NCBI GenBank assembly: GCA_013215295.1
Contig: JABSOZ010000023.1
Location: 1 to 64,000, forward strand
Direction: 5' to 3'
Length of the DNA stretch: 64,000 nucleotides
From: Colwellia sp.
GTDB lineage: Bacteria > Pseudomonadota > Gammaproteobacteria > Enterobacterales > Alteromonadaceae
Below are positions 1 through 64,000 of the stretch, piece by piece. The position numbers and the translations under genes are program-made. Within the stretch, counting starts at the first letter, position 1. Every line of letters starts with the position of its first letter. Below the pieces are notes generated by a model. The model made no database searches, was not told the origin of the DNA, and saw only the letters and a list, made by a program, of their open reading frames with translations.

Positions 1-207
1 TTTGCATGCGGGTGGCTGGATGACATTCTCCGAGCTTGCTCGGCAAATTTAACAGTTTATTAGAAAGAAAAAGTTAAAAAATAATATGGTTCACTCTTCC
101 GTCTTTATTTACAGTAATTAATAGCACATCTAGCAAGCTAATAACAAGACTACCCTTTTTATATTTCTAAATATTTCAAAAGGTGCAACGCCGAAATTTT
201 ACTTTTA
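1..207. other. Upstream flank of intI, presumed attI side
   Basis: No gene is supported here. In integrons the recombination site attI and the cassettes lie on the 5' side of a divergently read intI, so any array would extend leftwards out of the window. Read on the minus strand, positions 53-47 give GTTAAAT, which fits the GTTRRRY core, but a 7-base degenerate match is weak. A small hairpin (CCGAG, CTTG, CTCGG) lies at 30-43 just beyond it. Bases 1-44 look more GC-rich than the rest, as if a different sequence block starts there. The attI assignment is inference only. Confidence 0.25.
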
Positions 208-251
208 TTGGCAAAAGAACTGAATACAACCTAAACTGTACAAACATACAG
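208..251 (+). promoter_or_regulatory. intI promoter with LexA (SOS) box
   Basis: CTGT-ACAAACAT-ACAG at 236-251 matches the gammaproteobacterial LexA consensus CTGT-N8-ACAG exactly and ends 17 bp before the intI start codon. A plausible promoter overlaps it: TTGGCA at 208-213, 18-bp spacer, TAAACT at 232-237. LexA control of integron integrases is established for Vibrio and class 1 integrons. Repression of intI until DNA damage is therefore expected here. The box is seen directly; promoter hexamers are inferred. Confidence 0.8.
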
Positions 252-268
252 TAACAAGGTTTTATATT

Positions 269-1246
269 ATGGATGCAAAATCTCCATTTTTATTAAGTAT
301 CGTTGAGCATATGCGAAACTTAAGATACGCTAAAAGAACGATAGAAACCTATATCCATTGGATTAAATATTTTATCAATTATTCGAATAAAACTCATCCT
401 GCCCTTATGGGGGATTTTGAAGTTGAAAGATTTCTAAGTTATTTAGTTAATCAACAAAATGTGTCCTCGGCTACCCAATCACTAGCATTAAATGCTTTAG
501 CTTTTTTATACAAAGAAATTCTAAAAAATGAATTGAGTTTAAAATTAAACTTTAATTTAAGTCGTAAACCTAGAAAGTTGCCTGATGTACTTACTCCTTT
601 AGAGGTCATGAAATTACTTTCTCACATACCACCACAACATCATTTATTAGTAAGCCTTTTATATGGTAGTGGTCTACGACTTATGGAAGCGATCCGCTTA
701 AGAGTTCAAGATATAGACTTTGACTATCACTGTATTTCTGTTTGGAATGGTAAGGGGAGTAAGCACAGAAGAGTTACCCTAGCGACTGAGCTTATACCTG
801 AACTGTATCAGCAAATTCAGAGGGTTAAAAAGTATCATCACCTAGATTTAGATAATATTCAATATAAAGGCGTATGGATACCTAATGCATTTAGCCGTAA
901 ATATCCGAGTGCAGCTAAAGAACTCAAATGGCAATATTTGTTCCCATCTTCACGATTGAGTATTCAACCAGAACAAGACTCCCAATATCTAAGACGTCAC
1001 CACCTAAATGAAAGTAGTATTCAAAAATCGGTAAAGAAGACAGCAAATCAGTTAAAGTTAGATAAAAGGATAACTTGTCATACGTTAAGACATTCATTTG
1101 CCACCCATTTATTGCAACGGGGAGCAGACATAAGAACAGTACAAGAACAGCTAGGTCATAGTGATTTAAGAACAACACAAATTTATACCCATGTACTTGA
1201 ACACGGAGCAAACGGTGTTCGAAGTCCCTTGTCAGATCTTATTTAG
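269..1246 (+). CDS. intI: Integron integrase IntI (tyrosine recombinase)
   Basis: A 325-residue tyrosine recombinase that would insert and excise gene cassettes at attI and attC sites. It has an N-terminal SAM-like core-binding domain (about residues 5-95) and a C-terminal catalytic domain. Catalytic residues are visible: Arg in GSGLRLMEA, Lys in GKGSKHRR, His-x-x-Arg in CHTLRHSF, His in LGHSDLRTT and the nucleophile Tyr in IYTHV. The insert that separates IntI from XerC/D is present ([17 protein letters not shown], then RRHHL), and the tail GANGVRSPL is typical of IntI. The length agrees with the family (about 320-340). The gene appears intact. It stands alone, preceded by a LexA box. No attC array is visible to its right, so either cassettes lie off the left edge or the integron is empty. 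Confidence 0.95.
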
Positions 1247-1285
1247 GGTATTTCTGACTTTATAAAGGACTAAAAGGAATAGACG

Positions 1286-1338
1286 GTTAACAACAATCTG
1301 GCTAAACATATTATATGATACGATTGTTTTTTGTTAAC
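1286..1338 (+). terminator. Possible hairpin terminator after intI
   Basis: GTTAACAACAATC at 1286-1298 is mirrored by GATTGTTTTTTGTTAAC at 1322-1338, with extra T residues in the right arm. The inner stem AACAATC/GATTGTT is followed by a T run, so it could terminate intI transcription. The stem is short and AT-rich and the loop is long (23 nt). The rest of 1247-1506 holds nothing recognisable. Confidence 0.25.
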
Positions 1339-1506
1339 AAATGAATAGCGCTATTAAAATTATATCTCATACTGTGAATCCAACTATCATATTCTAAAAG
1401 TACGGTTTACTGAATATGTATGGAGCTTAATAAAAATTTCATTGACTAAAAATTGTTATTAAGCCCTAAAAATAGATAAGCGTTCAAATTTCAGTGACTG
1501 ACGTAT

Positions 1507-2331
1507 TCATATTCCAACAGCCTGTTTAACTTTTTCTTTATAACTTCTGCTCACCTTTAACTCTTTACCACTACTCATCACTAAATAGTATTCGCCATTA
1601 AGCTGGCTACAAAATTTATCAATATAATGTTTATTAACGATAGTAGAGCGATGGCTACGAACAAATTGCTTGGGGTCTAAAATCTCTTCAAGCTGTTTCA
1701 TTGTTTTTCTTAGGATATGTGTGGTACTTTCAGTGTGAACACACATATAGTCCCCCGCAGCGTCAATCCATAAAATGTCTTTTACAGGAACTAGGCTAAC
1801 TTCACCGGCATCTTTAATGGCCAAGATATCGGAATAAGACGACAAACTTACGGGTTGGTTATTAGACAATTCTTCTAGGATTTTCTCGCAGTCATTACCT
1901 GTTACATCGCTAACAAGTTGAATGAGTTTTGATTTATGAGCAGCATTTTCTGTGCTGATAAGCTTCTGTCTAACTTTATTCATAGACTCAGCTAACCGAT
2001 TTTCGTCTGCGGGTTTTAATAAATAATCTTGAGCGTGAACTTCAAACGCTTGTAACGCGTATTGATCAAATGCAGTAACAAAAATGACTATCGGTAACTT
2101 TAGCCCCTGTTCAATAATAGCTTGTACCACTTCAAAACCATTGAGTCCTGGCATTTGTATGTCAAGAAACATTAAATCAGGTTCATATGCACGCACAGCT
2201 TCAAGTGCTTCACGACCATTATGACATTGCGCAATTATATCAACGTCTTTATGTTCAGCTAAACGCACTGCAAGGCCTTTCCTTGCCAAAGGTTCATCAT
2301 CAACAATGATTGTTGATAGAAGCATTGTCAT
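1507..2331 (-). CDS. LytTR-type response regulator (system 1)
   Basis: Two-component response regulator of 274 residues. The receiver domain (about 4-125) has the acidic pair DD11-12, the phospho-acceptor Asp57 in MFLDIQMPG and Lys106 in LLKPAD. The C-terminal LytTR DNA-binding domain (about 165-272) has the usual LWIDAAGDYMCVH and FVRSHRSTIVN blocks. Its start overlaps the stop of the upstream kinase by 4 bp (ATGA), which indicates translational coupling. A second in-frame ATG two codons on (MLLST) is an alternative start. The target genes are unknown. It is a more distant paralogue of the LytTR regulators at 11418 and 21851. Confidence 0.9.
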   Translation of the reverse strand: MTMLLSTIIVDDEPLARKGLAVRLAEHKDVDIIAQCHNGREALEAVRAYEPDLMFLDIQMPGLNGFEVVQAIIEQGLKLPIVIFVTAFDQYALQAFEVHAQDYLLKPADENRLAESMNKVRQKLISTENAAHKSKLIQLVSDVTGNDCEKILEELSNNQPVSLSSYSDILAIKDAGEVSLVPVKDILWIDAAGDYMCVHTESTTHILRKTMKQLEEILDPKQFVRSHRSTIVNKHYIDKFCSQLNGEYYLVMSSGKELKVSRSYKEKVKQAVGI

Positions 2332-3410
2332 GTATGTTCCTCTAATTCGTGTGGCATTCGAATACTTACTTTAACACCTTTGGGCTGATTATTGGCAACA
2401 ACTAAGGAATAATTATTGCCGTACAACGCTTGTAGTCTTTCACGACTATTTGCAAGTCCAACACCATTTTCACGATACAAATTACCATTTGTAATTTCAG
2501 CTCCAGGTCCATTGTCTGCAAGCTCTAATAACAGGTCATTGGCAAAACGCGTAACCGTTACTTTAATTGTGCCACCGTTTTCTTGTGATGCTATAGCATA
2601 CTTTATGGAGTTTTCAGCAATCGGCTGCAATATCATACTCGGTACTAATGCATTTTTACAATCATCTGCCACAATAAACTCGACGCGTAATCGGTCTTCA
2701 AAACGAACTTTTTCGATATCTAGGTATAATTTAAGTGCGTGAAGTTCACTCTGTAAAGTCACTTTTTTCATCGGGTCTTTATCTAGAGAGTAGCGTAAAA
2801 ATTCACTTAACTTCGTCACCATGCCGTTGGCTATTTTATTTTCTTGCACTAAAATCAGGGTGGAAATTGCGTTTAGGGTATTGAAGAGAAAATGTGGATT
2901 GAGCTGATAACGTAGCATTTTTAGCTGCGCTTGATGAGCAACACTGTTCGCTTCTAATACATTTTGCTTTTCTTTTTGAAGCATTTGATAATATTTTGTT
3001 CCAAAGTACAAACCACTCCAGCTCAAAATAATAAAGAATGAATAAACACTATTGGACGTATAGTACAGCCAAAAGTCAGGACGGTAACCGTGCTTATATA
3101 TTTCCCAATGATTAACATTTTTGACAACTTGCCAAAGAACACCAGTTAAATAAGAGGCAACAATGACGACACCCGCTATTTTAGCAGGACTAAAGTTCCA
3201 AACTCGGCGGTAAAGGTATCGTAAAGGTACGGTAAACAGCCAGCCTGCGTAGGCATTCAGAAAAATAATAACCACAAAAATATCACGAGGATCATGTAAT
3301 AATGATCCTAAGTAATGCACTAAAGCAAAACCAAACCAACTGCAGCTATGAACTAACCAAAACAATCGATTTTTGTTTTCTAAAAATTCTTTCCAATTCA
3401 CACAGTACAA
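2328..3410 (-). CDS. LytS/YpdA-type membrane sensor histidine kinase (system 1)
   Basis: Sensor kinase of about 360 residues with an N-terminal block of roughly four membrane segments (residues 15-140), a short coiled linker, and a His_kinase (PF06580-type) domain. The phospho-acceptor histidine is in QLNPHFLFNTLN. The ATP-binding part has the N-box (PIAENSIKYA), DNGPG and GVGLANSRERL. No ligand-binding domain is recognisable, so the signal is unknown. The reading frame opens with TTG at 3410; an in-frame TAA lies upstream and there is no early ATG, so the start is TTG 3410 or GTG 3401. An AGGA sequence lies about 11 bp before the TTG. It is the first gene of a two-gene operon with the regulator. 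Confidence 0.85.
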   Translation of the reverse strand: MYCVNWKEFLENKNRLFWLVHSCSWFGFALVHYLGSLLHDPRDIFVVIIFLNAYAGWLFTVPLRYLYRRVWNFSPAKIAGVVIVASYLTGVLWQVVKNVNHWEIYKHGYRPDFWLYYTSNSVYSFFIILSWSGLYFGTKYYQMLQKEKQNVLEANSVAHQAQLKMLRYQLNPHFLFNTLNAISTLILVQENKIANGMVTKLSEFLRYSLDKDPMKKVTLQSELHALKLYLDIEKVRFEDRLRVEFIVADDCKNALVPSMILQPIAENSIKYAIASQENGGTIKVTVTRFANDLLLELADNGPGAEITNGNLYRENGVGLANSRERLQALYGNNYSLVVANNQPKGVKVSIRMPHELEEHT

Positions 3411-3523
3411 CCAGTAAAAGATCCTATTTTAATTATGGAGTAGCTTTACGATTGACGCATTACCGTTGACCGTAGCATTTCAGCTACTTGTCTCATTTAT
3501 ATTTAAAATGATGTAAGTAAAGC

Positions 3524-3874
3524 TTAAACAGATAACATTTTACCCAACGGCTGGCCGCCTACTAAATGCATATGAATGTGATAAACCTCTTGTCCACCAT
3601 GATCATTACAATTAATAATGAGACGGTATCCATCTTCAGCTATTCCTTCCTCTTTGGCTATTTTTTTTGCTACCGTAATCATTCGTCCTAAGGTAAGTTC
3701 ATCATCCTCAGTAATATCATTAATCGTAGGTATTAATTTATTTGGAATAATAAGTACGTGTGTCTTTGTTTGAGGGGTAATATCTCTAAATGCTGTAACA
3801 AGTTCATCTTGATAAAGTAATGGTGTTGGTATTTCTTGTCTGATAATTTTTGAAAATATTGTTTCTTCTACCAT
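3524..3874 (-). CDS. hinT: HIT-family nucleotide hydrolase (HinT-like)
   Basis: A 116-residue histidine-triad protein, expected to hydrolyse purine nucleoside phosphoramidates in the cytoplasm. The triad HIHMH is at residues 99-103 with Asn89 in the preceding strand (LIINCNDHG), and length is typical for HinT. The start at 3874 is chosen because GGAG lies 7 bp upstream; a longer reading opens only with TTG. It lies 21 bp downstream of bluB and probably shares its transcript. E. coli HinT has no fixed link to cobalamin, so the pairing with bluB may be incidental. Confidence 0.9.
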
Positions 3875-3895
3875 GGTTTGCTCCAATGTATATTG

Positions 3896-4549
3896 TTAGT
3901 CTTCGTCAATTGACCATTTATTATAGTGTATCGCTTTGTCAACCGATCGTCTTGGTAACCATCCCGCACTTTCAAGTTCAGGTTTATCTTTAAATTGAGT
4001 GACATATCCGATACACAGATAAGCAATTATTTCTATATTTGATGGAATACTTAAAGCGTCTCTAAGAACGTCATCTTCAATAATACTTACCCAACCGACC
4101 CCCAAATTCTCTGCCCTTGCTGCAAGCCATAAGTTTTGTACGGCACACACTGCACTGTATAGGTCCATTTCAGCTTTGATAGTTTTACCTAAAATAACGG
4201 GCCCGTTTCTTTCTCTATCGCAGGTCACACAAATTCCAATGGGTGCCTCTAAAATACCTTCAAGTTTAAGTTTTTGATATTCTTTTTGTTTATCATCACT
4301 AAACATAGCTTTTGAATGTTCGTTAGCTTGATCAAAACCCTGCTTAATTTTTTGTTTTGTTTCTTCTTCATTAACAACAATAAAATCCCAAGGTTGCATA
4401 AAACCAACACTCGGTGCGTGATGTGCTGCGGTTAATACTCGCAATAAAGTATCTTCAGGAATATTGCGATTAATAAAGTCGCTTCGAACGTCTCGACGCG
4501 CAAAAATAGTTTTATAGACTGCGTTTCTTTCTTCTTCAGAAATCTTCAT
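3896..4549 (-). CDS. bluB: 5,6-dimethylbenzimidazole synthase BluB
   Basis: Nitroreductase-fold enzyme that converts reduced FMN, with oxygen, to 5,6-dimethylbenzimidazole, the lower ligand of cobalamin. The family signatures are IFARRDVRSDF (residues 15-25), HHAPSVGFMQPWDF and the C-terminal GYVTQF...WLPRRSVDKAIHYNKW. Length 217 is normal for BluB. The start ATG at 4549 is the only good one, though no strong ribosome site is visible. No other cobalamin gene and no cobalamin riboswitch were seen nearby, so the enzyme may complement imported precursors. It is the first gene of a short unit with hinT. Confidence 0.88.
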   Translation of the reverse strand: MKISEEERNAVYKTIFARRDVRSDFINRNIPEDTLLRVLTAAHHAPSVGFMQPWDFIVVNEEETKQKIKQGFDQANEHSKAMFSDDKQKEYQKLKLEGILEAPIGICVTCDRERNGPVILGKTIKAEMDLYSAVCAVQNLWLAARAENLGVGWVSIIEDDVLRDALSIPSNIEIIAYLCIGYVTQFKDKPELESAGWLPRRSVDKAIHYNKWSIDED

Positions 4550-4590
4550 TTTGAATTATTTTATGATCCATTAACAATTTATATTGTGAC

Positions 4591-4626
4591 ATAAAAAAGG
4601 TCTAGATTAATGCGTAATCTAGACCT
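4591..4626 (-). terminator. Rho-independent terminator of the DUF3466 gene
   Basis: A perfect 12-bp stem AGGTCTAGATTA/TAATCTAGACCT (4598-4609 with 4615-4626) encloses a 5-base loop. On the minus strand it is followed by TTTTTTAT, and it begins 24 bp after the stop at 4651. It separates the DUF3466 gene from bluB. Confidence 0.9.
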
Positions 4627-4650
4627 AATAAAAATATTAAAAACAATTAA

Positions 4651-6444
4651 TTAGCTTTCATTTGAAAATCTTCGTCTAAAGCCTAATATTAATAAAGTAA
4701 ATAAACCCGCAAATCCGAAACTTGCACCTTGTCGTTTTACTTTTTCTTCAACTTCTGAACAATCTTCAATCTCACCATCGAGTAAAGGTTTCAAAGTAAC
4801 AGCTCGAACTACATCTTCAACAAGTTGCTCTCCGGTATCCTTATCAAACATCAAATCGCCTTTCGCATCACGACGTGGTGCTTTCACTAATGCTGAAGCT
4901 GATATTTCATTATTATCATTAATATCACGTGCTTCAATTATCGTGTAATCAGATGAACAAGTTAATAAATCATTGAGGTCTGTGAATGTTTTACTTTCAA
5001 TCTCATACATAAAGGCATGTTTACGTCGAGGTGCACTATCACTGTCGTTATGTGTTTCAACTTCACCTTCACCAACAATAATTCCATTTTCATTAATGGC
5101 GCGGCCAGTACTTGATGAACCATTGAAGAAGTCATCTGGTCTTATCATTTGCATAGCACCATCAAACTCATTGGTGTCTACATGAAAAAACTTAGTACGC
5201 AAACTACCGTTTACGTAAGTTTTAACATGACCAACGGCAATGCCTTTGTTGTTGATATCATAGGCACGTGAATCAAAAAATTTACTATGGTCTTCTGTGA
5301 AATCTTTCACCTCGCCATTTTTATAAACTACCGCATATAATTGACGTGATTCATTACTACTTGGATCAGTTTCATTTTCATCCCACCAGCCATGTGCAAA
5401 ACCTACGGCAACACCATCATTATTAATAGCCTGAGCATAATTTACAAATTCACGTTCATCATCAACATGTGGAGTAATCAAGTGACCGAGTGTTTCAGAG
5501 GTAGTAGAGCCATCTATACTGATCGACCATTTAATCGCTTCTGTGTTGTACATGCTACCAACAATTCTTTGAATACACACCTCGAAAGGTAGGTCGTCAA
5601 GTATATCAGGGTCAGCACAACCGCCCGTAGTATCGGTTATAACATCGATTGCATCTTGATCAATACTTGTACTGGCGTAACCAACGGCAAACCTAGACTC
5701 ACTGATATCTAAAATTGCAGATTCACCACCGAAACGTAAAGCTTCTGGAATATCATCGCCTTCTGTTGGCGGTTTTAATTCAATGATTGTGTCACCGGCA
5801 TCAGGAGAGAAAAAGGCGCGAGTGGTAAAGTCACGTACCCAATGAACAACTTCGTCTCCATCACTTTCCGTAAAAGGTAATGCGGTGTACGGTGCAGAAC
5901 CATTGCCGTAAATCCAACCTTCATTAGAAATGCCATTAACGTAATCTATTGTAGAACGAGTTAATGTTGATGTATCAGGAAATGGTTGATCAAATACCAC
6001 AAAATCTTCTGTAGCACCTGCTTCGCCCGTTAAGTTGCGCATGGCAACAATTGCACCCACTTTTTGATAAAGGCTACTGGTAATTCGACCATTCAAAAAT
6101 CGTACAGCCCAAGCTAAATCATTAGCCGTTGGGTTACCGGCTCTTAAAGCATTTTCGTCTTCAATATCTTCTAGAGCGATCACATTCTCATGACTAAATT
6201 TTGCTAAAGTTACAATGTCATCGAAATCATCATCATCAAAATATTGGAACTGAACGGGGAAATTATAAATATCTGTACCAGAAATCGCCATTTGACTTTG
6301 ATTATTTTCTTGCTGAGCATAGCTAAACTTTACTATATCTATACCGCCTTTATCGATAACTTCATATTTAGCTGCATGTGCAATGGATAAACTTAAAGCA
6401 CTACTAATACCTAACGCTAATACCGATTTTACAAATTTGTTCAT
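4651..6444 (-). CDS. DUF3466 exported protein with GlyGly-CTERM-like tail
   Basis: A 597-residue protein of the DUF3466 family, function unknown. It begins with a Sec signal peptide (MNKFVKSVLALGISSALS..., cleavage after AHA about residue 24). The body has repeated short segments of the type AINNDGVAVGFAHG, DINNKGIAVGHV and AINENGIIVGEGE, spaced through residues 340-480, as in HAF/extracellular repeat proteins. The C-terminus is a single hydrophobic helix preceded by QGASFG and followed by RRRF, resembling a GlyGly-CTERM sorting signal read by rhombosortase. The protein is therefore probably delivered to the outer surface. It lies 25 bp after uup and ends at a strong terminator; in Shewanella and Vibrio the same neighbour order occurs. 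Confidence 0.85.
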   Translation of the reverse strand: MNKFVKSVLALGISSALSLSIAHAAKYEVIDKGGIDIVKFSYAQQENNQSQMAISGTDIYNFPVQFQYFDDDDFDDIVTLAKFSHENVIALEDIEDENALRAGNPTANDLAWAVRFLNGRITSSLYQKVGAIVAMRNLTGEAGATEDFVVFDQPFPDTSTLTRSTIDYVNGISNEGWIYGNGSAPYTALPFTESDGDEVVHWVRDFTTRAFFSPDAGDTIIELKPPTEGDDIPEALRFGGESAILDISESRFAVGYASTSIDQDAIDVITDTTGGCADPDILDDLPFEVCIQRIVGSMYNTEAIKWSISIDGSTTSETLGHLITPHVDDEREFVNYAQAINNDGVAVGFAHGWWDENETDPSSNESRQLYAVVYKNGEVKDFTEDHSKFFDSRAYDINNKGIAVGHVKTYVNGSLRTKFFHVDTNEFDGAMQMIRPDDFFNGSSSTGRAINENGIIVGEGEVETHNDSDSAPRRKHAFMYEIESKTFTDLNDLLTCSSDYTIIEARDINDNNEISASALVKAPRRDAKGDLMFDKDTGEQLVEDVVRAVTLKPLLDGEIEDCSEVEEKVKRQGASFGFAGLFTLLILGFRRRFSNES

Positions 6445-6469
6445 ATAACTACTTAACTCTCATTTCTTG

Positions 6470-8374
6470 TTATAATTCATCTAGCTCTTGCCATCTTGCG
6501 AAAGCGATTTCGAGTTTTGACTCACTTTCTGCAAGCTGGTTCAATATATTTTTTTTAATATCACTATCTTTGCTAAAAAACTTAGGGTCATTGACCTGTT
6601 CTTGCAGTGAATTAATTAACGATTCTAGCTCATCAACTTGTTCTGGTAATGCTTCTAATTCACGACTCTCTTTAAATGATAATTTTTTCTTTGTAGAAAC
6701 TTTAACCGCAGTCTTACTTTCATTTACCGCGGTCTTTGGTGTCACGCCGTCAGCTAATTGCTTTCGTTGTTCTGCTTTATAAGCTAAGTAACTATCAACA
6801 TCATCATAACCACCCACTATATTTGTTATTTGACCACTGCCATCAAAGTAAAGGCAAGTGTTTACACAGTTATTAACAAAATCACGATCATGGCTAACTA
6901 AAATAACCGTTCCGGCATAATTTGCAACGACTTCTTCTAATAATTCTAAAGTTTCGATATCCAAATCATTGGTGGGCTCATCGAGAATCAATAAATTACT
7001 GGGCCTTAAAAATAAACGCGCTAATAACAAGCGGTTCTTCTCTCCACCTGATAAAGCTCTTACAGGCGTTCTTGCCCGTTTTGGACTAAATAAGAAATCT
7101 TGTAAATAACCTAGAACATGACGAGTAACACCATTAACTGTCACTTCTTGTTTACCTTCAGCCACAGTGTCTTGAACGGTCAGATTCAAATCTAAAGCTT
7201 CACGATGCTGATCAAAATAAGCAATATCTAAATTAACACCGGCGCGCATTTTCCCAGATGTGGGTTGCTGCTCATCCATGATCAATTTGATTAATGTTGA
7301 CTTACCTGTACCGTTTGCCCCAATAAGTGCTAAACGGTCACCACGCGTGATCAATAACTCTAAGTCTTTGAATATTGTTTTATCACCAAACGCCATATGC
7401 AAGTTTTCGCACTCAAAAACCAACTTACCAGAACGATCACCTGTTGATATATTAATTTCGCCTTGTTTCTTAACTTCACGCCTCTGCTGACGTTCAACAC
7501 GTAATTTTTCAAGAGATCGTACTCTTCCTTCGTTACGCGTTCTTCGCGCTTTAATGCCTTGTCTGATCCAGACTTCTTCTTCGGCTAATCGCTTATCAAA
7601 AAGCGCATTTTGTGTAGACTCTACTTCTAAGTCATGCGCTTTCTGTTCAATATAGAGGTCATAGTTACCTGGGTAACTCACTAATTGACCACGATCTAAA
7701 TCTAAAATGCGTGTCGCTAAACCGCGAATAAATGCTCTATCATGACTTATAAAGATGATAGTCCCTTTAAAGTCTTTCAAAAATTGCTCTAACCACAATA
7801 CACTACTGATATCTAAATGGTTGGTTGGCTCATCAAGTAATAAAACATCAGGCTCACTTACCAATGCTTTAGCTAAAGCAAGTTTACGTAACCAACCACC
7901 TGAAAGGCTGTTAATTTTTTTGTCTGCATCTAACGCTAAAGTGGTTAATACTTTATCAATGCGTTGTTCATCTTGCCATGCATTAGCTTGGTCAAGTTCC
8001 TGTTGCGCATTAGCCAATTTATTAAGATTTTTCTCTGAAGGGTCTTCACCGATTATATGAATTAGATGGTGATATTTTTTTATCAATTCAGCATTTTCAG
8101 CGACACCTTGAGCAACATAGTCAAATACAGTCATGTCAGATGATTCAGGTGGATCTTGCTCTAACATCGACAATTTAATATTGTTCGACATCAAAATTTG
8201 GCCATCGTCCAGGTTTTGCTTACCCATTAAAACTTTCATTAATGACGATTTTCCTGCGCCATTTTTACCAACCAAACAAATCCTTTCGCCCGTTTTAATG
8301 GTCAAATTTGCTTTGTCTAAAATACTGTCTTCACCAAAGGCTAGTTCACCTTGGGCTATGCGGATTAATTCCAT
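6470..8374 (-). CDS. uup: ABC-F family ATPase Uup
   Basis: Cytoplasmic ABC-F ATPase of 634 residues without membrane segments. It has two ATP-binding cassettes: Walker A GKNGAGKSS, signature LSGGWLRK and Walker B LLLDEPTNHLD in the first; GANGTGKST, LSGGEKNR and LILDEPTNDLD in the second. A charged linker lies between them and a C-terminal coiled-coil domain (about 560-634) is typical of Uup. ABC-F proteins act on the ribosome or on branched DNA intermediates; Uup is linked to precise excision of transposons in E. coli. It follows the glutaredoxin gene by 3 bp, so it belongs to the rlmKL-grx-uup operon. Confidence 0.95.
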   Translation of the reverse strand: MELIRIAQGELAFGEDSILDKANLTIKTGERICLVGKNGAGKSSLMKVLMGKQNLDDGQILMSNNIKLSMLEQDPPESSDMTVFDYVAQGVAENAELIKKYHHLIHIIGEDPSEKNLNKLANAQQELDQANAWQDEQRIDKVLTTLALDADKKINSLSGGWLRKLALAKALVSEPDVLLLDEPTNHLDISSVLWLEQFLKDFKGTIIFISHDRAFIRGLATRILDLDRGQLVSYPGNYDLYIEQKAHDLEVESTQNALFDKRLAEEEVWIRQGIKARRTRNEGRVRSLEKLRVERQQRREVKKQGEINISTGDRSGKLVFECENLHMAFGDKTIFKDLELLITRGDRLALIGANGTGKSTLIKLIMDEQQPTSGKMRAGVNLDIAYFDQHREALDLNLTVQDTVAEGKQEVTVNGVTRHVLGYLQDFLFSPKRARTPVRALSGGEKNRLLLARLFLRPSNLLILDEPTNDLDIETLELLEEVVANYAGTVILVSHDRDFVNNCVNTCLYFDGSGQITNIVGGYDDVDSYLAYKAEQRKQLADGVTPKTAVNESKTAVKVSTKKKLSFKESRELEALPEQVDELESLINSLQEQVNDPKFFSKDSDIKKNILNQLAESESKLEIAFARWQELDEL

Positions 8375-8377
8375 GGG

Positions 8378-8623
8378 TTATATCAACTCTACTACTTGTG
8401 ATTGTTCAAAAGGCCAGAATAACTTCATGTTATCACTCAGGCGCTCTAATACGGGAATATGGACACCGTATAACTCAACTAAATTTTGTTCACCTTCAAT
8501 ATTTGCATCAATAATATCAACAACACTGATTTGGTGATCGGGAATAACATTGCCAATAAGCTCCATCGCTTGTTCACATAAATGGCAACCTTCACTGCTG
8601 TATAAGTGAAATAAAACACTCAT
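8378..8623 (-). CDS. Glutaredoxin-like thioredoxin-fold protein
   Basis: An 81-residue protein with a thioredoxin-fold start and an active-site-like CHLC motif (residues 13-16, EGCHLCEQA). HIPVL supplies the cis-proline. It matches the DUF836/glutaredoxin-like family commonly found between rlmKL and uup in marine gammaproteobacteria. It is presumably a cytoplasmic thiol-disulfide protein; the substrate is unknown. Its ATG overlaps the stop codon of rlmKL (TAATG), so it is probably translationally coupled. Confidence 0.85.
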   Translation of the reverse strand: MSVLFHLYSSEGCHLCEQAMELIGNVIPDHQISVVDIIDANIEGEQNLVELYGVHIPVLERLSDNMKLFWPFEQSQVVELI

Positions 8624-10758
8624 TATGCATTACTTTTTTTACGGGTAATTAACCAACTATTATGTATATGCTTGTTACGTTGAAAATCTTTATCTCGTGT
8701 TAACTCTGAAATTGACTTCACATCAAAATTTAAAGCCGTAACAGCGTCAAAGTCCATTTTAAAGTTTCGCTTATTATTAGTGAAGATAAGTTCACCATTT
8801 TCAGCAACACAGTTCATTGCGTCAGTGATAAGGGCTACATGGTCGCTTTGCACGTCAAAACTATCTTCCATACGTTTCGAATTTGAGAAAGTTGGCGGAT
8901 CAACAAATACCACATCATAAGTCGTTTTATGTTCTTTTAACCAGGTTAAACAATCTGCTTGAACAAATTGATATTTATGACCCGACAATTTATTCAGTGC
9001 AAAGTTTTCTTGTGCCCAATTCAAGTAAGTATTCGACATATCGACGGTAGTAATTCTCGCAGCGCCATGGAGAGCAGCTTGTAATGAAACTGAACCAGTA
9101 TAAGCAAATAAATTTAACAGTGATTTGTTTTTAGCTTTTTGAGCAACAATTTGACGCGTTTTTCGATGATCTAAAAATAACCCCGTATCAAGGTAATCCC
9201 ATAAGTTTATTTTTAATTTTGCGCCATGTTCAGTAACAATCATTGACTGCTTACTTTTATCAACTCGTTGATATTGATCAGTACCTTTTTGCTTGGCACG
9301 TGTTTTTAATATAACTTTATCCGTTGGCACGTTCAGTACTTTAGGCGCAAAATAAATCACCTCTTGTAGTCGTTTAGCAACTTTACTTTCTTCAATAATT
9401 TTAGGTGCAGAATACTCTTGTATAACAAGATGATCACCATAAACGTCAATCGCAACATTATATTCAGGGATATCTGCGTCGTATACACGGTAACATTCTA
9501 TTTGCTCTTTTTTGAGCCAGTTTTTCAAATTCTTTTTATTTTTAAGTAAACGATTACCAAAATCAGAATCTTTATCAGCAAATTCAGCTTCATTATTTTG
9601 ACCTGCCGCTTGTTTTTCATCGACGTTATAAATGGCTAGTTGACAATCTAAAGGACCATTCTTGAATTTATAACGTTTTCGGCTTGCCAGCTTCATCATT
9701 GACAACAATTCAACATTCGCCGTTAAAATAGCAACATTCCAGTCTACAAATTGTGCTTTAAGTTTTCGACCTAAAAGTACAAAATTTTCAACTAACTCAG
9801 GTAATTCACCAATACGTTCACCGTAAGGAGGATTAAGTACAAAAGTACCATTATGACCAAAACCATTATTTAGGTTATTAATATCTTTACATGAAAACTC
9901 AATAAATTTCTGTACACCGGCATTACGTGCGTTGACTTGTGCTGTGTTTATCACACGGCTATCGATATCAACACCAAATACTTTTGCCTTTAATTGTTCA
10001 AGCCCTAAGTGCGACTTCTCTTTGGCTAGTGTTAATTGCTCTTGCCATGCGTATAATTCATGGCCAAGCCAAAAATCAAAACCCCATTTAGCTCTATCAA
10101 TACCAGCAGCATAATTGGCAGCCATCATTATCGCTTCAATTAAAATAGTGCCTGAGCCACACATCGGATCAACCATAGGTTTAGTCGTATCGTCTAACCA
10201 ACCAGAACGCTTAATAATGGCAGCAGCTAAATGCTCTTTAAGAGGCGCCGCACCAGAATGTTCACGATAACCACGCTTAAATAAGCTGCGACCTGAGAAA
10301 TCTAGATAAATAGTGACTTTTTGTCTTAACAAACGTGCCTGAAAACTAATGTCAGGTGCACCTTTATCAACAGAGGGTCTTTCAATACCTTGATCGCGAA
10401 AATGATCTACTAAGGCATCTTTAACGGTAAGGCCACCAAATTGGGTATTTCTGATTTCATCATTTGTACCAACAAAATCAATCGCGAAGGTATGATTATT
10501 TGAAAATTGCTCAGACCAATTAACCGTTGCAGCAGTGGCAAAGAGTTGATCTTTATTTTCGGCATCACCTTCGGCAAGTTTTAGTAGAATGCGTGTTGAT
10601 AAACGACAATATAGGCAAATCTTATATGCCTCTTCAATCGTTGCAGTAAAATATACGCCTTCAGGCTTTTGAACCACCTGCTGAGCGTTTAAGTTTTTAA
10701 GCTCTTCAGCTAATAATATTTCTACACCAAAAGATGTTAATGCTAAAAATTGCTGCAT
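8623..10758 (-). CDS. rlmL: 23S rRNA methyltransferase RlmKL (m2G2445 and m7G2069)
   Basis: Fused two-enzyme protein of 711 residues, the usual size. An N-terminal THUMP RNA-binding domain (about 45-155) precedes the RlmL methyltransferase (about 160-385; VDPMCGSGTILIEA and the catalytic FVLNPPYGER). A second methyltransferase, RlmK, fills the C-terminal third (LLNLFAYTGSVSLQAA; VFVDPPTFSNSKRM). It makes m2G2445 and m7G2069 in 23S rRNA helix 74. It is the first gene of the rlmKL-grx-uup operon, with the promoter expected in 10759-10870. No frameshift or missing motif was noticed. Confidence 0.95.
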   Translation of the reverse strand: MQQFLALTSFGVEILLAEELKNLNAQQVVQKPEGVYFTATIEEAYKICLYCRLSTRILLKLAEGDAENKDQLFATAATVNWSEQFSNNHTFAIDFVGTNDEIRNTQFGGLTVKDALVDHFRDQGIERPSVDKGAPDISFQARLLRQKVTIYLDFSGRSLFKRGYREHSGAAPLKEHLAAAIIKRSGWLDDTTKPMVDPMCGSGTILIEAIMMAANYAAGIDRAKWGFDFWLGHELYAWQEQLTLAKEKSHLGLEQLKAKVFGVDIDSRVINTAQVNARNAGVQKFIEFSCKDINNLNNGFGHNGTFVLNPPYGERIGELPELVENFVLLGRKLKAQFVDWNVAILTANVELLSMMKLASRKRYKFKNGPLDCQLAIYNVDEKQAAGQNNEAEFADKDSDFGNRLLKNKKNLKNWLKKEQIECYRVYDADIPEYNVAIDVYGDHLVIQEYSAPKIIEESKVAKRLQEVIYFAPKVLNVPTDKVILKTRAKQKGTDQYQRVDKSKQSMIVTEHGAKLKINLWDYLDTGLFLDHRKTRQIVAQKAKNKSLLNLFAYTGSVSLQAALHGAARITTVDMSNTYLNWAQENFALNKLSGHKYQFVQADCLTWLKEHKTTYDVVFVDPPTFSNSKRMEDSFDVQSDHVALITDAMNCVAENGELIFTNNKRNFKMDFDAVTALNFDVKSISELTRDKDFQRNKHIHNSWLITRKKSNA

Positions 10759-10977
10759 AAGAATTTTCCAGACCGATTTATGCCCGCGATTATAAACAAA
10801 GACGTCTACTACTTATATAGATACAATGAGAAAACCTGAAGAATCAGGGAAATTTATTTCAAAATAATTGTAAATTTATATCTTATGGCTCACTCGTTCA
10901 TAAAAACGGCTTTTAGTCTATAATTAGCGCAATTTCACGCTACTTTTAATTAGATGTTAAATAGTTAAAAAAACGCC
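10759..10977. other. Divergent intergenic region between rlmKL and the tRNA promoter
   Basis: This stretch holds the upstream region of rlmKL on the minus strand and the upstream flank of the tRNA-fMet promoter. I see no coding sequence; a short ATG-started run near 10884 stops after 12 codons. No clear rlmKL promoter could be picked with confidence. Confidence 0.4.
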
Positions 10978-11006
10978 TTGCAATGTGAAGGAACTATCCT
11001 TAATAT
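10978..11006 (+). promoter_or_regulatory. tRNA-fMet promoter with GC-rich discriminator
   Basis: TTGCAA (10978-10983), a 17-bp spacer and TAATAT (11001-11006) are followed by ACGCCTCGC. The GC-rich discriminator is the hallmark of stable-RNA promoters under ppGpp control. The tRNA-Ser promoter in this window has the same design (TAATAT then TCGCCCCG). The implied leader before the tRNA is about 94 nt. Confidence 0.65.
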
Positions 11007-11106
11007 ACGCCTCGCTTTCAAGGGCATATGTTTTTGAAAACACTTCTTTAATAACGAGAATTAAAACAGTTATTGGCTTTCCTAAGACGTTATTAGGACA
11101 TTCGGA

Positions 11107-11183
<77 letters not shown>

Positions 11184-11205
11184 ACTTCGCTAAAGTATAA
11201 AAAGC

Positions 11206-11349
11206 AGGTCGTCAGTTCCCTTTTCATAAGATATGGGCTCCGAAAACCAACTTCACTTAAGTATAAAATTATCTGTATAGAAGTTCGTCAGTTCCCTCTT
11301 CACTAGATAAGGCTCACAAAGCAACTTCACTTAGTATTAATTCTGATAA
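11206..11349 (+). repeat. Two decayed copies of the tRNA-fMet 3' end (rtT-like)
   Basis: The tRNA segment GGTCGTCAGTTC (11152-11163) recurs at 11207-11218 and, as GTTCGTCAGTTC, at 11283-11294. The tRNA end plus flank (GGCTC...CAACTTCGCTAAAGTATAA) also recurs as GGGCTCC...CCAACTTCACTTAAGTATAA and GGCTCAC...GCAACTTCACTTAGTATTAA. The two relics share an insert in the T arm (CCCTYTTCAYWAGATAWG) absent from the intact tRNA, so they are closer to each other than to the gene. Periods are 55 and 76 bp. They cannot fold as tRNAs. E. coli tyrT carries comparable rtT repeats. 11350-11417 holds nothing else recognisable. Confidence 0.75.
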
Positions 11350-11417
11350 ATTTTCCTACTAAAAGTAAAATTAACCTCCTCATTCGCTGCTTTTCACTCA
11401 ACGCATTTTATCGTTGA

Positions 11418-12101
11418 TTAAAGCAGATGTTGCAGTCTTTTCTTAAAGGTTTTACTTACTTTAACTGTTCTCCCACACTCCATTGTTATTGAATCAGTTT
11501 CTACAACGATTATTTTGGCATTGTTAACAACAAAAGATTTATGGACTTGGGTAAATTTTGTGTTTGGCAGCATTTCAATGAGTAGTTTCAAACTACTGTT
11601 CACTAACACCATTTCATCGCCCTGCCAAAGTTTCACATAGTTACCGTAAGCTTCTAACAAAGTAATATCTACTAAGGTAAACTTTCTCTTTTCTCGATCC
11701 ACTTTCAGTATAATATGGTGCGGTACAACTTCCCTTGATGAGTGTTTTTCATTACGAAATCTTACTTTATCTAGTGCCTGTGAAAGCCGTTCACTACAAA
11801 CGGGTTTCAGTAAATAATCTGTCACATCTAACTCAAAACCTTGAATAGCATATTCTTGATAAGCACTGATAACAATCGCTTGCGGACGATTGCGCAACAC
11901 TTTCAGTAACTCTATACCACTAAGGTCTGGCATATTAATATCTAAAAAAAGCAAATCAACATGATCATTAGCGAGCCAGCTAAGCGCTTGGGTTGCATTG
12001 TAGCAACGGCCAACGATACTGATGTCGGCATGTTCAGCTAGATGATATAAAATCACTTCATGAGCAAGTGGTTCATCATCAATAATTAAGGCTTTTAACA
12101 T
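11418..12101 (-). CDS. LytTR-type response regulator (system 2)
   Basis: Response regulator of 227 residues starting at MLKALIIDDEP; a longer reading (12134) runs into the inverted-repeat element upstream and is unlikely. The receiver domain has IIDDEP, Asp54 in LLFLDINMP and Lys in DYLLKP. The LytTR domain covers about 125-227 (EAYGNYVKLW, FTQVHKSFVVNN). It is closely related to the regulator at 21851. Its kinase partner lies upstream, but a 193-bp gap occupied by an inverted-repeat element separates them, unlike the 2-bp gap of system 3. A likely target is the divergent ABC exporter at 14001. Confidence 0.9.
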   Translation of the reverse strand: MLKALIIDDEPLAHEVILYHLAEHADISIVGRCYNATQALSWLANDHVDLLFLDINMPDLSGIELLKVLRNRPQAIVISAYQEYAIQGFELDVTDYLLKPVCSERLSQALDKVRFRNEKHSSREVVPHHIILKVDREKRKFTLVDITLLEAYGNYVKLWQGDEMVLVNSSLKLLIEMLPNTKFTQVHKSFVVNNAKIIVVETDSITMECGRTVKVSKTFKKRLQHLL

Positions 12102-12120
12102 GGTAAATACCACTTCCAAT

Positions 12121-12296
12121 AAGTTTCTTCCCACTCAGCAATTCGATAACTGCACATAATTTCCTTTTTCTTTCATATACGACTGCATGGATGCAGAAGG
12201 TAGAGCGACGCAGGATGCCTAAGCCGAGAATAACTATATACAAAAAAATTCTATTTGTCCTCAAACCGCTGGCAAGCTCTGAGTGGGAACAAACTT
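12121..12296. mobile_element. MITE-like element with terminal inverted repeats
   Basis: A 176-bp segment bounded by AAGTTTCTTCCCACTCAG (12121-12138) and its complement CTGAGTGGGAACAAACTT (12279-12296), matching at 17 of 18 positions; allowing the flanks, 21 of 23 match (12116-12138, 12279-12301). TA lies at both outer borders (12120-12121, 12296-12297), which would fit a TA target duplication of IS630/Tc1-type elements. The interior has no credible gene but has a small hairpin (CTGCA, TGGA, TGCAG at 12183-12196). It lies between a kinase gene and its regulator. Alternatively it is a long-range RNA hairpin without mobility. Confidence 0.55.
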
Positions 12297-13782
12297 AATG
12301 GATTTGGTATAGCTCCAATGTCATTTTGGCGCGCCATAGTTCACCTATAGGTCCGCTACTTATCGTGTGTTTACCTGGATATAAAAGTGTTAAACGACGG
12401 CTTAAGTTTTCAAGGCCCAATCCACTTGCTTTTTCTCGCTTATGAGCAAAAATAGGGTTCTCACAAACAACGGTTAATATGTTTTGACTTAATTGCATAT
12501 GAAAACGAATATGGCTTTTCTCTATGGTGGGTTCAACGCCATATTTAAAGGCATTTTCTAATAACATTATAATTAATAACGGTGGCAGGGTTAATTTCTC
12601 GTTGTGATCAGGCCACTTCAGATCCAGTATACACTTGTCATGGCTTCTCATCAGCTGAAGTGCAATATAACCTTGTAAATATGTCACCTCTTGCGCCAAG
12701 GTAACTTGCTCTTTTTGCCCTTCATATACCGTATAGCGTAGTAAATTAGATAGTTTCATGACTAAATTTGGTGCATCATCCGACTTCATGAGTGTCAGTG
12801 CATAAAGATTATTTAACGTATTAAACAAAAAGTGCGGATTAATTTGTTGTTGTAACAACTTGAGCTCAGTATGAGTTTTCTGCAGGGAAATTTGTGTTAA
12901 TTCACTGTCTTGTTGTTGCCGTTCAAAAACCAAAATCAACGGCGTACTTATCGCTAATAGCCAAAACATAAATTGATAGTTAGCAAGGGCAAACACCTGA
13001 TGGATTTGTGACGGAAACAAAGTGATATTGGGTGTGTTCAGCGGTAGCCATAAAACTAAAGTTGCAAAGATTGGTGTGACGACAATGATGCATATTAATG
13101 CTCCAGCAACAAATGCCAGTACCCCCTGCTTTGCTAACACTTGCCGTATCAGGCCATAGCGGTTTATTGCGTACAAACAGCCAATTACGGCGGCCACCAC
13201 TAAAAGCTGCCATAAGTACTCGAAAAACTGACCGAATTCAGTAACAATATTATTAAGATCAATGATTACTTTATCTGAAGGGTTATCCTTGGGATCTTGG
13301 ATACTATTTAAAACTCCCGCCATAACGGTTGCCCAACCAACCAGCAATATCGCTATCACAATGTTAAGTGAAAACAGTTTTGATATAAATTGCATAGCAC
13401 GCGTTTTATCACGCATTTTTAAAGCGTGATTAATAAAGCACGCAATACTTGCAAGCAAAGCAAACATCCACCCTTGAGTGGTTAATAAAGACCATTGTTC
13501 AAAAATAGTGCTTTGTAAGCTTATTATTAATGACAATAACGGATAACATATAAAACCGAGTAACCAAATTATAACCGCACGGGTGCGCGGTGCATTGTGT
13601 GCAAAATGATGGGCAATAAAAAAGGGCAAGCTCTCAATGATAAGTTGTATCATTATTTGCAGATATAAATTACCACTATCACCTTGTATCGATAAAAAAC
13701 GAATATGTGTTTCTAGCAACACGGCACAAAGCAGCGGTAAATTAAGATAGAGCAGTGATCGGTTAATGGCTTTAGCTAACAT
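12295..13782 (-). CDS. LytS-type membrane sensor histidine kinase (system 2)
   Basis: Kinase of 495 residues with a long N-terminal membrane part (about seven or eight hydrophobic segments, residues 10-290) and a His_kinase domain. The phospho-acceptor is in QQQINPHFLFNTLNNLY, the N-box in LIIMLLENAFKYGV and the G-box in GLGLENLSRRL. No periplasmic sensor domain is recognised. It is closely similar in layout to the kinase at 22570 (521 residues) but ends earlier (TLELYQIH), and its stop codon lies in the end of the inverted-repeat element, so insertion may have trimmed its C-terminus. It reads away from the ABC exporter at 14001. Confidence 0.88.
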   Translation of the reverse strand: MLAKAINRSLLYLNLPLLCAVLLETHIRFLSIQGDSGNLYLQIMIQLIIESLPFFIAHHFAHNAPRTRAVIIWLLGFICYPLLSLIISLQSTIFEQWSLLTTQGWMFALLASIACFINHALKMRDKTRAMQFISKLFSLNIVIAILLVGWATVMAGVLNSIQDPKDNPSDKVIIDLNNIVTEFGQFFEYLWQLLVVAAVIGCLYAINRYGLIRQVLAKQGVLAFVAGALICIIVVTPIFATLVLWLPLNTPNITLFPSQIHQVFALANYQFMFWLLAISTPLILVFERQQQDSELTQISLQKTHTELKLLQQQINPHFLFNTLNNLYALTLMKSDDAPNLVMKLSNLLRYTVYEGQKEQVTLAQEVTYLQGYIALQLMRSHDKCILDLKWPDHNEKLTLPPLLIIMLLENAFKYGVEPTIEKSHIRFHMQLSQNILTVVCENPIFAHKREKASGLGLENLSRRLTLLYPGKHTISSGPIGELWRAKMTLELYQIH

Positions 13783-13848
13783 AGTAAAAGAGTATGCCTT
13801 AATTTAATTCTACCTATTTGGCTGCAAAATAGCACTTTGATGTGCCCT

Positions 13849-13890
13849 GTGACAAACTTAATGACGAAATGACCGATTTAACTGATGAAA
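13849..13890. promoter_or_regulatory. Candidate LytTR-binding direct repeats before the ABC exporter
   Basis: ATGACGAAA (13861-13869) and CTGATGAAA (13882-13890) match at 7 of 9 positions and are separated by exactly 12 bp, the spacing known for LytTR-domain sites. A further GTGACAAAC lies at 13849-13857. The same TGACRAA theme occurs before the system 3 kinase. The site lies in the divergent region between the system 2 kinase and the exporter. Binding is inferred. Confidence 0.4.
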
Positions 13891-14000
13891 TAACATTTTG
13901 ACCTCTTATCATTCAGTTTATTCACTTCATCCTCTTAAGATAGCTTACCTCTGCATCAACTCGTAATCTAGCATTATCAAAAATCAAACAGGTTAACGAT

Positions 14001-14861
14001 ATGCTTACCATTAAAAATATTAACAAAAAATATGCCGACGGCACTCATGCACTCAAAGATGTGTCATTACACTTTCCTACCGGCATGATTGGCTTATTAG
14101 GCCCTAATGGTGCAGGAAAATCGTCATTGATGCGAACACTTGCTTGCTTGCAAACGCCCGATGATGGACAAATGAACTTTGACGGTATTGATATAAGAAA
14201 AAGCCCTGATGAACTTCGAAAAGTGTTGGGTTACTTGCCACAATACTTTGGTGTGTATCCACATATGAGCTGCCAAGCCCTGCTCGAGCACATGGCAATA
14301 TTAAAAGGCGTTGATCAAGCAACGAGCAGCAAACAAATAGTCTCTTTATTAGCGCTAACCAATTTGACGGATGTCGCCCATAAAAAAGTAGCCACTTTTT
14401 CTGGTGGTATGCGCCAACGATTTGGTATTGCACAAGCCTTACTCGGTGATCCAAAAATTATTATCATGGATGAACCTACTGCAGGACTTGACCCTGTTGA
14501 ACGTGAACGCCTGCATGGTTTGTTGGTCGCCATTAGCAAAGAAAAATTAGTGATCTTATCGACCCATATCGTCGAAGACATTGAAAATCTTTGCCATCAT
14601 GTTGCATTGCTGATTAAGGGAGAAGTCATTGACAGTGCTGACGTTAAAACCCTAATTGCACCACTTGAAGGTTGTATTTGGCAAACTCATATTGAGCCGG
14701 AGCCTGATAGTGGCATTAAAGTTCTCAGTAAAAGCTACCGTTTTGGCGAACCGTCTTTACGCCTTTACAGCAAAACCAAACCCACTCCTGATGCCACATT
14801 AGTCGAAACAAACCTACAAGACCGATACTTCTTTGAACTGTTAGCAAAGGAGCAAAGCTAA
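14001..14861 (+). CDS. ABC transporter ATP-binding protein
   Basis: Cytoplasmic ATPase of 286 residues for an ABC-2 type exporter. Walker A is GPNGAGKSS (about 34-42), Q-loop YLPQYFG, signature FSGGMRQRFGIAQA, Walker B IIIMDEPTAGLDP and the switch histidine in LSTHIVED. The C-terminal 60 residues are an accessory domain. Its stop overlaps the start of the permease gene (TAATG), so the two are coupled. Substrate is unknown. The operon is divergent from a LytS/LytTR system and probably regulated by it. Confidence 0.92.
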   Translation: MLTIKNINKKYADGTHALKDVSLHFPTGMIGLLGPNGAGKSSLMRTLACLQTPDDGQMNFDGIDIRKSPDELRKVLGYLPQYFGVYPHMSCQALLEHMAILKGVDQATSSKQIVSLLALTNLTDVAHKKVATFSGGMRQRFGIAQALLGDPKIIIMDEPTAGLDPVERERLHGLLVAISKEKLVILSTHIVEDIENLCHHVALLIKGEVIDSADVKTLIAPLEGCIWQTHIEPEPDSGIKVLSKSYRFGEPSLRLYSKTKPTPDATLVETNLQDRYFFELLAKEQS

Positions 14862-17800
14862 TGTTATTTATCAATGAATGGCATTTTTGTCGACGCCAGC
14901 CTCTGGTCTTAATCAGTATGGTCTTAATGCCAATTTTTGCCTTTTTGCTAGGCGGTGGTGCTCAAGCAGGAAGTGATAACCCAGAAAATCAGCTACAGTT
15001 TTTGCATATCACCTTGTTAATGTTGGTATTACCTATTGTGCTTGCGGCGTTATCACCCATTGTTTTCCTGCGCGATACAAGCTCCAATATGAGCGAACTT
15101 ATCAACAGTACTCCCATTACTCACAAAAAACGCTGGTTATTACGCTATGGCACTATGGTCAGCCTGTTATTTGTGTTGTTTGTTGTATCCTTCACTTTTA
15201 TATTGGTGCCATATACGGTTGAATTTGGTTTTTCAGCTGAACTTTTTACCATCACAATACTCAATCTACTCTTGTTAGTATTACCTAGCATATTGTTTAC
15301 TACGGCTTTTTCTCTGTGGCTTTCGATTTACTGGCAAAGTTCAATGGTGATGTATGTTTGGATAGCCACTGCAGGTATCATTTATTTACTACTTGCTAGC
15401 TTGGCGGGATCACCTGTGCTGGCTGGTAGCGTGGTTATCAGTGAATCTTTTTATAATGCAATGTTATGGCTCGACCCATACGGTATTAGCGCATTGCTAG
15501 ATAACATCAATTCAGCTAACACTTATACGAGTGTTGAACTACTGACAAATCGGCTAGTTTATCTACTGCTAACTTTGGCACTTGTATATGTTGCGCTGAC
15601 TAAAAAACCTAAGGAAAAGGTCCGTAAAAAGCGGGCTAACAGCTTTGATACAACTAAATTATCACTACAAGTTAATACTAAAAATAAACGCGTAATTCGC
15701 TTACCTACGTCACCTTTTATTCAATTAATCAAAGTATCTTTTTTTACCTTATTACATAGCCGAATAACACAAATCATCCTGTTGATTTGGCCAATGATTA
15801 TCTTTAATGAAGTGATGTCCGGCATAAGTAATACCGGAGCACTGTCTGTAATTTCACCAAATAGTATCGATGCACTTAATCTCGTCGCTTTTGATCTGTT
15901 TTCAGTACTCGGCGCTTTTGTTGTTGCCCTATGGAGCTGGTTTATTTGCTCACGCGACAAAAGCTACAATATCGCTGAGTTGATTGCAGCTGCGCCGATA
16001 GCGAATCGCCAACTGATTGGCGCTCATATTATTGCCCTTGGTTTAATGATTGTAATACTACTATTTCTCACTTTTGTTGGCAGTAGCTTGGCTGAATTGA
16101 TGTCCGGTAGTGAATGGTTATTTGATCATTATCTGCTGCAGCTAGGTCTAAGCGGGTTACCCTTATTTTTATTGGGGTCGATATTTATTTGCTTACATCA
16201 CCTTTGTCGCTCGAGTGCAACTGCTGGCGGTATTGTCTTCTTCATTATTTTGATCAAATTTACGCCAATCATGACCGCACTAGGTATGACTCATACGCTG
16301 TGGAATATTGCTGGTTCACCTTTGCAAGCGCCTGATAATTTCTGGGGTTATAGTGCTAGCATTTCACTTTACTTACCTTACATGGCTGTATGGATTGCTG
16401 CTTGTATTAGTTTAGTTTTACTTGCCATTAGTCAATCGCACCGTGGTACGGGTCTAGGGAAGCTTTCAATAATGAGCTTACCAAAAACCGTGCTGATGTC
16501 ATTTTTCGTCACATTCATAGCCGGTCTAAGCTTACATTTTGCACTTGTTGATGAAAAACCTTTGACGAATTCTGACAAGCGCGAGGCGTGGAAAGTGCAA
16601 TATGAAACAAACTTTGCCCATTGGCAGCATAAAGCGCAACCTGCAGTTGTTCACATTGATTCTGAAATTGATATCTACCCATTGCAAGAGCTTGCAAACT
16701 TTAAAGTGAGTTACACGCTAGAAAATCGCACGACTACACCTATCGAGCAAGTGTTAATAGGACGATACGGCAATTATACCTTTGGAGATATTACCCTTGA
16801 CGGAGCGACGTTAGTTGAATTTGATAATGATCTTAATCAAGGAGTTTATCAATTCTCGCAAAAGCTTATGCCTGGCGAACAACGAGTAATGCACGCAGAG
16901 TTTAGCTATAAGCAATCGCAATATTGGCCACACCGTTCGCACCAAGTGGTAAAAGCTGAATTTGCTTATTTTCGCGCAAATCCGTTACTGCCAACGATTG
17001 GCTATCAAGTTGTGCACCAATTGGACAAAGCTCAACTACGCGCAAAGTATAAGTTAAAGGAAATTGAAAACTTAGCACCTTCTAGGCTATTTAAAGAAGA
17101 AGCAAACAAAACAGGTACTTATCAATGGGCGTCACTCAGTACGGTAATTTCAACTAAAGAAGGTCATCATGCTATCAGTCAGGGTGAATTAATTAGCAGC
17201 TGGAATGAAAACCAACGATCTTTCTTTAAATTTAAAACGAAGCAGCCTGTTCGCGCAATTCCTACTTGGTTGTCAGTGCCTTATGCCGCGCTTTCTCAAA
17301 AAACACAAGGAACTACCCTTAATGTCTATTCCCCGCACAAGAATGAAGCAGCGCAAATAACCATTAAAGCAATGGCCGACACCTTAACGTGGTTCGCCCA
17401 AAACATAACACCATATACAGGTGAACAACTTAACCTGATTGCCGCACCAGACATTGGCTCTAGCGGATATGCTTTACCTCAAATCATACTGATAAAAAAT
17501 ACGGTTGGTTTTCGTGCAAGACCTTCAAAGGATGCAGGTTTTGACCAGCGATATCGCCGCGTGGTTAATGAAACGGCTCATCAATGGTTTGGCCATGGTA
17601 TTGGTAATGGCGTACCGACAGACCGCTCATTTCTTAGCGAATCACTGGCGAAGTATATTGAGTTAGTCACTATTGAAAAGCACTATGGAAACAAAGCTAT
17701 GCTTGCCCTTGTTGAGCTTGAGCAAAACCGTTACAACCTTAGCCAGCGTAACAACTTCCAAACACCCGTAGCCCTAGTCGATGCTATTCAATCACATGAT

Positions 17801-18025
17801 ATGCATTCACGAGCTACCCTAGCATTTGCCAAGTTACGTGAAACGGTTGGCGATAAGCCTATAACTGCGGCACTCAAGTCACTTTGGTTACAACATGCTT
17901 ACCCAAACACACCCGCTACATCGATGGACTTTGTTCGAGCATTAAAGCGTCACAGTGCCGCTAAACATCATCCACTGATTAATGAATTATTTTTAAGCCA
18001 TGTAAAAATTTCTGGGAATAATTAA
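14861..18025 (+). CDS. ABC-2 permease fused to a degenerate M1-peptidase domain
   Basis: A 1054-residue membrane protein. Two blocks of about six transmembrane segments (residues 15-250 and 290-560) form the permease. The remaining part is extracytoplasmic, with a beta-rich section (about 575-800) and an M1-aminopeptidase-like domain. The zinc motif HExxH of M1 enzymes reads NETAHQWFG here (903-911): the first histidine is Asn903, while Glu904, His907 and a later Glu927 (LSESLAKY) remain. The usual GAMEN exopeptidase motif was not seen. The domain is therefore probably non-catalytic and may bind a peptide or envelope substrate. It forms the exporter with the preceding ATPase. A fusion of this kind is known in Bacteroidetes and gammaproteobacteria. 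Confidence 0.85.
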   Translation: MLFINEWHFCRRQPLVLISMVLMPIFAFLLGGGAQAGSDNPENQLQFLHITLLMLVLPIVLAALSPIVFLRDTSSNMSELINSTPITHKKRWLLRYGTMVSLLFVLFVVSFTFILVPYTVEFGFSAELFTITILNLLLLVLPSILFTTAFSLWLSIYWQSSMVMYVWIATAGIIYLLLASLAGSPVLAGSVVISESFYNAMLWLDPYGISALLDNINSANTYTSVELLTNRLVYLLLTLALVYVALTKKPKEKVRKKRANSFDTTKLSLQVNTKNKRVIRLPTSPFIQLIKVSFFTLLHSRITQIILLIWPMIIFNEVMSGISNTGALSVISPNSIDALNLVAFDLFSVLGAFVVALWSWFICSRDKSYNIAELIAAAPIANRQLIGAHIIALGLMIVILLFLTFVGSSLAELMSGSEWLFDHYLLQLGLSGLPLFLLGSIFICLHHLCRSSATAGGIVFFIILIKFTPIMTALGMTHTLWNIAGSPLQAPDNFWGYSASISLYLPYMAVWIAACISLVLLAISQSHRGTGLGKLSIMSLPKTVLMSFFVTFIAGLSLHFALVDEKPLTNSDKREAWKVQYETNFAHWQHKAQPAVVHIDSEIDIYPLQELANFKVSYTLENRTTTPIEQVLIGRYGNYTFGDITLDGATLVEFDNDLNQGVYQFSQKLMPGEQRVMHAEFSYKQSQYWPHRSHQVVKAEFAYFRANPLLPTIGYQVVHQLDKAQLRAKYKLKEIENLAPSRLFKEEANKTGTYQWASLSTVISTKEGHHAISQGELISSWNENQRSFFKFKTKQPVRAIPTWLSVPYAALSQKTQGTTLNVYSPHKNEAAQITIKAMADTLTWFAQNITPYTGEQLNLIAAPDIGSSGYALPQIILIKNTVGFRARPSKDAGFDQRYRRVVNETAHQWFGHGIGNGVPTDRSFLSESLAKYIELVTIEKHYGNKAMLALVELEQNRYNLSQRNNFQTPVALVDAIQSHDMHSRATLAFAKLRETVGDKPITAALKSLWLQHAYPNTPATSMDFVRALKRHSAAKHHPLINELFLSHVKISGNN

Positions 18026-18043
18026 CCGTTACTTATTTTGATC

Positions 18044-18105
18044 TTCGCACTGGTTTACAGGAAATAGACTCTATCACTCTCTAGACCTTTTTTTACCAGT
18101 GCGAA
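18044..18105. repeat. 11-bp perfect inverted repeat after the exporter
   Basis: TTCGCACTGGT (18044-18054) is mirrored by ACCAGTGCGAA (18095-18105) with a 40-base spacer containing a run of seven T residues before the right arm. It begins 18 bp after the permease stop. The loop is long for a terminator, and it could instead be a protein-binding repeat before the phosphatase gene. Confidence 0.4.
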
Positions 18106-18173
18106 CGATTACATTGCTTCGTTCTAGAAGTAGCAATTTGACAAAAAATTACACAAAAGATAAAGAGGAAATA

Positions 18174-19343
18174 ATGATGAAACTTATTTTGCACAATTTA
18201 AAACACTTTATGATCACTACAACCATTCTATTAATGGGACTCGTTGGCTTTGCGGTATCTATTGGCGCTGACGTTCACTACAACGATAACCGTTTAATGT
18301 ATAAGATCGATCAATCTGGGCCTTTTGCGTTTTATAAAGACAATCAACTCGCCATTAATTATTTACGTGGCAATCGTACCGATGGATACTCAGTCGACAA
18401 GCAGAGCGTATCTTTGAATAAAACTACCTCCGTTAAAGTCTACTTTCCATTGGAAGATAACCATTTCGAATTTCAACTGAATCCAACAATCAAAGAGCCT
18501 AAAACACACTATAACGACCAAGGGGCTATTTTAGCGATCTCAGATATAGAAAGCGGCTATAAAACCTTTCGGGATTTCTTAATCGCTAATTCGGTTATTA
18601 ATCAAGAGCTAGAGTGGACATTTGGTAATGGCCATCTCGTTTTGGTGGGTGACTTTACCGACCGCGGCTATTCGACTAATCAAGTTTTATGGTTTATTTA
18701 TAAACTTGAACAAGAAGCAATGCCTCACGGTGGCACGGTACATTATATTTTAGGTAATCATGAGATAAAAAATCTTCAAGGTAACTATCAAAAAGCAGGG
18801 AAAAGATATCTGCAAGTTGCCGCGATGTTAGGGAAACAAGAGGTTGAAATGTTTGACGACAATGCGTTCTTGGGCAGATGGCTACATAGCAAAAATAGTG
18901 TCGAACTCATTAATGGCTACTTGTTTGTTCATGGTGGTATTCATCCAGACCTTGCAAAAGCAGATTGGTCACTCACGGACATTAATCAAATAGTGCGTCA
19001 AAACTATAGAAAAGCCTATTTCCCAACACCTGAGAAAAATAAGGACGCATTATTACTCTCTCTTACCAAGGGACCTTCTTGGTATCGGGGTTATTTCGAT
19101 AATAGCTTAAGCCAAGCTGAGGTTGAATCTGGACTTGATAAATTTGGCGCCAAAGCGGTTATTGTTGGCCATACACCTCAGGGGAACATTAATACTCAAT
19201 ATCAGGGCAAAGTCATTGCCATCGATGTAAATCACCCAAAGGATTATCGCGATACTTTCCCATCAAGACACTCAGAAGGTTTGTTGATTGAAAACAATCA
19301 ATACTTCCGTTTATTGGAAGATGGAACAAAGGAAGTGTTATAG
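18174..19343 (+). CDS. PPP-family metallophosphoesterase, Shewanella-like phosphatase type
   Basis: A 389-residue protein with an N-terminal membrane anchor or signal peptide (hydrophobic about 14-33), so the enzyme acts outside the cytoplasm. The metal-binding blocks of Ser/Thr-type phosphatases are present: GDFTDRG, LGNHEI, FVHGGIHP and VGHTPQG. The first block, usually GDxHG, reads SDIESG, keeping Asp but losing the His. The start at 18174 is chosen because AGAGGAA lies just upstream and the protein then begins directly before the signal sequence; an earlier ATG (18099) would add 25 unlikely residues. The nearest function is a Shewanella-like protein phosphatase, substrate unknown. Confidence 0.75.
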   Translation: MMKLILHNLKHFMITTTILLMGLVGFAVSIGADVHYNDNRLMYKIDQSGPFAFYKDNQLAINYLRGNRTDGYSVDKQSVSLNKTTSVKVYFPLEDNHFEFQLNPTIKEPKTHYNDQGAILAISDIESGYKTFRDFLIANSVINQELEWTFGNGHLVLVGDFTDRGYSTNQVLWFIYKLEQEAMPHGGTVHYILGNHEIKNLQGNYQKAGKRYLQVAAMLGKQEVEMFDDNAFLGRWLHSKNSVELINGYLFVHGGIHPDLAKADWSLTDINQIVRQNYRKAYFPTPEKNKDALLLSLTKGPSWYRGYFDNSLSQAEVESGLDKFGAKAVIVGHTPQGNINTQYQGKVIAIDVNHPKDYRDTFPSRHSEGLLIENNQYFRLLEDGTKEVL

Positions 19344-19415
19344 CACGCATCATAAAGTAGTTGCTCATTACACATAAAGAAAAAGAAAAACAACCATCAC
19401 ACAATAGGACGACTT

Positions 19416-20189
19416 ATGAAATATACAATGACTAAAAGCATCCATAAATCGAAGGTGTATTTATTTGGCTTAGCTTTAGCAACAAGCTTAGGCTTTGTAC
19501 AATATAGCCTTGCTAACGATAATAACATTACGATAAATTCTAGCGAGCTACCGAAATTAGCTTTTGAAACGGCTGTTGTCGATGTTAAGCAACGCTTGGC
19601 GCAAATACAGCCAAATATGCGACTCTCGTATGTTAAACAAAAAGACGACAATGACGGGTCAATCAAGATCTATAAATTTACACCGCAAGGTATTTCTGAC
19701 GGGTCATGGACGGCGGTTCACACTGAATTTACCGACAATAACACCGAGACAAAAACCTGGGATAACGATGCATTGCTATCACTCGATGCTTTTGATTTAG
19801 TCAACGCGAAACTTAAATCAGAAACAGAAAATTCTTGGATCTTTGAATTACCTAGTTATGTTGAATTGAATATTGACGAAGAAGAAACAGATCAGCCATT
19901 GGATAAAGGAGAGGTGAGTAAAGTTATCCAAGCAGAGTTGGAAGTGACTAAAAAAGATCCTCATTTTATTTCATACCGAATTTATGGATTAATGCCCTTT
20001 TCTCCAATGTTTTCGGTCAAAATATCTAAACTCAATATCTACAATGTACTCAATGAAGCTTGGAAGAACGGTCCTTTAATTACCACGTCACAAACTGAAA
20101 AAGTGGAAGGGAGTATCGGTTTCCTTGTCAGTATTGATGAAGATATAACCGTCATAAATTCTGATTTCAAATTAGTCGAAGTCGATTAA
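19416..20189 (+). CDS. Exported protein of unknown function
   Basis: A 257-residue protein with a signal peptide (MKYTMTKSIHK, then VYLFGLALATSLGF, cleavage near SLA about residue 33). The mature part is acidic and beta-rich with no cysteines and no motif I recognise. A GGACGA sequence precedes the ATG by 4 bp. It follows the phosphatase by 72 bp in the same direction and may form a unit with it, so a periplasmic role is likely. No internal repeats or membrane segments are visible in the mature part. Confidence 0.7.
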   Translation: MKYTMTKSIHKSKVYLFGLALATSLGFVQYSLANDNNITINSSELPKLAFETAVVDVKQRLAQIQPNMRLSYVKQKDDNDGSIKIYKFTPQGISDGSWTAVHTEFTDNNTETKTWDNDALLSLDAFDLVNAKLKSETENSWIFELPSYVELNIDEEETDQPLDKGEVSKVIQAELEVTKKDPHFISYRIYGLMPFSPMFSVKISKLNIYNVLNEAWKNGPLITTSQTEKVEGSIGFLVSIDEDITVINSDFKLVEVD

Positions 20190-20296
20190 ATATCTAATGT
20201 GAAAAAGATAAGGTAACAGCAGGAGTTTTAACCTTGCTTAAACATAATAAAAAAGGAACTAAGTCAGCTAGGTTTTGATTAAAATTTACTAGAACA

Positions 20297-21736
20297 TCAA
20301 ATACCTCCCATACAGAGGTATTTAATTTCCATGTAATCATCAAGCCCATATTTAGAGCCTTCACGGCCATTACCTGATTGTTTCATACCACCAAAGGGAG
20401 CGGCAGCATTAGAAATAATACCTTCATTAATACCAATCATGCCAAACTCGAGTGCTTCTGAGACACGCCATACACGTCCAATATCACGCGCATAAAAATA
20501 AGCCGCTAATCCGTATTCAGTATCGTTAGCCATTTCAATTGCTTCTTGCTCAGTTTTAAAACTAATAATAGGTGCTACAGGGCCAAAGATTTCATTTGCT
20601 GCAATTGCCATATCGTTGGTTACATTAGCTAAAACCGTAGGCAGGTAAAAACAACTGCCCTGCTTGGATTCGCCCCCCGTTAACACGCGAGCGCCGGCAT
20701 TGACTGATAGAGCAACTAACTGATTTACATCATCAAGGGCCGAAGTTGAAATCATCGGGCCTACATTTACGTCACTGTCTAAACCATTACCTAATGTTAA
20801 CGCTTCAACCGCTTTGACAAATTTTGCTGTAAACTCTGCTAAAACACTTTCCTGCACTAAAATTCGATTTGTACTCACACAAGTTTGTCCTGCATTACGG
20901 TACTTTGAAATAATTGCCCCTTGAACGGCAGCGTTAATATCAGCATCATCAAAAACGATAAATGGCGCATTACCTCCAAGTTCCATTGATACTTTTTTCA
21001 CGGTTGATGCACATTGTTTAATTAATGTTTTACCCACATTTGTTGAGCCGGTAAAAGTAAATTTGGCAACATCAGGATGAGTCGTTAGCACTTCTCCCAT
21101 CGCACGAGAATCAGTGCCAACAACGACATTAAATACGCCATCAGGTATTCCTGCTTGTTTAGATAGTTCGGCTAATGCTAGAGCTGACAATGGAGTAAGC
21201 GATGCAGGTCTAACGACAAAGGTACAACCAGCCGCTAATGCCGCTGCGGCTTTACGGGCAATCATCGCATTAGGGAAATTCCATGGCGTAATGGCAGCAA
21301 CAACACCGACAGGCTGCTTGATTACCACAATACGTTTATCGTTACTGGGAGCTTGCATCGTATCGCCATAGACTCGCTTGCCCTCTTCTGCGAACCACTC
21401 TATAAATGATGCACCATAAGCAATCTCACCTTTAGCTTCCGCTAAGGGCTTACCCTGCTCTAACGTTAATATTTCAGCTAATGGGTCTTGGTTTTTCATC
21501 ACAAGATCAAACCATCTTCGCATTAATATTGAACGTTCGTTGGCCGACTTTTGTGACCAAGCTTTCAAAGCACGTTTAGCGGCTTGAACGGCTAGTTTGG
21601 TTTCAACAACACCTGCATTAGCTACATTTGCCAGTACACTATTATCAAAAGGATTAGCCACTTCAAAGTGTTCAGATGAAGATAACCATTGGCCATTGAT
21701 AAAAGAGCCATTTTTTAATAAATTTGATTGATACAT
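20297..21736 (-). CDS. gabD: NAD(P)-dependent succinate-semialdehyde dehydrogenase
   Basis: Aldehyde dehydrogenase of 479 residues, closest in pattern to GabD, which oxidises succinate semialdehyde to succinate at the end of GABA breakdown. The cofactor segment ITPWNFPNAMIARK, the catalytic Glu in MELGGNAPFIVFDDAD, the nucleophile Cys in NAGQTCVSTNR and the EIFGPVAPI block are all present. It stands alone with no gabT or transporter beside it. The coding 3' end includes a perfect 9-bp hairpin (AAATACCTC/GAGGTATTT, 20299-20323) without a T run. A related semialdehyde as substrate cannot be excluded. Confidence 0.85.
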   Translation of the reverse strand: MYQSNLLKNGSFINGQWLSSSEHFEVANPFDNSVLANVANAGVVETKLAVQAAKRALKAWSQKSANERSILMRRWFDLVMKNQDPLAEILTLEQGKPLAEAKGEIAYGASFIEWFAEEGKRVYGDTMQAPSNDKRIVVIKQPVGVVAAITPWNFPNAMIARKAAAALAAGCTFVVRPASLTPLSALALAELSKQAGIPDGVFNVVVGTDSRAMGEVLTTHPDVAKFTFTGSTNVGKTLIKQCASTVKKVSMELGGNAPFIVFDDADINAAVQGAIISKYRNAGQTCVSTNRILVQESVLAEFTAKFVKAVEALTLGNGLDSDVNVGPMISTSALDDVNQLVALSVNAGARVLTGGESKQGSCFYLPTVLANVTNDMAIAANEIFGPVAPIISFKTEQEAIEMANDTEYGLAAYFYARDIGRVWRVSEALEFGMIGINEGIISNAAAPFGGMKQSGNGREGSKYGLDDYMEIKYLCMGGI

Positions 21737-21850
21737 AATTTCGCTATTTTTGTATTGTTATGAATCTAAATTTGTTTAAGTTTACATTTATTCTTGAAAT
21801 TTATCTAAGCTAAGAAAAACAGATTAAAGTCACACATAAACGCGTAACAG

Positions 21851-22567
21851 TTACAACAAATTATGTTTGTACTGCTTACCTATCGGTACCTTTTTCCCAT
21901 CTTTCAAGGTAACGGTGTCGCCTTCTATAAAATCTATCATGGCTTTATTAATAATGGTGGATTTATGCACTCGAATAAAAAACGCTTTAGGTAATGACTG
22001 TTCAAAGCTACTCAAGGTCTTTGGCGTTAACAGGGCTTGTTGATTTCGCCACACTTTAACGTAGTTACCATAAGCTTCAAAACAACTAACTTGCGCTAAT
22101 TCAATTTGAATTTGCTTTTTGTCAACTTTGATAAAAATACTGAGAGGCTTTAAATCAACTGATTCTCTTGTTAACTGACTCGATTTTTCACTATTTACAT
22201 TGAGTCGCAACTTTACTTTATCAATCGCTTGTTGAAATCGGTCAAAGCGAAAAGGTTTTAACAAATAATCAGCAACGTCCATGTTAAAGCCCTCAAGTGC
22301 ATATTCTTGATAGGCTGACGTGATGATCACTTGCGGTTTTTCAGTTAAGACACTCAGAAAATCAAACCCGGTTAAAACAGGCATTTCAATATCAAGAAAA
22401 ATTAAGTCCACAGGTGTTTTTTTAATGAATGCTAAAGCTTCAGGTCCAGAATAACATTGCCCGACGACGACTAAATCATCACGTTCCTTTATATACGTTA
22501 TGACCACTTCATGAGCCAGCGGCTCATCGTCAATGATCAAAACACGCAGTGAGCTATTTTCATCCAT
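21851..22567 (-). CDS. LytTR-type response regulator (system 3)
   Basis: Response regulator of 238 residues. The receiver domain has IIDDEP, Asp59 in LIFLDIEMP and Lys in DYLLKPF. The LytTR domain (about 135-238) has CFEAYGNYVKVW and FFIRVHKSTIIN. It is a close paralogue of the regulator at 11418, sharing the phrases PLAHEV and AYQEYA. It begins 2 bp after its kinase partner ends, so the two are co-transcribed and probably coupled. The ATG is at 22567. Confidence 0.92.
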   Translation of the reverse strand: MDENSSLRVLIIDDEPLAHEVVITYIKERDDLVVVGQCYSGPEALAFIKKTPVDLIFLDIEMPVLTGFDFLSVLTEKPQVIITSAYQEYALEGFNMDVADYLLKPFRFDRFQQAIDKVKLRLNVNSEKSSQLTRESVDLKPLSIFIKVDKKQIQIELAQVSCFEAYGNYVKVWRNQQALLTPKTLSSFEQSLPKAFFIRVHKSTIINKAMIDFIEGDTVTLKDGKKVPIGKQYKHNLL

Positions 22568-22569
22568 TT

Positions 22570-24135
22570 CTATTCATTCCCGGTACTTTCATTAAATTTC
22601 GTTTCTAATTCTAAAGATAATTCGACCCGATAATTTGAAGCGTCAACTTCATACTTCAACTGATGCTTTTCAGGGTACATAAGTGCTAATCGACGCGATA
22701 CATTCTTTAAGCCTATACCCGAATCGTTGGATTCACGAGCAAGATGTTTTGATACTGAGTTTTCACAAATAAACTGTAATGTTTGGTTTTCAACCTTCAT
22801 ACTGACTTTTAAAAAAGAGTTTTCATTACTGGGCTCTATGCCATGTTTAATGGCATTTTCCAAAAAGTTGACCATGAGCAGCGGACTCACTAAAAGTCCT
22901 GCAATATTATGCTCACTGATATCAATATCAAACTGACACTTATTGGCAACTCGTAATTGTTGTAGAGACAAATAGTCATTCAAATATTCAATTTCGTCTT
23001 TTAGTTCGACAACATCTTCACTGCCTTTATACACAACAAAACGTAATAAATTGGCGAGTTGTAAAATGGCATCAGGTGCTTGCGCCGACTTTGATAAACA
23101 TAAAGAATATAAATTGTTTAAAGTATTAAATAAGAAGTGTGGATTAATTTGTTGTTGCAACCATTTTAATTCGGTATGCAGTTTTTCTTGTTGTAATTCT
23201 GCAAGTTGACCATGATCTTTTTGTAATTTAAATGCCATTACAATAGGCGTACTGATGATTACCACTAAGGCTCCCACATACATATTGAAAAAGCTGAAAG
23301 GATTTTGAATTGCATGGGTCGTATGTGGGGCAAGTACATCATTTATAGGTAACCAAAGGGTAATTTGTGCTAATACAGGGTAGCAAATTAAAAGAAATAA
23401 TATCGTTGTCCACAAATAAGTAAATACCCCTAGTTGGCTTAAAACACGCTTAACCAAAATATGGTGGTTCATCAAATAAATGAGATACAAACATCCAAAT
23501 AACACGATGATTTGTATCCAATAACCGATTAAACTTAGAATATTCAAGAAGTTTCGTTTAAGGTCAATTAATATATTAACCGGTTGATTAGCTAATGGAT
23601 CATCACTTGAGTTGAGAAACATGGCGAACATAAAACTTAACACCAATAAAATACCAAAGACTACACTGTCTAAGTTAAGTTGTATTTTGCGTGAAGAAGA
23701 TTTTTTATTCGCAAGCAATGTATTTATAACCGACAACAATTCGATAGCAGCGATAAAACCTAATGTGACATCATTACTGATTAACCAGTTCATTACTCCA
23801 ACGTTATCATTAGCCGTGATGAAAAGAGCGAGTGGCATAATGACAAAGCCCAACATCCAATAAAGGGACCGCTTTTTACCCGTCGAATTCAATGATAAAT
23901 ACTTACAAATCAACAAAGGGCTTAACTCAAAAGTCACTTGAATGAGTGTTGAAAAATATGTTCCCCAGTTCGGCTGGTTATGATCATATAAATAGATAAG
24001 TGTTGTCGCAAAAATCGCGATAAACAAAGGTAAAATTTGATTAGATATAATGAGATGGAAACTGTTTTTAGAGAAGATATTAGCAACTTTATTAGGTTGA
24101 AATAATCGTAAAATATGTTTCAAAATAAAACTCAT
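22570..24135 (-). CDS. LytS-type membrane sensor histidine kinase (system 3)
   Basis: Kinase of 521 residues with seven or eight membrane segments (about 30-320) and a C-terminal His_kinase domain. The phospho-acceptor is in QQQINPHFLFNTLNNLYSL, the N-box in MVNFLENAIKHGI, and GIGLKNVSRRLALMYPEKH closes the ATP site. The architecture matches the kinase at 12295, so systems 2 and 3 arose by duplication. It heads the operon with the regulator at 21851. Direct repeats of ATGACAAAC lie 63-92 bp upstream and suggest autoregulation. The signal is unknown. Confidence 0.9.
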   Translation of the reverse strand: MSFILKHILRLFQPNKVANIFSKNSFHLIISNQILPLFIAIFATTLIYLYDHNQPNWGTYFSTLIQVTFELSPLLICKYLSLNSTGKKRSLYWMLGFVIMPLALFITANDNVGVMNWLISNDVTLGFIAAIELLSVINTLLANKKSSSRKIQLNLDSVVFGILLVLSFMFAMFLNSSDDPLANQPVNILIDLKRNFLNILSLIGYWIQIIVLFGCLYLIYLMNHHILVKRVLSQLGVFTYLWTTILFLLICYPVLAQITLWLPINDVLAPHTTHAIQNPFSFFNMYVGALVVIISTPIVMAFKLQKDHGQLAELQQEKLHTELKWLQQQINPHFLFNTLNNLYSLCLSKSAQAPDAILQLANLLRFVVYKGSEDVVELKDEIEYLNDYLSLQQLRVANKCQFDIDISEHNIAGLLVSPLLMVNFLENAIKHGIEPSNENSFLKVSMKVENQTLQFICENSVSKHLARESNDSGIGLKNVSRRLALMYPEKHQLKYEVDASNYRVELSLELETKFNESTGNE

Positions 24136-24197
24136 TTAGTTTGGTAAATTGTATAGAGCTAATTTAAGCACCTGTAATAAAATAAGTCTCTGAATTA

Positions 24198-24227
24198 ATG
24201 ACAAACACAATGTTTTAGATGACAAAC
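24198..24227. promoter_or_regulatory. LytTR-type direct repeat upstream of the system 3 kinase
   Basis: ATGACAAAC occurs twice, at 24198-24206 and 24219-24227, with exactly 12 bp between the copies. Two 9-bp direct repeats with a 12-bp spacer are the standard LytTR-domain site geometry (AgrA and AlgR-type regulators). The repeat lies upstream of the kinase-regulator operon, so autoregulation is the simplest reading. Confidence 0.55.
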
Positions 24228-24313
24228 TGTCTTACATATCAAGAATAATATAAACGATTCGACTTATTGGTCGAATCAAAAAGTGGTAGATGGTTATGCA
24301 TTCTTTACCCCGT

Positions 24314-24787
24314 TTACAAATCGACGGTTCTAATTAAAAAATATGAAGGCCAAATCTCACGCACCTGAGACTCCCAATGAGGATCAACTTTCCCATTAGA
24401 TAATTGTAAAAACCAATATCTCGCCCATTTAGTGACAACTTTTCCAGACTTACTTAACTTAAGTGGCGAAAACCGACGTTGATACAGTTTACCGTCATAC
24501 TCAACAACGGAATTATTTTTAACTCGTTTATGGAAATTATCGAGCGCAGTGCTTATTAGCTCTACCTCAGAGATTTCAATTATCCCTTGTTTTTTTAAAC
24601 AGGCTAAAATGGCCGCTTTCTTTACACAAAGCTTCATATAGTCATCTATATAAGGCGTATAAACCATACCCGTTAAACCATAAATAGAGGCACGCTCTCT
24701 TTCAGCGAGTGATTTCAACGGAATTATTTTCTCATTGATATCGTATAATTCAGTAATATAATGCAGTTTAGCGGGCAATTTAGGCAT
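24314..24787 (-). CDS. Hypothetical protein, 157 residues
   Basis: A 157-residue, basic, soluble protein with no signal peptide or membrane segment. I do not recognise the family. The N-terminal half looks helical with many charged residues, and the C-terminal half has several aromatic positions (KWARYWFLQL, WPSYF). The ATG at 24787 is preceded by an AGAG sequence at 7-10 bp. It lies 35 bp downstream of the 2OG-oxygenase gene in the same direction and may share its transcript. Composition is in line with the neighbours. Confidence 0.6.
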   Translation of the reverse strand: MPKLPAKLHYITELYDINEKIIPLKSLAERERASIYGLTGMVYTPYIDDYMKLCVKKAAILACLKKQGIIEISEVELISTALDNFHKRVKNNSVVEYDGKLYQRRFSPLKLSKSGKVVTKWARYWFLQLSNGKVDPHWESQVREIWPSYFLIRTVDL

Positions 24788-24822
24788 TCTCTACACTCTC
24801 ATACAATTTCATTTATTTCTCG

Positions 24823-25500
24823 TTAACGTGGTGGATCAATATTATTAGCAATACTGTTATTTAAACGAAACCAGCCAGCTATAGAATAACGATCTCGCTT
24901 AGCCGGTAATACTTCATGAGGAAATTCTTCACTTAAAAAAAACACCAACGTACCAAAACTAGGAGTTACCGTAATTTTACTGTTATCTCCCCCTGATGAA
25001 GGCGACGATTCTTTCTCATAAATGACTAATTCGCCGCCATCAGTTGCTGACCAATGCTCATTAAGGTACACCACAACAGATAACACACGATTGCCTTCCC
25101 CTTTAAAAGCGTCTTTATGCTTTTTATAAAAGTCATCTTTTGCATAATGAGAAAAATGACTTTCAAAAGAAAATAAACCGAGATACAAATGTCTATTTAA
25201 ATAAGCTTGTAATGCATCAGTCCAATTTAGCCAAGCATAATTCGCTTTGCTATCATTGGTTATCCAGCTAATTTCATCTGTACGAATAGAATCATTTACC
25301 TGATGGTCTTTGGTTCGACCAATTCCCGCCCGTTTAAAATCTTTAGTGGGAAGTTCGATAATATGCTGTAATAATAAATGGGTTAAATCGCTTGGTAATG
25401 CATTAGGGCGAATGCTATACCCTTTTTCAATAATGTCATTGGAAATCGATTCAAACAGTGTTTGATCGCTTTCAGAGTGAATTGTTTGGTCTAAGCTCAA
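24823..25500 (-). CDS. 2-oxoglutarate/Fe(II)-dependent oxygenase
   Basis: A 225-residue prolyl-4-hydroxylase-like oxygenase. The iron ligands His-x-Asp are in FYKKHKDAF and the distal His in FPHEVLPA; the 2-oxoglutarate-binding Arg is in DRYSIAGWFRLN. Between them VVYLNEHWSATDGGELVIY is characteristic of the P4Hc/SM-20 fold. The substrate is unknown. The frame opens with TTG at 25500 directly after an in-frame TAG, and no ATG lies in the first part of the domain, so a non-ATG start is implied. The partner gene may be the hypothetical at 24314. Confidence 0.8.
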   Translation of the reverse strand: MSLDQTIHSESDQTLFESISNDIIEKGYSIRPNALPSDLTHLLLQHIIELPTKDFKRAGIGRTKDHQVNDSIRTDEISWITNDSKANYAWLNWTDALQAYLNRHLYLGLFSFESHFSHYAKDDFYKKHKDAFKGEGNRVLSVVVYLNEHWSATDGGELVIYEKESSPSSGGDNSKITVTPSFGTLVFFLSEEFPHEVLPAKRDRYSIAGWFRLNNSIANNIDPPR

Positions 25501-25700
25501 CTACTTTCTGTCTTAATAGGTAAAACTAACATTTAATGGCTAATCTAATAATGTCTAATATAAGGCATAGTAGCACTTTGCCTACCGTTAAGTGTGAGGT
25601 TTCATCTAAATAAGCGGTTTAATCACTTCAAATTCATTAGATTTTTTTACTTAATTCAATGACTTTAAGCTGAAATCCGAACAGGTAAAATATTAGGTTA

Positions 25701-25740
25701 AAAAAATTGGCTAAAGCGGTTAAAAACAGCATTAGCCAAT
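25701..25740 (-). terminator. Terminator after the GFA gene
   Basis: ATTGGCTAA (25706-25714) pairs perfectly with TTAGCCAAT (25732-25740). On the minus strand a run of six T follows. It begins 18 bp after the GFA stop codon. The rest of 25501-25700 holds nothing I recognise. Confidence 0.7.
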
Positions 25741-25758
25741 AGAAGTAATACTCAATCG

Positions 25759-26169
25759 TTAGGTTGGATAGCGTTCAAAGTTAGTCGCTGATTGCCCAGC
25801 TTCATACCAACAGGCTTTTTCACCAATGAAGATATTTGCTTGAGGAACTATCTGTGGGTCATCATTTAAAAAACCTGCTGGTGTTACTAAGAATTTCCCA
25901 TCACGACTGATGTAAGGAACTTGAGATCCGCAATGAGTGCAGAAAGCGTTACTAAAGCGCTCTGCATTTGGTAAATCAAATCGTTTAGTGCTTTTCTCAC
26001 CAGATAACCAAACAATCTTGTCATACGAAGTAAATAACAACGACGCAAAAGCCGACCCTGACTTTTTCTGACATCGGTCACAATGACATTGATAAAAACG
26101 ATCGAATGGACCCGAAACGTCACAAGTGACTTCCCCACATAAACAACTACCGTTAACTTTATTACTCAT
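25759..26169 (-). CDS. GFA family zinc-binding protein
   Basis: A 136-residue protein of the GFA (glutathione-dependent formaldehyde-activating) fold. The zinc cysteines are in GSCLCGEV, CHCDRCQK and FCTHCGS. GFA members mostly lack a proven formaldehyde role, so the function is uncertain. The start MSNKVNG at 26169 is preferred; an earlier ATG (26226) would add a 19-residue hydrophobic extension, and the sequence AAAAAGGTC precedes the chosen ATG. It is a single-gene unit with its own terminator. Confidence 0.85.
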   Translation of the reverse strand: MSNKVNGSCLCGEVTCDVSGPFDRFYQCHCDRCQKKSGSAFASLLFTSYDKIVWLSGEKSTKRFDLPNAERFSNAFCTHCGSQVPYISRDGKFLVTPAGFLNDDPQIVPQANIFIGEKACWYEAGQSATNFERYPT

Positions 26170-26357
26170 TTTATAGACCTTTTTTAGTATGAAAAATAAT
26201 GCGTGTACAAAGAACACAACACTCATCAGTGTTTATTGACGCTATTAAACACGAATTTATAGATGCTATAAAGTGATAACGTATAAAACAAATGTTTTTA
26301 TTATTGAGGCAGTAAATGGATAATAATGAAATGAATAGTTTGGTGAGCTGTATAACT

Positions 26358-28832
26358 TTAGTTTGTATTGCTGATCATCTTAATGGCGATGTCAGTTAAA
26401 TCAGTCACTTCTCCTATACCAATAGTATTATAGAGTTGAACTTCAAGATCATGAGCCAAATCTTTATCTAAAGTCTTTAAATAGGTAATTTCATCTCGAT
26501 AATACATATTCTGAACTTTATCACTCTTCTTCAATTCAACCTTTAATATTGCGGGCTTACCATGACTAGAAACCTTATTGGTATATTCTTGTAGTTGAGA
26601 AGCTTTTTTTAATACTGACAAATCACGATACCAGAACGAGTACTCTTCACTTTCCTCATTGTCTTTAGGTAAAACAAGGATATAGAAAGCTCGTGCAGGC
26701 AAGTCTTTATAAGCGAGAGCAGCAATAATAGATAAACATGAATCTCTAAACTTTTTATTACTCAACAAGTTGAGAATTATTTCTTCACTGTTTTCATTTT
26801 TATACACAAGATGTTTAAGCGCTGAGTTACCACTAAAACTTGCAGCATTTATATATTGTTGATGTTTAGTTGCTTTCAAGTAAAACGGAATGGAAAAATG
26901 ATTATGAGCATAAATATTCCTCATCGCTTTTTGCAAACCATAAATCCGACTACCCCGTTTACCACAGGCGTCAATGCTATCAATGTGCTGATAAATATAC
27001 TTACGTATTGCTCTACAGGCTAAATGTTTACTTTCAATAGCGTTCATTAACAATCTCACGGCACCATGACTATCATAACCCAGTACAATATATTTTTGTT
27101 TTGTTAAGGTACGTTGTTGTTCTGTAAAAGGCACGGTTAATTCAATTTCTATTTCTGCACCCGCTTTGAATTTTGTCTCTTTTTCAAGATTAACTAATAA
27201 ACCCTGTACTGAAACATTTTGAGTTTTTCCTATCATGTTTGTCACGACATTATTACTTCGGGTGATTGCCATTTCAAAATGCAATACGAAGCGGTCTTCA
27301 CCTCTGGACTCATCATTTTCAGCGGTTACTATTTCTGTTTCACAAAGATCATCTACAGCACTAAGTTGGAAACGTTGAGGTAATAAGTTTGCTAACTCAG
27401 TAATTTCGCCACTTACTGGTTGATAAATAGTTTCATATAAACTGGTAATATCTGAAACGGTGATCATGTGGTCACAATCACTGATCATATCTAAAGCTGC
27501 TTTAGGAATTGCCCTATTTAATACCGCCATTTTAGGATGAACATGAGAAGGTAGTGCTGATGGCACATAAGCATCTTCAGTGGAATTAATATAAGACGAC
27601 GATATTTTGACCACTCTAAATAAGCTATTTTTGAAATAATTATTAAAAACAGTTTTAACACTGCGGTTATGAATAAGATCGTCATACCAAATAAGTGAAT
27701 AATTAAAAGCCCCCTTTAAACTAGATTTCAGTAAAAAGGCATATTTATCAACAGTATTCCTTTCGTTTAAAGCATGTTGAATATCTTTATTGCCAAGTAA
27801 TACGGGTAAATGAAACTTCTGTTCTTCATCACTAAAAAAACTCCATAATTCATCGTTGCCTGACGTTTTCATGGCTATTTTAGCATGCCAAATATTATCC
27901 TCTTTATAACAAAGCAGTGGAATATCATGCGTTTTATTGAGATAAAGTTGTTCATAACCTTTCGAAGTCACTGAATCAAATAATGGCTCGATAAACCTTT
28001 CGGTAGGACCTATAATTGCTAGTTTTTTCTGCCTTAAATAATGTGCAAATAAAATCCGCATTTGTTGATCTGTCAAAGGGCTTGAAAATTTTAAAAGATA
28101 TTCGAATTTATTATTAACTTTAGATTTTTGTCTATCAACAATGATAAAGCCAAGTTCAAGTTCTTCTGTAAAATCTATTTCTGTATGATGATCAAATAAC
28201 CATAGGTAAACGGTATCCGCTGTTACATTTTTCAACTCATTCGACGTTTGAATAACCACTTTTTGATTATTCATTCTTTCAATCACCGCAGTAATACCAA
28301 CTTCTTTTTTTCCTTGGATTGTCATTCCCATAATAGGATTAATAAAGACTTTACATGAAGAGTTAAGCTTCTTTAGATCACTGACTATTCGATTTTTATT
28401 GACCAAGGGTTTAGGTTCAGTTTTGTCAATGGTAAATTCTGAATTTTTACGTTCAACTTCACCTTTTTTTTTGTATGAAGCTCTTTGTTGAGCGTCTTCA
28501 TAAACTTCGTGATATAGCCCTATGGTATATAGATTTTGGTATTCAATAAGCTTTTGTTTGAATAACTCTTTACCCGCTGAATCAAGATAATGTTTGACAT
28601 TGTTATGTTCAAGAATTTCGCAATCCGCAAAGAGTTCACGTAAATCAATAGATTTCGTTGATTGTTGAGCAAGTTTTTTAATTTCATTCTTTACAGCGAG
28701 ATGACGACCAGCGTTTTCGTCAGGCAGGAGTTTTTTAACGAGGTACTCTAATCTATCATTACTCGCATAAGGTACTAAACTTAGTATCTGTTTTTCAAAC
28801 CTTTGTAAGTGAGCACTTATAACACTACTCAT
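26358..28832 (-). CDS. Large PilZ-domain protein
   Basis: An 824-residue cytoplasmic protein. A PilZ domain for c-di-GMP lies at about 505-600 with both binding motifs intact: RGEDR (510-514) as RxxxR and NVSVQG (539-544) as N/DxSxxG. The 500 residues before and 220 residues after have no domain I recognise and no membrane segment, though residues 190-270 may form a second degenerate PilZ-like barrel. Proteins of this size and layout occur in Shewanella and Colwellia relatives. Role is presumably c-di-GMP-responsive control of motility or surface behaviour, but no partner gene is adjacent. Confidence 0.8.
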   Translation of the reverse strand: MSSVISAHLQRFEKQILSLVPYASNDRLEYLVKKLLPDENAGRHLAVKNEIKKLAQQSTKSIDLRELFADCEILEHNNVKHYLDSAGKELFKQKLIEYQNLYTIGLYHEVYEDAQQRASYKKKGEVERKNSEFTIDKTEPKPLVNKNRIVSDLKKLNSSCKVFINPIMGMTIQGKKEVGITAVIERMNNQKVVIQTSNELKNVTADTVYLWLFDHHTEIDFTEELELGFIIVDRQKSKVNNKFEYLLKFSSPLTDQQMRILFAHYLRQKKLAIIGPTERFIEPLFDSVTSKGYEQLYLNKTHDIPLLCYKEDNIWHAKIAMKTSGNDELWSFFSDEEQKFHLPVLLGNKDIQHALNERNTVDKYAFLLKSSLKGAFNYSLIWYDDLIHNRSVKTVFNNYFKNSLFRVVKISSSYINSTEDAYVPSALPSHVHPKMAVLNRAIPKAALDMISDCDHMITVSDITSLYETIYQPVSGEITELANLLPQRFQLSAVDDLCETEIVTAENDESRGEDRFVLHFEMAITRSNNVVTNMIGKTQNVSVQGLLVNLEKETKFKAGAEIEIELTVPFTEQQRTLTKQKYIVLGYDSHGAVRLLMNAIESKHLACRAIRKYIYQHIDSIDACGKRGSRIYGLQKAMRNIYAHNHFSIPFYLKATKHQQYINAASFSGNSALKHLVYKNENSEEIILNLLSNKKFRDSCLSIIAALAYKDLPARAFYILVLPKDNEESEEYSFWYRDLSVLKKASQLQEYTNKVSSHGKPAILKVELKKSDKVQNMYYRDEITYLKTLDKDLAHDLEVQLYNTIGIGEVTDLTDIAIKMISNTN

Positions 28833-29020
28833 TAATAATTGTACCTCATATGTTTAACATATATTAAAGGTATGATAGCGATAACTCATTAACCTGTTTA
28901 GTTTAATCTTAGTGCATATTGTTTAATAATGATTAAATATTTGCACTTAAATCCACGTGCGTATCTGTTGAAAAATGTTAACGGTGAAATTGTTCATTGG
29001 TTTATTATCTATCCGTCTTT

Positions 29021-29548
29021 TTAATGTGCGTAACCACTACCAATGGCACTAAACGGCAGTATTAATTCTAGTTCAGGTACTTGAAGGCCTATCCAAGCCA
29101 CAAAGGTATTGCTATTAGGACCAGGAAACACACTATATTCGTTTACCCAAGGGTAAAGCGCTATGGCAGCCTGAATCTTTGGGATAAGCTTCGATGCTTT
29201 ATCCCCTTTAATAGAGAGCAATAATTCTGGTTTTGAGCCATACCAATACCTGTCCGGCGTAGGAGTTTGATATTGCCTAATGGCTGATTTCCCTCGCTTG
29301 ACTTGCCATCCAATAACCTCATAAACGCTATATTCAGTCGCGTTCTCTTCTTTAATTGCAATCCAAGGATGAACCGCAAACCAACCACGCCAACTGAAAG
29401 CATCAGCTGCATAGAATTCAATAATGGCTCTACTATCTGCACTGGGTGCTGAGGCTAGACCCGCAGGCTCTCGACTTGCCGTTCGCCAGTTAGTATTAGT
29501 ACAAGCATTAAGAAGTAAGGCCAAGAAAATAACATACCAATATTTCAT
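29021..29548 (-). CDS. DUF3750 lipoprotein
   Basis: A 175-residue lipoprotein with the lipobox LLNAC (Cys16). The DUF3750 hallmarks are WRGWFAVHPWIAIK, YSVYEVIGWQV, FPGPNSNTFVAWI and a terminal LPFSAIGSGY. Family members often continue past the last motif, and this one stops three residues after it, so it is either a short form or C-terminally trimmed. Asp at position +2 is absent (Thr follows Cys), which favours outer membrane sorting. Function unknown. Confidence 0.8.
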   Translation of the reverse strand: MKYWYVIFLALLLNACTNTNWRTASREPAGLASAPSADSRAIIEFYAADAFSWRGWFAVHPWIAIKEENATEYSVYEVIGWQVKRGKSAIRQYQTPTPDRYWYGSKPELLLSIKGDKASKLIPKIQAAIALYPWVNEYSVFPGPNSNTFVAWIGLQVPELELILPFSAIGSGYAH

Positions 29549-29695
29549 ACGTTCATCCGTTCACCATTCAATTGTAGATTTCAATTACCTTAGCATCATA
29601 CGGGTACAACATCCTTTAAAAATTAGCACCCTCATTAATAGTTGAATTAAAAACAAAAGGTTGCGGTGGTGATGATGTTATTTTCATTATATTTA
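29549..29695. other. Intergenic stretch before the vestigial sigma promoter
   Basis: This part contains the upstream region of the DUF3750 gene on the minus strand. No gene, hairpin or operator was recognised. Confidence 0.3.
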
Positions 29696-29799
29696 AATAT
29701 TTTCGCGACGATTTCCCACCTCACTTAGTCTTTCTATGAGTGAGTATTTATATAATTAGGATAGTTAATGAACATTATCAAAAATGTAGAAGCTAGATC
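29696..29799 (+). pseudogene. Vestigial duplicate of the ECF sigma promoter and first codons
   Basis: GCGACG at 29705 followed by a 22-bp block ending CTCACTTAGTCTT matches the sequence before the sigma gene at 31137 at 23 of 28 positions with no gap. Then GATAGTTAATGAACATT (29760-29776) matches the sigma gene start (31195-31211) at 17 of 17. In this copy the ATG is AGG and the frame meets TAG within 12 codons. It therefore looks like a duplicated 5' end of the sigma gene. The promoter half could still drive the lipoprotein gene at 29930. Confidence 0.65.
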
Positions 29800-29929
29800 T
29801 ATACACATTCACAAGTTAATACATTAACTTACACGATTATTCGGACGGGTCATTTGAATAATTCCGTGACTCATTTAAATAAATCAGCAATATAATCACC
29901 GCCACTGATAACCGGCTAAGAAGACTCAT

Positions 29930-31027
29930 ATGATTAAAATTAAAAAAATAGGAGCAATACTCAGTTTTGTTTTTATTCTAGGATGTTCGTCTGATGAATA
30001 TCAGCAAGCAGAGGTGTTATATTTGAAAGCTAAGCATACACATAACATTCATCAGCTAGTAACGACATTATCAGTACTCGCGAGATTATCACCCCAAGAA
30101 TACTCTCCTCTTTTATTAAAAGCTAAACAGGCTAAAGTTAAGCTCCTAGAGTCTCAGAAATCTATTGAACAGCAAGACTACTATTTAGCTTATATATCAA
30201 GTCATGACTCTCTGCACAAACTTTATAGTATTGAAAGTAAAGAGGTATTGGTTAAATCTGGACGTGTATTATTACCTTTACTTAACGCTAAAAAGAAGTT
30301 CGATAAATTATATCAACATCCCCTTCTAGCTTTGACACCTTTATCCAAATATAAAGAATCACCTATAATTGATTGGGATTTACTGGAATTAAATGCGCGA
30401 CTGAGCAAATTAAGTGAACATATGATCACCTTAACATCATCAATGAATACGATTAAAACCATCAATAGTTCTGCAGTTAATTCACTTTCTTCGGAATTAA
30501 GATTGATAGAGCTTCGCATTGAAAATCGGTTCCAGCAGATTAAACAAACGCAGGATTATTTAATCAATTTAGCTTTGTATCGTAACGCAAAATTGTTAAT
30601 AACCTTAAATCATAAATTATCTGAAGAAAGCTTTTCAATTTCACAAATATTTAGTAAAAACAAAACGAATAAGGCTATGCGTCCCTTTATAAATAAATCT
30701 AAAAACAAATATGCTTCAAGTAAATACATTATTGAGAATATGTTTTTTGCCGCTTCATCGAAAGCTAAAAACCGTCATAAGGAATTGTTCAAGAAATGGC
30801 AGAGGCTAGAAAAAGATATTTTAGAACCAACAGATGGATTTGTTAACTACTCCCTTAACGCTAAACTCAGAAATGAAAGACTCTTGGTTTATGTTAATGA
30901 TAAATTAATCCAATTGCCTGTAAAGGAAAGTCAGACGAAAAATCCAATGAATATTTTTCAAGAAAACAAAACTATTCGCATACTGATCGAGAAGTTAGCC
31001 AAAGATAGTCGATTTTTTAATTCATAA
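29930..31027 (+). CDS. Lipoprotein of unknown function, coiled-coil rich
   Basis: A 365-residue lipoprotein (lipobox FILGCSS, Cys19) that is basic and strongly helical, with heptad-like stretches at about 25-80 and 165-240. No known domain is recognised. It lies just upstream of the sigma operon, reads in the same direction, and is preceded by a second copy of the sigma promoter, so it is probably part of the same regulon. Its own ribosome site is weak (AAGAAG 9 bp before the ATG). An envelope role is inferred. Confidence 0.7.
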   Translation: MIKIKKIGAILSFVFILGCSSDEYQQAEVLYLKAKHTHNIHQLVTTLSVLARLSPQEYSPLLLKAKQAKVKLLESQKSIEQQDYYLAYISSHDSLHKLYSIESKEVLVKSGRVLLPLLNAKKKFDKLYQHPLLALTPLSKYKESPIIDWDLLELNARLSKLSEHMITLTSSMNTIKTINSSAVNSLSSELRLIELRIENRFQQIKQTQDYLINLALYRNAKLLITLNHKLSEESFSISQIFSKNKTNKAMRPFINKSKNKYASSKYIIENMFFAASSKAKNRHKELFKKWQRLEKDILEPTDGFVNYSLNAKLRNERLLVYVNDKLIQLPVKESQTKNPMNIFQENKTIRILIEKLAKDSRFFNS

Positions 31028-31130
31028 ATGTGGCAACGTTTAATCTCTTGATAGTTTTCATACATTACAATTTCCAAAGAATAAACTGAGAAAATTCTTT
31101 TAATAAAGCGCTAATTTATATATTTTAAAA

Positions 31131-31175
31131 TATTTTGCGACGTTTTTGTAACTCACTTAGTCTTATAGTTTAAAG
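31131..31175 (+). promoter_or_regulatory. Candidate autoregulated ECF promoter of the sigma gene
   Basis: The block GCGACG-TTTTTGTAAC-TCACTTAGTCTT (31137-31164) precedes the sigma start and recurs before the lipoprotein gene. TGTAAC and GTCTTA resemble the split -35/-10 pattern of group IV sigma promoters, which commonly control their own genes. Conservation between the two copies supports a functional element; hexamer assignment is inference. Confidence 0.5.
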
Positions 31176-31192
31176 AAACAATTGAGAATTTA

Positions 31193-31726
31193 ATGATAGT
31201 TAATGAACATTTAGTAATAGCGATGAAAAAAGGGAACGAACAATCCTTTTCATCTTGTTACAAACAGCTTTCACCATTGATTTACTCAATCGTTTTTCGT
31301 ATTTGTGGACGTTCTGCAATAGCAGAGGAAATTATGCAAGACTCTTTTATCCAAGCTTTTACGAGTTTGCCTCAATTAAAAGATAATAAACATTTTACGC
31401 CTTGGATAAAGCGGATTGCTTTTAATAAAACAATGACTCATTTGAATAAAATTAAAAATGAAGTTGCTGTTACTGATGAACATTTAGCGTCCTTAAAATC
31501 AGATAATTTGGACGTTACATTAATACATCAAAATCAATTGGCTTTTTTGATGGGGCATTTATCAGCTGAGGCAAAGCTTATTATTTGGCTTTTTATTGTT
31601 GAAGGCTATAGCCATAAAGAGATTGCCGTAATAACAAATAAAACGCAGAGCTACTCAAAATCAATCGTTTCAAGAAATTTAGAAAAATTACGCAATATCG
31701 AAAAAGGCGAAAAAAATGCATTGTAG
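31193..31726 (+). CDS. ECF-type RNA polymerase sigma factor
   Basis: A 177-residue group IV sigma factor. Region 2 covers about 20-90 (SIVFRICG, AEEIMQDSFIQAF, then FTPWIKRIAFNKT) and region 4 about 115-165 (IIWLFIVEGYSHKEIAVI, a helix-turn-helix). It would direct polymerase to envelope or stress genes. The next gene, an anti-sigma candidate, overlaps it by 11 bp, a typical pairing. The ATG at 31193 is the only reasonable start. It is regulated probably by its own product through the element at 31137. Confidence 0.88.
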   Translation: MIVNEHLVIAMKKGNEQSFSSCYKQLSPLIYSIVFRICGRSAIAEEIMQDSFIQAFTSLPQLKDNKHFTPWIKRIAFNKTMTHLNKIKNEVAVTDEHLASLKSDNLDVTLIHQNQLAFLMGHLSAEAKLIIWLFIVEGYSHKEIAVITNKTQSYSKSIVSRNLEKLRNIEKGEKNAL

Positions 31727-32222
31727 TGATGAAGAGTTACTTCTCAGTAATACAGAAGCTCAATTACATATTGAAGCCTGTAAAGATTGTCAGCAGCGTT
31801 TATTACAACTTCAAATGTTGAAAGCGGATGCTGAATCATTAACAGAATATCAGCCAAGTGATTTCGCTTGGATAAGAGTGAAAGCATCAATACCCCAAAA
31901 GAAGAAACACCATGCATTTATGTTTCCACTTAGTATTGCCGCTAGTGTGATCGTTAGCGTTACGCTCACGTTATTTATTAATAATAAGTGGCAAGATCAC
32001 AACATAGACCAATTGGTAGCCACATCGAATGCTTATGAGCAGCAATTAGTTTCAATGCAACTACCCAGCGCATTAGTGGGGAATAAATTATGGGAAATAT
32101 CGCAAATTGATATACAACTTAACCTCAAACAAAGTAAGCGTTCACAGAAAAAGTTATGGCAAAAAAGAAATGCAACGCTAAAGCAAGTATTAGCAACAAC
32201 ATTTAACAATGAAATAATCTAA
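31716..32222 (+). CDS. Zinc-type anti-sigma factor
   Basis: A 168-residue single-pass membrane protein. The N-terminus has a zinc anti-sigma-like motif (HIEACKDCQQR, His-x3-Cys-x2-Cys), one transmembrane helix at about 70-92 and a short C-terminal periplasmic part. This is the standard layout for a membrane-bound anti-sigma that holds the ECF factor until a signal arrives. The start overlaps the sigma gene by 11 bp, implying coupled translation. The release signal is unknown. I rely on layout, since the sequence itself is divergent. Confidence 0.75.
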   Translation: MHCSDEELLLSNTEAQLHIEACKDCQQRLLQLQMLKADAESLTEYQPSDFAWIRVKASIPQKKKHHAFMFPLSIAASVIVSVTLTLFINNKWQDHNIDQLVATSNAYEQQLVSMQLPSALVGNKLWEISQIDIQLNLKQSKRSQKKLWQKRNATLKQVLATTFNNEII

Positions 32223-32232
32223 AGGACTGATA

Positions 32233-33147
32233 ATGAATAAAAATTTAATTTTAATATTACTACTGATGAGTATAGTAACGCCGACGACTTTCGCTAAATC
32301 AAATGATTGTGCAATAGTGTCAACTCGAGTTACTTTTCTTGAAAAGAATGAATATAAACTGAAATTGTTTCATTTAGGAAAAGTAAAGTCGGTAATTTCA
32401 CTATCACCAGGCCGACATAAATTAAGTGCCCAAGTAATGTATACAAAAAACAATGCAACGGTTAACCATAACACCCTTGAACTCATTAATAATGAAGACG
32501 TATCAGCACAGATAATTTTTGAGATTGATGTAAAGAAAAACACAACTTATCAAATTGTCGCCAAGACAAAAGGTAAACATAATAGAAAGTCTAATCGTTC
32601 ATTTAAAATATCAATTAAAAAAGAAATAGCTCAACATTGCGAGTCTGACAAGCAGTCCATAGTAATGAACGAACCTCAGGAAGATAATCACAGCAATACG
32701 ATCCCTGAAAACTTACAATATCGATTAGATTTAGTCATGATGGATATAAAAGAATATTTAAGCAGTAATAACCTAAATAATAAAGGCGTTACTATAGCAA
32801 AAGAACAGCGCATGATGAATACAATAGGTATTGTTCCTAATAGTAAAACACCTGTTACAAAAGGTATAAATATTCTTGCTATAACCCCCTTCTCTACTGC
32901 AGCTAAAATAGGGTTAAAACCAGACGATACAATCTTAAGTATTAATGGCATAGATTTAACTCTAGACCACAAAAAGCAAGGTAATAAGTTATCGACACTT
33001 GCCATTTTTAAAAACGTTCTCGTCAAATTATCTGAAAATGAAAGCGTTAAAATTGAAGTCATAAGAAAAGATAAAAAGTTAATATTAATGAGTAATTATA
33101 AGGCCCTATCTCTTCCCTCATACCAGCTTAAAATGACAGTAAATTAA
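32233..33147 (+). CDS. Exported PDZ-domain protein of the sigma locus
   Basis: A 304-residue exported protein (signal peptide ending near TFA, about residue 21). The N-terminal domain (25-140) is beta-rich and carries two cysteines (Cys26, Cys135 approximate) that might form a disulfide. The C-terminal 90 residues form a PDZ domain (NILAITPFSTAAKIGLKPDDTILSINGID). No protease domain is attached, so it may bind a partner rather than cleave. The ribosome site AAAGGA precedes the ATG by 6 bp. It lies 10 bp after the anti-sigma gene and is co-transcribed. Confidence 0.75.
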   Translation: MNKNLILILLLMSIVTPTTFAKSNDCAIVSTRVTFLEKNEYKLKLFHLGKVKSVISLSPGRHKLSAQVMYTKNNATVNHNTLELINNEDVSAQIIFEIDVKKNTTYQIVAKTKGKHNRKSNRSFKISIKKEIAQHCESDKQSIVMNEPQEDNHSNTIPENLQYRLDLVMMDIKEYLSSNNLNNKGVTIAKEQRMMNTIGIVPNSKTPVTKGINILAITPFSTAAKIGLKPDDTILSINGIDLTLDHKKQGNKLSTLAIFKNVLVKLSENESVKIEVIRKDKKLILMSNYKALSLPSYQLKMTVN

Positions 33148-33212
33148 CCGCTACTAAAACCAAACCTTAATAAAATATATTAATGCCATTTAACCATGGT
33201 AAGGAGATTTCT

Positions 33213-33908
33213 ATGCTCAAATTTAGCTTTTTAGTACTAGTAACGTGCTTAATGCCATTAAAAACATTGGCTTCAATAAATGAAAATACTAACTTTTGCG
33301 AACGTGATTGTCGTATGGAATATAACTTTTTTAAAAAATATGCCAGAGAAGGTTCATCTCTAGCCAACTTGTCAATGGCAATAATGAATTATCAAGGACA
33401 TGGTCGGCGTAAAAATATCGAATTAGCGAATAAACAATTAGTCCGTGCTGCTAGAGCAGCAGAGCCTGCAGCACTGTTTCAACTGGCCTACAATTTAATG
33501 TTCGGCTTATATATTGAGCAGGATTTAAACAAAGCGCTTGTTTGGTTTAAAAGAGCAGATAAACATGGCGTTAAACATTCAATGAAATATATTGATTTAT
33601 TAAATGATTTTTTGACCATTAATAATGAAAAAATAAAATCATCAATGAAAAGTATATTAATCGAAAATATGAATCTTGAAGAAAGGATTGTAACTATTAA
33701 CGAAAACAGTGAACCAATAGAACGTATTTCAGTAACCCAACAGTTTTATTGGAGCTATATTTTATACAATGCTAGGCTCCAAACGTGTTATGTCAACTGT
33801 ACTCTCGGCTCTTCTCATACCAGGATCCCTATCATTCATGTGAAGAACGAAAACAAAATATTAAATGCGCTAACAAAGTTAACCAATAATAATTCGACAA
33901 CCCATTAA
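33213..33908 (+). CDS. Exported Sel1-repeat protein
   Basis: A 231-residue exported protein starting at MLKFSFLV with a clear signal peptide (cleavage near LAS about residue 19). AAGGAG lies 6-11 bp before this start, which decides it over the ATG 30 bp earlier. Two or three Sel1-like repeats are visible (NLSMAIMNYQGHGRRKNIELA, ALFQLAYNLMFGLYIEQDLN, ALVWFKRADKHG). Cysteine pairs near both ends (NFCERDCRME, LQTCYVNCTLG) may form disulfides. It is the fourth gene of the sigma operon. Confidence 0.75.
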   Translation: MLKFSFLVLVTCLMPLKTLASINENTNFCERDCRMEYNFFKKYAREGSSLANLSMAIMNYQGHGRRKNIELANKQLVRAARAAEPAALFQLAYNLMFGLYIEQDLNKALVWFKRADKHGVKHSMKYIDLLNDFLTINNEKIKSSMKSILIENMNLEERIVTINENSEPIERISVTQQFYWSYILYNARLQTCYVNCTLGSSHTRIPIIHVKNENKILNALTKLTNNNSTTH

Positions 33909-33944
33909 TTTAAGTTTACTTCTCTTGAATCAGGACTCATTTAT

Positions 33945-34469
33945 ATGAAACTAATCATAACACTATACATTTCTCTTTTGACGATTACAGCTTGTTCAAA
34001 CACCTTAAGTCATCAACAAAAGTTAATAGAAGCCGAGTTTACACACAGTGAAAATAATGTCGTATATTCCGAATTAGTTGATAAAACCAATGAACATATT
34101 AAAAATATAAAAGGTTCACACAAGAATGAAAATTTCACAATAAAAATTGTTAGAACAACATCACTCAATAACAAACAAATAAGGCAAAGCTCTCATTCTC
34201 TAAATGCGGATATCAAAGCTGGTATGAAGTACCATGTAAGTACTTCCATCACTAATGACAAACTCAATGTTTGGATAATTGATAGTGCGACATTAGCCGT
34301 TGTTTCAACAGTATCGACAATAAATACGGTATTCGAAAAAGTATTTACCTTAAAAGAAATGACTAAAGATAAAGTTAAACGTATTAAAATCATCTTAAAT
34401 AATAAACAAGATGAAATAGCTCATCTTAGCGTCATTAATAAAAGAAAGCCTCGTTATACATGGGATTAA
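33945..34469 (+). CDS. Small lipoprotein of unknown function
   Basis: A 174-residue lipoprotein (lipobox TITACS, Cys17). The mature part is basic with a beta-rich section (MKYHVSTSITNDKLNVWIIDSATLAVVSTVSTI) and no motif I recognise. It is the last gene of the sigma locus, 36 bp after the Sel1 gene. A weak hairpin TAGAACA/TGTTCTA (34574-34604) in the convergent gap to the next gene might act as a terminator for either side. Confidence 0.65.
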   Translation: MKLIITLYISLLTITACSNTLSHQQKLIEAEFTHSENNVVYSELVDKTNEHIKNIKGSHKNENFTIKIVRTTSLNNKQIRQSSHSLNADIKAGMKYHVSTSITNDKLNVWIIDSATLAVVSTVSTINTVFEKVFTLKEMTKDKVKRIKIILNNKQDEIAHLSVINKRKPRYTWD

Positions 34470-34620
34470 TTGTCATCTAATAAAAGATAACACGTTGATA
34501 CACCTGTGGAATAACCCTTAACACTGACGAGCAAAGACAATGACGCCAAAATAATAAATCAATAAAATACGCCTAGAACAACATGTGTTTCAATAGCTGT
34601 TCTAACTATTCCCCAACGAT

Positions 34621-36849
34621 TTAATTACCTTTATTACTTAACACTACAACCTCTTTTTTAGCCATAATAACTTGTGTCAGCAATAACTCAGATCCCCGTA
34701 TATCACTAATAAAACTTGTGTAGCTATCCATTGCGCCTAATATCTGAAAGACGTCAGTTTTTGGTGTATATAACCAGAGTTGCTTGTGCTGATTAATACC
34801 GTAAATATTGCCATTTTCGAATATAAAACGTTTGCTGCCCAATTGTGTTTTTAATTTTTCAATCTGCTGTGTTTTATGCTCTGTTGTTATCCATAATTTA
34901 TAATTTTTATCTATATATAATAATTGATTAAACGCAAGTTGAGCCGCCCCGTTAGTTTCGTCATCAATTAAGATGATTGACTCACGGGAAGTTAAATTAT
35001 AGGTAATGAGTTTAGGCTGACTTGCTTGGCTAACACTTATTAATAACGTGTTGTTTTCCTGCCATTGAAAGAGTTTCAATACAGCAAATTTCATCGCTAT
35101 TTTGTTTATGCTTTTATCTAAAAAAACGTTAAAAAGCTCGGAATTAGCCGTTAGCATTATACTGGCACCTGAAGGGGCCCAGCTAAAACTAGAAATAATG
35201 GTGTCAATTGGGAAATGAGTTAACTGAGTGAGTTCATTATTATTTTTTATCCATATTTGACTAGTGCCAGAACGCGTGCTGATAAAGGCGATTAAGGCGC
35301 CTTTGGGTTGAAATTTGGCATCGTAATCTTCAGCGATAGAACGGGCAATGCTAGGATAAGGCTGACGTACTTGATTAAACTTAACATTCCAGTTTTGACG
35401 CGGATGAGGCTTTTGGTTTGGGTCAAAGATTGCTAAGTTAACTTTAGCAATATCGGTATCAATAAAACCTTGTACAGTTACGATATCACTCCCGGTATCA
35501 TTCATTTTTATATTGGCAAGATAATTGTGACTGAATGTTGACACCTGCGCTATTTTTCCCTCAATAGATAAGCTGAAAAGTCGTTTACCCGTTGAAAATA
35601 ATAGCTGCTCTTGCTGCGGGTCAATAAAAGGGTATAGAAAAAGGTAAGGCGAAATAACGTTGGGGCGCTCTATAACATGACTCGACAATAACTGACCTTG
35701 TGGGCTAATTAAATCAATAACATGTTCGTTCAGTGAATTTACCGCAAGTGCGACCAATTGCTCGCGTTTATTTAAATACATTAAGTGGTAATAATTTTTA
35801 TCACTTGACGTGTAAAGAGGTACATAACTGGGCGCACCGGGCATAAATTTAACAAGTTGCCAGCGAGAACCTTGTTTGTTAAGCGCGACAATATTGCCAT
35901 TATTTAACCAAATAGGGCTAGATAGAGCGCCTTGATCACAACTAACAATGAGTTCAGGTTGTTGCGGCTCCTTTAAAGCCTTGGCAAAGTCTAAGGTCAT
36001 TAAATTCCAACATGCATTTTTTTTCTTTTGTTCCTTTTTCTGGCCACAACTTACTTTTGCCATAAAAGCTAATTTATCACCCTTGGCGGTAAAACTGTGG
36101 TCACTATAAAAACCATAGGTTTTCGTTAATTTATATTCTCTACCTGTAGCGAGTTCTTTGGTCCAAATGTTGTTATCACATAAACCGTCATAACGATGAA
36201 ATAGAATGAATTTACCATCGGGAGAAAAACTCGCATTGCGCTCTAAATTGTCGCTCGATGTTATGGGCGTTAAGGTATTAAAGTTAAAGTTTCTTGGCGT
36301 TGGCGAATAATAACTATAAATAACGATGACTAATATCAGCAGACTAACCAAACTCATGACCCGCTTTGTAAAGTTTGTTTTCTGTTTTTTAAAGATTACA
36401 TTCGGTATGTGATCGGGTTCATGCTCCTCCACTATTATTGTTTTATTTGTGGGGCCTATGTTTTGTTTTACCGAATCTAGATGCTCAGTGGGAGGTTGAA
36501 CTGATGACTGGATTGAATTTTGTATAATTTTAACGGGAACTTCGAGGCTATAACCTTTTTTGGCATGCGTTTTTATTATGCGTTGTTGCTTGCTGTCGTC
36601 GGCCAAAGCTTTTCTTAGCTGCGTTATGCATCTTTGTATTGAGTTGGGGGATACCACTGTATTTTGCCAAACCACGTTCATTAACTGATCATGACTAACC
36701 ACTTGTCCTTGTGATTTGGCAAACTCTGTTAATACCTGAATCGTTTTGGGCGGAAGCGTTTGAATGACTTCATCGACTGAACCTTGATCACGAATAATTT
36801 GATTTCGTGCTACATCAACAATGTGATGAGTAATTTGATACAGCTGCAT
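34621..36849 (-). CDS. CadC/ToxR-like transmembrane regulator with TolB-type propeller
   Basis: A 742-residue one-component regulator. The N-terminus is a winged-helix domain of OmpR/CadC type (about 10-108; IQVLTEFAKSQGQVVSHDQL, RRCITQLRKAL-like helix and AKKGYSLEVPV). One transmembrane helix lies at about 164-184. The periplasmic part is built of WD40/PD40-like beta blades (NASFSPDGKFILFHR, FQPKGALIAFISTRSGTSQIW). It probably senses a periplasmic condition and controls adjacent genes; the esterase at 37156 is divergent and is a candidate target. Size is typical of this class in Shewanella and Colwellia. Confidence 0.85.
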   Translation of the reverse strand: MQLYQITHHIVDVARNQIIRDQGSVDEVIQTLPPKTIQVLTEFAKSQGQVVSHDQLMNVVWQNTVVSPNSIQRCITQLRKALADDSKQQRIIKTHAKKGYSLEVPVKIIQNSIQSSVQPPTEHLDSVKQNIGPTNKTIIVEEHEPDHIPNVIFKKQKTNFTKRVMSLVSLLILVIVIYSYYSPTPRNFNFNTLTPITSSDNLERNASFSPDGKFILFHRYDGLCDNNIWTKELATGREYKLTKTYGFYSDHSFTAKGDKLAFMAKVSCGQKKEQKKKNACWNLMTLDFAKALKEPQQPELIVSCDQGALSSPIWLNNGNIVALNKQGSRWQLVKFMPGAPSYVPLYTSSDKNYYHLMYLNKREQLVALAVNSLNEHVIDLISPQGQLLSSHVIERPNVISPYLFLYPFIDPQQEQLLFSTGKRLFSLSIEGKIAQVSTFSHNYLANIKMNDTGSDIVTVQGFIDTDIAKVNLAIFDPNQKPHPRQNWNVKFNQVRQPYPSIARSIAEDYDAKFQPKGALIAFISTRSGTSQIWIKNNNELTQLTHFPIDTIISSFSWAPSGASIMLTANSELFNVFLDKSINKIAMKFAVLKLFQWQENNTLLISVSQASQPKLITYNLTSRESIILIDDETNGAAQLAFNQLLYIDKNYKLWITTEHKTQQIEKLKTQLGSKRFIFENGNIYGINQHKQLWLYTPKTDVFQILGAMDSYTSFISDIRGSELLLTQVIMAKKEVVVLSNKGN

Positions 36850-37155
36850 CTTTAATGTTTACCTATAGAATACCGTGGACGAGTCGATTATATCAGTTTT
36901 ATTCACTCAACCGATATGTGTAAGTTGTTGATTTTTATGTTTTCAGCTAAAAGTCAGTTATATTTCAGAGTTAATTCATGTATTGATATCGATAAATGAT
37001 CAAACTGCAGCTTCGAAATAAAAACACCCTTTTTTGAAAATTCTATCATAGCAGCCAGTTTATTGTGAAAACATTTAATCTTACTTATTGAGTGACAGTG
37101 AAGCAGGAAATCTTAGCTGTGATAACAAATCAAAAACAAACGAATAGGAAAGTTA
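36850..37155. other. Divergent promoter region between regulator and esterase
   Basis: No gene or strong hairpin is seen. It should hold both promoters and any site bound by the CadC-like regulator. A TTGATATCGATAA near 36983 is the only palindromic patch noticed. Confidence 0.3.
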
Positions 37156-38442
37156 ATGAATTTATTGAAGATAGTACTTGTTGTAACTGTACTCGCCAGC
37201 ATAAGTTTTATCAGTGACGCTAATACAACATCTAAAAATAATGAACAATTAATAACCAAATCTACGCCATTAAACTATGGTCAGCAAATTACCTTTGATT
37301 CTAAAATTTTGGGAAAATCACAGGTTATGAACATCTATATTCCTGAAAATTTTGACCAAGCTTCCGCTCACCATACTTACCCGGTTATTTTTGTAAACGA
37401 CGGACATGGAATGCAGTTCTTTCATGCGTTAACCGGTATCGTTAAGCACCTAAGTGACGTAGAACGTATGCCAAAATCCATTGTCGTTAGTTTAAATGAC
37501 ACTCATGCTCCTGATATATATGTTAACAAACAATGGAGCGGCTGGACTGGAGTTGATAAGTTCGAGAAATATGGACAACCAGAGCTATATATACGTCACC
37601 TTACTGAGGAAGTAATTCCATTTCTAAAACAGCATTACCGAGCCAATAATCACCGAACCATTATTGGAGTTTCTGGCAGTTCGTTATTCGGCTTAAATAG
37701 TTTTGTACAACACCCTAAAATCTTCAATAACTATGTCTTTATGGCAAGCAGTGACGTGATAGGAATGGGATTAGAAAATGGACATACTTTTATAGATGCC
37801 ATGGCAGAAAGCCTTAATAAAGAGCAAGGCACAAGGGAATACCTCTATTTTGCTGATGCTGATTCTGATTTAGCTGGGGATGACAGATCCAAACAAAATT
37901 TAGCGACGTTAAAGGATAAGTTATCAGTTTATAAAAATGAACATTTTACCTTTGATATTGAAACTATTCCAAACGAGAATCACTATGCTGCATTCCTTAA
38001 AACCATGCTTTCGGCATTTGAGCATATGTATCCACAGAAATTATGGGCGCCTAAGTATCGCGAGATAATAAAACAACCCGGTGACGCTATGACTAATATT
38101 GATAACTTTTATCACGATTTGTCAGCGAAGTATGGCTTTGAAATTATCCCTAATGCAGACCGTTGGAATAACGTTAATAATTTACGCTTTATTTCCGGAA
38201 AATTATTACGTGATGGGCGTATTGAAGAAGCGATTAATGTTGCAGAGCGCTGGAATTTATATCAGCCTCAATCGTTACCCGCTTTATTAACTTGGGCTCA
38301 AGCTTTAGAAAAGTCGACGCAATATAAGCAAGCAGAAAAAATATACCAACGGTTAGTTTTAATGGCGAAAAAACAAAAAAGTGAACGTTTACCCGAATTT
38401 AAATTAGCAATGAAAGAGGTAAGCAATAAAATTCACGGGTGA
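37156..38442 (+). CDS. Exported alpha/beta-hydrolase esterase with TPR-like tail
   Basis: A 428-residue protein with a signal peptide (cleavage near SDA about residue 22). The esterase-D/IroE-like fold is seen in LNIY-type strand MNIYIPENF, PVIFVNDGHGM, and the nucleophile Ser in GVSGSSLFGLN. Candidate acid and His are in YFADADSD and NENHYAAF. The last 100 residues contain two TPR-like helical pairs (IEEAINVAERWN, KQAEKIYQRLV), as in periplasmic esterases of Shewanella relatives. It would hydrolyse an ester or peptide-like substrate in the periplasm. Divergent from the regulator at 34621. Confidence 0.8.
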   Translation: MNLLKIVLVVTVLASISFISDANTTSKNNEQLITKSTPLNYGQQITFDSKILGKSQVMNIYIPENFDQASAHHTYPVIFVNDGHGMQFFHALTGIVKHLSDVERMPKSIVVSLNDTHAPDIYVNKQWSGWTGVDKFEKYGQPELYIRHLTEEVIPFLKQHYRANNHRTIIGVSGSSLFGLNSFVQHPKIFNNYVFMASSDVIGMGLENGHTFIDAMAESLNKEQGTREYLYFADADSDLAGDDRSKQNLATLKDKLSVYKNEHFTFDIETIPNENHYAAFLKTMLSAFEHMYPQKLWAPKYREIIKQPGDAMTNIDNFYHDLSAKYGFEIIPNADRWNNVNNLRFISGKLLRDGRIEEAINVAERWNLYQPQSLPALLTWAQALEKSTQYKQAEKIYQRLVLMAKKQKSERLPEFKLAMKEVSNKIHG

Positions 38443-38744
38443 TAGGAACTAAGTTGCACAGTAAATATGTTATATAAAAAGCAAAATAGTCCAGTAAAAC
38501 AATAATGTATGGCAAAGCAAATCAGGTCATAATAACGACCATCACAAACGAGCTGTTTATTTATATCACTAAAATATGACTAAACAGCCCAAACAATACG
38601 TTCTCGCCATTTCTATGAGCTATACTTTTATAAACGTATAATAATCGGAGTTATTTAACACATCAGCCTGTAGCATTGTGCTAATAAACGCACACCATAA
38701 CATCGTGTATCTTGTTCGTGTAATTCATCAGAAAGGGGAACATC
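38443..38744. other. Gap before the small ORF
   Basis: No gene seen. TATAAT at 38637-38642 could be the -10 of a promoter for the small ORF at 38745, though the -35 is poor. Confidence 0.3.
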
Positions 38745-38831
38745 ATGGCTAAAGCAGAAGTTAATAAACAACCCGTAAAAGAACGCCCTTTATATCTACC
38801 TCCACTGCTAAGAACATTACCGCCTGAATAG
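38745..38831 (+). CDS. Small ORF, 28 residues, proline-rich end
   Basis: A 28-residue ORF that begins MAKAEVNKQ and ends LPPLLRTLPPE. It has a strong ribosome site (AAAGGGGAA, 5-13 bp before ATG) and a textbook terminator 12 bp after its stop, so it is a compact independent unit. It has no signal peptide or membrane helix. The unit lies in a 710-bp gap between longer genes. I do not recognise it. It may be a small protein or the reading frame of a regulatory RNA. No comparable ORF has been seen elsewhere in the window. Confidence 0.55.
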   Translation: MAKAEVNKQPVKERPLYLPPLLRTLPPE

Positions 38832-38840
38832 CACACACTA

Positions 38841-38872
38841 AAAAGCCAGTACATTGATACTGGCTTTCTTTT
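38841..38872 (+). terminator. Terminator of the small ORF
   Basis: AAAGCCAGTA/TACTGGCTTT pairs perfectly (38842-38851 with 38858-38867) around a 6-base loop and is followed by CTTTT. It starts 10 bp after the stop of the small ORF. 38873-39152 holds nothing else recognisable. Confidence 0.85.
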
Positions 38873-39152
38873 CACACATTAAATTAAATATCACAGCTTT
38901 TTAAAATGGCATAAAAGCAGCTCGATAAATAGCCTCTTTCACTCATTTTCTGTACGTCTGTTCTTGCTCGTTGCCAATTCATGCATACAATTTAAGTGTC
39001 TAGTAGTATATTTCCCTAATATAAGGCTAATCGTCCTTTTAAATAATCCCCCAACGTGCCAATCTGAAAAGTATCCTACTAGAACTGTTTAGTTAGTTAC
39101 GATCATTTATGCTTTCATCTCATTACGCATAATATTCAAGTTGTGTATGAGG

Positions 39153-39827
39153 TTACATAGCTTTCAGATTTGGTTGACTGGCACGCCTCTCGCTATATCT
39201 GTCGAGCAAAAATTCACTTTGGTCTCTTGTTAAATAAGTGAAACGCATCAACTCTTCCATAACATCAACAAGTCGGTCTCTATAAGCTGACTGTATCATT
39301 ATGCCATTTTCAGTAAACTCGTTATAAGCTTTTGCCACTGATGATTGATTAGGGATTGTTAACATTCTCATCCAGCGACCCAATATCCTCATGTTATTGA
39401 TCGCATTAAAGCTTTGCGAACCTCCTGTGACTTGCATAACCGCTAAGGTTTTTCCTTGTGTGGGCCTAACTGCGCCAAGCGACAAAGGGATCCAATCGAT
39501 TTGGGTTTTCATAACACCAGACATATTGCCATGTATCTCAGGCGATGACCAAACCTGAGCTTCAGACCATAACACTAACTCTCTTAGTTCTATCACCTTT
39601 GGATCATCCTTTGAGTCATTGTTATCAAATAATGGCAGTGCTTTGGGATTAAAAAATTTAACGTCAGCGCCCATTTTTTCTAATATGCGCCCTGCTTCTT
39701 CAGCAGTTAAACGACTAAATGAGGTTTCGCGTAAAGAGCCATATAACATTAAGACTCTTGGTTTATGAATACTGACTTTGTTTACTACAGGCTGTAAGTT
39801 AAATTGTTCGTTGTTTAAGAAGTTCAT
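39153..39827 (-). CDS. arsH: ArsH NADPH-dependent FMN reductase
   Basis: Flavoprotein of about 224 residues of the ArsH family. Signatures are [16 protein letters not shown] (phosphate-binding loop), [19 protein letters not shown] and ALG-type [22 protein letters not shown]. ArsH oxidises organoarsenicals or reduces quinones and dyes with NADPH. The start is taken at ATG 39827, with GGAA upstream; the longer frame opens with TTG. No arsRBC gene is adjacent, so an arsenic role here is only possible. It is divergent from sigZ at 40049. Confidence 0.88.
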
Positions 39828-39892
39828 AAATAATTCCAATGTGTTTATTTACCCATAAGACGATAAACATAACAAAAAGACGAAAAATTAAT

Positions 39893-39923
39893 GAAAAATA
39901 GTAAAAAATAGTAAAAAATAGTA
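39893..39923. repeat. 10-bp tandem repeat GTAAAAAATA
   Basis: Three near-identical units of GTAAAAAATA lie in tandem in the arsH-sigZ intergenic region (ATGAAAAATA, GTAAAAAATA, GTAAAAAATA, then GTA). It might change length by slippage and affect promoter spacing for either gene. Function is not shown. Confidence 0.6.
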
Positions 39924-40048
39924 ATTTTACGCTTTTTTTACCTTTCAGCTTGTTGTTTTCTAATATGTAGGCAAAATCAAATCATAGCGTTAACGGGGAA
40001 GTTTTGACGATTGAAAATCATCGTCCGAGTACTGGAGGTTGTCAGCAA

Positions 40049-40594
40049 ATGAATGTAGAAAATATATGGTCAGAATATCGAGCAGCGTTAAAGCGCTTTT
40101 TACATACGAAGATTTCAAATGAAGCTGATGTAGAAGATTTATTGCAAGATATTTTGATAAAAACCTATAACAACCTAAATTTAGTAAAAAAACAAAAGAG
40201 CATTAAGTCTTGGTTATTTCAAATTGCCAATAACACAATTATTGACTACTACCGGAAGAATTCGCGTACTCAAGCAACCAATATAGCGGATTTGCCCACC
40301 CTTGATGAACCTCTAAGTAAAAGTGTTGATTTATCAAACTGTATATCACCTTTTATTCACGGGCTGCCAGAAGAACACGCAAACTTATTAACCGCTATTG
40401 ATATAAATAATCAATCACAAAAGCAATATGCCGAGCAACTAGGGGTAAGTTACTCAACGCTCAAATCTCGCGTGCAAAAAAGTAGAAGTTTACTGAAACA
40501 GGTATTTGACGATTGTTGTCATTTTAAAATTGATAAGCGTGGTAATGTTTATGGTTATGATGTAAAAACAAAAAAAATTGATAGTTGTCAATAA
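40049..40594 (+). CDS. sigZ: RNA polymerase sigma factor SigZ
   Basis: A 181-residue ECF-type sigma factor of the SigZ group. Region 2 covers about 8-75 (DVEDLLQDILIKTY, SIKSWLFQIANNTIIDYYRK) and region 4 about 105-155 (NQSQKQYAEQLGVSYSTLKSRVQKSR). The C-terminal tail has the SigZ-type FDDCCHFKIDKRGNVYGYD, with a second Cys at the end, which might bind metal or sense redox. The ATG at 40049 is preceded by GGAGG 10 bp upstream; a longer frame opens only with TTG. No anti-sigma gene is adjacent. Its target genes are unknown; it faces away from arsH. Confidence 0.85.
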   Translation: MNVENIWSEYRAALKRFLHTKISNEADVEDLLQDILIKTYNNLNLVKKQKSIKSWLFQIANNTIIDYYRKNSRTQATNIADLPTLDEPLSKSVDLSNCISPFIHGLPEEHANLLTAIDINNQSQKQYAEQLGVSYSTLKSRVQKSRSLLKQVFDDCCHFKIDKRGNVYGYDVKTKKIDSCQ

Positions 40595-40788
40595 TGGTTG
40601 TTTTTACGCCTCTTATTTAATCAATAATGTGAGTAAAATCATTAAAGATAATATCGTTATAAATAAATGAGATATTTTAAATACTGAGTTTTGCATTTCC
40701 CCCTATTCCCTTGAGTAAAACATATTATTATTAAAGTTATTTTAGTCATCATTTACATGAGTGTTACGCATTCCATTATCTACAAATA

Positions 40789-41526
40789 TCATAGCCGAGA
40801 TGAGAATTTCTCAAGCTCAGGTGAAAAGAAACTAATTGTTCTACTTTGGAATTTATCCCCAGTAATATCAGCGACTTGAATTCTGTCGATTCGAAACGTT
40901 CGAGGCTCATTTCTCAAATGGTCAAAACAGATCAAATACCAAATTGGCCAATTTAAGTATAGATAGTGAATTTCTATTAACCGCTTTGTAATGGTGCCGT
41001 CTTTTTGTTTATAACAAATATCTAGGCATTTTTGGTCGAAGAAACTTTCGAGGATACAGTCGTTTTGTTGATTGTTAACGGTAGAGGAATAATTCTCCGT
41101 GACTGTCGTAGGTGCAAGTTCGCCAATGAGTATTCTATTTCTTATCTTACGAATTTTAGGCCGTTGAGTGTCAGGAAAGCTTGCATACAGTTTATTTTTA
41201 ATGGATTCCAGATTGTTTAAAAACAATTGAGAATTCAGCTTTTCTAGCACACTCAGCGCAAGCAGCAAGTCTATAACCTCTCGATAGTTCATCGTTAGAC
41301 GACCAACACCCCATCGCGGGTAAAGCCTCACACCACCACCTCTGCCTTTGTCAGCATCAATAGGATATCCCTTATCTCTTAGCGTTTTTAAATCTCTCAT
41401 CATGGTTCGTAAACTCACACAGAGCTCTTCGGCCAGAGTACTTGCCGTATATGCTTCACCCGTTTTAAGTTTGCCTATTAACTGATCCAGTCGCTCCAGC
41501 TTATCAATAGTTGATCCTCGACCCAT
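40789..41526 (-). CDS. YafY-type transcriptional regulator (HTH-WYL)
   Basis: A 245-residue regulator. An N-terminal HTH_11 domain (about 8-65; YTASTLAEELCVSLRTMMRDLKTL) is followed by a WYL ligand domain (about 145-225; LNWPIWYLICFDHLRNEPRTFRIDRI). Such regulators usually control a divergent neighbour. Here the divergent position holds only a 23-codon fragment resembling the start of an MFS transporter, so the original target appears lost. The gene itself is intact. Confidence 0.85.
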   Translation of the reverse strand: MGRGSTIDKLERLDQLIGKLKTGEAYTASTLAEELCVSLRTMMRDLKTLRDKGYPIDADKGRGGGVRLYPRWGVGRLTMNYREVIDLLLALSVLEKLNSQLFLNNLESIKNKLYASFPDTQRPKIRKIRNRILIGELAPTTVTENYSSTVNNQQNDCILESFFDQKCLDICYKQKDGTITKRLIEIHYLYLNWPIWYLICFDHLRNEPRTFRIDRIQVADITGDKFQSRTISFFSPELEKFSSRL

Positions 41527-41613
41527 TTAATATGTCCTATAATGTCACATTTAAATTTATCATAACTGTTGAGAATAGAATTCACCAGATTAAAACATAA
41601 ATAAGGAGCAGGA

Positions 41614-41685
41614 ATGATGACGAAGCTACCGCTGCTGCGCATACGAAACTTCAGAATACTTCTCCTTAATGGAAAGTGGTTTTAA
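41614..41685 (+). pseudogene. Truncated start of an MFS-type transporter gene
   Basis: ATG at 41614 follows a strong AAGGAG ribosome site. The 23 codons read MMTKLPLLRIRNFRILLL, matching the LLRNRNFRLLW-type N-terminus common to MFS exporters, then NGKWF and a stop. The reading ends abruptly, so the gene is a 5' fragment. It lies opposite the YafY-type regulator, as an ancestral target would. A functional small peptide cannot be ruled out. Confidence 0.45.
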
Positions 41686-41705
41686 ACAAAGTAAAGTCAT
41701 ACTTT

Positions 41706-42638
41706 ATGAGAAAATTTATCGTTATGAAAACAATACAAAAATTTATCGGTCTGTTTATTTTAACAGTGATAATAGGGTGCAATACAACAATGGTTATGAA
41801 TACTGAGCAAGAACAATACTTGGGTGAATACCCACCAATCGCTACACCCGTACTATTCAAACCTGAACTAATTCCTGATGAGCAACTCGCCCATGCAGGC
41901 GTTTTCACCCCAGATATGAACGAGTATTATTATACACTTTCTAATGCAAGCTTCAGTGAGTTTACAGTGATGTACATAAGGAAATCAGGTGTTCAATGGA
42001 CGGCCCCTAAGGAAGCCTTTTTCAACTCTTCATACCTAGAACATGGTGTCCATTTCACGGAAGATGGCCAGTGGCTTTATTTCAGCTCTACTCGTCCAGT
42101 TGTCAAAGAAGGAAGTTCAAAAAATTGGCATATTTGGCGAAGTAAAAAGATGCAAAATGGTTGGAGCGAAGCACAATGGATAAACATACCAGGTATGGAA
42201 GGTAAATCGACTTCCCATCCATCGTTAACCCGTTCAGGACGTATGTATTTTCACAGTTACAATTCGGACTTTAGTGATATGGCTTTGTTCGTAACCGAGC
42301 CTTTAGAGGGGGTGTTTCAGCAAGCTAAAAAAATAGTCCTTCCTAAAGGAGAAAACCATAACACCTTGACCCCTTTCGTAGCGCCAGACGAGTCATACTT
42401 ACTTTTCGAAAAGAAGTTCGATGACTTTCTCGAAATTTACATTTCATATCGCGACAATGGCGATTGGCAGCTTCCTGAAAGACTACCAAATAACATTAAT
42501 ACTAAAAACCTTGGCAACCCATACGTCACTCCCGATGGAAAATACCTATTTTTTGCTTCAGGTCACTGGTCACATAATACGCCAGCTAGAGAATGGGTTA
42601 TTAAGTGGGTAAGCACAAAAGACGTATTTAGGCGATAA
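41706..42638 (+). CDS. PD40-repeat lipoprotein
   Basis: About 310 residues, lipoprotein by the lipobox VIIGCN. Beta-propeller WD40-like (PD40) motifs repeat through the mature part (VHFTEDGQWLYFSSTRP, TRSGRMYFHSYN, VAPDESYLLFEKK, VTPDGKYLFFASG). The protein likely binds a ligand or another protein on the outer membrane. The start may be ATG 41706 or ATG 41724 (MKTIQKF); neither has a strong ribosome site, and a GTG at 41676 is less likely. It is downstream of the MFS fragment, not part of a clear operon. Confidence 0.7.
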   Translation: MRKFIVMKTIQKFIGLFILTVIIGCNTTMVMNTEQEQYLGEYPPIATPVLFKPELIPDEQLAHAGVFTPDMNEYYYTLSNASFSEFTVMYIRKSGVQWTAPKEAFFNSSYLEHGVHFTEDGQWLYFSSTRPVVKEGSSKNWHIWRSKKMQNGWSEAQWINIPGMEGKSTSHPSLTRSGRMYFHSYNSDFSDMALFVTEPLEGVFQQAKKIVLPKGENHNTLTPFVAPDESYLLFEKKFDDFLEIYISYRDNGDWQLPERLPNNINTKNLGNPYVTPDGKYLFFASGHWSHNTPAREWVIKWVSTKDVFRR

Positions 42639-42745
42639 AACAATACTCGTGGCATACGGATAGAGTTTTAATTTTACTTAAAATATTCCGATGCTTGCTA
42701 AATAATTCATAAATCAAACTAATAGATAAATAGGTACACAAAACC

Positions 42746-43549
42746 ATGCTAAAAAATTTTATTATTATACTAATCGGAGTATTAATGTCATCAACCTGTA
42801 TTGCTAACCAACCAACAAAAGCAGAAGTAGTTAATATTAACGGTAAAAATATATATTACGAAGTTTATGGCGAAGGTACGCCTTTATTTTTGCTGCACGG
42901 TTATACCCAATCATCTGAAATTTGGCGTGATCATGTCAATGATTATATGAATGAATATCAAGTTTATTTGGTTGATTTAGCCGGACATGGAAAATCTGAT
43001 GCATTTACTGAAACATTGTCAATTAAGAAGGTTGCAGAAGACTTAAATATGTTAATCCAACATTTAGAGCTAGATAAGATCAAAGCACTCGGTTTTAGTT
43101 ATGGTGGTGATGTACTTTATCAACTTGCCTTAATTAACCCATCGCTTATTGAATCTATGATTACCGTGGGTTCCTTGGGCAGTTGGTCCATTAAAGATCA
43201 CCCTGAAATAGAAAAATCATTTACTTATGAAACCGCCAAAGATTACCCTTGGATAAAAGGTGCTCATAAATCTGATGAACAAGTTCGTATTATGTTTGAA
43301 CAATTTAAGAATTATTCTATACGCCTTAGTAATGATGATTTAAAAAAAATTAAGACAAACGTCCTGATTGTTGCAGGTGACAATGACCCAGGCGTGCCAC
43401 TAGCAGAAGTTTTACGTTCAAGAAAATATCTGCTTAATTCTGATCTTTGGATTATTCCCAATGTTGGTCATGGTGGGCACGATGCTGAAAATAAAGAAGC
43501 ATTTGTCCATGTATCTAAAATATTTCTAACTAGTAAAACTAGCCAATAA
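42746..43549 (+). CDS. Exported alpha/beta-hydrolase
   Basis: A 267-residue protein with a signal peptide (cleavage near CIA about residue 20). The fold is a classic alpha/beta-hydrolase: oxyanion region FLLHGYTQSSEIW, nucleophile Ser in GFSYGGD, Asp in AGDNDPGV and His in NVGHGGHD. The substrate is not predictable. It stands alone, about 107 bp after the PD40 gene, with no strong operon evidence. It is convergent with the MATE gene. Confidence 0.85.
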   Translation: MLKNFIIILIGVLMSSTCIANQPTKAEVVNINGKNIYYEVYGEGTPLFLLHGYTQSSEIWRDHVNDYMNEYQVYLVDLAGHGKSDAFTETLSIKKVAEDLNMLIQHLELDKIKALGFSYGGDVLYQLALINPSLIESMITVGSLGSWSIKDHPEIEKSFTYETAKDYPWIKGAHKSDEQVRIMFEQFKNYSIRLSNDDLKKIKTNVLIVAGDNDPGVPLAEVLRSRKYLLNSDLWIIPNVGHGGHDAENKEAFVHVSKIFLTSKTSQ

Positions 43550-43646
43550 TATGGTTAGACGTTTATGCAGCTTTTCTTTTTGTAACACTAAGTTGAAGCT
43601 AAAGCTGCCAATATTTAAAAGCCAACAAAGTAACAAGGTTTACAGT

Positions 43647-44975
43647 TTAATTAGCGAGCTTATTTAAATTTAACGATACTTGTACCAATAATAAGCACCC
43701 TGTTACGCCAAGCCCGATGGCAATACCCATCCATATGCCTTGTAATTGAAATGTCTGCATTAAATACCAGGCGGCAGGTAGACCTGCCAACAAATAACCA
43801 ACACCTGTGATCACTGCCGGAGCAAATACTATTTTCATACCACGTAGAATATTTAGTCCGGTTAACTGCCAAGAATCAACAACAAAACAGGCGGCGGCCA
43901 CTAACATTAAACTTGGTAAAATATCCACCAGTTCCGTAAATAGCGCATCGCCTGGTTTAGCAAACCACTGCGACAGCCATTCAGGATTAATGGTGAACAT
44001 CAGGCCTATCACTACACTTGATGCGGTAGTCAAGATCAAACCATTACGTGCGATGTGAATGATAGTTTGCTTGTCTTTTTTACTACCGAATTGGTTACCT
44101 ACTAAAATGGAGGTTGCCTGAGCAAAACCATAAGAAATACACCATGAAAAGCTTAATATTTGTAAAGCGATTTGATGCGCGGCGAGTGATACAGCACCTA
44201 ATGTACCGGCCATCAAACCAGCACCGGAAATTAATGCAAATTCCGTCAATGTTGCCAAAGCCACAAATGATCCCATAAGTATTAAGGGTTTAACGGTGTT
44301 TAGTTTATATTCAAACCATTTAGTCCAAGGTTTGTACGGCAAAAACTGTGGTTGGCGAAATAACCACACGCCGTAACTTATAGCCATCAACCAAGCAGCT
44401 AATGAAGTACCGTAACCGATACCAACAATGCCAAAATCTAGTACAAATGCCAACACATAGCTAAAAATAATATTTAACATTACTGTGATCACCGAAGCCC
44501 ACAAAACAGAACGAGGAGCGCCAAAGCTCACTGCCAGTCCACGAAATACCACGATCAACAAGTTAGGTAACATTGACCACTTTAATGCATGCAAATAGAG
44601 CATACTAAGTTCAATGATCTCGGCTTGTTGCCCAGACATTTTTAATAAAGTAGGTAAAAAATAAAACAAGGGTAACAAGGCGATACTTATCAATGTAGAT
44701 AATAAAATGGCACCTTTTAAAATCCCTCTAATTTCAGCATCATTGCCAGCATTATGTTGTTTTTCACCATAGGCTATTGCTAATAGATTGGTAACCGCTC
44801 CTATTAGGCTCATGACAACAATAAAGATAAAACCAAAAACAGAACCAGCAAGCCCTCCAGCAGCCATGGTAATAACACCAATACGTGCCATCATCCAAAT
44901 ATCTGAAATTACCATTAATTGCGCGACTAACTGTGAAATGATTAAAGGTACTGCAAACTTAGCAAGCTGCCTCAC
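43647..44975 (-). CDS. MATE-family multidrug efflux transporter
   Basis: A 442-residue inner-membrane protein with about twelve hydrophobic segments, typical of MATE sodium- or proton-coupled drug exporters. MATE features include the N-terminal RQLAKFAVPLIISQLVAQLMVISDIWMMARIG and AAHQIALQILSFSW in the second half. Which substrates it exports cannot be read from sequence. It is divergent from the LysR regulator at 45081, which is the likely controller. A weak inverted repeat (TATTGG...CCAATCT) lies between them. Confidence 0.9.
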   Translation of the reverse strand: MRQLAKFAVPLIISQLVAQLMVISDIWMMARIGVITMAAGGLAGSVFGFIFIVVMSLIGAVTNLLAIAYGEKQHNAGNDAEIRGILKGAILLSTLISIALLPLFYFLPTLLKMSGQQAEIIELSMLYLHALKWSMLPNLLIVVFRGLAVSFGAPRSVLWASVITVMLNIIFSYVLAFVLDFGIVGIGYGTSLAAWLMAISYGVWLFRQPQFLPYKPWTKWFEYKLNTVKPLILMGSFVALATLTEFALISGAGLMAGTLGAVSLAAHQIALQILSFSWCISYGFAQATSILVGNQFGSKKDKQTIIHIARNGLILTTASSVVIGLMFTINPEWLSQWFAKPGDALFTELVDILPSLMLVAAACFVVDSWQLTGLNILRGMKIVFAPAVITGVGYLLAGLPAAWYLMQTFQLQGIWMGIAIGLGVTGCLLLVQVSLNLNKLAN

Positions 44976-45080
44976 GTTTATCCCCTTATATTTTGTGAAC
45001 TTTGTTCAATAGCTACAAATTAAATGAATCTATATTGGTTTTCAAACGAGTAATATGCCAATCTAGGATGCATAAAACTC

Positions 45081-46097
45081 ATGTCAATTGATATTCACGA
45101 GAAAAACATGCAACGCCATGCACTTAAGCGCCACTTGAATCTTCCGCATTCCTTAAATACCTTGCGAGTATTTGAAGCTGCCGCCCGATATTTAAGTTTT
45201 ACGCATGCGGCCACCGAACTTAATGTCACTCAAAGTGCGGTAAGCCGACAAATACGCCAACTTGAAGATAATCTGGGCTTTAGTTTATTTAATCGTTTGC
45301 ATCGAGCTTTGGAACTAACCAATGAAGGCAGTGAATTGTCAATGCTGTTATCGAGACAATTTGGTGAATTAAACCGAGCAATTTATCAATTGGCCCCTTC
45401 GCTGCAAAGTGAACTTAAAATCAAAGTGGAAACCAGTTTGGCAGCGCGATGGTTAGTTCCTCGGCTACATAAATTTAGAAAACGCTACCCAAACCTACAA
45501 GTGAACTTAACGCTGGCTTGGTTTCAAGCTGGGGTAAACATCAATCTGGAAAGTGGCGGTTATGATGTTGCTCTCTTTGGTGAAAAATATCCTGATGCTC
45601 GATATGCCGAAAATAAACTACGCTGTGAATATATGGCGCCGATTTATCATTCATCACTTTGTGAAGACCAGCAACACCTCACGGTTCAACAAGCCATTGA
45701 TCATGTTCACATTCATCCGACAGAAGACAGATCTGACTGGAAACAATGGTTAGCATTAACAGACAATAATGATCAAAGCCTAGACAAAGGCATAACCTTC
45801 AACAGTTTAGATTTAGCTATTATTGCCGCAACGGCGGGTGAAGGCGTAGCTATGATGGATTTAATGTTGATATTGGATGAACTGGAACAAAACGACCTTT
45901 TGCTACCCAAGCGGGTACAAATCACGCAGAGCCCTTGGCAGTATTACTACTATGTTGCCCCGCAAACCAATGCCATTGATGATATTAGTCTCTTTATTGC
46001 TTGGTTAGCAGAAGAGTTCAGCCAAGACCAACAAAGATTGATTAAACTCGCCAGCGAAAATGATTGGTCTATGCCTAATGTTAATAATAGCCTTTAG
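45081..46097 (+). CDS. LysR-family transcriptional regulator (GcvA-like)
   Basis: A 338-residue LysR regulator. The winged helix covers about 20-80 (LNTLRVFEAAARYLSFTHAATELNVTQSAVSRQIRQLE), followed by a substrate-binding domain (90-300). The N-terminal phrase and the domain style match the GcvA-type group. It is divergent from the MATE gene, the usual arrangement for a regulator and its target. An internal ATG at 45108 is an alternative start. The inducer is unknown. Confidence 0.88.
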   Translation: MSIDIHEKNMQRHALKRHLNLPHSLNTLRVFEAAARYLSFTHAATELNVTQSAVSRQIRQLEDNLGFSLFNRLHRALELTNEGSELSMLLSRQFGELNRAIYQLAPSLQSELKIKVETSLAARWLVPRLHKFRKRYPNLQVNLTLAWFQAGVNINLESGGYDVALFGEKYPDARYAENKLRCEYMAPIYHSSLCEDQQHLTVQQAIDHVHIHPTEDRSDWKQWLALTDNNDQSLDKGITFNSLDLAIIAATAGEGVAMMDLMLILDELEQNDLLLPKRVQITQSPWQYYYYVAPQTNAIDDISLFIAWLAEEFSQDQQRLIKLASENDWSMPNVNNSL

Positions 46098-46183
46098 TAG
46101 GATTATCATCACTTAAGTGCATCTAGCCAATACTAACCGTATAATGAGCTATCACTTTTATTTTACCTTTAAAATCAGATTTA

Positions 46184-46813
46184 ATGCCAAATAATGACCA
46201 AACCTGTTTAACAGAAGTCTCACAGCCAATACATACTCACCAGCATTTCAAAATATTTAAGCCCTATGGTTTTTTAAGTCAGTTTGTACCTGAAAAACGA
46301 AAGAAGAAACGTCTGCTAGGCGAGTTATTTAACTTCCCCGATAAAACCATGGCGATTGGTCGATTAGATCACGACTCAGAAGGTTTATTGTTACTCACCA
46401 CCGACGGTATGATTAGCTATAAAGTGAGAAGCAAAGATATAGAGAAAGAATATTTCGTGCAAGTAGACGGAGTCATCACAGCTCAAGCAATATCATTGTT
46501 ACAAACGGGAGTTGAGATTGGTATTAATTGCACGACTTATTTAACCCTGCCTTGTAAAGCTGCCAAGTTAGACTGTAGCCCTCAACTTCCCACGCGTGGT
46601 CGTAAAATTCGTGACCCAAAACATGGCCCTACTAGCTGGATTTCTATCACACTGTGTGAAGGAAAAAACCGTCAGATACGAAAAATGACCGCGGCTGTAG
46701 GCTTTGCTACATTAAGACTGGTAAGAGTTCGAATTGGTGATATTCATATCGATAACATGACCGCCGGTGAAGTTGTTCCACTTACTAATTTTGACGCCAG
46801 ATTTAATCGCTAA
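46184..46813 (+). CDS. RsuA-family 23S rRNA pseudouridine synthase (RluE-like)
   Basis: A 209-residue pseudouridine synthase of the RsuA family. The catalytic Asp is in IGRLDHDSEGLLLLT, with KEYFVQV, and EGKNRQIRKMTAAVG. There is no N-terminal S4 domain, as in RluE, which makes pseudouridine 2457 in 23S rRNA; the exact target is inferred. Length agrees with RluE. The ATG is at 46184. A transposase relic begins 16 bp after the stop. Confidence 0.85.
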   Translation: MPNNDQTCLTEVSQPIHTHQHFKIFKPYGFLSQFVPEKRKKKRLLGELFNFPDKTMAIGRLDHDSEGLLLLTTDGMISYKVRSKDIEKEYFVQVDGVITAQAISLLQTGVEIGINCTTYLTLPCKAAKLDCSPQLPTRGRKIRDPKHGPTSWISITLCEGKNRQIRKMTAAVGFATLRLVRVRIGDIHIDNMTAGEVVPLTNFDARFNR

Positions 46814-46828
46814 AGATACGGTTTATTA

Positions 46829-47361
46829 AGATGTGCGGGTCGAATGCTGCCTGATGATCCGACAGGTTTCAAGTTACCTGTGCGTCAAACTGAAGTCTTT
46901 ATGTGCTCAGTGGTTGGTATTATGGGGCTTGATTTATCAATTCCAGATTATAACTGCATCAGTAAGCGCTGTATTGACTTAAACTCAAGAGGCTGATCGA
47001 TAGAATCGAACCAGGATCATATTTCCTTGTCGATAGCACTGGACTTAAAGTTTACGTTAAAGACAAGTGCCATCAGGTAAAAAACAAAGTTAAGGCCCTG
47101 CATAGCTGATGTAAACTGCACTTGGTTGTTGATGGAAATCTTCAGAACCTTGCCAGTGATTTAACCGAAAAGTCCGTTTGGGGACACAATAGTTTTAGCT
47201 GGCTTATCGAGTCGAATTCAAGGTTTAAAACCTTCTTGAGTAATGGTGCCTACGACAGAGATACTCTTTATCGACAAGTTATCTCAGCAAAAAACAAAAA
47301 CTGCGGTTTCCGTGTGAGTACTAAATATCATGACCGGTATGGGTATGCCGGTATCGATTAA
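46829..47361 (+). pseudogene. IS5-family (IS903-like) transposase relic
   Basis: Two frames together give a decayed DDE transposase. Frame one (46829-46996) reads LPVRQTEVFMCSVVGIMGLDL then stops at TGA. After a frameshift, the second part (47014-47361) reads FLVDSTGLKVYVKDK, an in-frame TGA at 47107, CKLHLVVDG, and GAYDRDTLYRQV, recalling the DSTGLKVYG and DGAYDT motifs of IS903-like elements. Both N- and C-terminal ends are missing. No terminal inverted repeats were found. It is dead and marks an old insertion. Confidence 0.75.
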
Positions 47362-47484
47362 AATGGTGTAAAAGTCATTGATATTTAGTGGACTTACGGC
47401 CTAAAATTTAATTAATTCAACAACCCATATAAATACCACAATCATACATGCGGGGTGTTTTGTTTTTTCTTTGTTATCTGCCAG

Positions 47485-50400
47485 TCAAAAAAATTCACTT
47501 TCTTTTGTTAATAAAGAAATACAAGCGTTAACTTCATCATCAATATTTACGACTAAGCGCGCTATATCACCTTTATTATTTATTGCTGAGTCCAGATACT
47601 TTGCTTTATCTTCTATGATCATAGCTCCAATATTGGACGCAGATTCACGAATAACACGCGTAAGCTGACGAATTGTATCAATATCACTAACCGCCATTGC
47701 TTCTTTAAGATTTACAACATGCACTGGAATGTCATGAATAAAATGAGCAACTAATTTTTTAAGTAACGCTTCATTATTTCTAACTCTTTTTAGCACTATG
47801 TCTTTATTCCAAGTTAATAGAATAGGTGCTGATTGAAGTTTGCTCTCTTGCTCTCCCGTGATAGTTAATTTGGCAATTTTTTTAGAATTTTCATTTGCTT
47901 GCTTAAGGTGACTACCGTGAAGCAACTCGTCGTTCTCTTTTCGGTCTGTGCATGTCTTAGCTTTCGGTAATATCTCTTGAGCTTGCCAATGCTTAAGTTT
48001 CACCAGTAACTTGTCTGTATTGATAGGTTTAGTCAAATAATCACTCATACCCGCATCCAAACACTTATCTTTATCGCCTTTCATAGCGTTAGCTGTCATA
48101 GCAATAATTGGAATATTAATATACTGCTGGCCTGCTGAACCTTTTCTAATGTTTTTTGATGTCTGGTAGCCATCCATTTCAGGCATTTGACAGTCCATTA
48201 ATACTATGGTGTAAGATGATTTTTCAGGGGTATCAGCTAACATTTTTAAAGCCTCAACGCCATGGTTAGCAATATCGGCTGTTAAATTAAATTGTTTTAA
48301 AACGGCCAATGCTACCAGTTGGTTTATTCGATTATCCTCAACTAGCAACACTCTCATTTTTTCTGACCATTGCGGAATAGAAGTATCACACTCATTTTTT
48401 TCATCCTTGAGTGTTTCTAAATAATCATGAGTAACTAACGGCACAGCGTGTGCCAAAGCCTCGCTATCATCAACCACAACAGCAAGTCCTTTAAATAAAT
48501 CTGATGTAGTCGCAGGTTTAGGAAAAAAGGCGCTAAAACCTAATTTAGCAAAATATTCGGGGCCATTACCTTGCGAGATAGATGTCATCATGACAAGTTT
48601 CATTTTGCTATAGCAAGGATCTTCCCTAAGGGTTTTCCCTAAGGTTGCACCATCCATTTTAGGCATTTGCATATCTATAAAAGCAACATCAAATAATGGT
48701 TTGTCTGGATCCATTATTACTTGCTGACAAAGAGATAAAGCCTGCTCCGCACTTTTAGCTTCGGTAACGCTAGCCCCCCAGTGCTCTAATTGTTTACGTA
48801 ATACTTCTCTATTCGTCTCATTATCATCAACAATTAATAAATTTAACAGACTGGTATCAACTTTTGGCTGTACCAATAAAGATCTGTGGCTCACTTCAAG
48901 CGATATATCAAACATAAAAACACTGCCTTTACCGACAACACTTTTAACGCTTATTTTTCCGCCCATCAATTCTACTAATTTTTGTGAAATGGATAACCCT
49001 AATCCTGTACCACCATACTTTCTAGTTGTTGACGCATCCACTTGTGTGAAAGCCGTAAATAAGTTGTCAATTTTATCTTTTGGAATACCTATTCCTGTGT
49101 CTTCAACTTCAAAATGTAGTACTAAATTATTACCCTCATGATTCAGCGATTTAGCACGAATAATTATTTCACCATCATGTGTAAATTTAATTGAATTGCC
49201 GACAATATTAGTAAAAACTTGTCGAATTCGTCCAGGATCTCCTTTAAGCATTGAATGCTCAATTTGCATGACATCGAGTATTATTTCTAGCTTTTTTTCC
49301 TGGGCGGTAAGTGCCATTGATTCGGCAAATTCACCCAACATATCTCGAATATTAAAATCAATAATTTCTAGTTCTAATTTACCCGCTTCCACTTTAGAAA
49401 AATCAAGGATATCGTTAATCAACATCAAAAGAGACTCTGCACTTGATTGGGCAATTTGCGCTTTATGTTCTTGCTCTGATGATAAAGTGCCATCAAGTAA
49501 TAAACCTAACATACCTAGAACACCATTCATTGGTGTTCTAATTTCATGGCTCATACTCGCTAAAAACTCACTTTTTAACTTACTATTTTGCAGTGCTGTT
49601 AATGACGCCTTCTTCATTAATACCCGAGTATTTTCGCGTACTATTGCTGATGAAAAAATCAAGGATATGTCATCTAATATATGACGTTGTTCATCATCAA
49701 GACCCGCTGAAACTTCGATAAGAAGTACACCGAGAAGATTCTGATTTTTAGTGCTTTTGGTAAGTAAAGGCAGCAGAAATAAACCACCTTTTTCATTAGC
49801 ATTACTATACTTAGATGAAATATTTTCTTGATAGATAAGCCGACTACTCTGATAAATTGGTTGGCTAATATCTCTAATATATTGACTATATTCTGGACAG
49901 AACACTGTTTCACGAGCTAGGTATCCCGCGTAGGTATAAATGCGATTTTTTAACCCTTCTTTATTGGTTAAAATAACGGTCGCTTGACCTTTTACTCCTA
50001 ACGAAGTTAGGTTAAATATTTCTTTTATCGCATTATTGAAACGTTTTTTCATAATGCCTTGTCCTGACATTATGCTAGTAATAGCGAGTTTAACTTTAGT
50101 TACTTGCTCTAATTGTTGTTTATGTTTTTCAACTAGTTTTTTCTGTGTTATATCCCTAAACATGGTATTAAAATAAATATCTCCATCGATATTTATAGTA
50201 GTCATTGTTACTTCAACATCAAAAACATCACCGTTACTACGTACTCCTTTAGTTTCAATTGGGCGGTTAAAGCGCTTAAGAACTCCAGTTTCAATATATA
50301 AAGAAATACTTTCAAGATAATCATCGACAGTTTCTGGTGATACAAGTGAAACAAAGCTCTTTCCTTTTATTTCAGACACACTTATCCCATACATTTTTTC

Positions 50401-51315
50401 AGCTGCCGGATTAAACGATTGAATAATACCTTGTTGATCGAACATAACAATTGCATCCGCGACTGAATCAAAAACGCCCCTAGCAAACGCTTCACTACGA
50501 GCGAGACCAAGTTCAGTCGTTTTTAGTTTTGTAATATCCAGTAACGTACCTATCATACGACTAGGAAAACGATGTTCATTGCGTTCTACTAGTTTCCCTG
50601 TGTCGATCACCCACACCCAATGACCATCTTTATGCTTGACCCGTAATTCACATGTATAGGGAACAGCTGAGTCATCAAAATGTTTTTCAATACTCTGCAT
50701 TGAAAGTGATAAGTCATCTGGGTGAATCATTTCTTTCCAGCTTTCTATATCAAAATCTTCAATTTCATCTTTTTGATATCCTGCAATGGCGAACCAGCTT
50801 TCATTGCAAAATATTTCTCCTGTTAGAATACGCCAATCCCAAACACCTACAGCGGTAGTATTTAAAACAAGTTCAAGCTGACTTTTACTTTCATCTAGTT
50901 GCTTTAGATACATTTCTGACTCTTGAGTTGAGCGTTTCAAGCATTCTTTATAATTTTTATTACTATCGAGTAGTTGGTTGAATGATTGAGTAAATTCACC
51001 TATTTCATTACTGCCTTGAATAACTATGTGTTCGCTCTCTTCATTGTTATATTTTGATCTCGCCGCATCAGTTAACTGTATTAATGGCTTCGTTATTTTT
51101 TTTGATAGGTAAAAGGCAATAACGACAATGCTAACAGCCGTAGAAATGAGTAATCCAATAACAAGGGGGGTTATCGTGATGACTAAATTTTGGGTGGAAG
51201 ATAGTACGAAGGTAAATAATAAAGGAGTAAAAGATAAAAGTAACAAATACAGAAATAACGTTTTAGTTAAACTTTTGTTTAATTTAAATAGCCTATTTTT
51301 TATCACTCTGTGCAT
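47485..51315 (-). CDS. Hybrid sensor kinase with two receivers and a degenerate HPt-like domain
   Basis: A 1276-residue multidomain sensor. In order: two transmembrane segments (about 18-40 and 45-71), HAMP (72-125), PAS (140-265), PAS (270-395), a GAF-like region (400-560), HisKA with phospho-His590 (ASMSHEIRTP), HATPase (690-808), receiver 1 with Asp881 (FIDMQMP), receiver 2 with Asp1041 (LMDCQMP), and an HPt-like C-terminal domain (1165-1276). In the last, the usual AHxLKGSAGNIGA is TRVIRESASNIGA, so Arg1220 replaces the phosphorylated His. No separate response regulator is adjacent. Input is unknown. The ATG is at 51315. Confidence 0.88.
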   Translation of the reverse strand: MHRVIKNRLFKLNKSLTKTLFLYLLLLSFTPLLFTFVLSSTQNLVITITPLVIGLLISTAVSIVVIAFYLSKKITKPLIQLTDAARSKYNNEESEHIVIQGSNEIGEFTQSFNQLLDSNKNYKECLKRSTQESEMYLKQLDESKSQLELVLNTTAVGVWDWRILTGEIFCNESWFAIAGYQKDEIEDFDIESWKEMIHPDDLSLSMQSIEKHFDDSAVPYTCELRVKHKDGHWVWVIDTGKLVERNEHRFPSRMIGTLLDITKLKTTELGLARSEAFARGVFDSVADAIVMFDQQGIIQSFNPAAEKMYGISVSEIKGKSFVSLVSPETVDDYLESISLYIETGVLKRFNRPIETKGVRSNGDVFDVEVTMTTINIDGDIYFNTMFRDITQKKLVEKHKQQLEQVTKVKLAITSIMSGQGIMKKRFNNAIKEIFNLTSLGVKGQATVILTNKEGLKNRIYTYAGYLARETVFCPEYSQYIRDISQPIYQSSRLIYQENISSKYSNANEKGGLFLLPLLTKSTKNQNLLGVLLIEVSAGLDDEQRHILDDISLIFSSAIVRENTRVLMKKASLTALQNSKLKSEFLASMSHEIRTPMNGVLGMLGLLLDGTLSSEQEHKAQIAQSSAESLLMLINDILDFSKVEAGKLELEIIDFNIRDMLGEFAESMALTAQEKKLEIILDVMQIEHSMLKGDPGRIRQVFTNIVGNSIKFTHDGEIIIRAKSLNHEGNNLVLHFEVEDTGIGIPKDKIDNLFTAFTQVDASTTRKYGGTGLGLSISQKLVELMGGKISVKSVVGKGSVFMFDISLEVSHRSLLVQPKVDTSLLNLLIVDDNETNREVLRKQLEHWGASVTEAKSAEQALSLCQQVIMDPDKPLFDVAFIDMQMPKMDGATLGKTLREDPCYSKMKLVMMTSISQGNGPEYFAKLGFSAFFPKPATTSDLFKGLAVVVDDSEALAHAVPLVTHDYLETLKDEKNECDTSIPQWSEKMRVLLVEDNRINQLVALAVLKQFNLTADIANHGVEALKMLADTPEKSSYTIVLMDCQMPEMDGYQTSKNIRKGSAGQQYINIPIIAMTANAMKGDKDKCLDAGMSDYLTKPINTDKLLVKLKHWQAQEILPKAKTCTDRKENDELLHGSHLKQANENSKKIAKLTITGEQESKLQSAPILLTWNKDIVLKRVRNNEALLKKLVAHFIHDIPVHVVNLKEAMAVSDIDTIRQLTRVIRESASNIGAMIIEDKAKYLDSAINNKGDIARLVVNIDDEVNACISLLTKESEFF

Positions 51316-51513
51316 GGTTTAAAATATGAGTCTAAAACGTATGAAGTTATGAGTGTAGTTCCATATTGTAAAAATACTTAGATAATACAAGTTAATCTTT
51401 ATCTATTATTGACTGGTTCTCCGAAAAACATTAATCATACATTAGCTGTTTTGACCTAGGCATAATGAACATATGTGATGTATTCATGATTAAACGTTAA
51501 CTGTAGTGACTAA

Positions 51514-51831
51514 GTGATTTTAGCCACTAGAATTATTGAAATATATAATCACGAAATAAGTATCGGCAATAAACGCTGTGGGTTTGAAACTAAGTTAATT
51601 GTTAATATTGAGGAACAAGTAAGGGACGAACCACATCACGATTCACTCAAAGAAATTCAAAAAGGGGTCAGCCAGGGATTAAAATGGAATCAAATACATG
51701 TTTTAGGTGAGGCATAATCTGCAAAAAAAATCGCTGATAAGCTAAATGTATGTGATCGATATGTTTGCCAATACATAAGACTAGCTTACTTATCTCCTGA
51801 TATTAAAAACGTGTTTTTAAGGGGGATATAA
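51514..51831 (+). pseudogene. C-terminal relic of a site-specific recombinase
   Basis: The frame from GTG 51514 runs 67 codons to TAA 51715-51717 and continues in the same frame for another 37 codons to 51831. The joined text (DSLKEIQKGVSQGLKW...GEA, stop, SAKKIADKLNVCDRYVCQYIRLAYLSPDIKNVFLRG) matches the C-terminal helix-turn-helix segment of large phage/rhizobial-type recombinases (..VSERYVSRLLPLAFLAPDIVEAIL..). The 5' catalytic part is absent. It lies next to tRNA-Ser, a common integration locus. The family assignment is from memory. Confidence 0.5.
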
Positions 51832-51942
51832 ACAAAAAAGGCTTAACGTGGAGAGGATAAATCTAATCTTTGTAGCATACATCCATATGATTTTTAAACA
51901 CTTAGCTCGATTAACTAAGCGAACTCAAGGACAGAACACACA

Positions 51943-52120
51943 ATGTGGCGGTGAAATAGAGGTTTAAACTCTACTCGAAGGTTTTCTGCTATTAACCCAT
52001 TATCTAACTATTATAAATAGCAGAAAGCAAAAAACCGCTAATCTTTCAATTAGCGGTTTTTTTAATGTGGCGGTGAGATAAAGATTTGAACTCTACTCAA
52101 AGGATTGGCGCTATAAACCC
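51943..52120 (-). repeat. Two decayed copies of the tRNA-Ser 3' end (rtT-like)
   Basis: The last 28 bases of tRNA-Ser (52182-52209 on the plus strand) recur at 52068-52095 (27 of 28) and at 51946-51973 (25 of 28). Past that point the two relics resemble each other (CTCRAAGG...GCTATWAACCC) and not the gene. Periods are 114 and 122 bp, and each tRNA end is followed by CATT and, for the gene and the first relic, by an AAACCGC...GCGGTTT terminator. A hairpin TTTCTGCTATT/AATAGCAGAAA (51983-52026) lies in the outer relic. Both fail to fold as tRNAs. Confidence 0.75.
52029..52063. terminator. Bidirectional terminator between tRNA-Ser relics
   Basis: AAAAAACCGCTAAT pairs perfectly with ATTAGCGGTTTTTT around a 6-base loop (CTTTCA), with A and T runs on both sides. 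It closely resembles the terminator after the intact tRNA-Ser, consistent with repeated duplication of the tRNA 3' end together with its terminator. Confidence 0.85.
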
Positions 52121-52139
52121 ACACAATAAATTAAACTCG

Positions 52140-52172
52140 AAAAAAAACCGCGACTCGTTAAAGTTGCGGTTT
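52140..52172 (-). terminator. Terminator of tRNA-Ser
   Basis: AAACCGCGAC (52145-52154) pairs with GTTGCGGTTT (52163-52172), one G-T wobble, 8-base loop; a run of T follows on the minus strand. It begins 10 bp after the tRNA 3' end. Confidence 0.85.
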
Positions 52173-52181
52173 CTTAGAATG

Positions 52182-52271
52182 TGGCGGTGAGATAGAGATT
52201 TGAACTCTAGGACGGGATAAACCGTCGCTGGTTTTCAAGACCAGTGCTTTCGACCACTCAGCCATCTCACC
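52182..52271 (-). tRNA. tRNA-Ser (TGA)
   Basis: A 90-nt type II tRNA with encoded CCA. The acceptor stem is GGTGAGA/TCTCACC, the anticodon stem CTGGT/ACCAG with loop CTTGAAA, giving anticodon TGA (plus-strand TCA at 52235-52237). The long variable arm (CGACGGTTTATCCCGTC) is typical of serine tRNA. Confidence 0.95.
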
Positions 52272-52311
52272 TGAATGTTTCAAAACAATTGCTTGCTTCA
52301 AGACGGGGCGA

Positions 52312-52340
52312 ATATTAAGACCTGCAATAACATTTGTAAA
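52312..52340 (-). promoter_or_regulatory. tRNA-Ser promoter with GC-rich discriminator
   Basis: Read on the minus strand, TTTACA (52340-52335), a 17-bp spacer and TAATAT (52317-52312) are followed by TCGCCCCG. The -10 and discriminator match those of tRNA-fMet (CTTAATATWCGCCYCG), which supports both promoters. Confidence 0.7.
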
Positions 52341-52491
52341 GCACTAATTTTACTATTTCTTCTTTATGTTCAATAAACAATCAAGTGTGAGAAAAAAACA
52401 GCTTTTTACTCAGAAACAAAGGTCTATTGTTCATTCTAGACTCTCATTTCGAATTACCTAACTTAAATCCTTTATACTTATATCATGCTGA

Positions 52492-52536
52492 ATACGTATG
52501 TAATTTGTTGTGTCCATTTTTCGGTTGTGATTATAT
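52492..52536 (+). promoter_or_regulatory. Promoter and LacI-type operator of the MFS gene
   Basis: ATACGTATGTA (52492-52502) is followed after 5 bp by TTGTGT (52508-52513), a 17-bp spacer and TTATAT (52531-52536). The 19-bp block ATACGTATGTAATTTGTTG matches the glg promoter block at 17 of 19 positions. The operator lies upstream of the -35, which would fit activation or mixed control by the LacI regulator at 54147. Confidence 0.6.
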
Positions 52537-52577
52537 AAGTTCATCATGCGCTTTTAATACCATAAGAAAAATAATAA

Positions 52578-54029
52578 ATGAAAAACAAACCTCAACTCAG
52601 TTTTTGGCAAATATGGAATGTGAGCTTCGGCTTTTTAGGTGTTCAATTTGGCTTTGCCTTACAAAATGCGAATGTTAGTCGAATACTTTCAGATTTAGGC
52701 GCAGACCTTCACTCTTTATCTTTATTCTGGTTAGTAGCCCCTATTATGGGTTTACTCATTCAACCAATAGTCGGCGCAGCTTCTGATAAAACATGGAATA
52801 AATTCGGGCGTCGTAATCCTTATATTCTCATTGGTGCAATATCCGCAACGGTTGGCATGTTATTAATGCCAAACGCACCGCTATTTGTTTCCATAATTAC
52901 GCCGATGATTTTTGGTGCCATGATGTTAGCGGTTATGGACGCTTCTTTTAATATCGCCTTTCAACCATTCAGAGCGTTAGTGTCTGATATGGTGCCAGAT
53001 AATCAAATGGCGAAAGGTTATTCTATTCAATCGCTATTAATTAATATCGGCGCTATTATCGGCTCTATATTACCCTTTGTACTAACAAATGTTGTTGGCT
53101 TAGAAAACACCTCACAACAAGGCAGTATTGCACCTTCAGTTGTTTGGGCATTTTATATTGGTGCTACTGTGTTATTAGGCTCTGTATTGTGGACGGTGTT
53201 TAGAACTAAAGAATATTCGCCAAAAGAATACTATGAGTTTAAAGGAATGGACGCAGCAGAAGTTGCAAAAGAACAAGCTATTGAAAAATCATTAGTTGAA
53301 AAGTTAACTGAGTTCGTTGGCTTAATGAAAACCATGCCTATTGTGATGAAACGTTTAGCACTGGTACAGTTTTTCTCATGGTTCTCTTTATTTATAATGT
53401 GGGTTTACACTATGCCAGCCATTGCTCAACAGGTTTGGGGCATAGACGTAAAATGGTTTGACCCAAGTTATATTACCTCAGTTGGTGGTGTTCCTCATGA
53501 TATTGCTGCTGCAAAAGGTGCCGCTGGTGATTGGGTGGGTATTTTATTCGCCGCTTATTCTTTATTCGCTGCAGTTTTCTCTATATTTCTAGCAAAACTC
53601 GCAAATACCTTCGGCCGAAAAACTGTTTATTCATTATCTTTATTAGCAGGCGGATTAGGCTATTTAAGCTTTATGTTTATTCAAAATCCTGAACCTACTT
53701 TAGTGAATTTATTTATCACCGAAATCACCGTACCACAAGGTGCTGTTACCTTGTTTATTCCGATGATGGGGGTAGGTATTGCTTGGGCTGCTATTTTAGC
53801 CATGCCATACACGATCCTTGCAGGGGCATTGCCTGCAAATAAAACGGGGGTCTATATGGGAATTTTTAACTTTACCATTGCAGCGCCGCAAATTGTTTCA
53901 GGTATATTTGCGGGTTGGATCTTAAACTCCATTTTTGAAAATCATGCGATAAACATTATTATGTTGGCGGGTATCTCGATGGTACTTGGTGGATTATCTG
54001 TTTATTTTGTAAAAGAAAAAAGCGAGTAA
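52578..54029 (+). CDS. MFS sugar transporter, maltose/sucrose-type
   Basis: A 483-residue inner-membrane transporter with about twelve hydrophobic segments. The N-terminus (FWQIWNVSFGFLGVQFGFALQNANVSRI) and GAASDKTWNKFGRRNPYILIG place it in the glycoside/maltose group of MFS (SLC45/GPH-like). Loop DPSYITSVGGVPHDIAAAKGAAGDWVG is longer than average. Together with a LacI regulator and glucan enzymes it is likely a maltose or maltodextrin importer; the sugar is inferred from context. The stop codon lies in a terminator hairpin. Confidence 0.82.
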   Translation: MKNKPQLSFWQIWNVSFGFLGVQFGFALQNANVSRILSDLGADLHSLSLFWLVAPIMGLLIQPIVGAASDKTWNKFGRRNPYILIGAISATVGMLLMPNAPLFVSIITPMIFGAMMLAVMDASFNIAFQPFRALVSDMVPDNQMAKGYSIQSLLINIGAIIGSILPFVLTNVVGLENTSQQGSIAPSVVWAFYIGATVLLGSVLWTVFRTKEYSPKEYYEFKGMDAAEVAKEQAIEKSLVEKLTEFVGLMKTMPIVMKRLALVQFFSWFSLFIMWVYTMPAIAQQVWGIDVKWFDPSYITSVGGVPHDIAAAKGAAGDWVGILFAAYSLFAAVFSIFLAKLANTFGRKTVYSLSLLAGGLGYLSFMFIQNPEPTLVNLFITEITVPQGAVTLFIPMMGVGIAWAAILAMPYTILAGALPANKTGVYMGIFNFTIAAPQIVSGIFAGWILNSIFENHAINIIMLAGISMVLGGLSVYFVKEKSE

Positions 54030-54043
54030 TATCTACTCGCTTT
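54019..54043 (+). terminator. Terminator of the MFS gene
   Basis: AAAGCGAGTA pairs perfectly with TACTCGCTTT around a 5-base loop (ATATC). The MFS stop codon is inside the hairpin. The T run is short and interrupted (TTTCGTTT), so efficiency may be moderate. Confidence 0.7.
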
Positions 54044-54146
54044 CGTTTGCTCTTGTAGGTTAGGAAATGTTTTAGGTAATACGCTAATATTTAGCAGTAA
54101 CAACCTAGCCTACGGCAATAACAAACTAGAATGAAATCGAGGAACC

Positions 54147-55172
54147 TTAACTTCCACAAGACTGTCGAACGATAAGTTTAGTTGACATCAACTCTGTTTT
54201 CGCTTCTTCTCCGTTGATTAGCGCTAATAGTTTTTCTACTAATAACTCCCCTGCTAACATCGTATCTTGTCTTGCCGTTGTTAATGAAGGAAATGTAAAA
54301 CTAGCAACAGGAATATCATCAAAACCAAAAACGGCTACCTGTTCTGGAACGTTAATACCATTTTCTTGTAAAGCGCGCATGGCGCCAACAGCAATTAAAT
54401 CACTCGCCGCCATAATAGCATCAAATTTTCCACCTTGATTAATGAGTTGTAATGCAGCGTTATGACCAGACTCTTCTGTAGAAATAGCATCAAACTGAAG
54501 GTTTTCATTAACAACAAGATTATTATCTGTTTGCGCTTTGCAATGACCTGAATAACGATCTAAAAATTCAGGAGAGCCACTTGTTACCCCTCCTAAAAAT
54601 GCAAAGTTTTTCCGGTTGTTTTTAATAACATGTTCAGTGAGTTGATAACCTCCTTGAAAATTATCACAGCCCACTGATACAACGGCTAGATCTTTTACTT
54701 CAGCTCCCCAACGAACAAAATGTGTTTCTTGCTCAATGAGCTGTATCAGCTTTTTTTCATAATCAGTGTAATCGCCGTAACCCAACAATATTATGCCATC
54801 AGCTTTACGCGTATCTTCGAAATCAGCGTGCCAGTCGTGGCTCATTTGCTGAAAAGACACGAGTAAATCATAACCTTTGTTACCGCAAGCTCGTGTGATG
54901 CTTCCTAGCATTGACATGAAAAATGGATTTATTAAAGAGTCATCGTTTGTCGGGTCTTCAAATAACAATAAAGCGATAGTACCACTACGTTGAGTACGTA
55001 AACTGCTGGCATTTTTATCTACTTTATAATTAAGCTCTTTAGCAATAGCTTGAACACGTAGTCGCGTTTCTTCATTTACTAAGGGACTATTACGTAATGC
55101 TCTAGATACCGTTGACTGGGAAACTCCTGCACGATAGGCAATATCAAAAGAGGTATTCTTTGCTTTTCCCAT
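54147..55172 (-). CDS. LacI-family transcriptional regulator
   Basis: A 341-residue LacI regulator. The HTH (about 6-30) reads TSFDIAYRAGVSQSTVSRALRNSPLV, followed by the hinge and a periplasmic-binding-protein-like sugar domain (60-341; GFDDIPVASFTFPSLTTARQD near the end). It lies between the MFS gene and the glg operon and is divergent from the latter. Palindromic sites CATACGTATG in both promoter regions are the probable operators. The effector is likely a maltose-type sugar, by context only. Confidence 0.92.
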   Translation of the reverse strand: MGKAKNTSFDIAYRAGVSQSTVSRALRNSPLVNEETRLRVQAIAKELNYKVDKNASSLRTQRSGTIALLLFEDPTNDDSLINPFFMSMLGSITRACGNKGYDLLVSFQQMSHDWHADFEDTRKADGIILLGYGDYTDYEKKLIQLIEQETHFVRWGAEVKDLAVVSVGCDNFQGGYQLTEHVIKNNRKNFAFLGGVTSGSPEFLDRYSGHCKAQTDNNLVVNENLQFDAISTEESGHNAALQLINQGGKFDAIMAASDLIAVGAMRALQENGINVPEQVAVFGFDDIPVASFTFPSLTTARQDTMLAGELLVEKLLALINGEEAKTELMSTKLIVRQSCGS

Positions 55173-55359
55173 TAAATAACCAACAACTTATAATAAATAT
55201 AGTTTCTAAATACTAACGTAGCCCCCTAGCCTTGTATACCTTATTAGTGGTAAATCAAACAAATATCAAAAATTAAAATCAACGATTTATCAGTATTTTT
55301 CTCGTTTCTTTTCTTAATCATTCACTCACTCAGCAATCATATTAAATAAACAGTAAAAA

Positions 55360-55412
55360 TACATACGTATGCATGAGAAAAAAGGAGTAAATCCGTCATG
55401 CATACGTATGTA
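55360..55412. promoter_or_regulatory. Paired LacI-type operators before the glg operon
   Basis: TACATACGTATGCATGA (55360-55376) and its exact complement TCATGCATACGTATGTA (55396-55412) form a 17-bp perfect inverted repeat with centres 36 bp apart, about 3.4 helical turns. Each arm contains the palindrome CATACGTATG. Two regulator dimers could bind on the same side of the helix or form a small loop. Confidence 0.75.
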
Positions 55413-55417
55413 GTTTA

Positions 55418-55445
55418 TTGCTCTAATTCCTAACATCGGCATAAT
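55418..55445 (+). promoter_or_regulatory. Predicted glg operon promoter
   Basis: TTGCTC (55418-55423), a 16-bp spacer and CATAAT (55440-55445). It lies 5 bp after the second operator, the same distance as in the MFS promoter. The 55446-55609 leader is about 160 nt. Confidence 0.45.
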
Positions 55446-55556
55446 TTAATCATCACGTTATTTATTGTGGAAAGAATTCGATCAACTGATGAAAATAAAA
55501 AATAAGGATGAATAAAGTCCTCATAAAACCACAGATTTTAAATAGACAGGAAATAG

Positions 55557-55595
55557 ATCAAAAAAACGCAAGCAACGATAAAACGGTTTTTTGAT
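55557..55595 (+). terminator. Hairpin in the glgP leader, possible attenuator
   Basis: ATCAAAAAAACG (55557-55568) pairs with CGGTTTTTTGAT (55584-55595) at 11 of 12 positions around a 15-base loop, 15 bp before the glgP ATG. It resembles a terminator with a short GC core and could reduce readthrough or hide the weak glgP ribosome site. Function is inferred. Confidence 0.35.
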
Positions 55596-55609
55596 GTTAA
55601 AAATTTATT

Positions 55610-58114
55610 ATGATAACTAAAACTAAAAAGAATAACGCTGCAGACATTACTACAGCAGATTTAAAGAAGCGCATTCAACATCACTTAAAAAATACGTTAG
55701 GTGATCGTATTATTTCTCAAACGACTAACGAAAATACACAGCAAAACAAACAAGCTTATTGGCATGCAACTTCACTCGCGCTCAATGAGATTATTGTAGA
55801 TAAACTTCAACAAACTAAAATTAATCAAGCAAAGTCTGAAAATAAAAGTATCAACTACTTATCACTTGAATATTTGATGGGACGTTTACTTTCCAATAAC
55901 TTGCACAATTTAGATTTATATAAAAACACAGAAAAAGCGCTTAAATCATTAGGTTTTGAATTAACTGACTTATGTGAAGAAGGTGCTGACTTAGCGCTAG
56001 GCAATGGCGGATTAGGCCGTTTAGCGGCATGTTTTCTTGATTCATTAGCAACACTAGATTACAACGCTATGGGTTATGGTATTCATTACCAACATGGTTT
56101 ATTCAAGCAAAGTTTCAAAGATGGACATCAAATTGAACAACCAGACATGTGGCGTGAATTTGGCAGCCCATGGGAAATCTGTCGTCCTGAATCTACTCAG
56201 CTTATTCCAGTTTATGGTTATGTTGAACAACAAGCACAAGCTGATGGCAGTTTAACGGCTGTTTGGCGTGCCGGTAAAATGCTCAAAGGTGTACCTTGGG
56301 ATATTCCAATTGTCGGATATAACTCTGCTACGGTAAATGCCTTACGTTTATGGGAATGTCGGGCTGATTCCGCTTTCGACTGGGATAAGCTAAATGAAGG
56401 TGGTTATTTACATGCCCATCAAGACCAAGTAAATGCAGAAACCATTTCTAAAGTACTTTACCCCAATGACGACCATGACGAAGGTAAAGAGTTACGTTTC
56501 ATTCAACAATACTTTTTCTGTGCTTGTTCTGTTAAAGATATTATTAGTCGTTATGAATTGCAGTTTGGCCAACTAAACCAAGAAAACAGCACAAATTTTG
56601 CCGATAAAGTCGCTATTCAACTGAACGATACTCATCCAACGATTGCCATTTTAGAGCTAATGCGTGTATTACTTGATGAATATGATTTTTCATGGAAAGA
56701 CGCATGGCAATTGGCGGGTAAAGTATTTTCTTATACCAACCACACCCTGTTACCTGAAGCGTTAGAGAAATGGTCAGTTTCATTATTTGAACGTGTTCTT
56801 CCTCGTCATTTAACAATTTTATATCGAATCAATGAAGCATTTCTTAATGATGAAGTTAATGCTAAGTGGCCAAACAACGAACAAATGCGAACTCGCCTTT
56901 CCATTATTGAAGAAGGTGAACAACGTAAAGTTCGCATGGCACATTTATGTGTCATTACTTCACATAAAGTTAATGGTGTTGCTCAAATTCATTCTGAATT
57001 AGTAAAACAAGATTTGTTTCCAGAGTTCAATCAACTTTGGCCAGAAAAATTAACCAACGTTACCAATGGCATTACGCCTCGACGTTGGTTGAAATCATGT
57101 AACCCATTACTTTCTGAACTGCTGACAAAACACATTGATGACGATTGGGCAAAAAATCTCAACAGCTTAACCTCTTTATCTGAATTAGCTGACAATGCCA
57201 ATTTTCAAAAGAAATTCATGTCAATTAAGCTGAAGAATAAAATTGCGCTTACTGCTGAAATAAAAACCTTAACAGGTATCACCGTTAGCCCTGACGCGAT
57301 TTTTGATGTGCAAATAAAACGTCTTCATGAATACAAACGTCAACACTTGAATTTATTGCACATATTAGCGCTCTACCGTCGTTTACTCGCAGACCCTGAA
57401 TTAGATATGCAACCTCGTGTCTTTATTTTTGGTGCAAAAGCGGCTCCTGGTTATAAGTTAGCAAAAGACATTATTTACGCCACTAATAAAATTGCTGAAA
57501 AAATTAATAACGACACGCGCATACAAGACAAACTAAAAGTTGTGTTTTTACCAAATTATCGGGTGAGTTTAGCTGAAAAAATCATTCCAGCTGCTGATGT
57601 TTCAGAACAAATATCTACTGCAGGTAAAGAAGCTTCCGGCACGGGGAATATGAAACTTGCACTTAACGGTGCTGTAACTATTGGCACATTAGATGGGGCA
57701 AACATTGAAATAGCTGAAGAAGTGGGTAACGACAATATATTTATATTCGGCCTAACCGTCGATGAAGTTAAAGCCTTAGATAATGAAGGTTATAACCCAT
57801 ATGAGTATTACGAAAATAACCACGAAATTAAGGCGTGTTTGGATTGGTTAGATACCGACTACTTTACGCCAGGCAATGCAGGTGAATTATCTTCTATTAA
57901 GCATAGCTTTTTAGAAGGTGGCGATCCTTACAAAGTATTAGCAGACTTTCAAAGCTACAGCGAAGCTCATCATGCATTAGGGATTGCTTACCAAGATAAA
58001 AAACGTTGGGCGAAAATGGCCATTCTAAATACAGCCTTGATGGGTAAATTCAACGCTGATCGTTCTATTGAAGACTATGTGAAGAACATTTGGTTTTTAA
58101 CGCCAAGTGTCTAG
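55610..58114 (+). CDS. glgP: Glycogen/maltodextrin phosphorylase
   Basis: An 834-residue pyridoxal-phosphate enzyme that releases glucose-1-phosphate from alpha-1,4-glucans. Family blocks are INYLSLEYLMGR, EEGADLALGNGGLGRLAACFLDS, QLNDTHPTIAILELMR and the PLP lysine in ASGTGNMKLALNGA. Length matches bacterial GlgP/MalP. The ATG at 55610 has almost no ribosome site, so translation may depend on the leader structure. It is the first gene of glgP-glgB-glgX-malQ; gaps of 72 bp and a 4-bp overlap follow. Confidence 0.95.
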   Translation: MITKTKKNNAADITTADLKKRIQHHLKNTLGDRIISQTTNENTQQNKQAYWHATSLALNEIIVDKLQQTKINQAKSENKSINYLSLEYLMGRLLSNNLHNLDLYKNTEKALKSLGFELTDLCEEGADLALGNGGLGRLAACFLDSLATLDYNAMGYGIHYQHGLFKQSFKDGHQIEQPDMWREFGSPWEICRPESTQLIPVYGYVEQQAQADGSLTAVWRAGKMLKGVPWDIPIVGYNSATVNALRLWECRADSAFDWDKLNEGGYLHAHQDQVNAETISKVLYPNDDHDEGKELRFIQQYFFCACSVKDIISRYELQFGQLNQENSTNFADKVAIQLNDTHPTIAILELMRVLLDEYDFSWKDAWQLAGKVFSYTNHTLLPEALEKWSVSLFERVLPRHLTILYRINEAFLNDEVNAKWPNNEQMRTRLSIIEEGEQRKVRMAHLCVITSHKVNGVAQIHSELVKQDLFPEFNQLWPEKLTNVTNGITPRRWLKSCNPLLSELLTKHIDDDWAKNLNSLTSLSELADNANFQKKFMSIKLKNKIALTAEIKTLTGITVSPDAIFDVQIKRLHEYKRQHLNLLHILALYRRLLADPELDMQPRVFIFGAKAAPGYKLAKDIIYATNKIAEKINNDTRIQDKLKVVFLPNYRVSLAEKIIPAADVSEQISTAGKEASGTGNMKLALNGAVTIGTLDGANIEIAEEVGNDNIFIFGLTVDEVKALDNEGYNPYEYYENNHEIKACLDWLDTDYFTPGNAGELSSIKHSFLEGGDPYKVLADFQSYSEAHHALGIAYQDKKRWAKMAILNTALMGKFNADRSIEDYVKNIWFLTPSV

Positions 58115-58186
58115 TTGTTCATTTTATACGTTAATAACAAACATTAATTATTACCCCTTAATTAAGAAAAGTACTGAAGAAAATAT

Positions 58187-60511
58187 ATGAGTTTATCTGT
58201 GAATGACATCAACGCTTTGGTCAATGCTTGCCATGCTGCACCTAACCAGGTTTTAGGGTTAAATGCTGACCAAAGTAGCGGGCGTTTACGAATAACTTGT
58301 TATTTTCCTCATATTAATAATATTGAATTTGTTGAAATCCTGGCTTTATTGCCAAGCAAAAAAACATCAAAATTTGATAAGGGAGAAAGTGTAAAGTCTT
58401 TAGGAAAGTTGACGAAGGTTCATGAAAGTGGACTTTACTCACTAAAGTTACGCCGCAAAAACACCTTCAATTATCGACTCAGAATTACCACTGCAGAAGA
58501 TACAAGGATCATTGATGACCCATATTTTTTCTCTGCAACATTAGGCGAACTTGATATTTATTTGCTTAGCGAAGGGAATCATCAAAAACCTTATGAAAAA
58601 CTTGGCGCTCATCAGCAAGTAAACTCACTCAATGAGCAAGACGTTCATGGTGTTTCATTTTCCGTTTGGGCGCCTAATGCAAGCCACGTTTCTGTGATTG
58701 GAGACTTCAATCATTGGGATGAACGAAGCCACCCAATGCAAAATATCACGTGCAATAAGGTTACCAGTGGTTATTGGAATATCTTTATTCCCAAAGCAGT
58801 TACAGGACAACACTATAAGTTCGCTATCAAAGACAATAACGGTACCGCGTTACCATTTAAAGCTGACCCTTATGGCAACCAAGCCCAATACAGACCTGAT
58901 ACGGCGTCAATTATTAGCGCTAAAGATAACTTTGCCTGGAAAGACCAAAACTGGTTAGCAGAACGTGAGAAACGTAACAGTATTAACGCACCAATTTCGA
59001 TTTATGAAGTTCATTTAGGCTCTTGGCGTCGTCGCGAAAACAATGAATTCCTAAATTATAGAGAGATAGCTGATCAGCTGATCCCTTACACAATAGAAAT
59101 GGGGTTTACGCATTTGCAACTCATGCCGGTAAGTGAATTTCCATTTGATGGCTCATGGGGATATCAACCGGTTGGTTTATTTGCGCCGACAGCACGTTTT
59201 GGAAATGAAGCAGACTTCCAATATTTTGTTGATGCATGTCATCAAGCTAATTTAGGTTTACTCATTGATTGGGTACCTGGTCATTTTCCAAGTGATGATC
59301 ACGGTTTAGCAACCTTTGACGGGACACATCTTTTTGAACATGAAGATCCTAGACAAGGATTTCATCCTGACTGGAATACACTGATTTATAATTATGGTCG
59401 TGTTGAAGTCGCAAACTTTTTACGCGCAAGCGCCCTGCACTGGCTAGATAAATATCATGTTGATGGTATTCGTGTTGATGCTGTTGCATCAATGCTTTAT
59501 CTCGATTACAGCCGTAAAGAAAACGAATGGATCCCGAATATCCACGGTGGTCGAGAAAATTTAGCAGCGGTCGCTTTTTTGAAACGTTTTAATGAAGAAT
59601 TATACCAGCAACATCCAGGGGCATTTTCTGTTGCTGAAGAATCAACTTCATGGCCAGGTGTTTCTCGTCCAACACATGATGGTGGTTTAGGTTTTGGTTA
59701 TAAATGGAATATGGGCTGGATGAACGATAGCTTGCAATATATGCAACGTGAACCTGTTCATCGCTCACATCATCATGACGAACTTAGCTTTAGCCTCGTT
59801 TATGCCTTTGATGAAAACTTTATTCTCCCACTAAGCCATGACGAAGTTGTTCATGGTAAAGGCTCTATATTGCAAAAAATGCCCGGTGATGCTTGGCAGC
59901 AGTTTGCCAATGTACGTGCTTATTACAGTTTTATGTGGGCTCATCCCGGTAAAAAGCTACTCTTTATGGGCTGTGAGTTCGCCCAAGGAAAAGAATGGGA
60001 TCATGACAAGCAACTTGACTGGTATCAACTCGATATTCATTGGCACAGCGGTGTACAAAAGCTCATTAAAGATTTAAATAAACTTTACTGCAATACGCCG
60101 GCTTTATATGAAAAAGATTGTGAAGCAGATGGTTTTAGCTGGTTAGATCATCAAAACCGTGAACAATCAATTTATAGCTTCATTCGTTTTGGACATGCTG
60201 CAAATATCGCAGCTAATAACACAACCAAAGAGACCGCTGAAGAAAACGCGGTAATCGTCGTCTGTAACTTCACATCTGAAAAACATCAACACTTTAAATT
60301 AGGGGTACCCGACTCTGGTGAATATATAGAACTACTAAACTCTGACGCTGAAATTTACGGCGGTAGTAATACATTAAATATTGGCACGTTGCTAAGTGTT
60401 GAATTACCTTGGCAAGGTCAACAACAGTACATCGAAATTACAGTGCCACCGTTAGCTACAGCAATGTTTATGCTCAAAAACTCTAGCCTTAAACTTGAGA
60501 ATAAACAATGA
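58187..60511 (+). CDS. glgB: 1,4-alpha-glucan branching enzyme
   Basis: A 774-residue enzyme, slightly longer than the usual 730. Order: N-terminal module (about 5-120), CBM48 (VSFSVWAPNASHVSVIGDFNHWDE, about 150-250), GH13 barrel (DGIRVDAVASMLYLDYSRKENEW with the catalytic Asp; FSVAEESTSWPGV with the acid Glu; LPLSHDEVVHGKGS) and an all-beta C-terminus. It adds alpha-1,6 branches to glucan. It overlaps glgX by 4 bp (ATGA). Confidence 0.95.
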   Translation: MSLSVNDINALVNACHAAPNQVLGLNADQSSGRLRITCYFPHINNIEFVEILALLPSKKTSKFDKGESVKSLGKLTKVHESGLYSLKLRRKNTFNYRLRITTAEDTRIIDDPYFFSATLGELDIYLLSEGNHQKPYEKLGAHQQVNSLNEQDVHGVSFSVWAPNASHVSVIGDFNHWDERSHPMQNITCNKVTSGYWNIFIPKAVTGQHYKFAIKDNNGTALPFKADPYGNQAQYRPDTASIISAKDNFAWKDQNWLAEREKRNSINAPISIYEVHLGSWRRRENNEFLNYREIADQLIPYTIEMGFTHLQLMPVSEFPFDGSWGYQPVGLFAPTARFGNEADFQYFVDACHQANLGLLIDWVPGHFPSDDHGLATFDGTHLFEHEDPRQGFHPDWNTLIYNYGRVEVANFLRASALHWLDKYHVDGIRVDAVASMLYLDYSRKENEWIPNIHGGRENLAAVAFLKRFNEELYQQHPGAFSVAEESTSWPGVSRPTHDGGLGFGYKWNMGWMNDSLQYMQREPVHRSHHHDELSFSLVYAFDENFILPLSHDEVVHGKGSILQKMPGDAWQQFANVRAYYSFMWAHPGKKLLFMGCEFAQGKEWDHDKQLDWYQLDIHWHSGVQKLIKDLNKLYCNTPALYEKDCEADGFSWLDHQNREQSIYSFIRFGHAANIAANNTTKETAEENAVIVVCNFTSEKHQHFKLGVPDSGEYIELLNSDAEIYGGSNTLNIGTLLSVELPWQGQQQYIEITVPPLATAMFMLKNSSLKLENKQ

Positions 60512-62664
60512 CAATAGGGCTAATAACAAGGGTAAATAATGTTACCTCCGGCCGTTCATATCCAATGGGGGCAACACTTGCTAAGAATGGCAAAGGCTGT
60601 AACTTTGCATTATTTTCTGCTCATGCGACCAAAGTAGAGCTTTGTCTTTTTGCAATTGATGGCACAACTGAACTACAACGCATTGAATTACCTGAATTTA
60701 CCGACGATGTATGGCATGGTTTTGTTGAAGACATAACTGAAGGTTGTTTATACGGATACCGAGTATACGGTCCTTTCGAACCTCATAATGGTCATCGTTT
60801 CAACCCTAATAAATTATTGTTAGACCCATACGCTAAGAAATTACACGGTGACTTCATCCGCAGCGAGCTCAACTTCAGTTATGACCTTAAGAGTTCACAA
60901 CAAGATTTAGCCCTCGATAATCGTGATAACGCTACATGTATGCCGAAGTGTGTCGTGGTATCTCCCCTTTTATATAGTGAAACGCATCCTCAAGTACGTC
61001 GTCGCGACACCATTCTTTATGAATTGCATGTAAAAGGTTTTACGCAACAAAATCCTGATGTACCTATAGAGCTACGAGGTACTTTTGCAGGGCTTGCTAA
61101 TGAAAAAGTCTGCCAGTATTTAAAGTCTTTAGGGGTAACCAGCATTGAACTTTTACCTATACAACAGTTTATTGATGAAGATTTTCTACAAGACAAAGGT
61201 TTAAATAATTACTGGGGTTATAACACCATCTCATTTTTTGTGCCTCATGCTGCTTATTGCCACTCAGGTGAAGTGGGCGAGTTTCGCACTATGGTTGAAA
61301 CTTACCATGAAGCAGGTATCGAAGTGATCCTCGACGTGGTCTATAACCACACGGCAGAAGGTGACCATCTAGGCCAAACATTAAGTTTTAAAGGCATCGA
61401 CAATGCCAGTTATTATCGTTTGCACAAAACAGACAAACGCTATTATGAAAACTTTTCTGGTTGCGGGAATACCATTAATGTTCAACATCCACGTGTTATC
61501 CAACTTATAACAGACAGCTTGCGTTACTGGGTAGAAGTGATGGGTATTGATGGTTTCCGTTTTGATTTAGCGCCTGTACTTGGTCGTGACGAACCAGACT
61601 TTAAAGCAAACAATCATTTTTTTACCAGTATCAGACAAGATCCTGTTTTATCGAAAGTTAAACTTATTGCAGAGCCTTGGGATGTTGGTGATGGCGGATA
61701 TCAACTTGGCCGTTTCCCTAATAGCTGGTTAGAATTGAACGACCGTTTCCGCGATTCTTGTCGTCGTTTTTGGCGTGGTGATAATGGTTTAGTTGCTGAA
61801 TTTGCCAAACGCTTACATGGTTCATCCGATATTTTCGAGCAGCCCAGTCGCCGCCCTAGTGCCAGTGTTAACTTTATTACCTCTCATGACGGTTTCACTT
61901 TAACCGATTTAGTCAGTTTTAATGAAAAGCAAAATAGCGCAAACGGTGAACAAAACAACGACGGCCATAATAGTAATTTCAGCAATAATTTAGGGGTTGA
62001 AGGAACTACAGATAATCGTCGAATTAATATGCTTCGTCGCCAACAGAAACGTAATTTACTAACAACACTTTTTATTGCTCAAGGTACGCCTATGTTACTC
62101 AGTGGCGACGAACTAAATAACAGTCAGCATGGTAACAACAATGCTTACTGCCAAGACAATGCCATATCATGGATCGACTGGCAAAGCCCTGATGCACAAC
62201 AAGAATCTAATTTCGTTAAAGCGCTAATAGCACTGAGAAAAGCGCACCCATTATTAAATAGAACACATTATCAACATGGTCACGAAATAAGTGAAAACAC
62301 GGGTTTAGCGGATATCAGTTGGTTGAATTGTCATGGAAAAACAATGACAAAAGATAACTGGCACGATCAATCAGTAAAGTGTTTTGCCATGATGCTCGCC
62401 AATACGACTCAAGTAACTGTAAATGATCATCAGCAAGACGATGCCCTCCTCGTTATTTTTAATGCACATCAACACAACATAAATTATTTATTGCCTGAAC
62501 TTGATGGTTATTGGCAAGTGCTTATTGATACCGCAGTAGAAACAGCACAGAACATCCAGAAAATTGATAAAAACACGCTTAAAAACATTAGCCATCCAGC
62601 ACTTATTATCGCTGAGCATAGCTGTGTGGTATTGCGATATTTACACAGTTCAAAAGACAAATAG
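60508..62664 (+). CDS. glgX: Glycogen debranching enzyme GlgX
   Basis: A 718-residue isoamylase-type enzyme. CBM48 at the N-terminus (YPMGATLAKNGKGCNFALFSAHATKVELCLF) is followed by the GH13_11 barrel: LDVVYNHTAEGD, DGFRFDLAPVLGRDE (nucleophile), KLIAEPWDVGDGGYQLGRFP (acid) and FITSHDGFTLTDL. It removes alpha-1,6 branches left by phosphorylase. The start overlaps glgB by 4 bp, so translation is coupled. Length is typical. Confidence 0.95.
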   Translation: MTIGLITRVNNVTSGRSYPMGATLAKNGKGCNFALFSAHATKVELCLFAIDGTTELQRIELPEFTDDVWHGFVEDITEGCLYGYRVYGPFEPHNGHRFNPNKLLLDPYAKKLHGDFIRSELNFSYDLKSSQQDLALDNRDNATCMPKCVVVSPLLYSETHPQVRRRDTILYELHVKGFTQQNPDVPIELRGTFAGLANEKVCQYLKSLGVTSIELLPIQQFIDEDFLQDKGLNNYWGYNTISFFVPHAAYCHSGEVGEFRTMVETYHEAGIEVILDVVYNHTAEGDHLGQTLSFKGIDNASYYRLHKTDKRYYENFSGCGNTINVQHPRVIQLITDSLRYWVEVMGIDGFRFDLAPVLGRDEPDFKANNHFFTSIRQDPVLSKVKLIAEPWDVGDGGYQLGRFPNSWLELNDRFRDSCRRFWRGDNGLVAEFAKRLHGSSDIFEQPSRRPSASVNFITSHDGFTLTDLVSFNEKQNSANGEQNNDGHNSNFSNNLGVEGTTDNRRINMLRRQQKRNLLTTLFIAQGTPMLLSGDELNNSQHGNNNAYCQDNAISWIDWQSPDAQQESNFVKALIALRKAHPLLNRTHYQHGHEISENTGLADISWLNCHGKTMTKDNWHDQSVKCFAMMLANTTQVTVNDHQQDDALLVIFNAHQHNINYLLPELDGYWQVLIDTAVETAQNIQKIDKNTLKNISHPALIIAEHSCVVLRYLHSSKDK

Positions 62665-62767
62665 CAAAACATTGTAAAAAAACAATTAAAAACCAGATAA
62701 CAAAATCACAACAAGAATTGGTAAAAGGTCTCCTTAAGCCACTCATAAAGACTAGAGTATTAAACTT

Positions 62768-64000
62768 ATGAATTTGATAGAAAAACTTGCCGATTTAGTT
62801 GGCTTTCACCGTAGTTACACTGACAGTTATGGTAATCAAGTACACGCAAATGAAAGTGCTAGACATAGCTTACTCATCGCGATGGGTTATGATCTGAGTA
62901 ATGAAGATACTATCAACGCAAGTATTACGGCATTACAAGAAAATACTTGGCGTAAAATGTTACCTGCAGTTCATATTGCAAAACTTGAAGATAATGAGCA
63001 CCGAGTTATCGTTAGCTTAGCGGTTACTGAGTGTTCTAACATTTCTTGGGCAATAATAACTGAACAAGGCGAAACGTTAACGGGTGAAGTGCTTTTAAAC
63101 GAACTTCACGTTCACGATGAACGTTATTTATCTGCTGTAAAACATCAAAAATTCATTTTAACACTGCCGACGCTACCTCAAGGTTATCATGAGCTTTCAA
63201 TTTGTTATGATCAAAACAAAGAAAACTGTCACCTGATTTACGCGCCCAAAACCTGCTATAGCCCTCAAGAAGCATCAACAGATAAAATGTGGGGTTATGC
63301 TGCACAATTGTATTCCCTTAAAAGTGAACAAAACTGGGGCATGGGTGACTTTGGTGATTTAAAGTCGTTGGTTAAAAAGTCTGCCGAGCAAGGTGCTTCT
63401 GCGATTGGATTAAATCCTCTTCACCCTTTGTATCAAAACAATCCTGCACACCGCAGCCCTTATTCACCGACAAGTCGTTGTTTTCTTAATAGCTTGTATA
63501 TTGATGTGACACAAGTTCCCAATTTTGGAACATGTAAAGCAGCTCAACAGCGATTTAACAGTGATGAATTTCAAGCCAAAATGACCTTCGCTCGAAATAC
63601 TGAACTGATTGATTACCCTGCCGTTGCTGATGTTAAATTTGAAATTATTGAAATACTATTTGAAAACTTTTTGACTGAAAATAGAGGTAAAAAAGTTAGC
63701 TCATCATACCAAGAGTTTCTTGATTTCAAAGTAGAGCAAGGTGATGACTTACACCTATTAACAACATTTGACGCTTTATATGAACATTTTAGAAAAACAG
63801 ATTTTAATGCTTTTGGTTGGAAAATGTGGCCAGAAGAATTTCAAAGTCCACATTCTCAGCAAGTATCTGAATTTCAAAATAAAGCGTCAAAACGAATAGA
63901 TTACTTTGCCTTTTTACAGTGGCTCGCGCATCGCCAATTGACTGATGTTGCCGCTACCGCTCAAACATCAGGTATGCCAGTTGGTTTGTATCTTGACCTT
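62768..64000 (+). CDS. malQ: 4-alpha-glucanotransferase MalQ, cut by window end
   Basis: The ATG at 62768 opens a frame that stays open to the window edge (411 codons), so the gene is partial at its 3' end. The N-terminal 130 residues form a lead-in beta domain. The GH77 catalytic part begins WGYAAQLYSLKSEQNWGMGDFGDL, followed by NPLHPLYQNN and SPYSPTSRCFLN, which are family signatures. It transfers glucan segments between maltodextrins and releases glucose. It is the fourth gene of the operon, 103 bp after glgX; the gap holds no hairpin with a T run. Family length is about 700, so some 300 residues lie beyond the window. Confidence 0.93.
   Translation, partial: MNLIEKLADLVGFHRSYTDSYGNQVHANESARHSLLIAMGYDLSNEDTINASITALQENTWRKMLPAVHIAKLEDNEHRVIVSLAVTECSNISWAIITEQGETLTGEVLLNELHVHDERYLSAVKHQKFILTLPTLPQGYHELSICYDQNKENCHLIYAPKTCYSPQEASTDKMWGYAAQLYSLKSEQNWGMGDFGDLKSLVKKSAEQGASAIGLNPLHPLYQNNPAHRSPYSPTSRCFLNSLYIDVTQVPNFGTCKAAQQRFNSDEFQAKMTFARNTELIDYPAVADVKFEIIEILFENFLTENRGKKVSSSYQEFLDFKVEQGDDLHLLTTFDALYEHFRKTDFNAFGWKMWPEEFQSPHSQQVSEFQNKASKRIDYFAFLQWLAHRQLTDVAATAQTSGMPVGLYLDL

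Follow-up and report, generated by a model that had tools for sequence, protein, structure and literature searches.

Tandem tRNA-Ser 3'-end copies behind a Colwellia tRNA-Ser(TGA) gene look like a variant of known tRNA-tail arrays

In a 64,000-nt stretch of a Colwellia sp. contig (the window), one intact tRNA-Ser(TGA) gene is followed, on its own strand, by two copies of its 3' half in which part of the variable arm has been replaced. This array looks like a variant of known tRNA-tail arrays rather than a set of mobile-element scars. With a probability of roughly two in three, we regard it as a tandem tRNA-tail array akin to the rttR (rtT) repeats of E. coli tyrV, and as a by-product that was multiplied and homogenised.

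ARAGORN called the intact gene on the minus strand and found no further intact tRNA-Ser copy within the window array (Table 1). Along the gene strand, the order is tRNA-Ser, CATT, hairpin, relic 1, CATT, hairpin, relic 2 and CATT, so that the tetranucleotide follows all three 3' ends and a hairpin follows the gene and relic 1, with none after relic 2. The tRNA 3' end, including CCA, closes each unit, and the relic units of 114-122 bp carry no cargo. A repeat search recovered three tRNA-Ser 3' ends, spaced 122 and 114 bp apart, and two terminator-like repeats. A preliminary description, made from the letters alone, had reported just this: one intact tRNA-Ser with two 3'-end relics, in units of 114-122 bp with the tRNA 3' end, CATT and, in two of three cases, a terminator. 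Hairpin 2 was the only hairpin of the array flagged on this strand by a simple terminator scan; hairpin 1, which the scan passed over, is a putative terminator as judged from its sequence. Both relics sit behind a terminator-like hairpin, and no promoter-like site was found inside the array. Just past relic 2 lies a decayed open frame (51541-51860) with an HTH-like piece (Pfam HTH_23, E 0.083, sub-threshold).

Table 1. Features of the tRNA-Ser(TGA) array and of the parallel tRNA-Met case in the window
Feature	Position	Strand	Remarks
Intact tRNA-Ser(TGA)	52182-52271	-	3' core (52209-52182) recurs downstream
Terminator-like hairpin 1	52141-52175	-	3' of gene; CATT at 52178-52181 before hairpin
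Relic 1, altered variable arm	52096-52122	-	Left side tRNA-like, right side foreign
Relic 1, tRNA-Ser 3' core	52068-52095	-	27/28 identical to gene
Terminator-like hairpin 2	52029-52062	-	3' of relic 1
Relic 2, altered variable arm	51974-52000	-	
Relic 2, tRNA-Ser 3' core	51946-51973	-	25/28 identical to gene; then CATT, without terminator
tRNA-Met and two relics	11107-11340	+	T-arm side replaced; parallel case

Each relic starts in the tRNA variable arm, continues with a segment absent from the gene (about 14 nt in the Ser units of the window) and then resumes the core. Between the two relics the 28-nt cores agree at only 24 positions, against 27 between gene and relic 1 and 25 between gene and relic 2, whereas the altered arms (52122-52096 and 52000-51974), which the gene does not have, agree at 20 of 27. 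The relics therefore look alike because of their common altered arm and not because of the core. The preliminary description, which had the relics resembling one another more than the gene, was thus right for the arm and wrong for the core, and it had drawn the relics too short, as they extend further upstream into the variable arm. The downstream similarity score of tRNA-Ser was 51, above all 200 shuffles of the downstream sequence (99th percentile, 20); therefore, the array is not a product of chance. A like arrangement had also been reported at a second tRNA of the window, and we indeed found relics behind the tRNA-Met gene at 11107-11183.

Behind tyrV of E. coli K-12 MG1655 lie three exact copies of a 19-nt tRNA tail, spaced 178 bp apart, in a region annotated as the small RNA rttR with the open reading frame tpr. 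The tyrT/tyrV rttR repeats are the classical rtT repeats. The window array has in common with them the tandem same-strand units directly behind a tRNA, the tRNA 3' end with CCA (an exact tail in the E. coli units) and the altered arm inside the unit. The two differ in that the E. coli units derive from tRNA-Tyr, have their T-arm interrupted by a long segment (as judged by eye) and bear the sRNA and tpr annotations, whereas the window has shorter Ser units with terminator-like hairpins between them and a short replacement in the variable arm. The Rfam RtT family had no match in the window, which places the array outside that Rfam family. On this view, the rtT repeats of E. coli would exemplify a broader pattern, open to genome comparison.

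To survey all isotypes, we scanned five genomes from three families: the window genome, a draft of 52 contigs, and four single-contig genomes, of which G001 belongs to the same genus, G012 to the same family, and G042 and G039 to two other families of the order. Places matching the Rfam tRNA model were taken, all of them for the window genome and nearly all for the four others; the search scored 150 candidates per genome, and some tRNAs may be missing. ARAGORN genes and Rfam places numbered 45 and 46 in the window genome (G000), 73 and 72 in G001, 84 and 90 in G012, 84 and 84 in G042, and 90 and 90 in G039. At a fixed score cut-off, same-strand copies of the tRNA 3' end were detected downstream of 28 of 229 locus-isotypes, as against two upstream, none in reversed orientation and none in shuffled downstream sequence. 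The downstream copies were distributed over the window genome (5/39), G001 (5/45), G012 (6/49), G042 (4/43) and G039 (8/53), and involved Ser, Lys, Asn, Met, Thr, Val, Pro, Arg, Asp, Leu and Gly isotypes. One of the 28, 'Asp_atc' in G039, is probably a mis-called Lys relic, and both upstream matches, which are likewise in G039, may stem from this mis-call. The scan, which had been called for in the preliminary description, supports its proposal of a general process that copies tRNA 3' ends. Tail arrays are present in each of the five genomes scanned, and they bear on genomic-island mapping and tRNA annotation. An assembly artefact, conceivable for a draft in 52 contigs, has next to no chance of being the explanation: each of the four single-contig genomes (G001, G012, G039 and G042) contains such arrays, which refutes it for the phenomenon.

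Relics also adjoin tandem arrays of intact tRNA genes. In G001 or G012, the tRNA genes for Lys, Asn, Met, Thr and Val stand in tandem as several intact copies, with relics next to or between them; the exception is Thr in G001, with a single copy. The tRNA-Met genes of G001 form six tandem intact copies, four of which are each followed by a relic with the T-arm side replaced, and one Asn relic in G012 keeps gene positions 1-74 of 76. As for Ser, four intact tandem tRNA-Ser(TGA) genes are present in G018, and relics stand beside or between intact tandem copies in G085 and G119. These observations are in line with simple decay of a once intact tandem tRNA-Ser array, which we nevertheless consider unlikely at the window locus. 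The window has one intact tRNA-Ser, and its units have no 5' half, unlike tandem intact arrays; the anticodon arm of the gene was seen before none of 56 Ser units (by eye, up to 45 nt upstream). Moreover, the altered arm, mostly recognisably the same, recurs in 12 genera, whereas independent decay would scatter the damage. The preliminary description had set its proposal against relatives in which the relics were intact tRNA arrays; the relatives bear this out by half, with intact arrays for Lys, Asn, Met, Thr and Val in G001 or G012 and for Ser in G018.

The recurrence of the Ser relic was established by running a model of it against 196 genomes of the family. The family is probably Colwelliaceae, judging by how related proteins are named. 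The best 150 matches place altered-arm relics in at least 12 of the 52 genera; every kind of altered arm is counted here, and the arms of G164 and G098 differ strongly from the others. In a separate search, matches confined to query positions 116-150 or about 227-262 resembled generic terminator hairpins and were excluded from the relics. Relic cores mostly follow the gene of their own genome. The T-stem of the gene was readable in 23 genomes and has the form GAG/CTC in 20 and GGG/CCC in three (G098, G154 and G164). In G098 and G164, the relics carry their own GGG/CCC form in full, and those of G164 also their own acceptor letters; in G154, part of that form is found in three of the four relics, and the fourth has GAG/CTC. 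This pattern suggests tandem duplication with homogenisation, as unequal exchange or conversion among adjoining repeats would give it. A 120-bp mobile unit that moved as a whole is disfavoured, given that spacers and terminators differ between genera and that the cores mostly follow their own gene. In one of five sampled g22 genomes the relics lay above the gene level, which would fit transfer too.

The number of units per locus ranges from one (G002) through two (the window) to four (G008 and G154). The window locus is orthologous in G004 and G001, in which the neighbouring MFS gene product is 95% and 94% identical, respectively (175 residues compared); two full relics are present in each of the three species, with a truncated third in G004. 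A synteny scan of 25 of 80 loci found no tRNA near the MFS gene in named genomes. G004 has a further relic (C100:52043-52095; L088 15044-15096) on a contig whose tRNA-Ser array is about 9.3 kb away and for which no PF00589 match is listed.

Partial tRNA copies are readily read as footprints of mobile elements, and the preliminary description had offered, as its second option, repeated integration events whose att sites remain. The relics would then be displaced 3' ends (attR) of elements that entered the tRNA gene and were later lost. The tRNA is a real integration target: G001 carries, directly behind a tRNA-Ser, an island of 27.9 kb with a tyrosine integrase (Pfam Phage_integrase) that starts 77 nt behind the tRNA, and the genes flanking this tRNA correspond to those at the second tRNA-Ser locus of the window genome. 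About 50 nt behind a relic in G005, a decayed gene related to this integrase begins, and the relics may accordingly serve as attachment sites for integrases. However, the copy made by a real element looks different. At the far end of the G001 island, island sequence is followed by an unaltered 28-nt core and then by the tail, a hairpin and further relics; since this array lies beyond the unaltered core, it is older than the island and points away from mobile elements. In the window, by contrast with the unaltered tRNA 3' part expected of an integration scar, the arms are altered, the cores are likewise changed, and the short units are cargo-free. No integrase gene was found at the window tRNA-Ser site, the sole PF00589 match listed on the contig being at 590-1198. 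The displaced 3' parts of G187 and G160 start within the anticodon arm, have a normal variable arm and are followed by arrays; with no element identified at either site, these cases are only suggestive. In other genera, 20 of 21 loci had usable downstream sequence (up to 1.5 kb), and inspection by eye of the one or two longest open reading frames of each revealed one that was integrase-like and lay on the opposite strand. Integration scars were thus rejected as the main explanation, because the copy at the real G001 island looks different; we hold them to be very improbable, and the att-site half of the earlier proposal has no support for the window relics.

According to the accessible part of one report on prokaryotic tRNA gene fragments, those of archaea have been traced to integration and CRISPR activity (PMC9897764); tandem tail arrays are not mentioned in that part. 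As in the partial tRNA genes of integrated elements treated there, the 3' part of a tRNA is repeated nearby in the window, and the same tRNA is used by the G001 island. The window differs from them in having no element between the copies, several units and a common altered arm, and in G001 the array predates the island. Arrays of this sort were undescribed in a literature search that covered titles and abstract openings, with subscription journals mostly outside it. Two side observations concern integrases. The match at 590-1198, within a 340-aa open frame near the window start, is a strong tyrosine-integrase match (PF00589, E 3.4e-37). Behind the tRNA-Ser relic array at L269, an open reading frame on the opposite strand resembles, by eye, an integron-type integrase.

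On the favoured reading, that of a tandem tRNA-tail array, the 3' part of the tRNA gene with its tail or terminator would have been copied beside the gene with loss of the working arm. Unequal recombination or slippage between direct repeats would subsequently have added and removed relic units, while exchange would have kept the relic 3' end roughly in step with the intact gene. The array would mainly be a by-product and not a dedicated RNA, possibly acting as a set of backup terminators and, at times, as a target of integrases. We infer the recombination step, this order of events and the by-product status; the anatomy, the orientation bias, the occurrence in several isotypes and genomes and the agreement of most cores with their own gene were observed directly. 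Tandem duplication is favoured by the excess of downstream over upstream copies, the varying number of units, and the adjoining intact copies and relics. On the other hand, turnover at the orthologous locus is small, with two full units in the window genome, G001 and G004 alike, and one G154 relic departs from its own gene. In addition, the replaced arm was 69% identical between genera (shuffled, 41%), as against 55% for the spacer (shuffled, 45%), in 274 pairs from one unit per genome in 25 genomes of 12 genera; neutral drift would not favour the arm. This difference hints at constraint in a biased sample, for which the search model itself contained the arm.

The conserved arm would be expected if the relics were selected tRNA-scaffolded small RNAs with a new loop, derived from tRNA copies, E. 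coli RttR being one of them. In agreement with this, rttR is annotated as a small RNA in E. coli. By contrast, covariation in 20 Ser relics was not above that of shuffles (82.9% versus 82.2% of cells paired; 125 of 500 shuffles were as high), several units of the window genome have a weakly paired arm, and the window relics lie behind a terminator-like hairpin in an array with no promoter-like site. We therefore prefer the by-product reading, with a modest chance of function, as covariation gave no support and the array showed no promoter-like site; selected small RNAs as the explanation of the window array appear very improbable.

Relics of other isotypes provided a further common feature. 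In many non-Ser relics, the loop of the D, anticodon, variable or T-arm is replaced by 7-25 nt, mostly the same within an array, and 7 of 19 arrays, of different isotypes, have the motif CTCTT in their replaced segments. None of 2000 trials, each scored by the best 5-mer of the shuffled segments, reached 7; the motif had been noticed beforehand, so that the test is post hoc, and the Ser segments do not contain it. For the test, 24 segments were trimmed by hand from 19 of 27 arrays, the other eight being omitted as repeats of sister arrays or for want of a clear segment. The arrays with CTCTT span different tRNAs and families (relic arrays of G001, G012, G039 and G042). Such sharing is not predicted by tandem duplication and speaks for an RNA function. 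It raises the possibility, which we regard as doubtful, that tail arrays form a general, recurrent gammaproteobacterial class, in which tRNA copies have their loops exchanged for short segments, often containing CTCTT, and are then amplified. This would occur either through a common, hitherto unrecognised mutational mechanism at tRNA hairpins or through selection of tRNA-scaffolded small RNAs with a target-pairing loop, of which RttR would be the first known.
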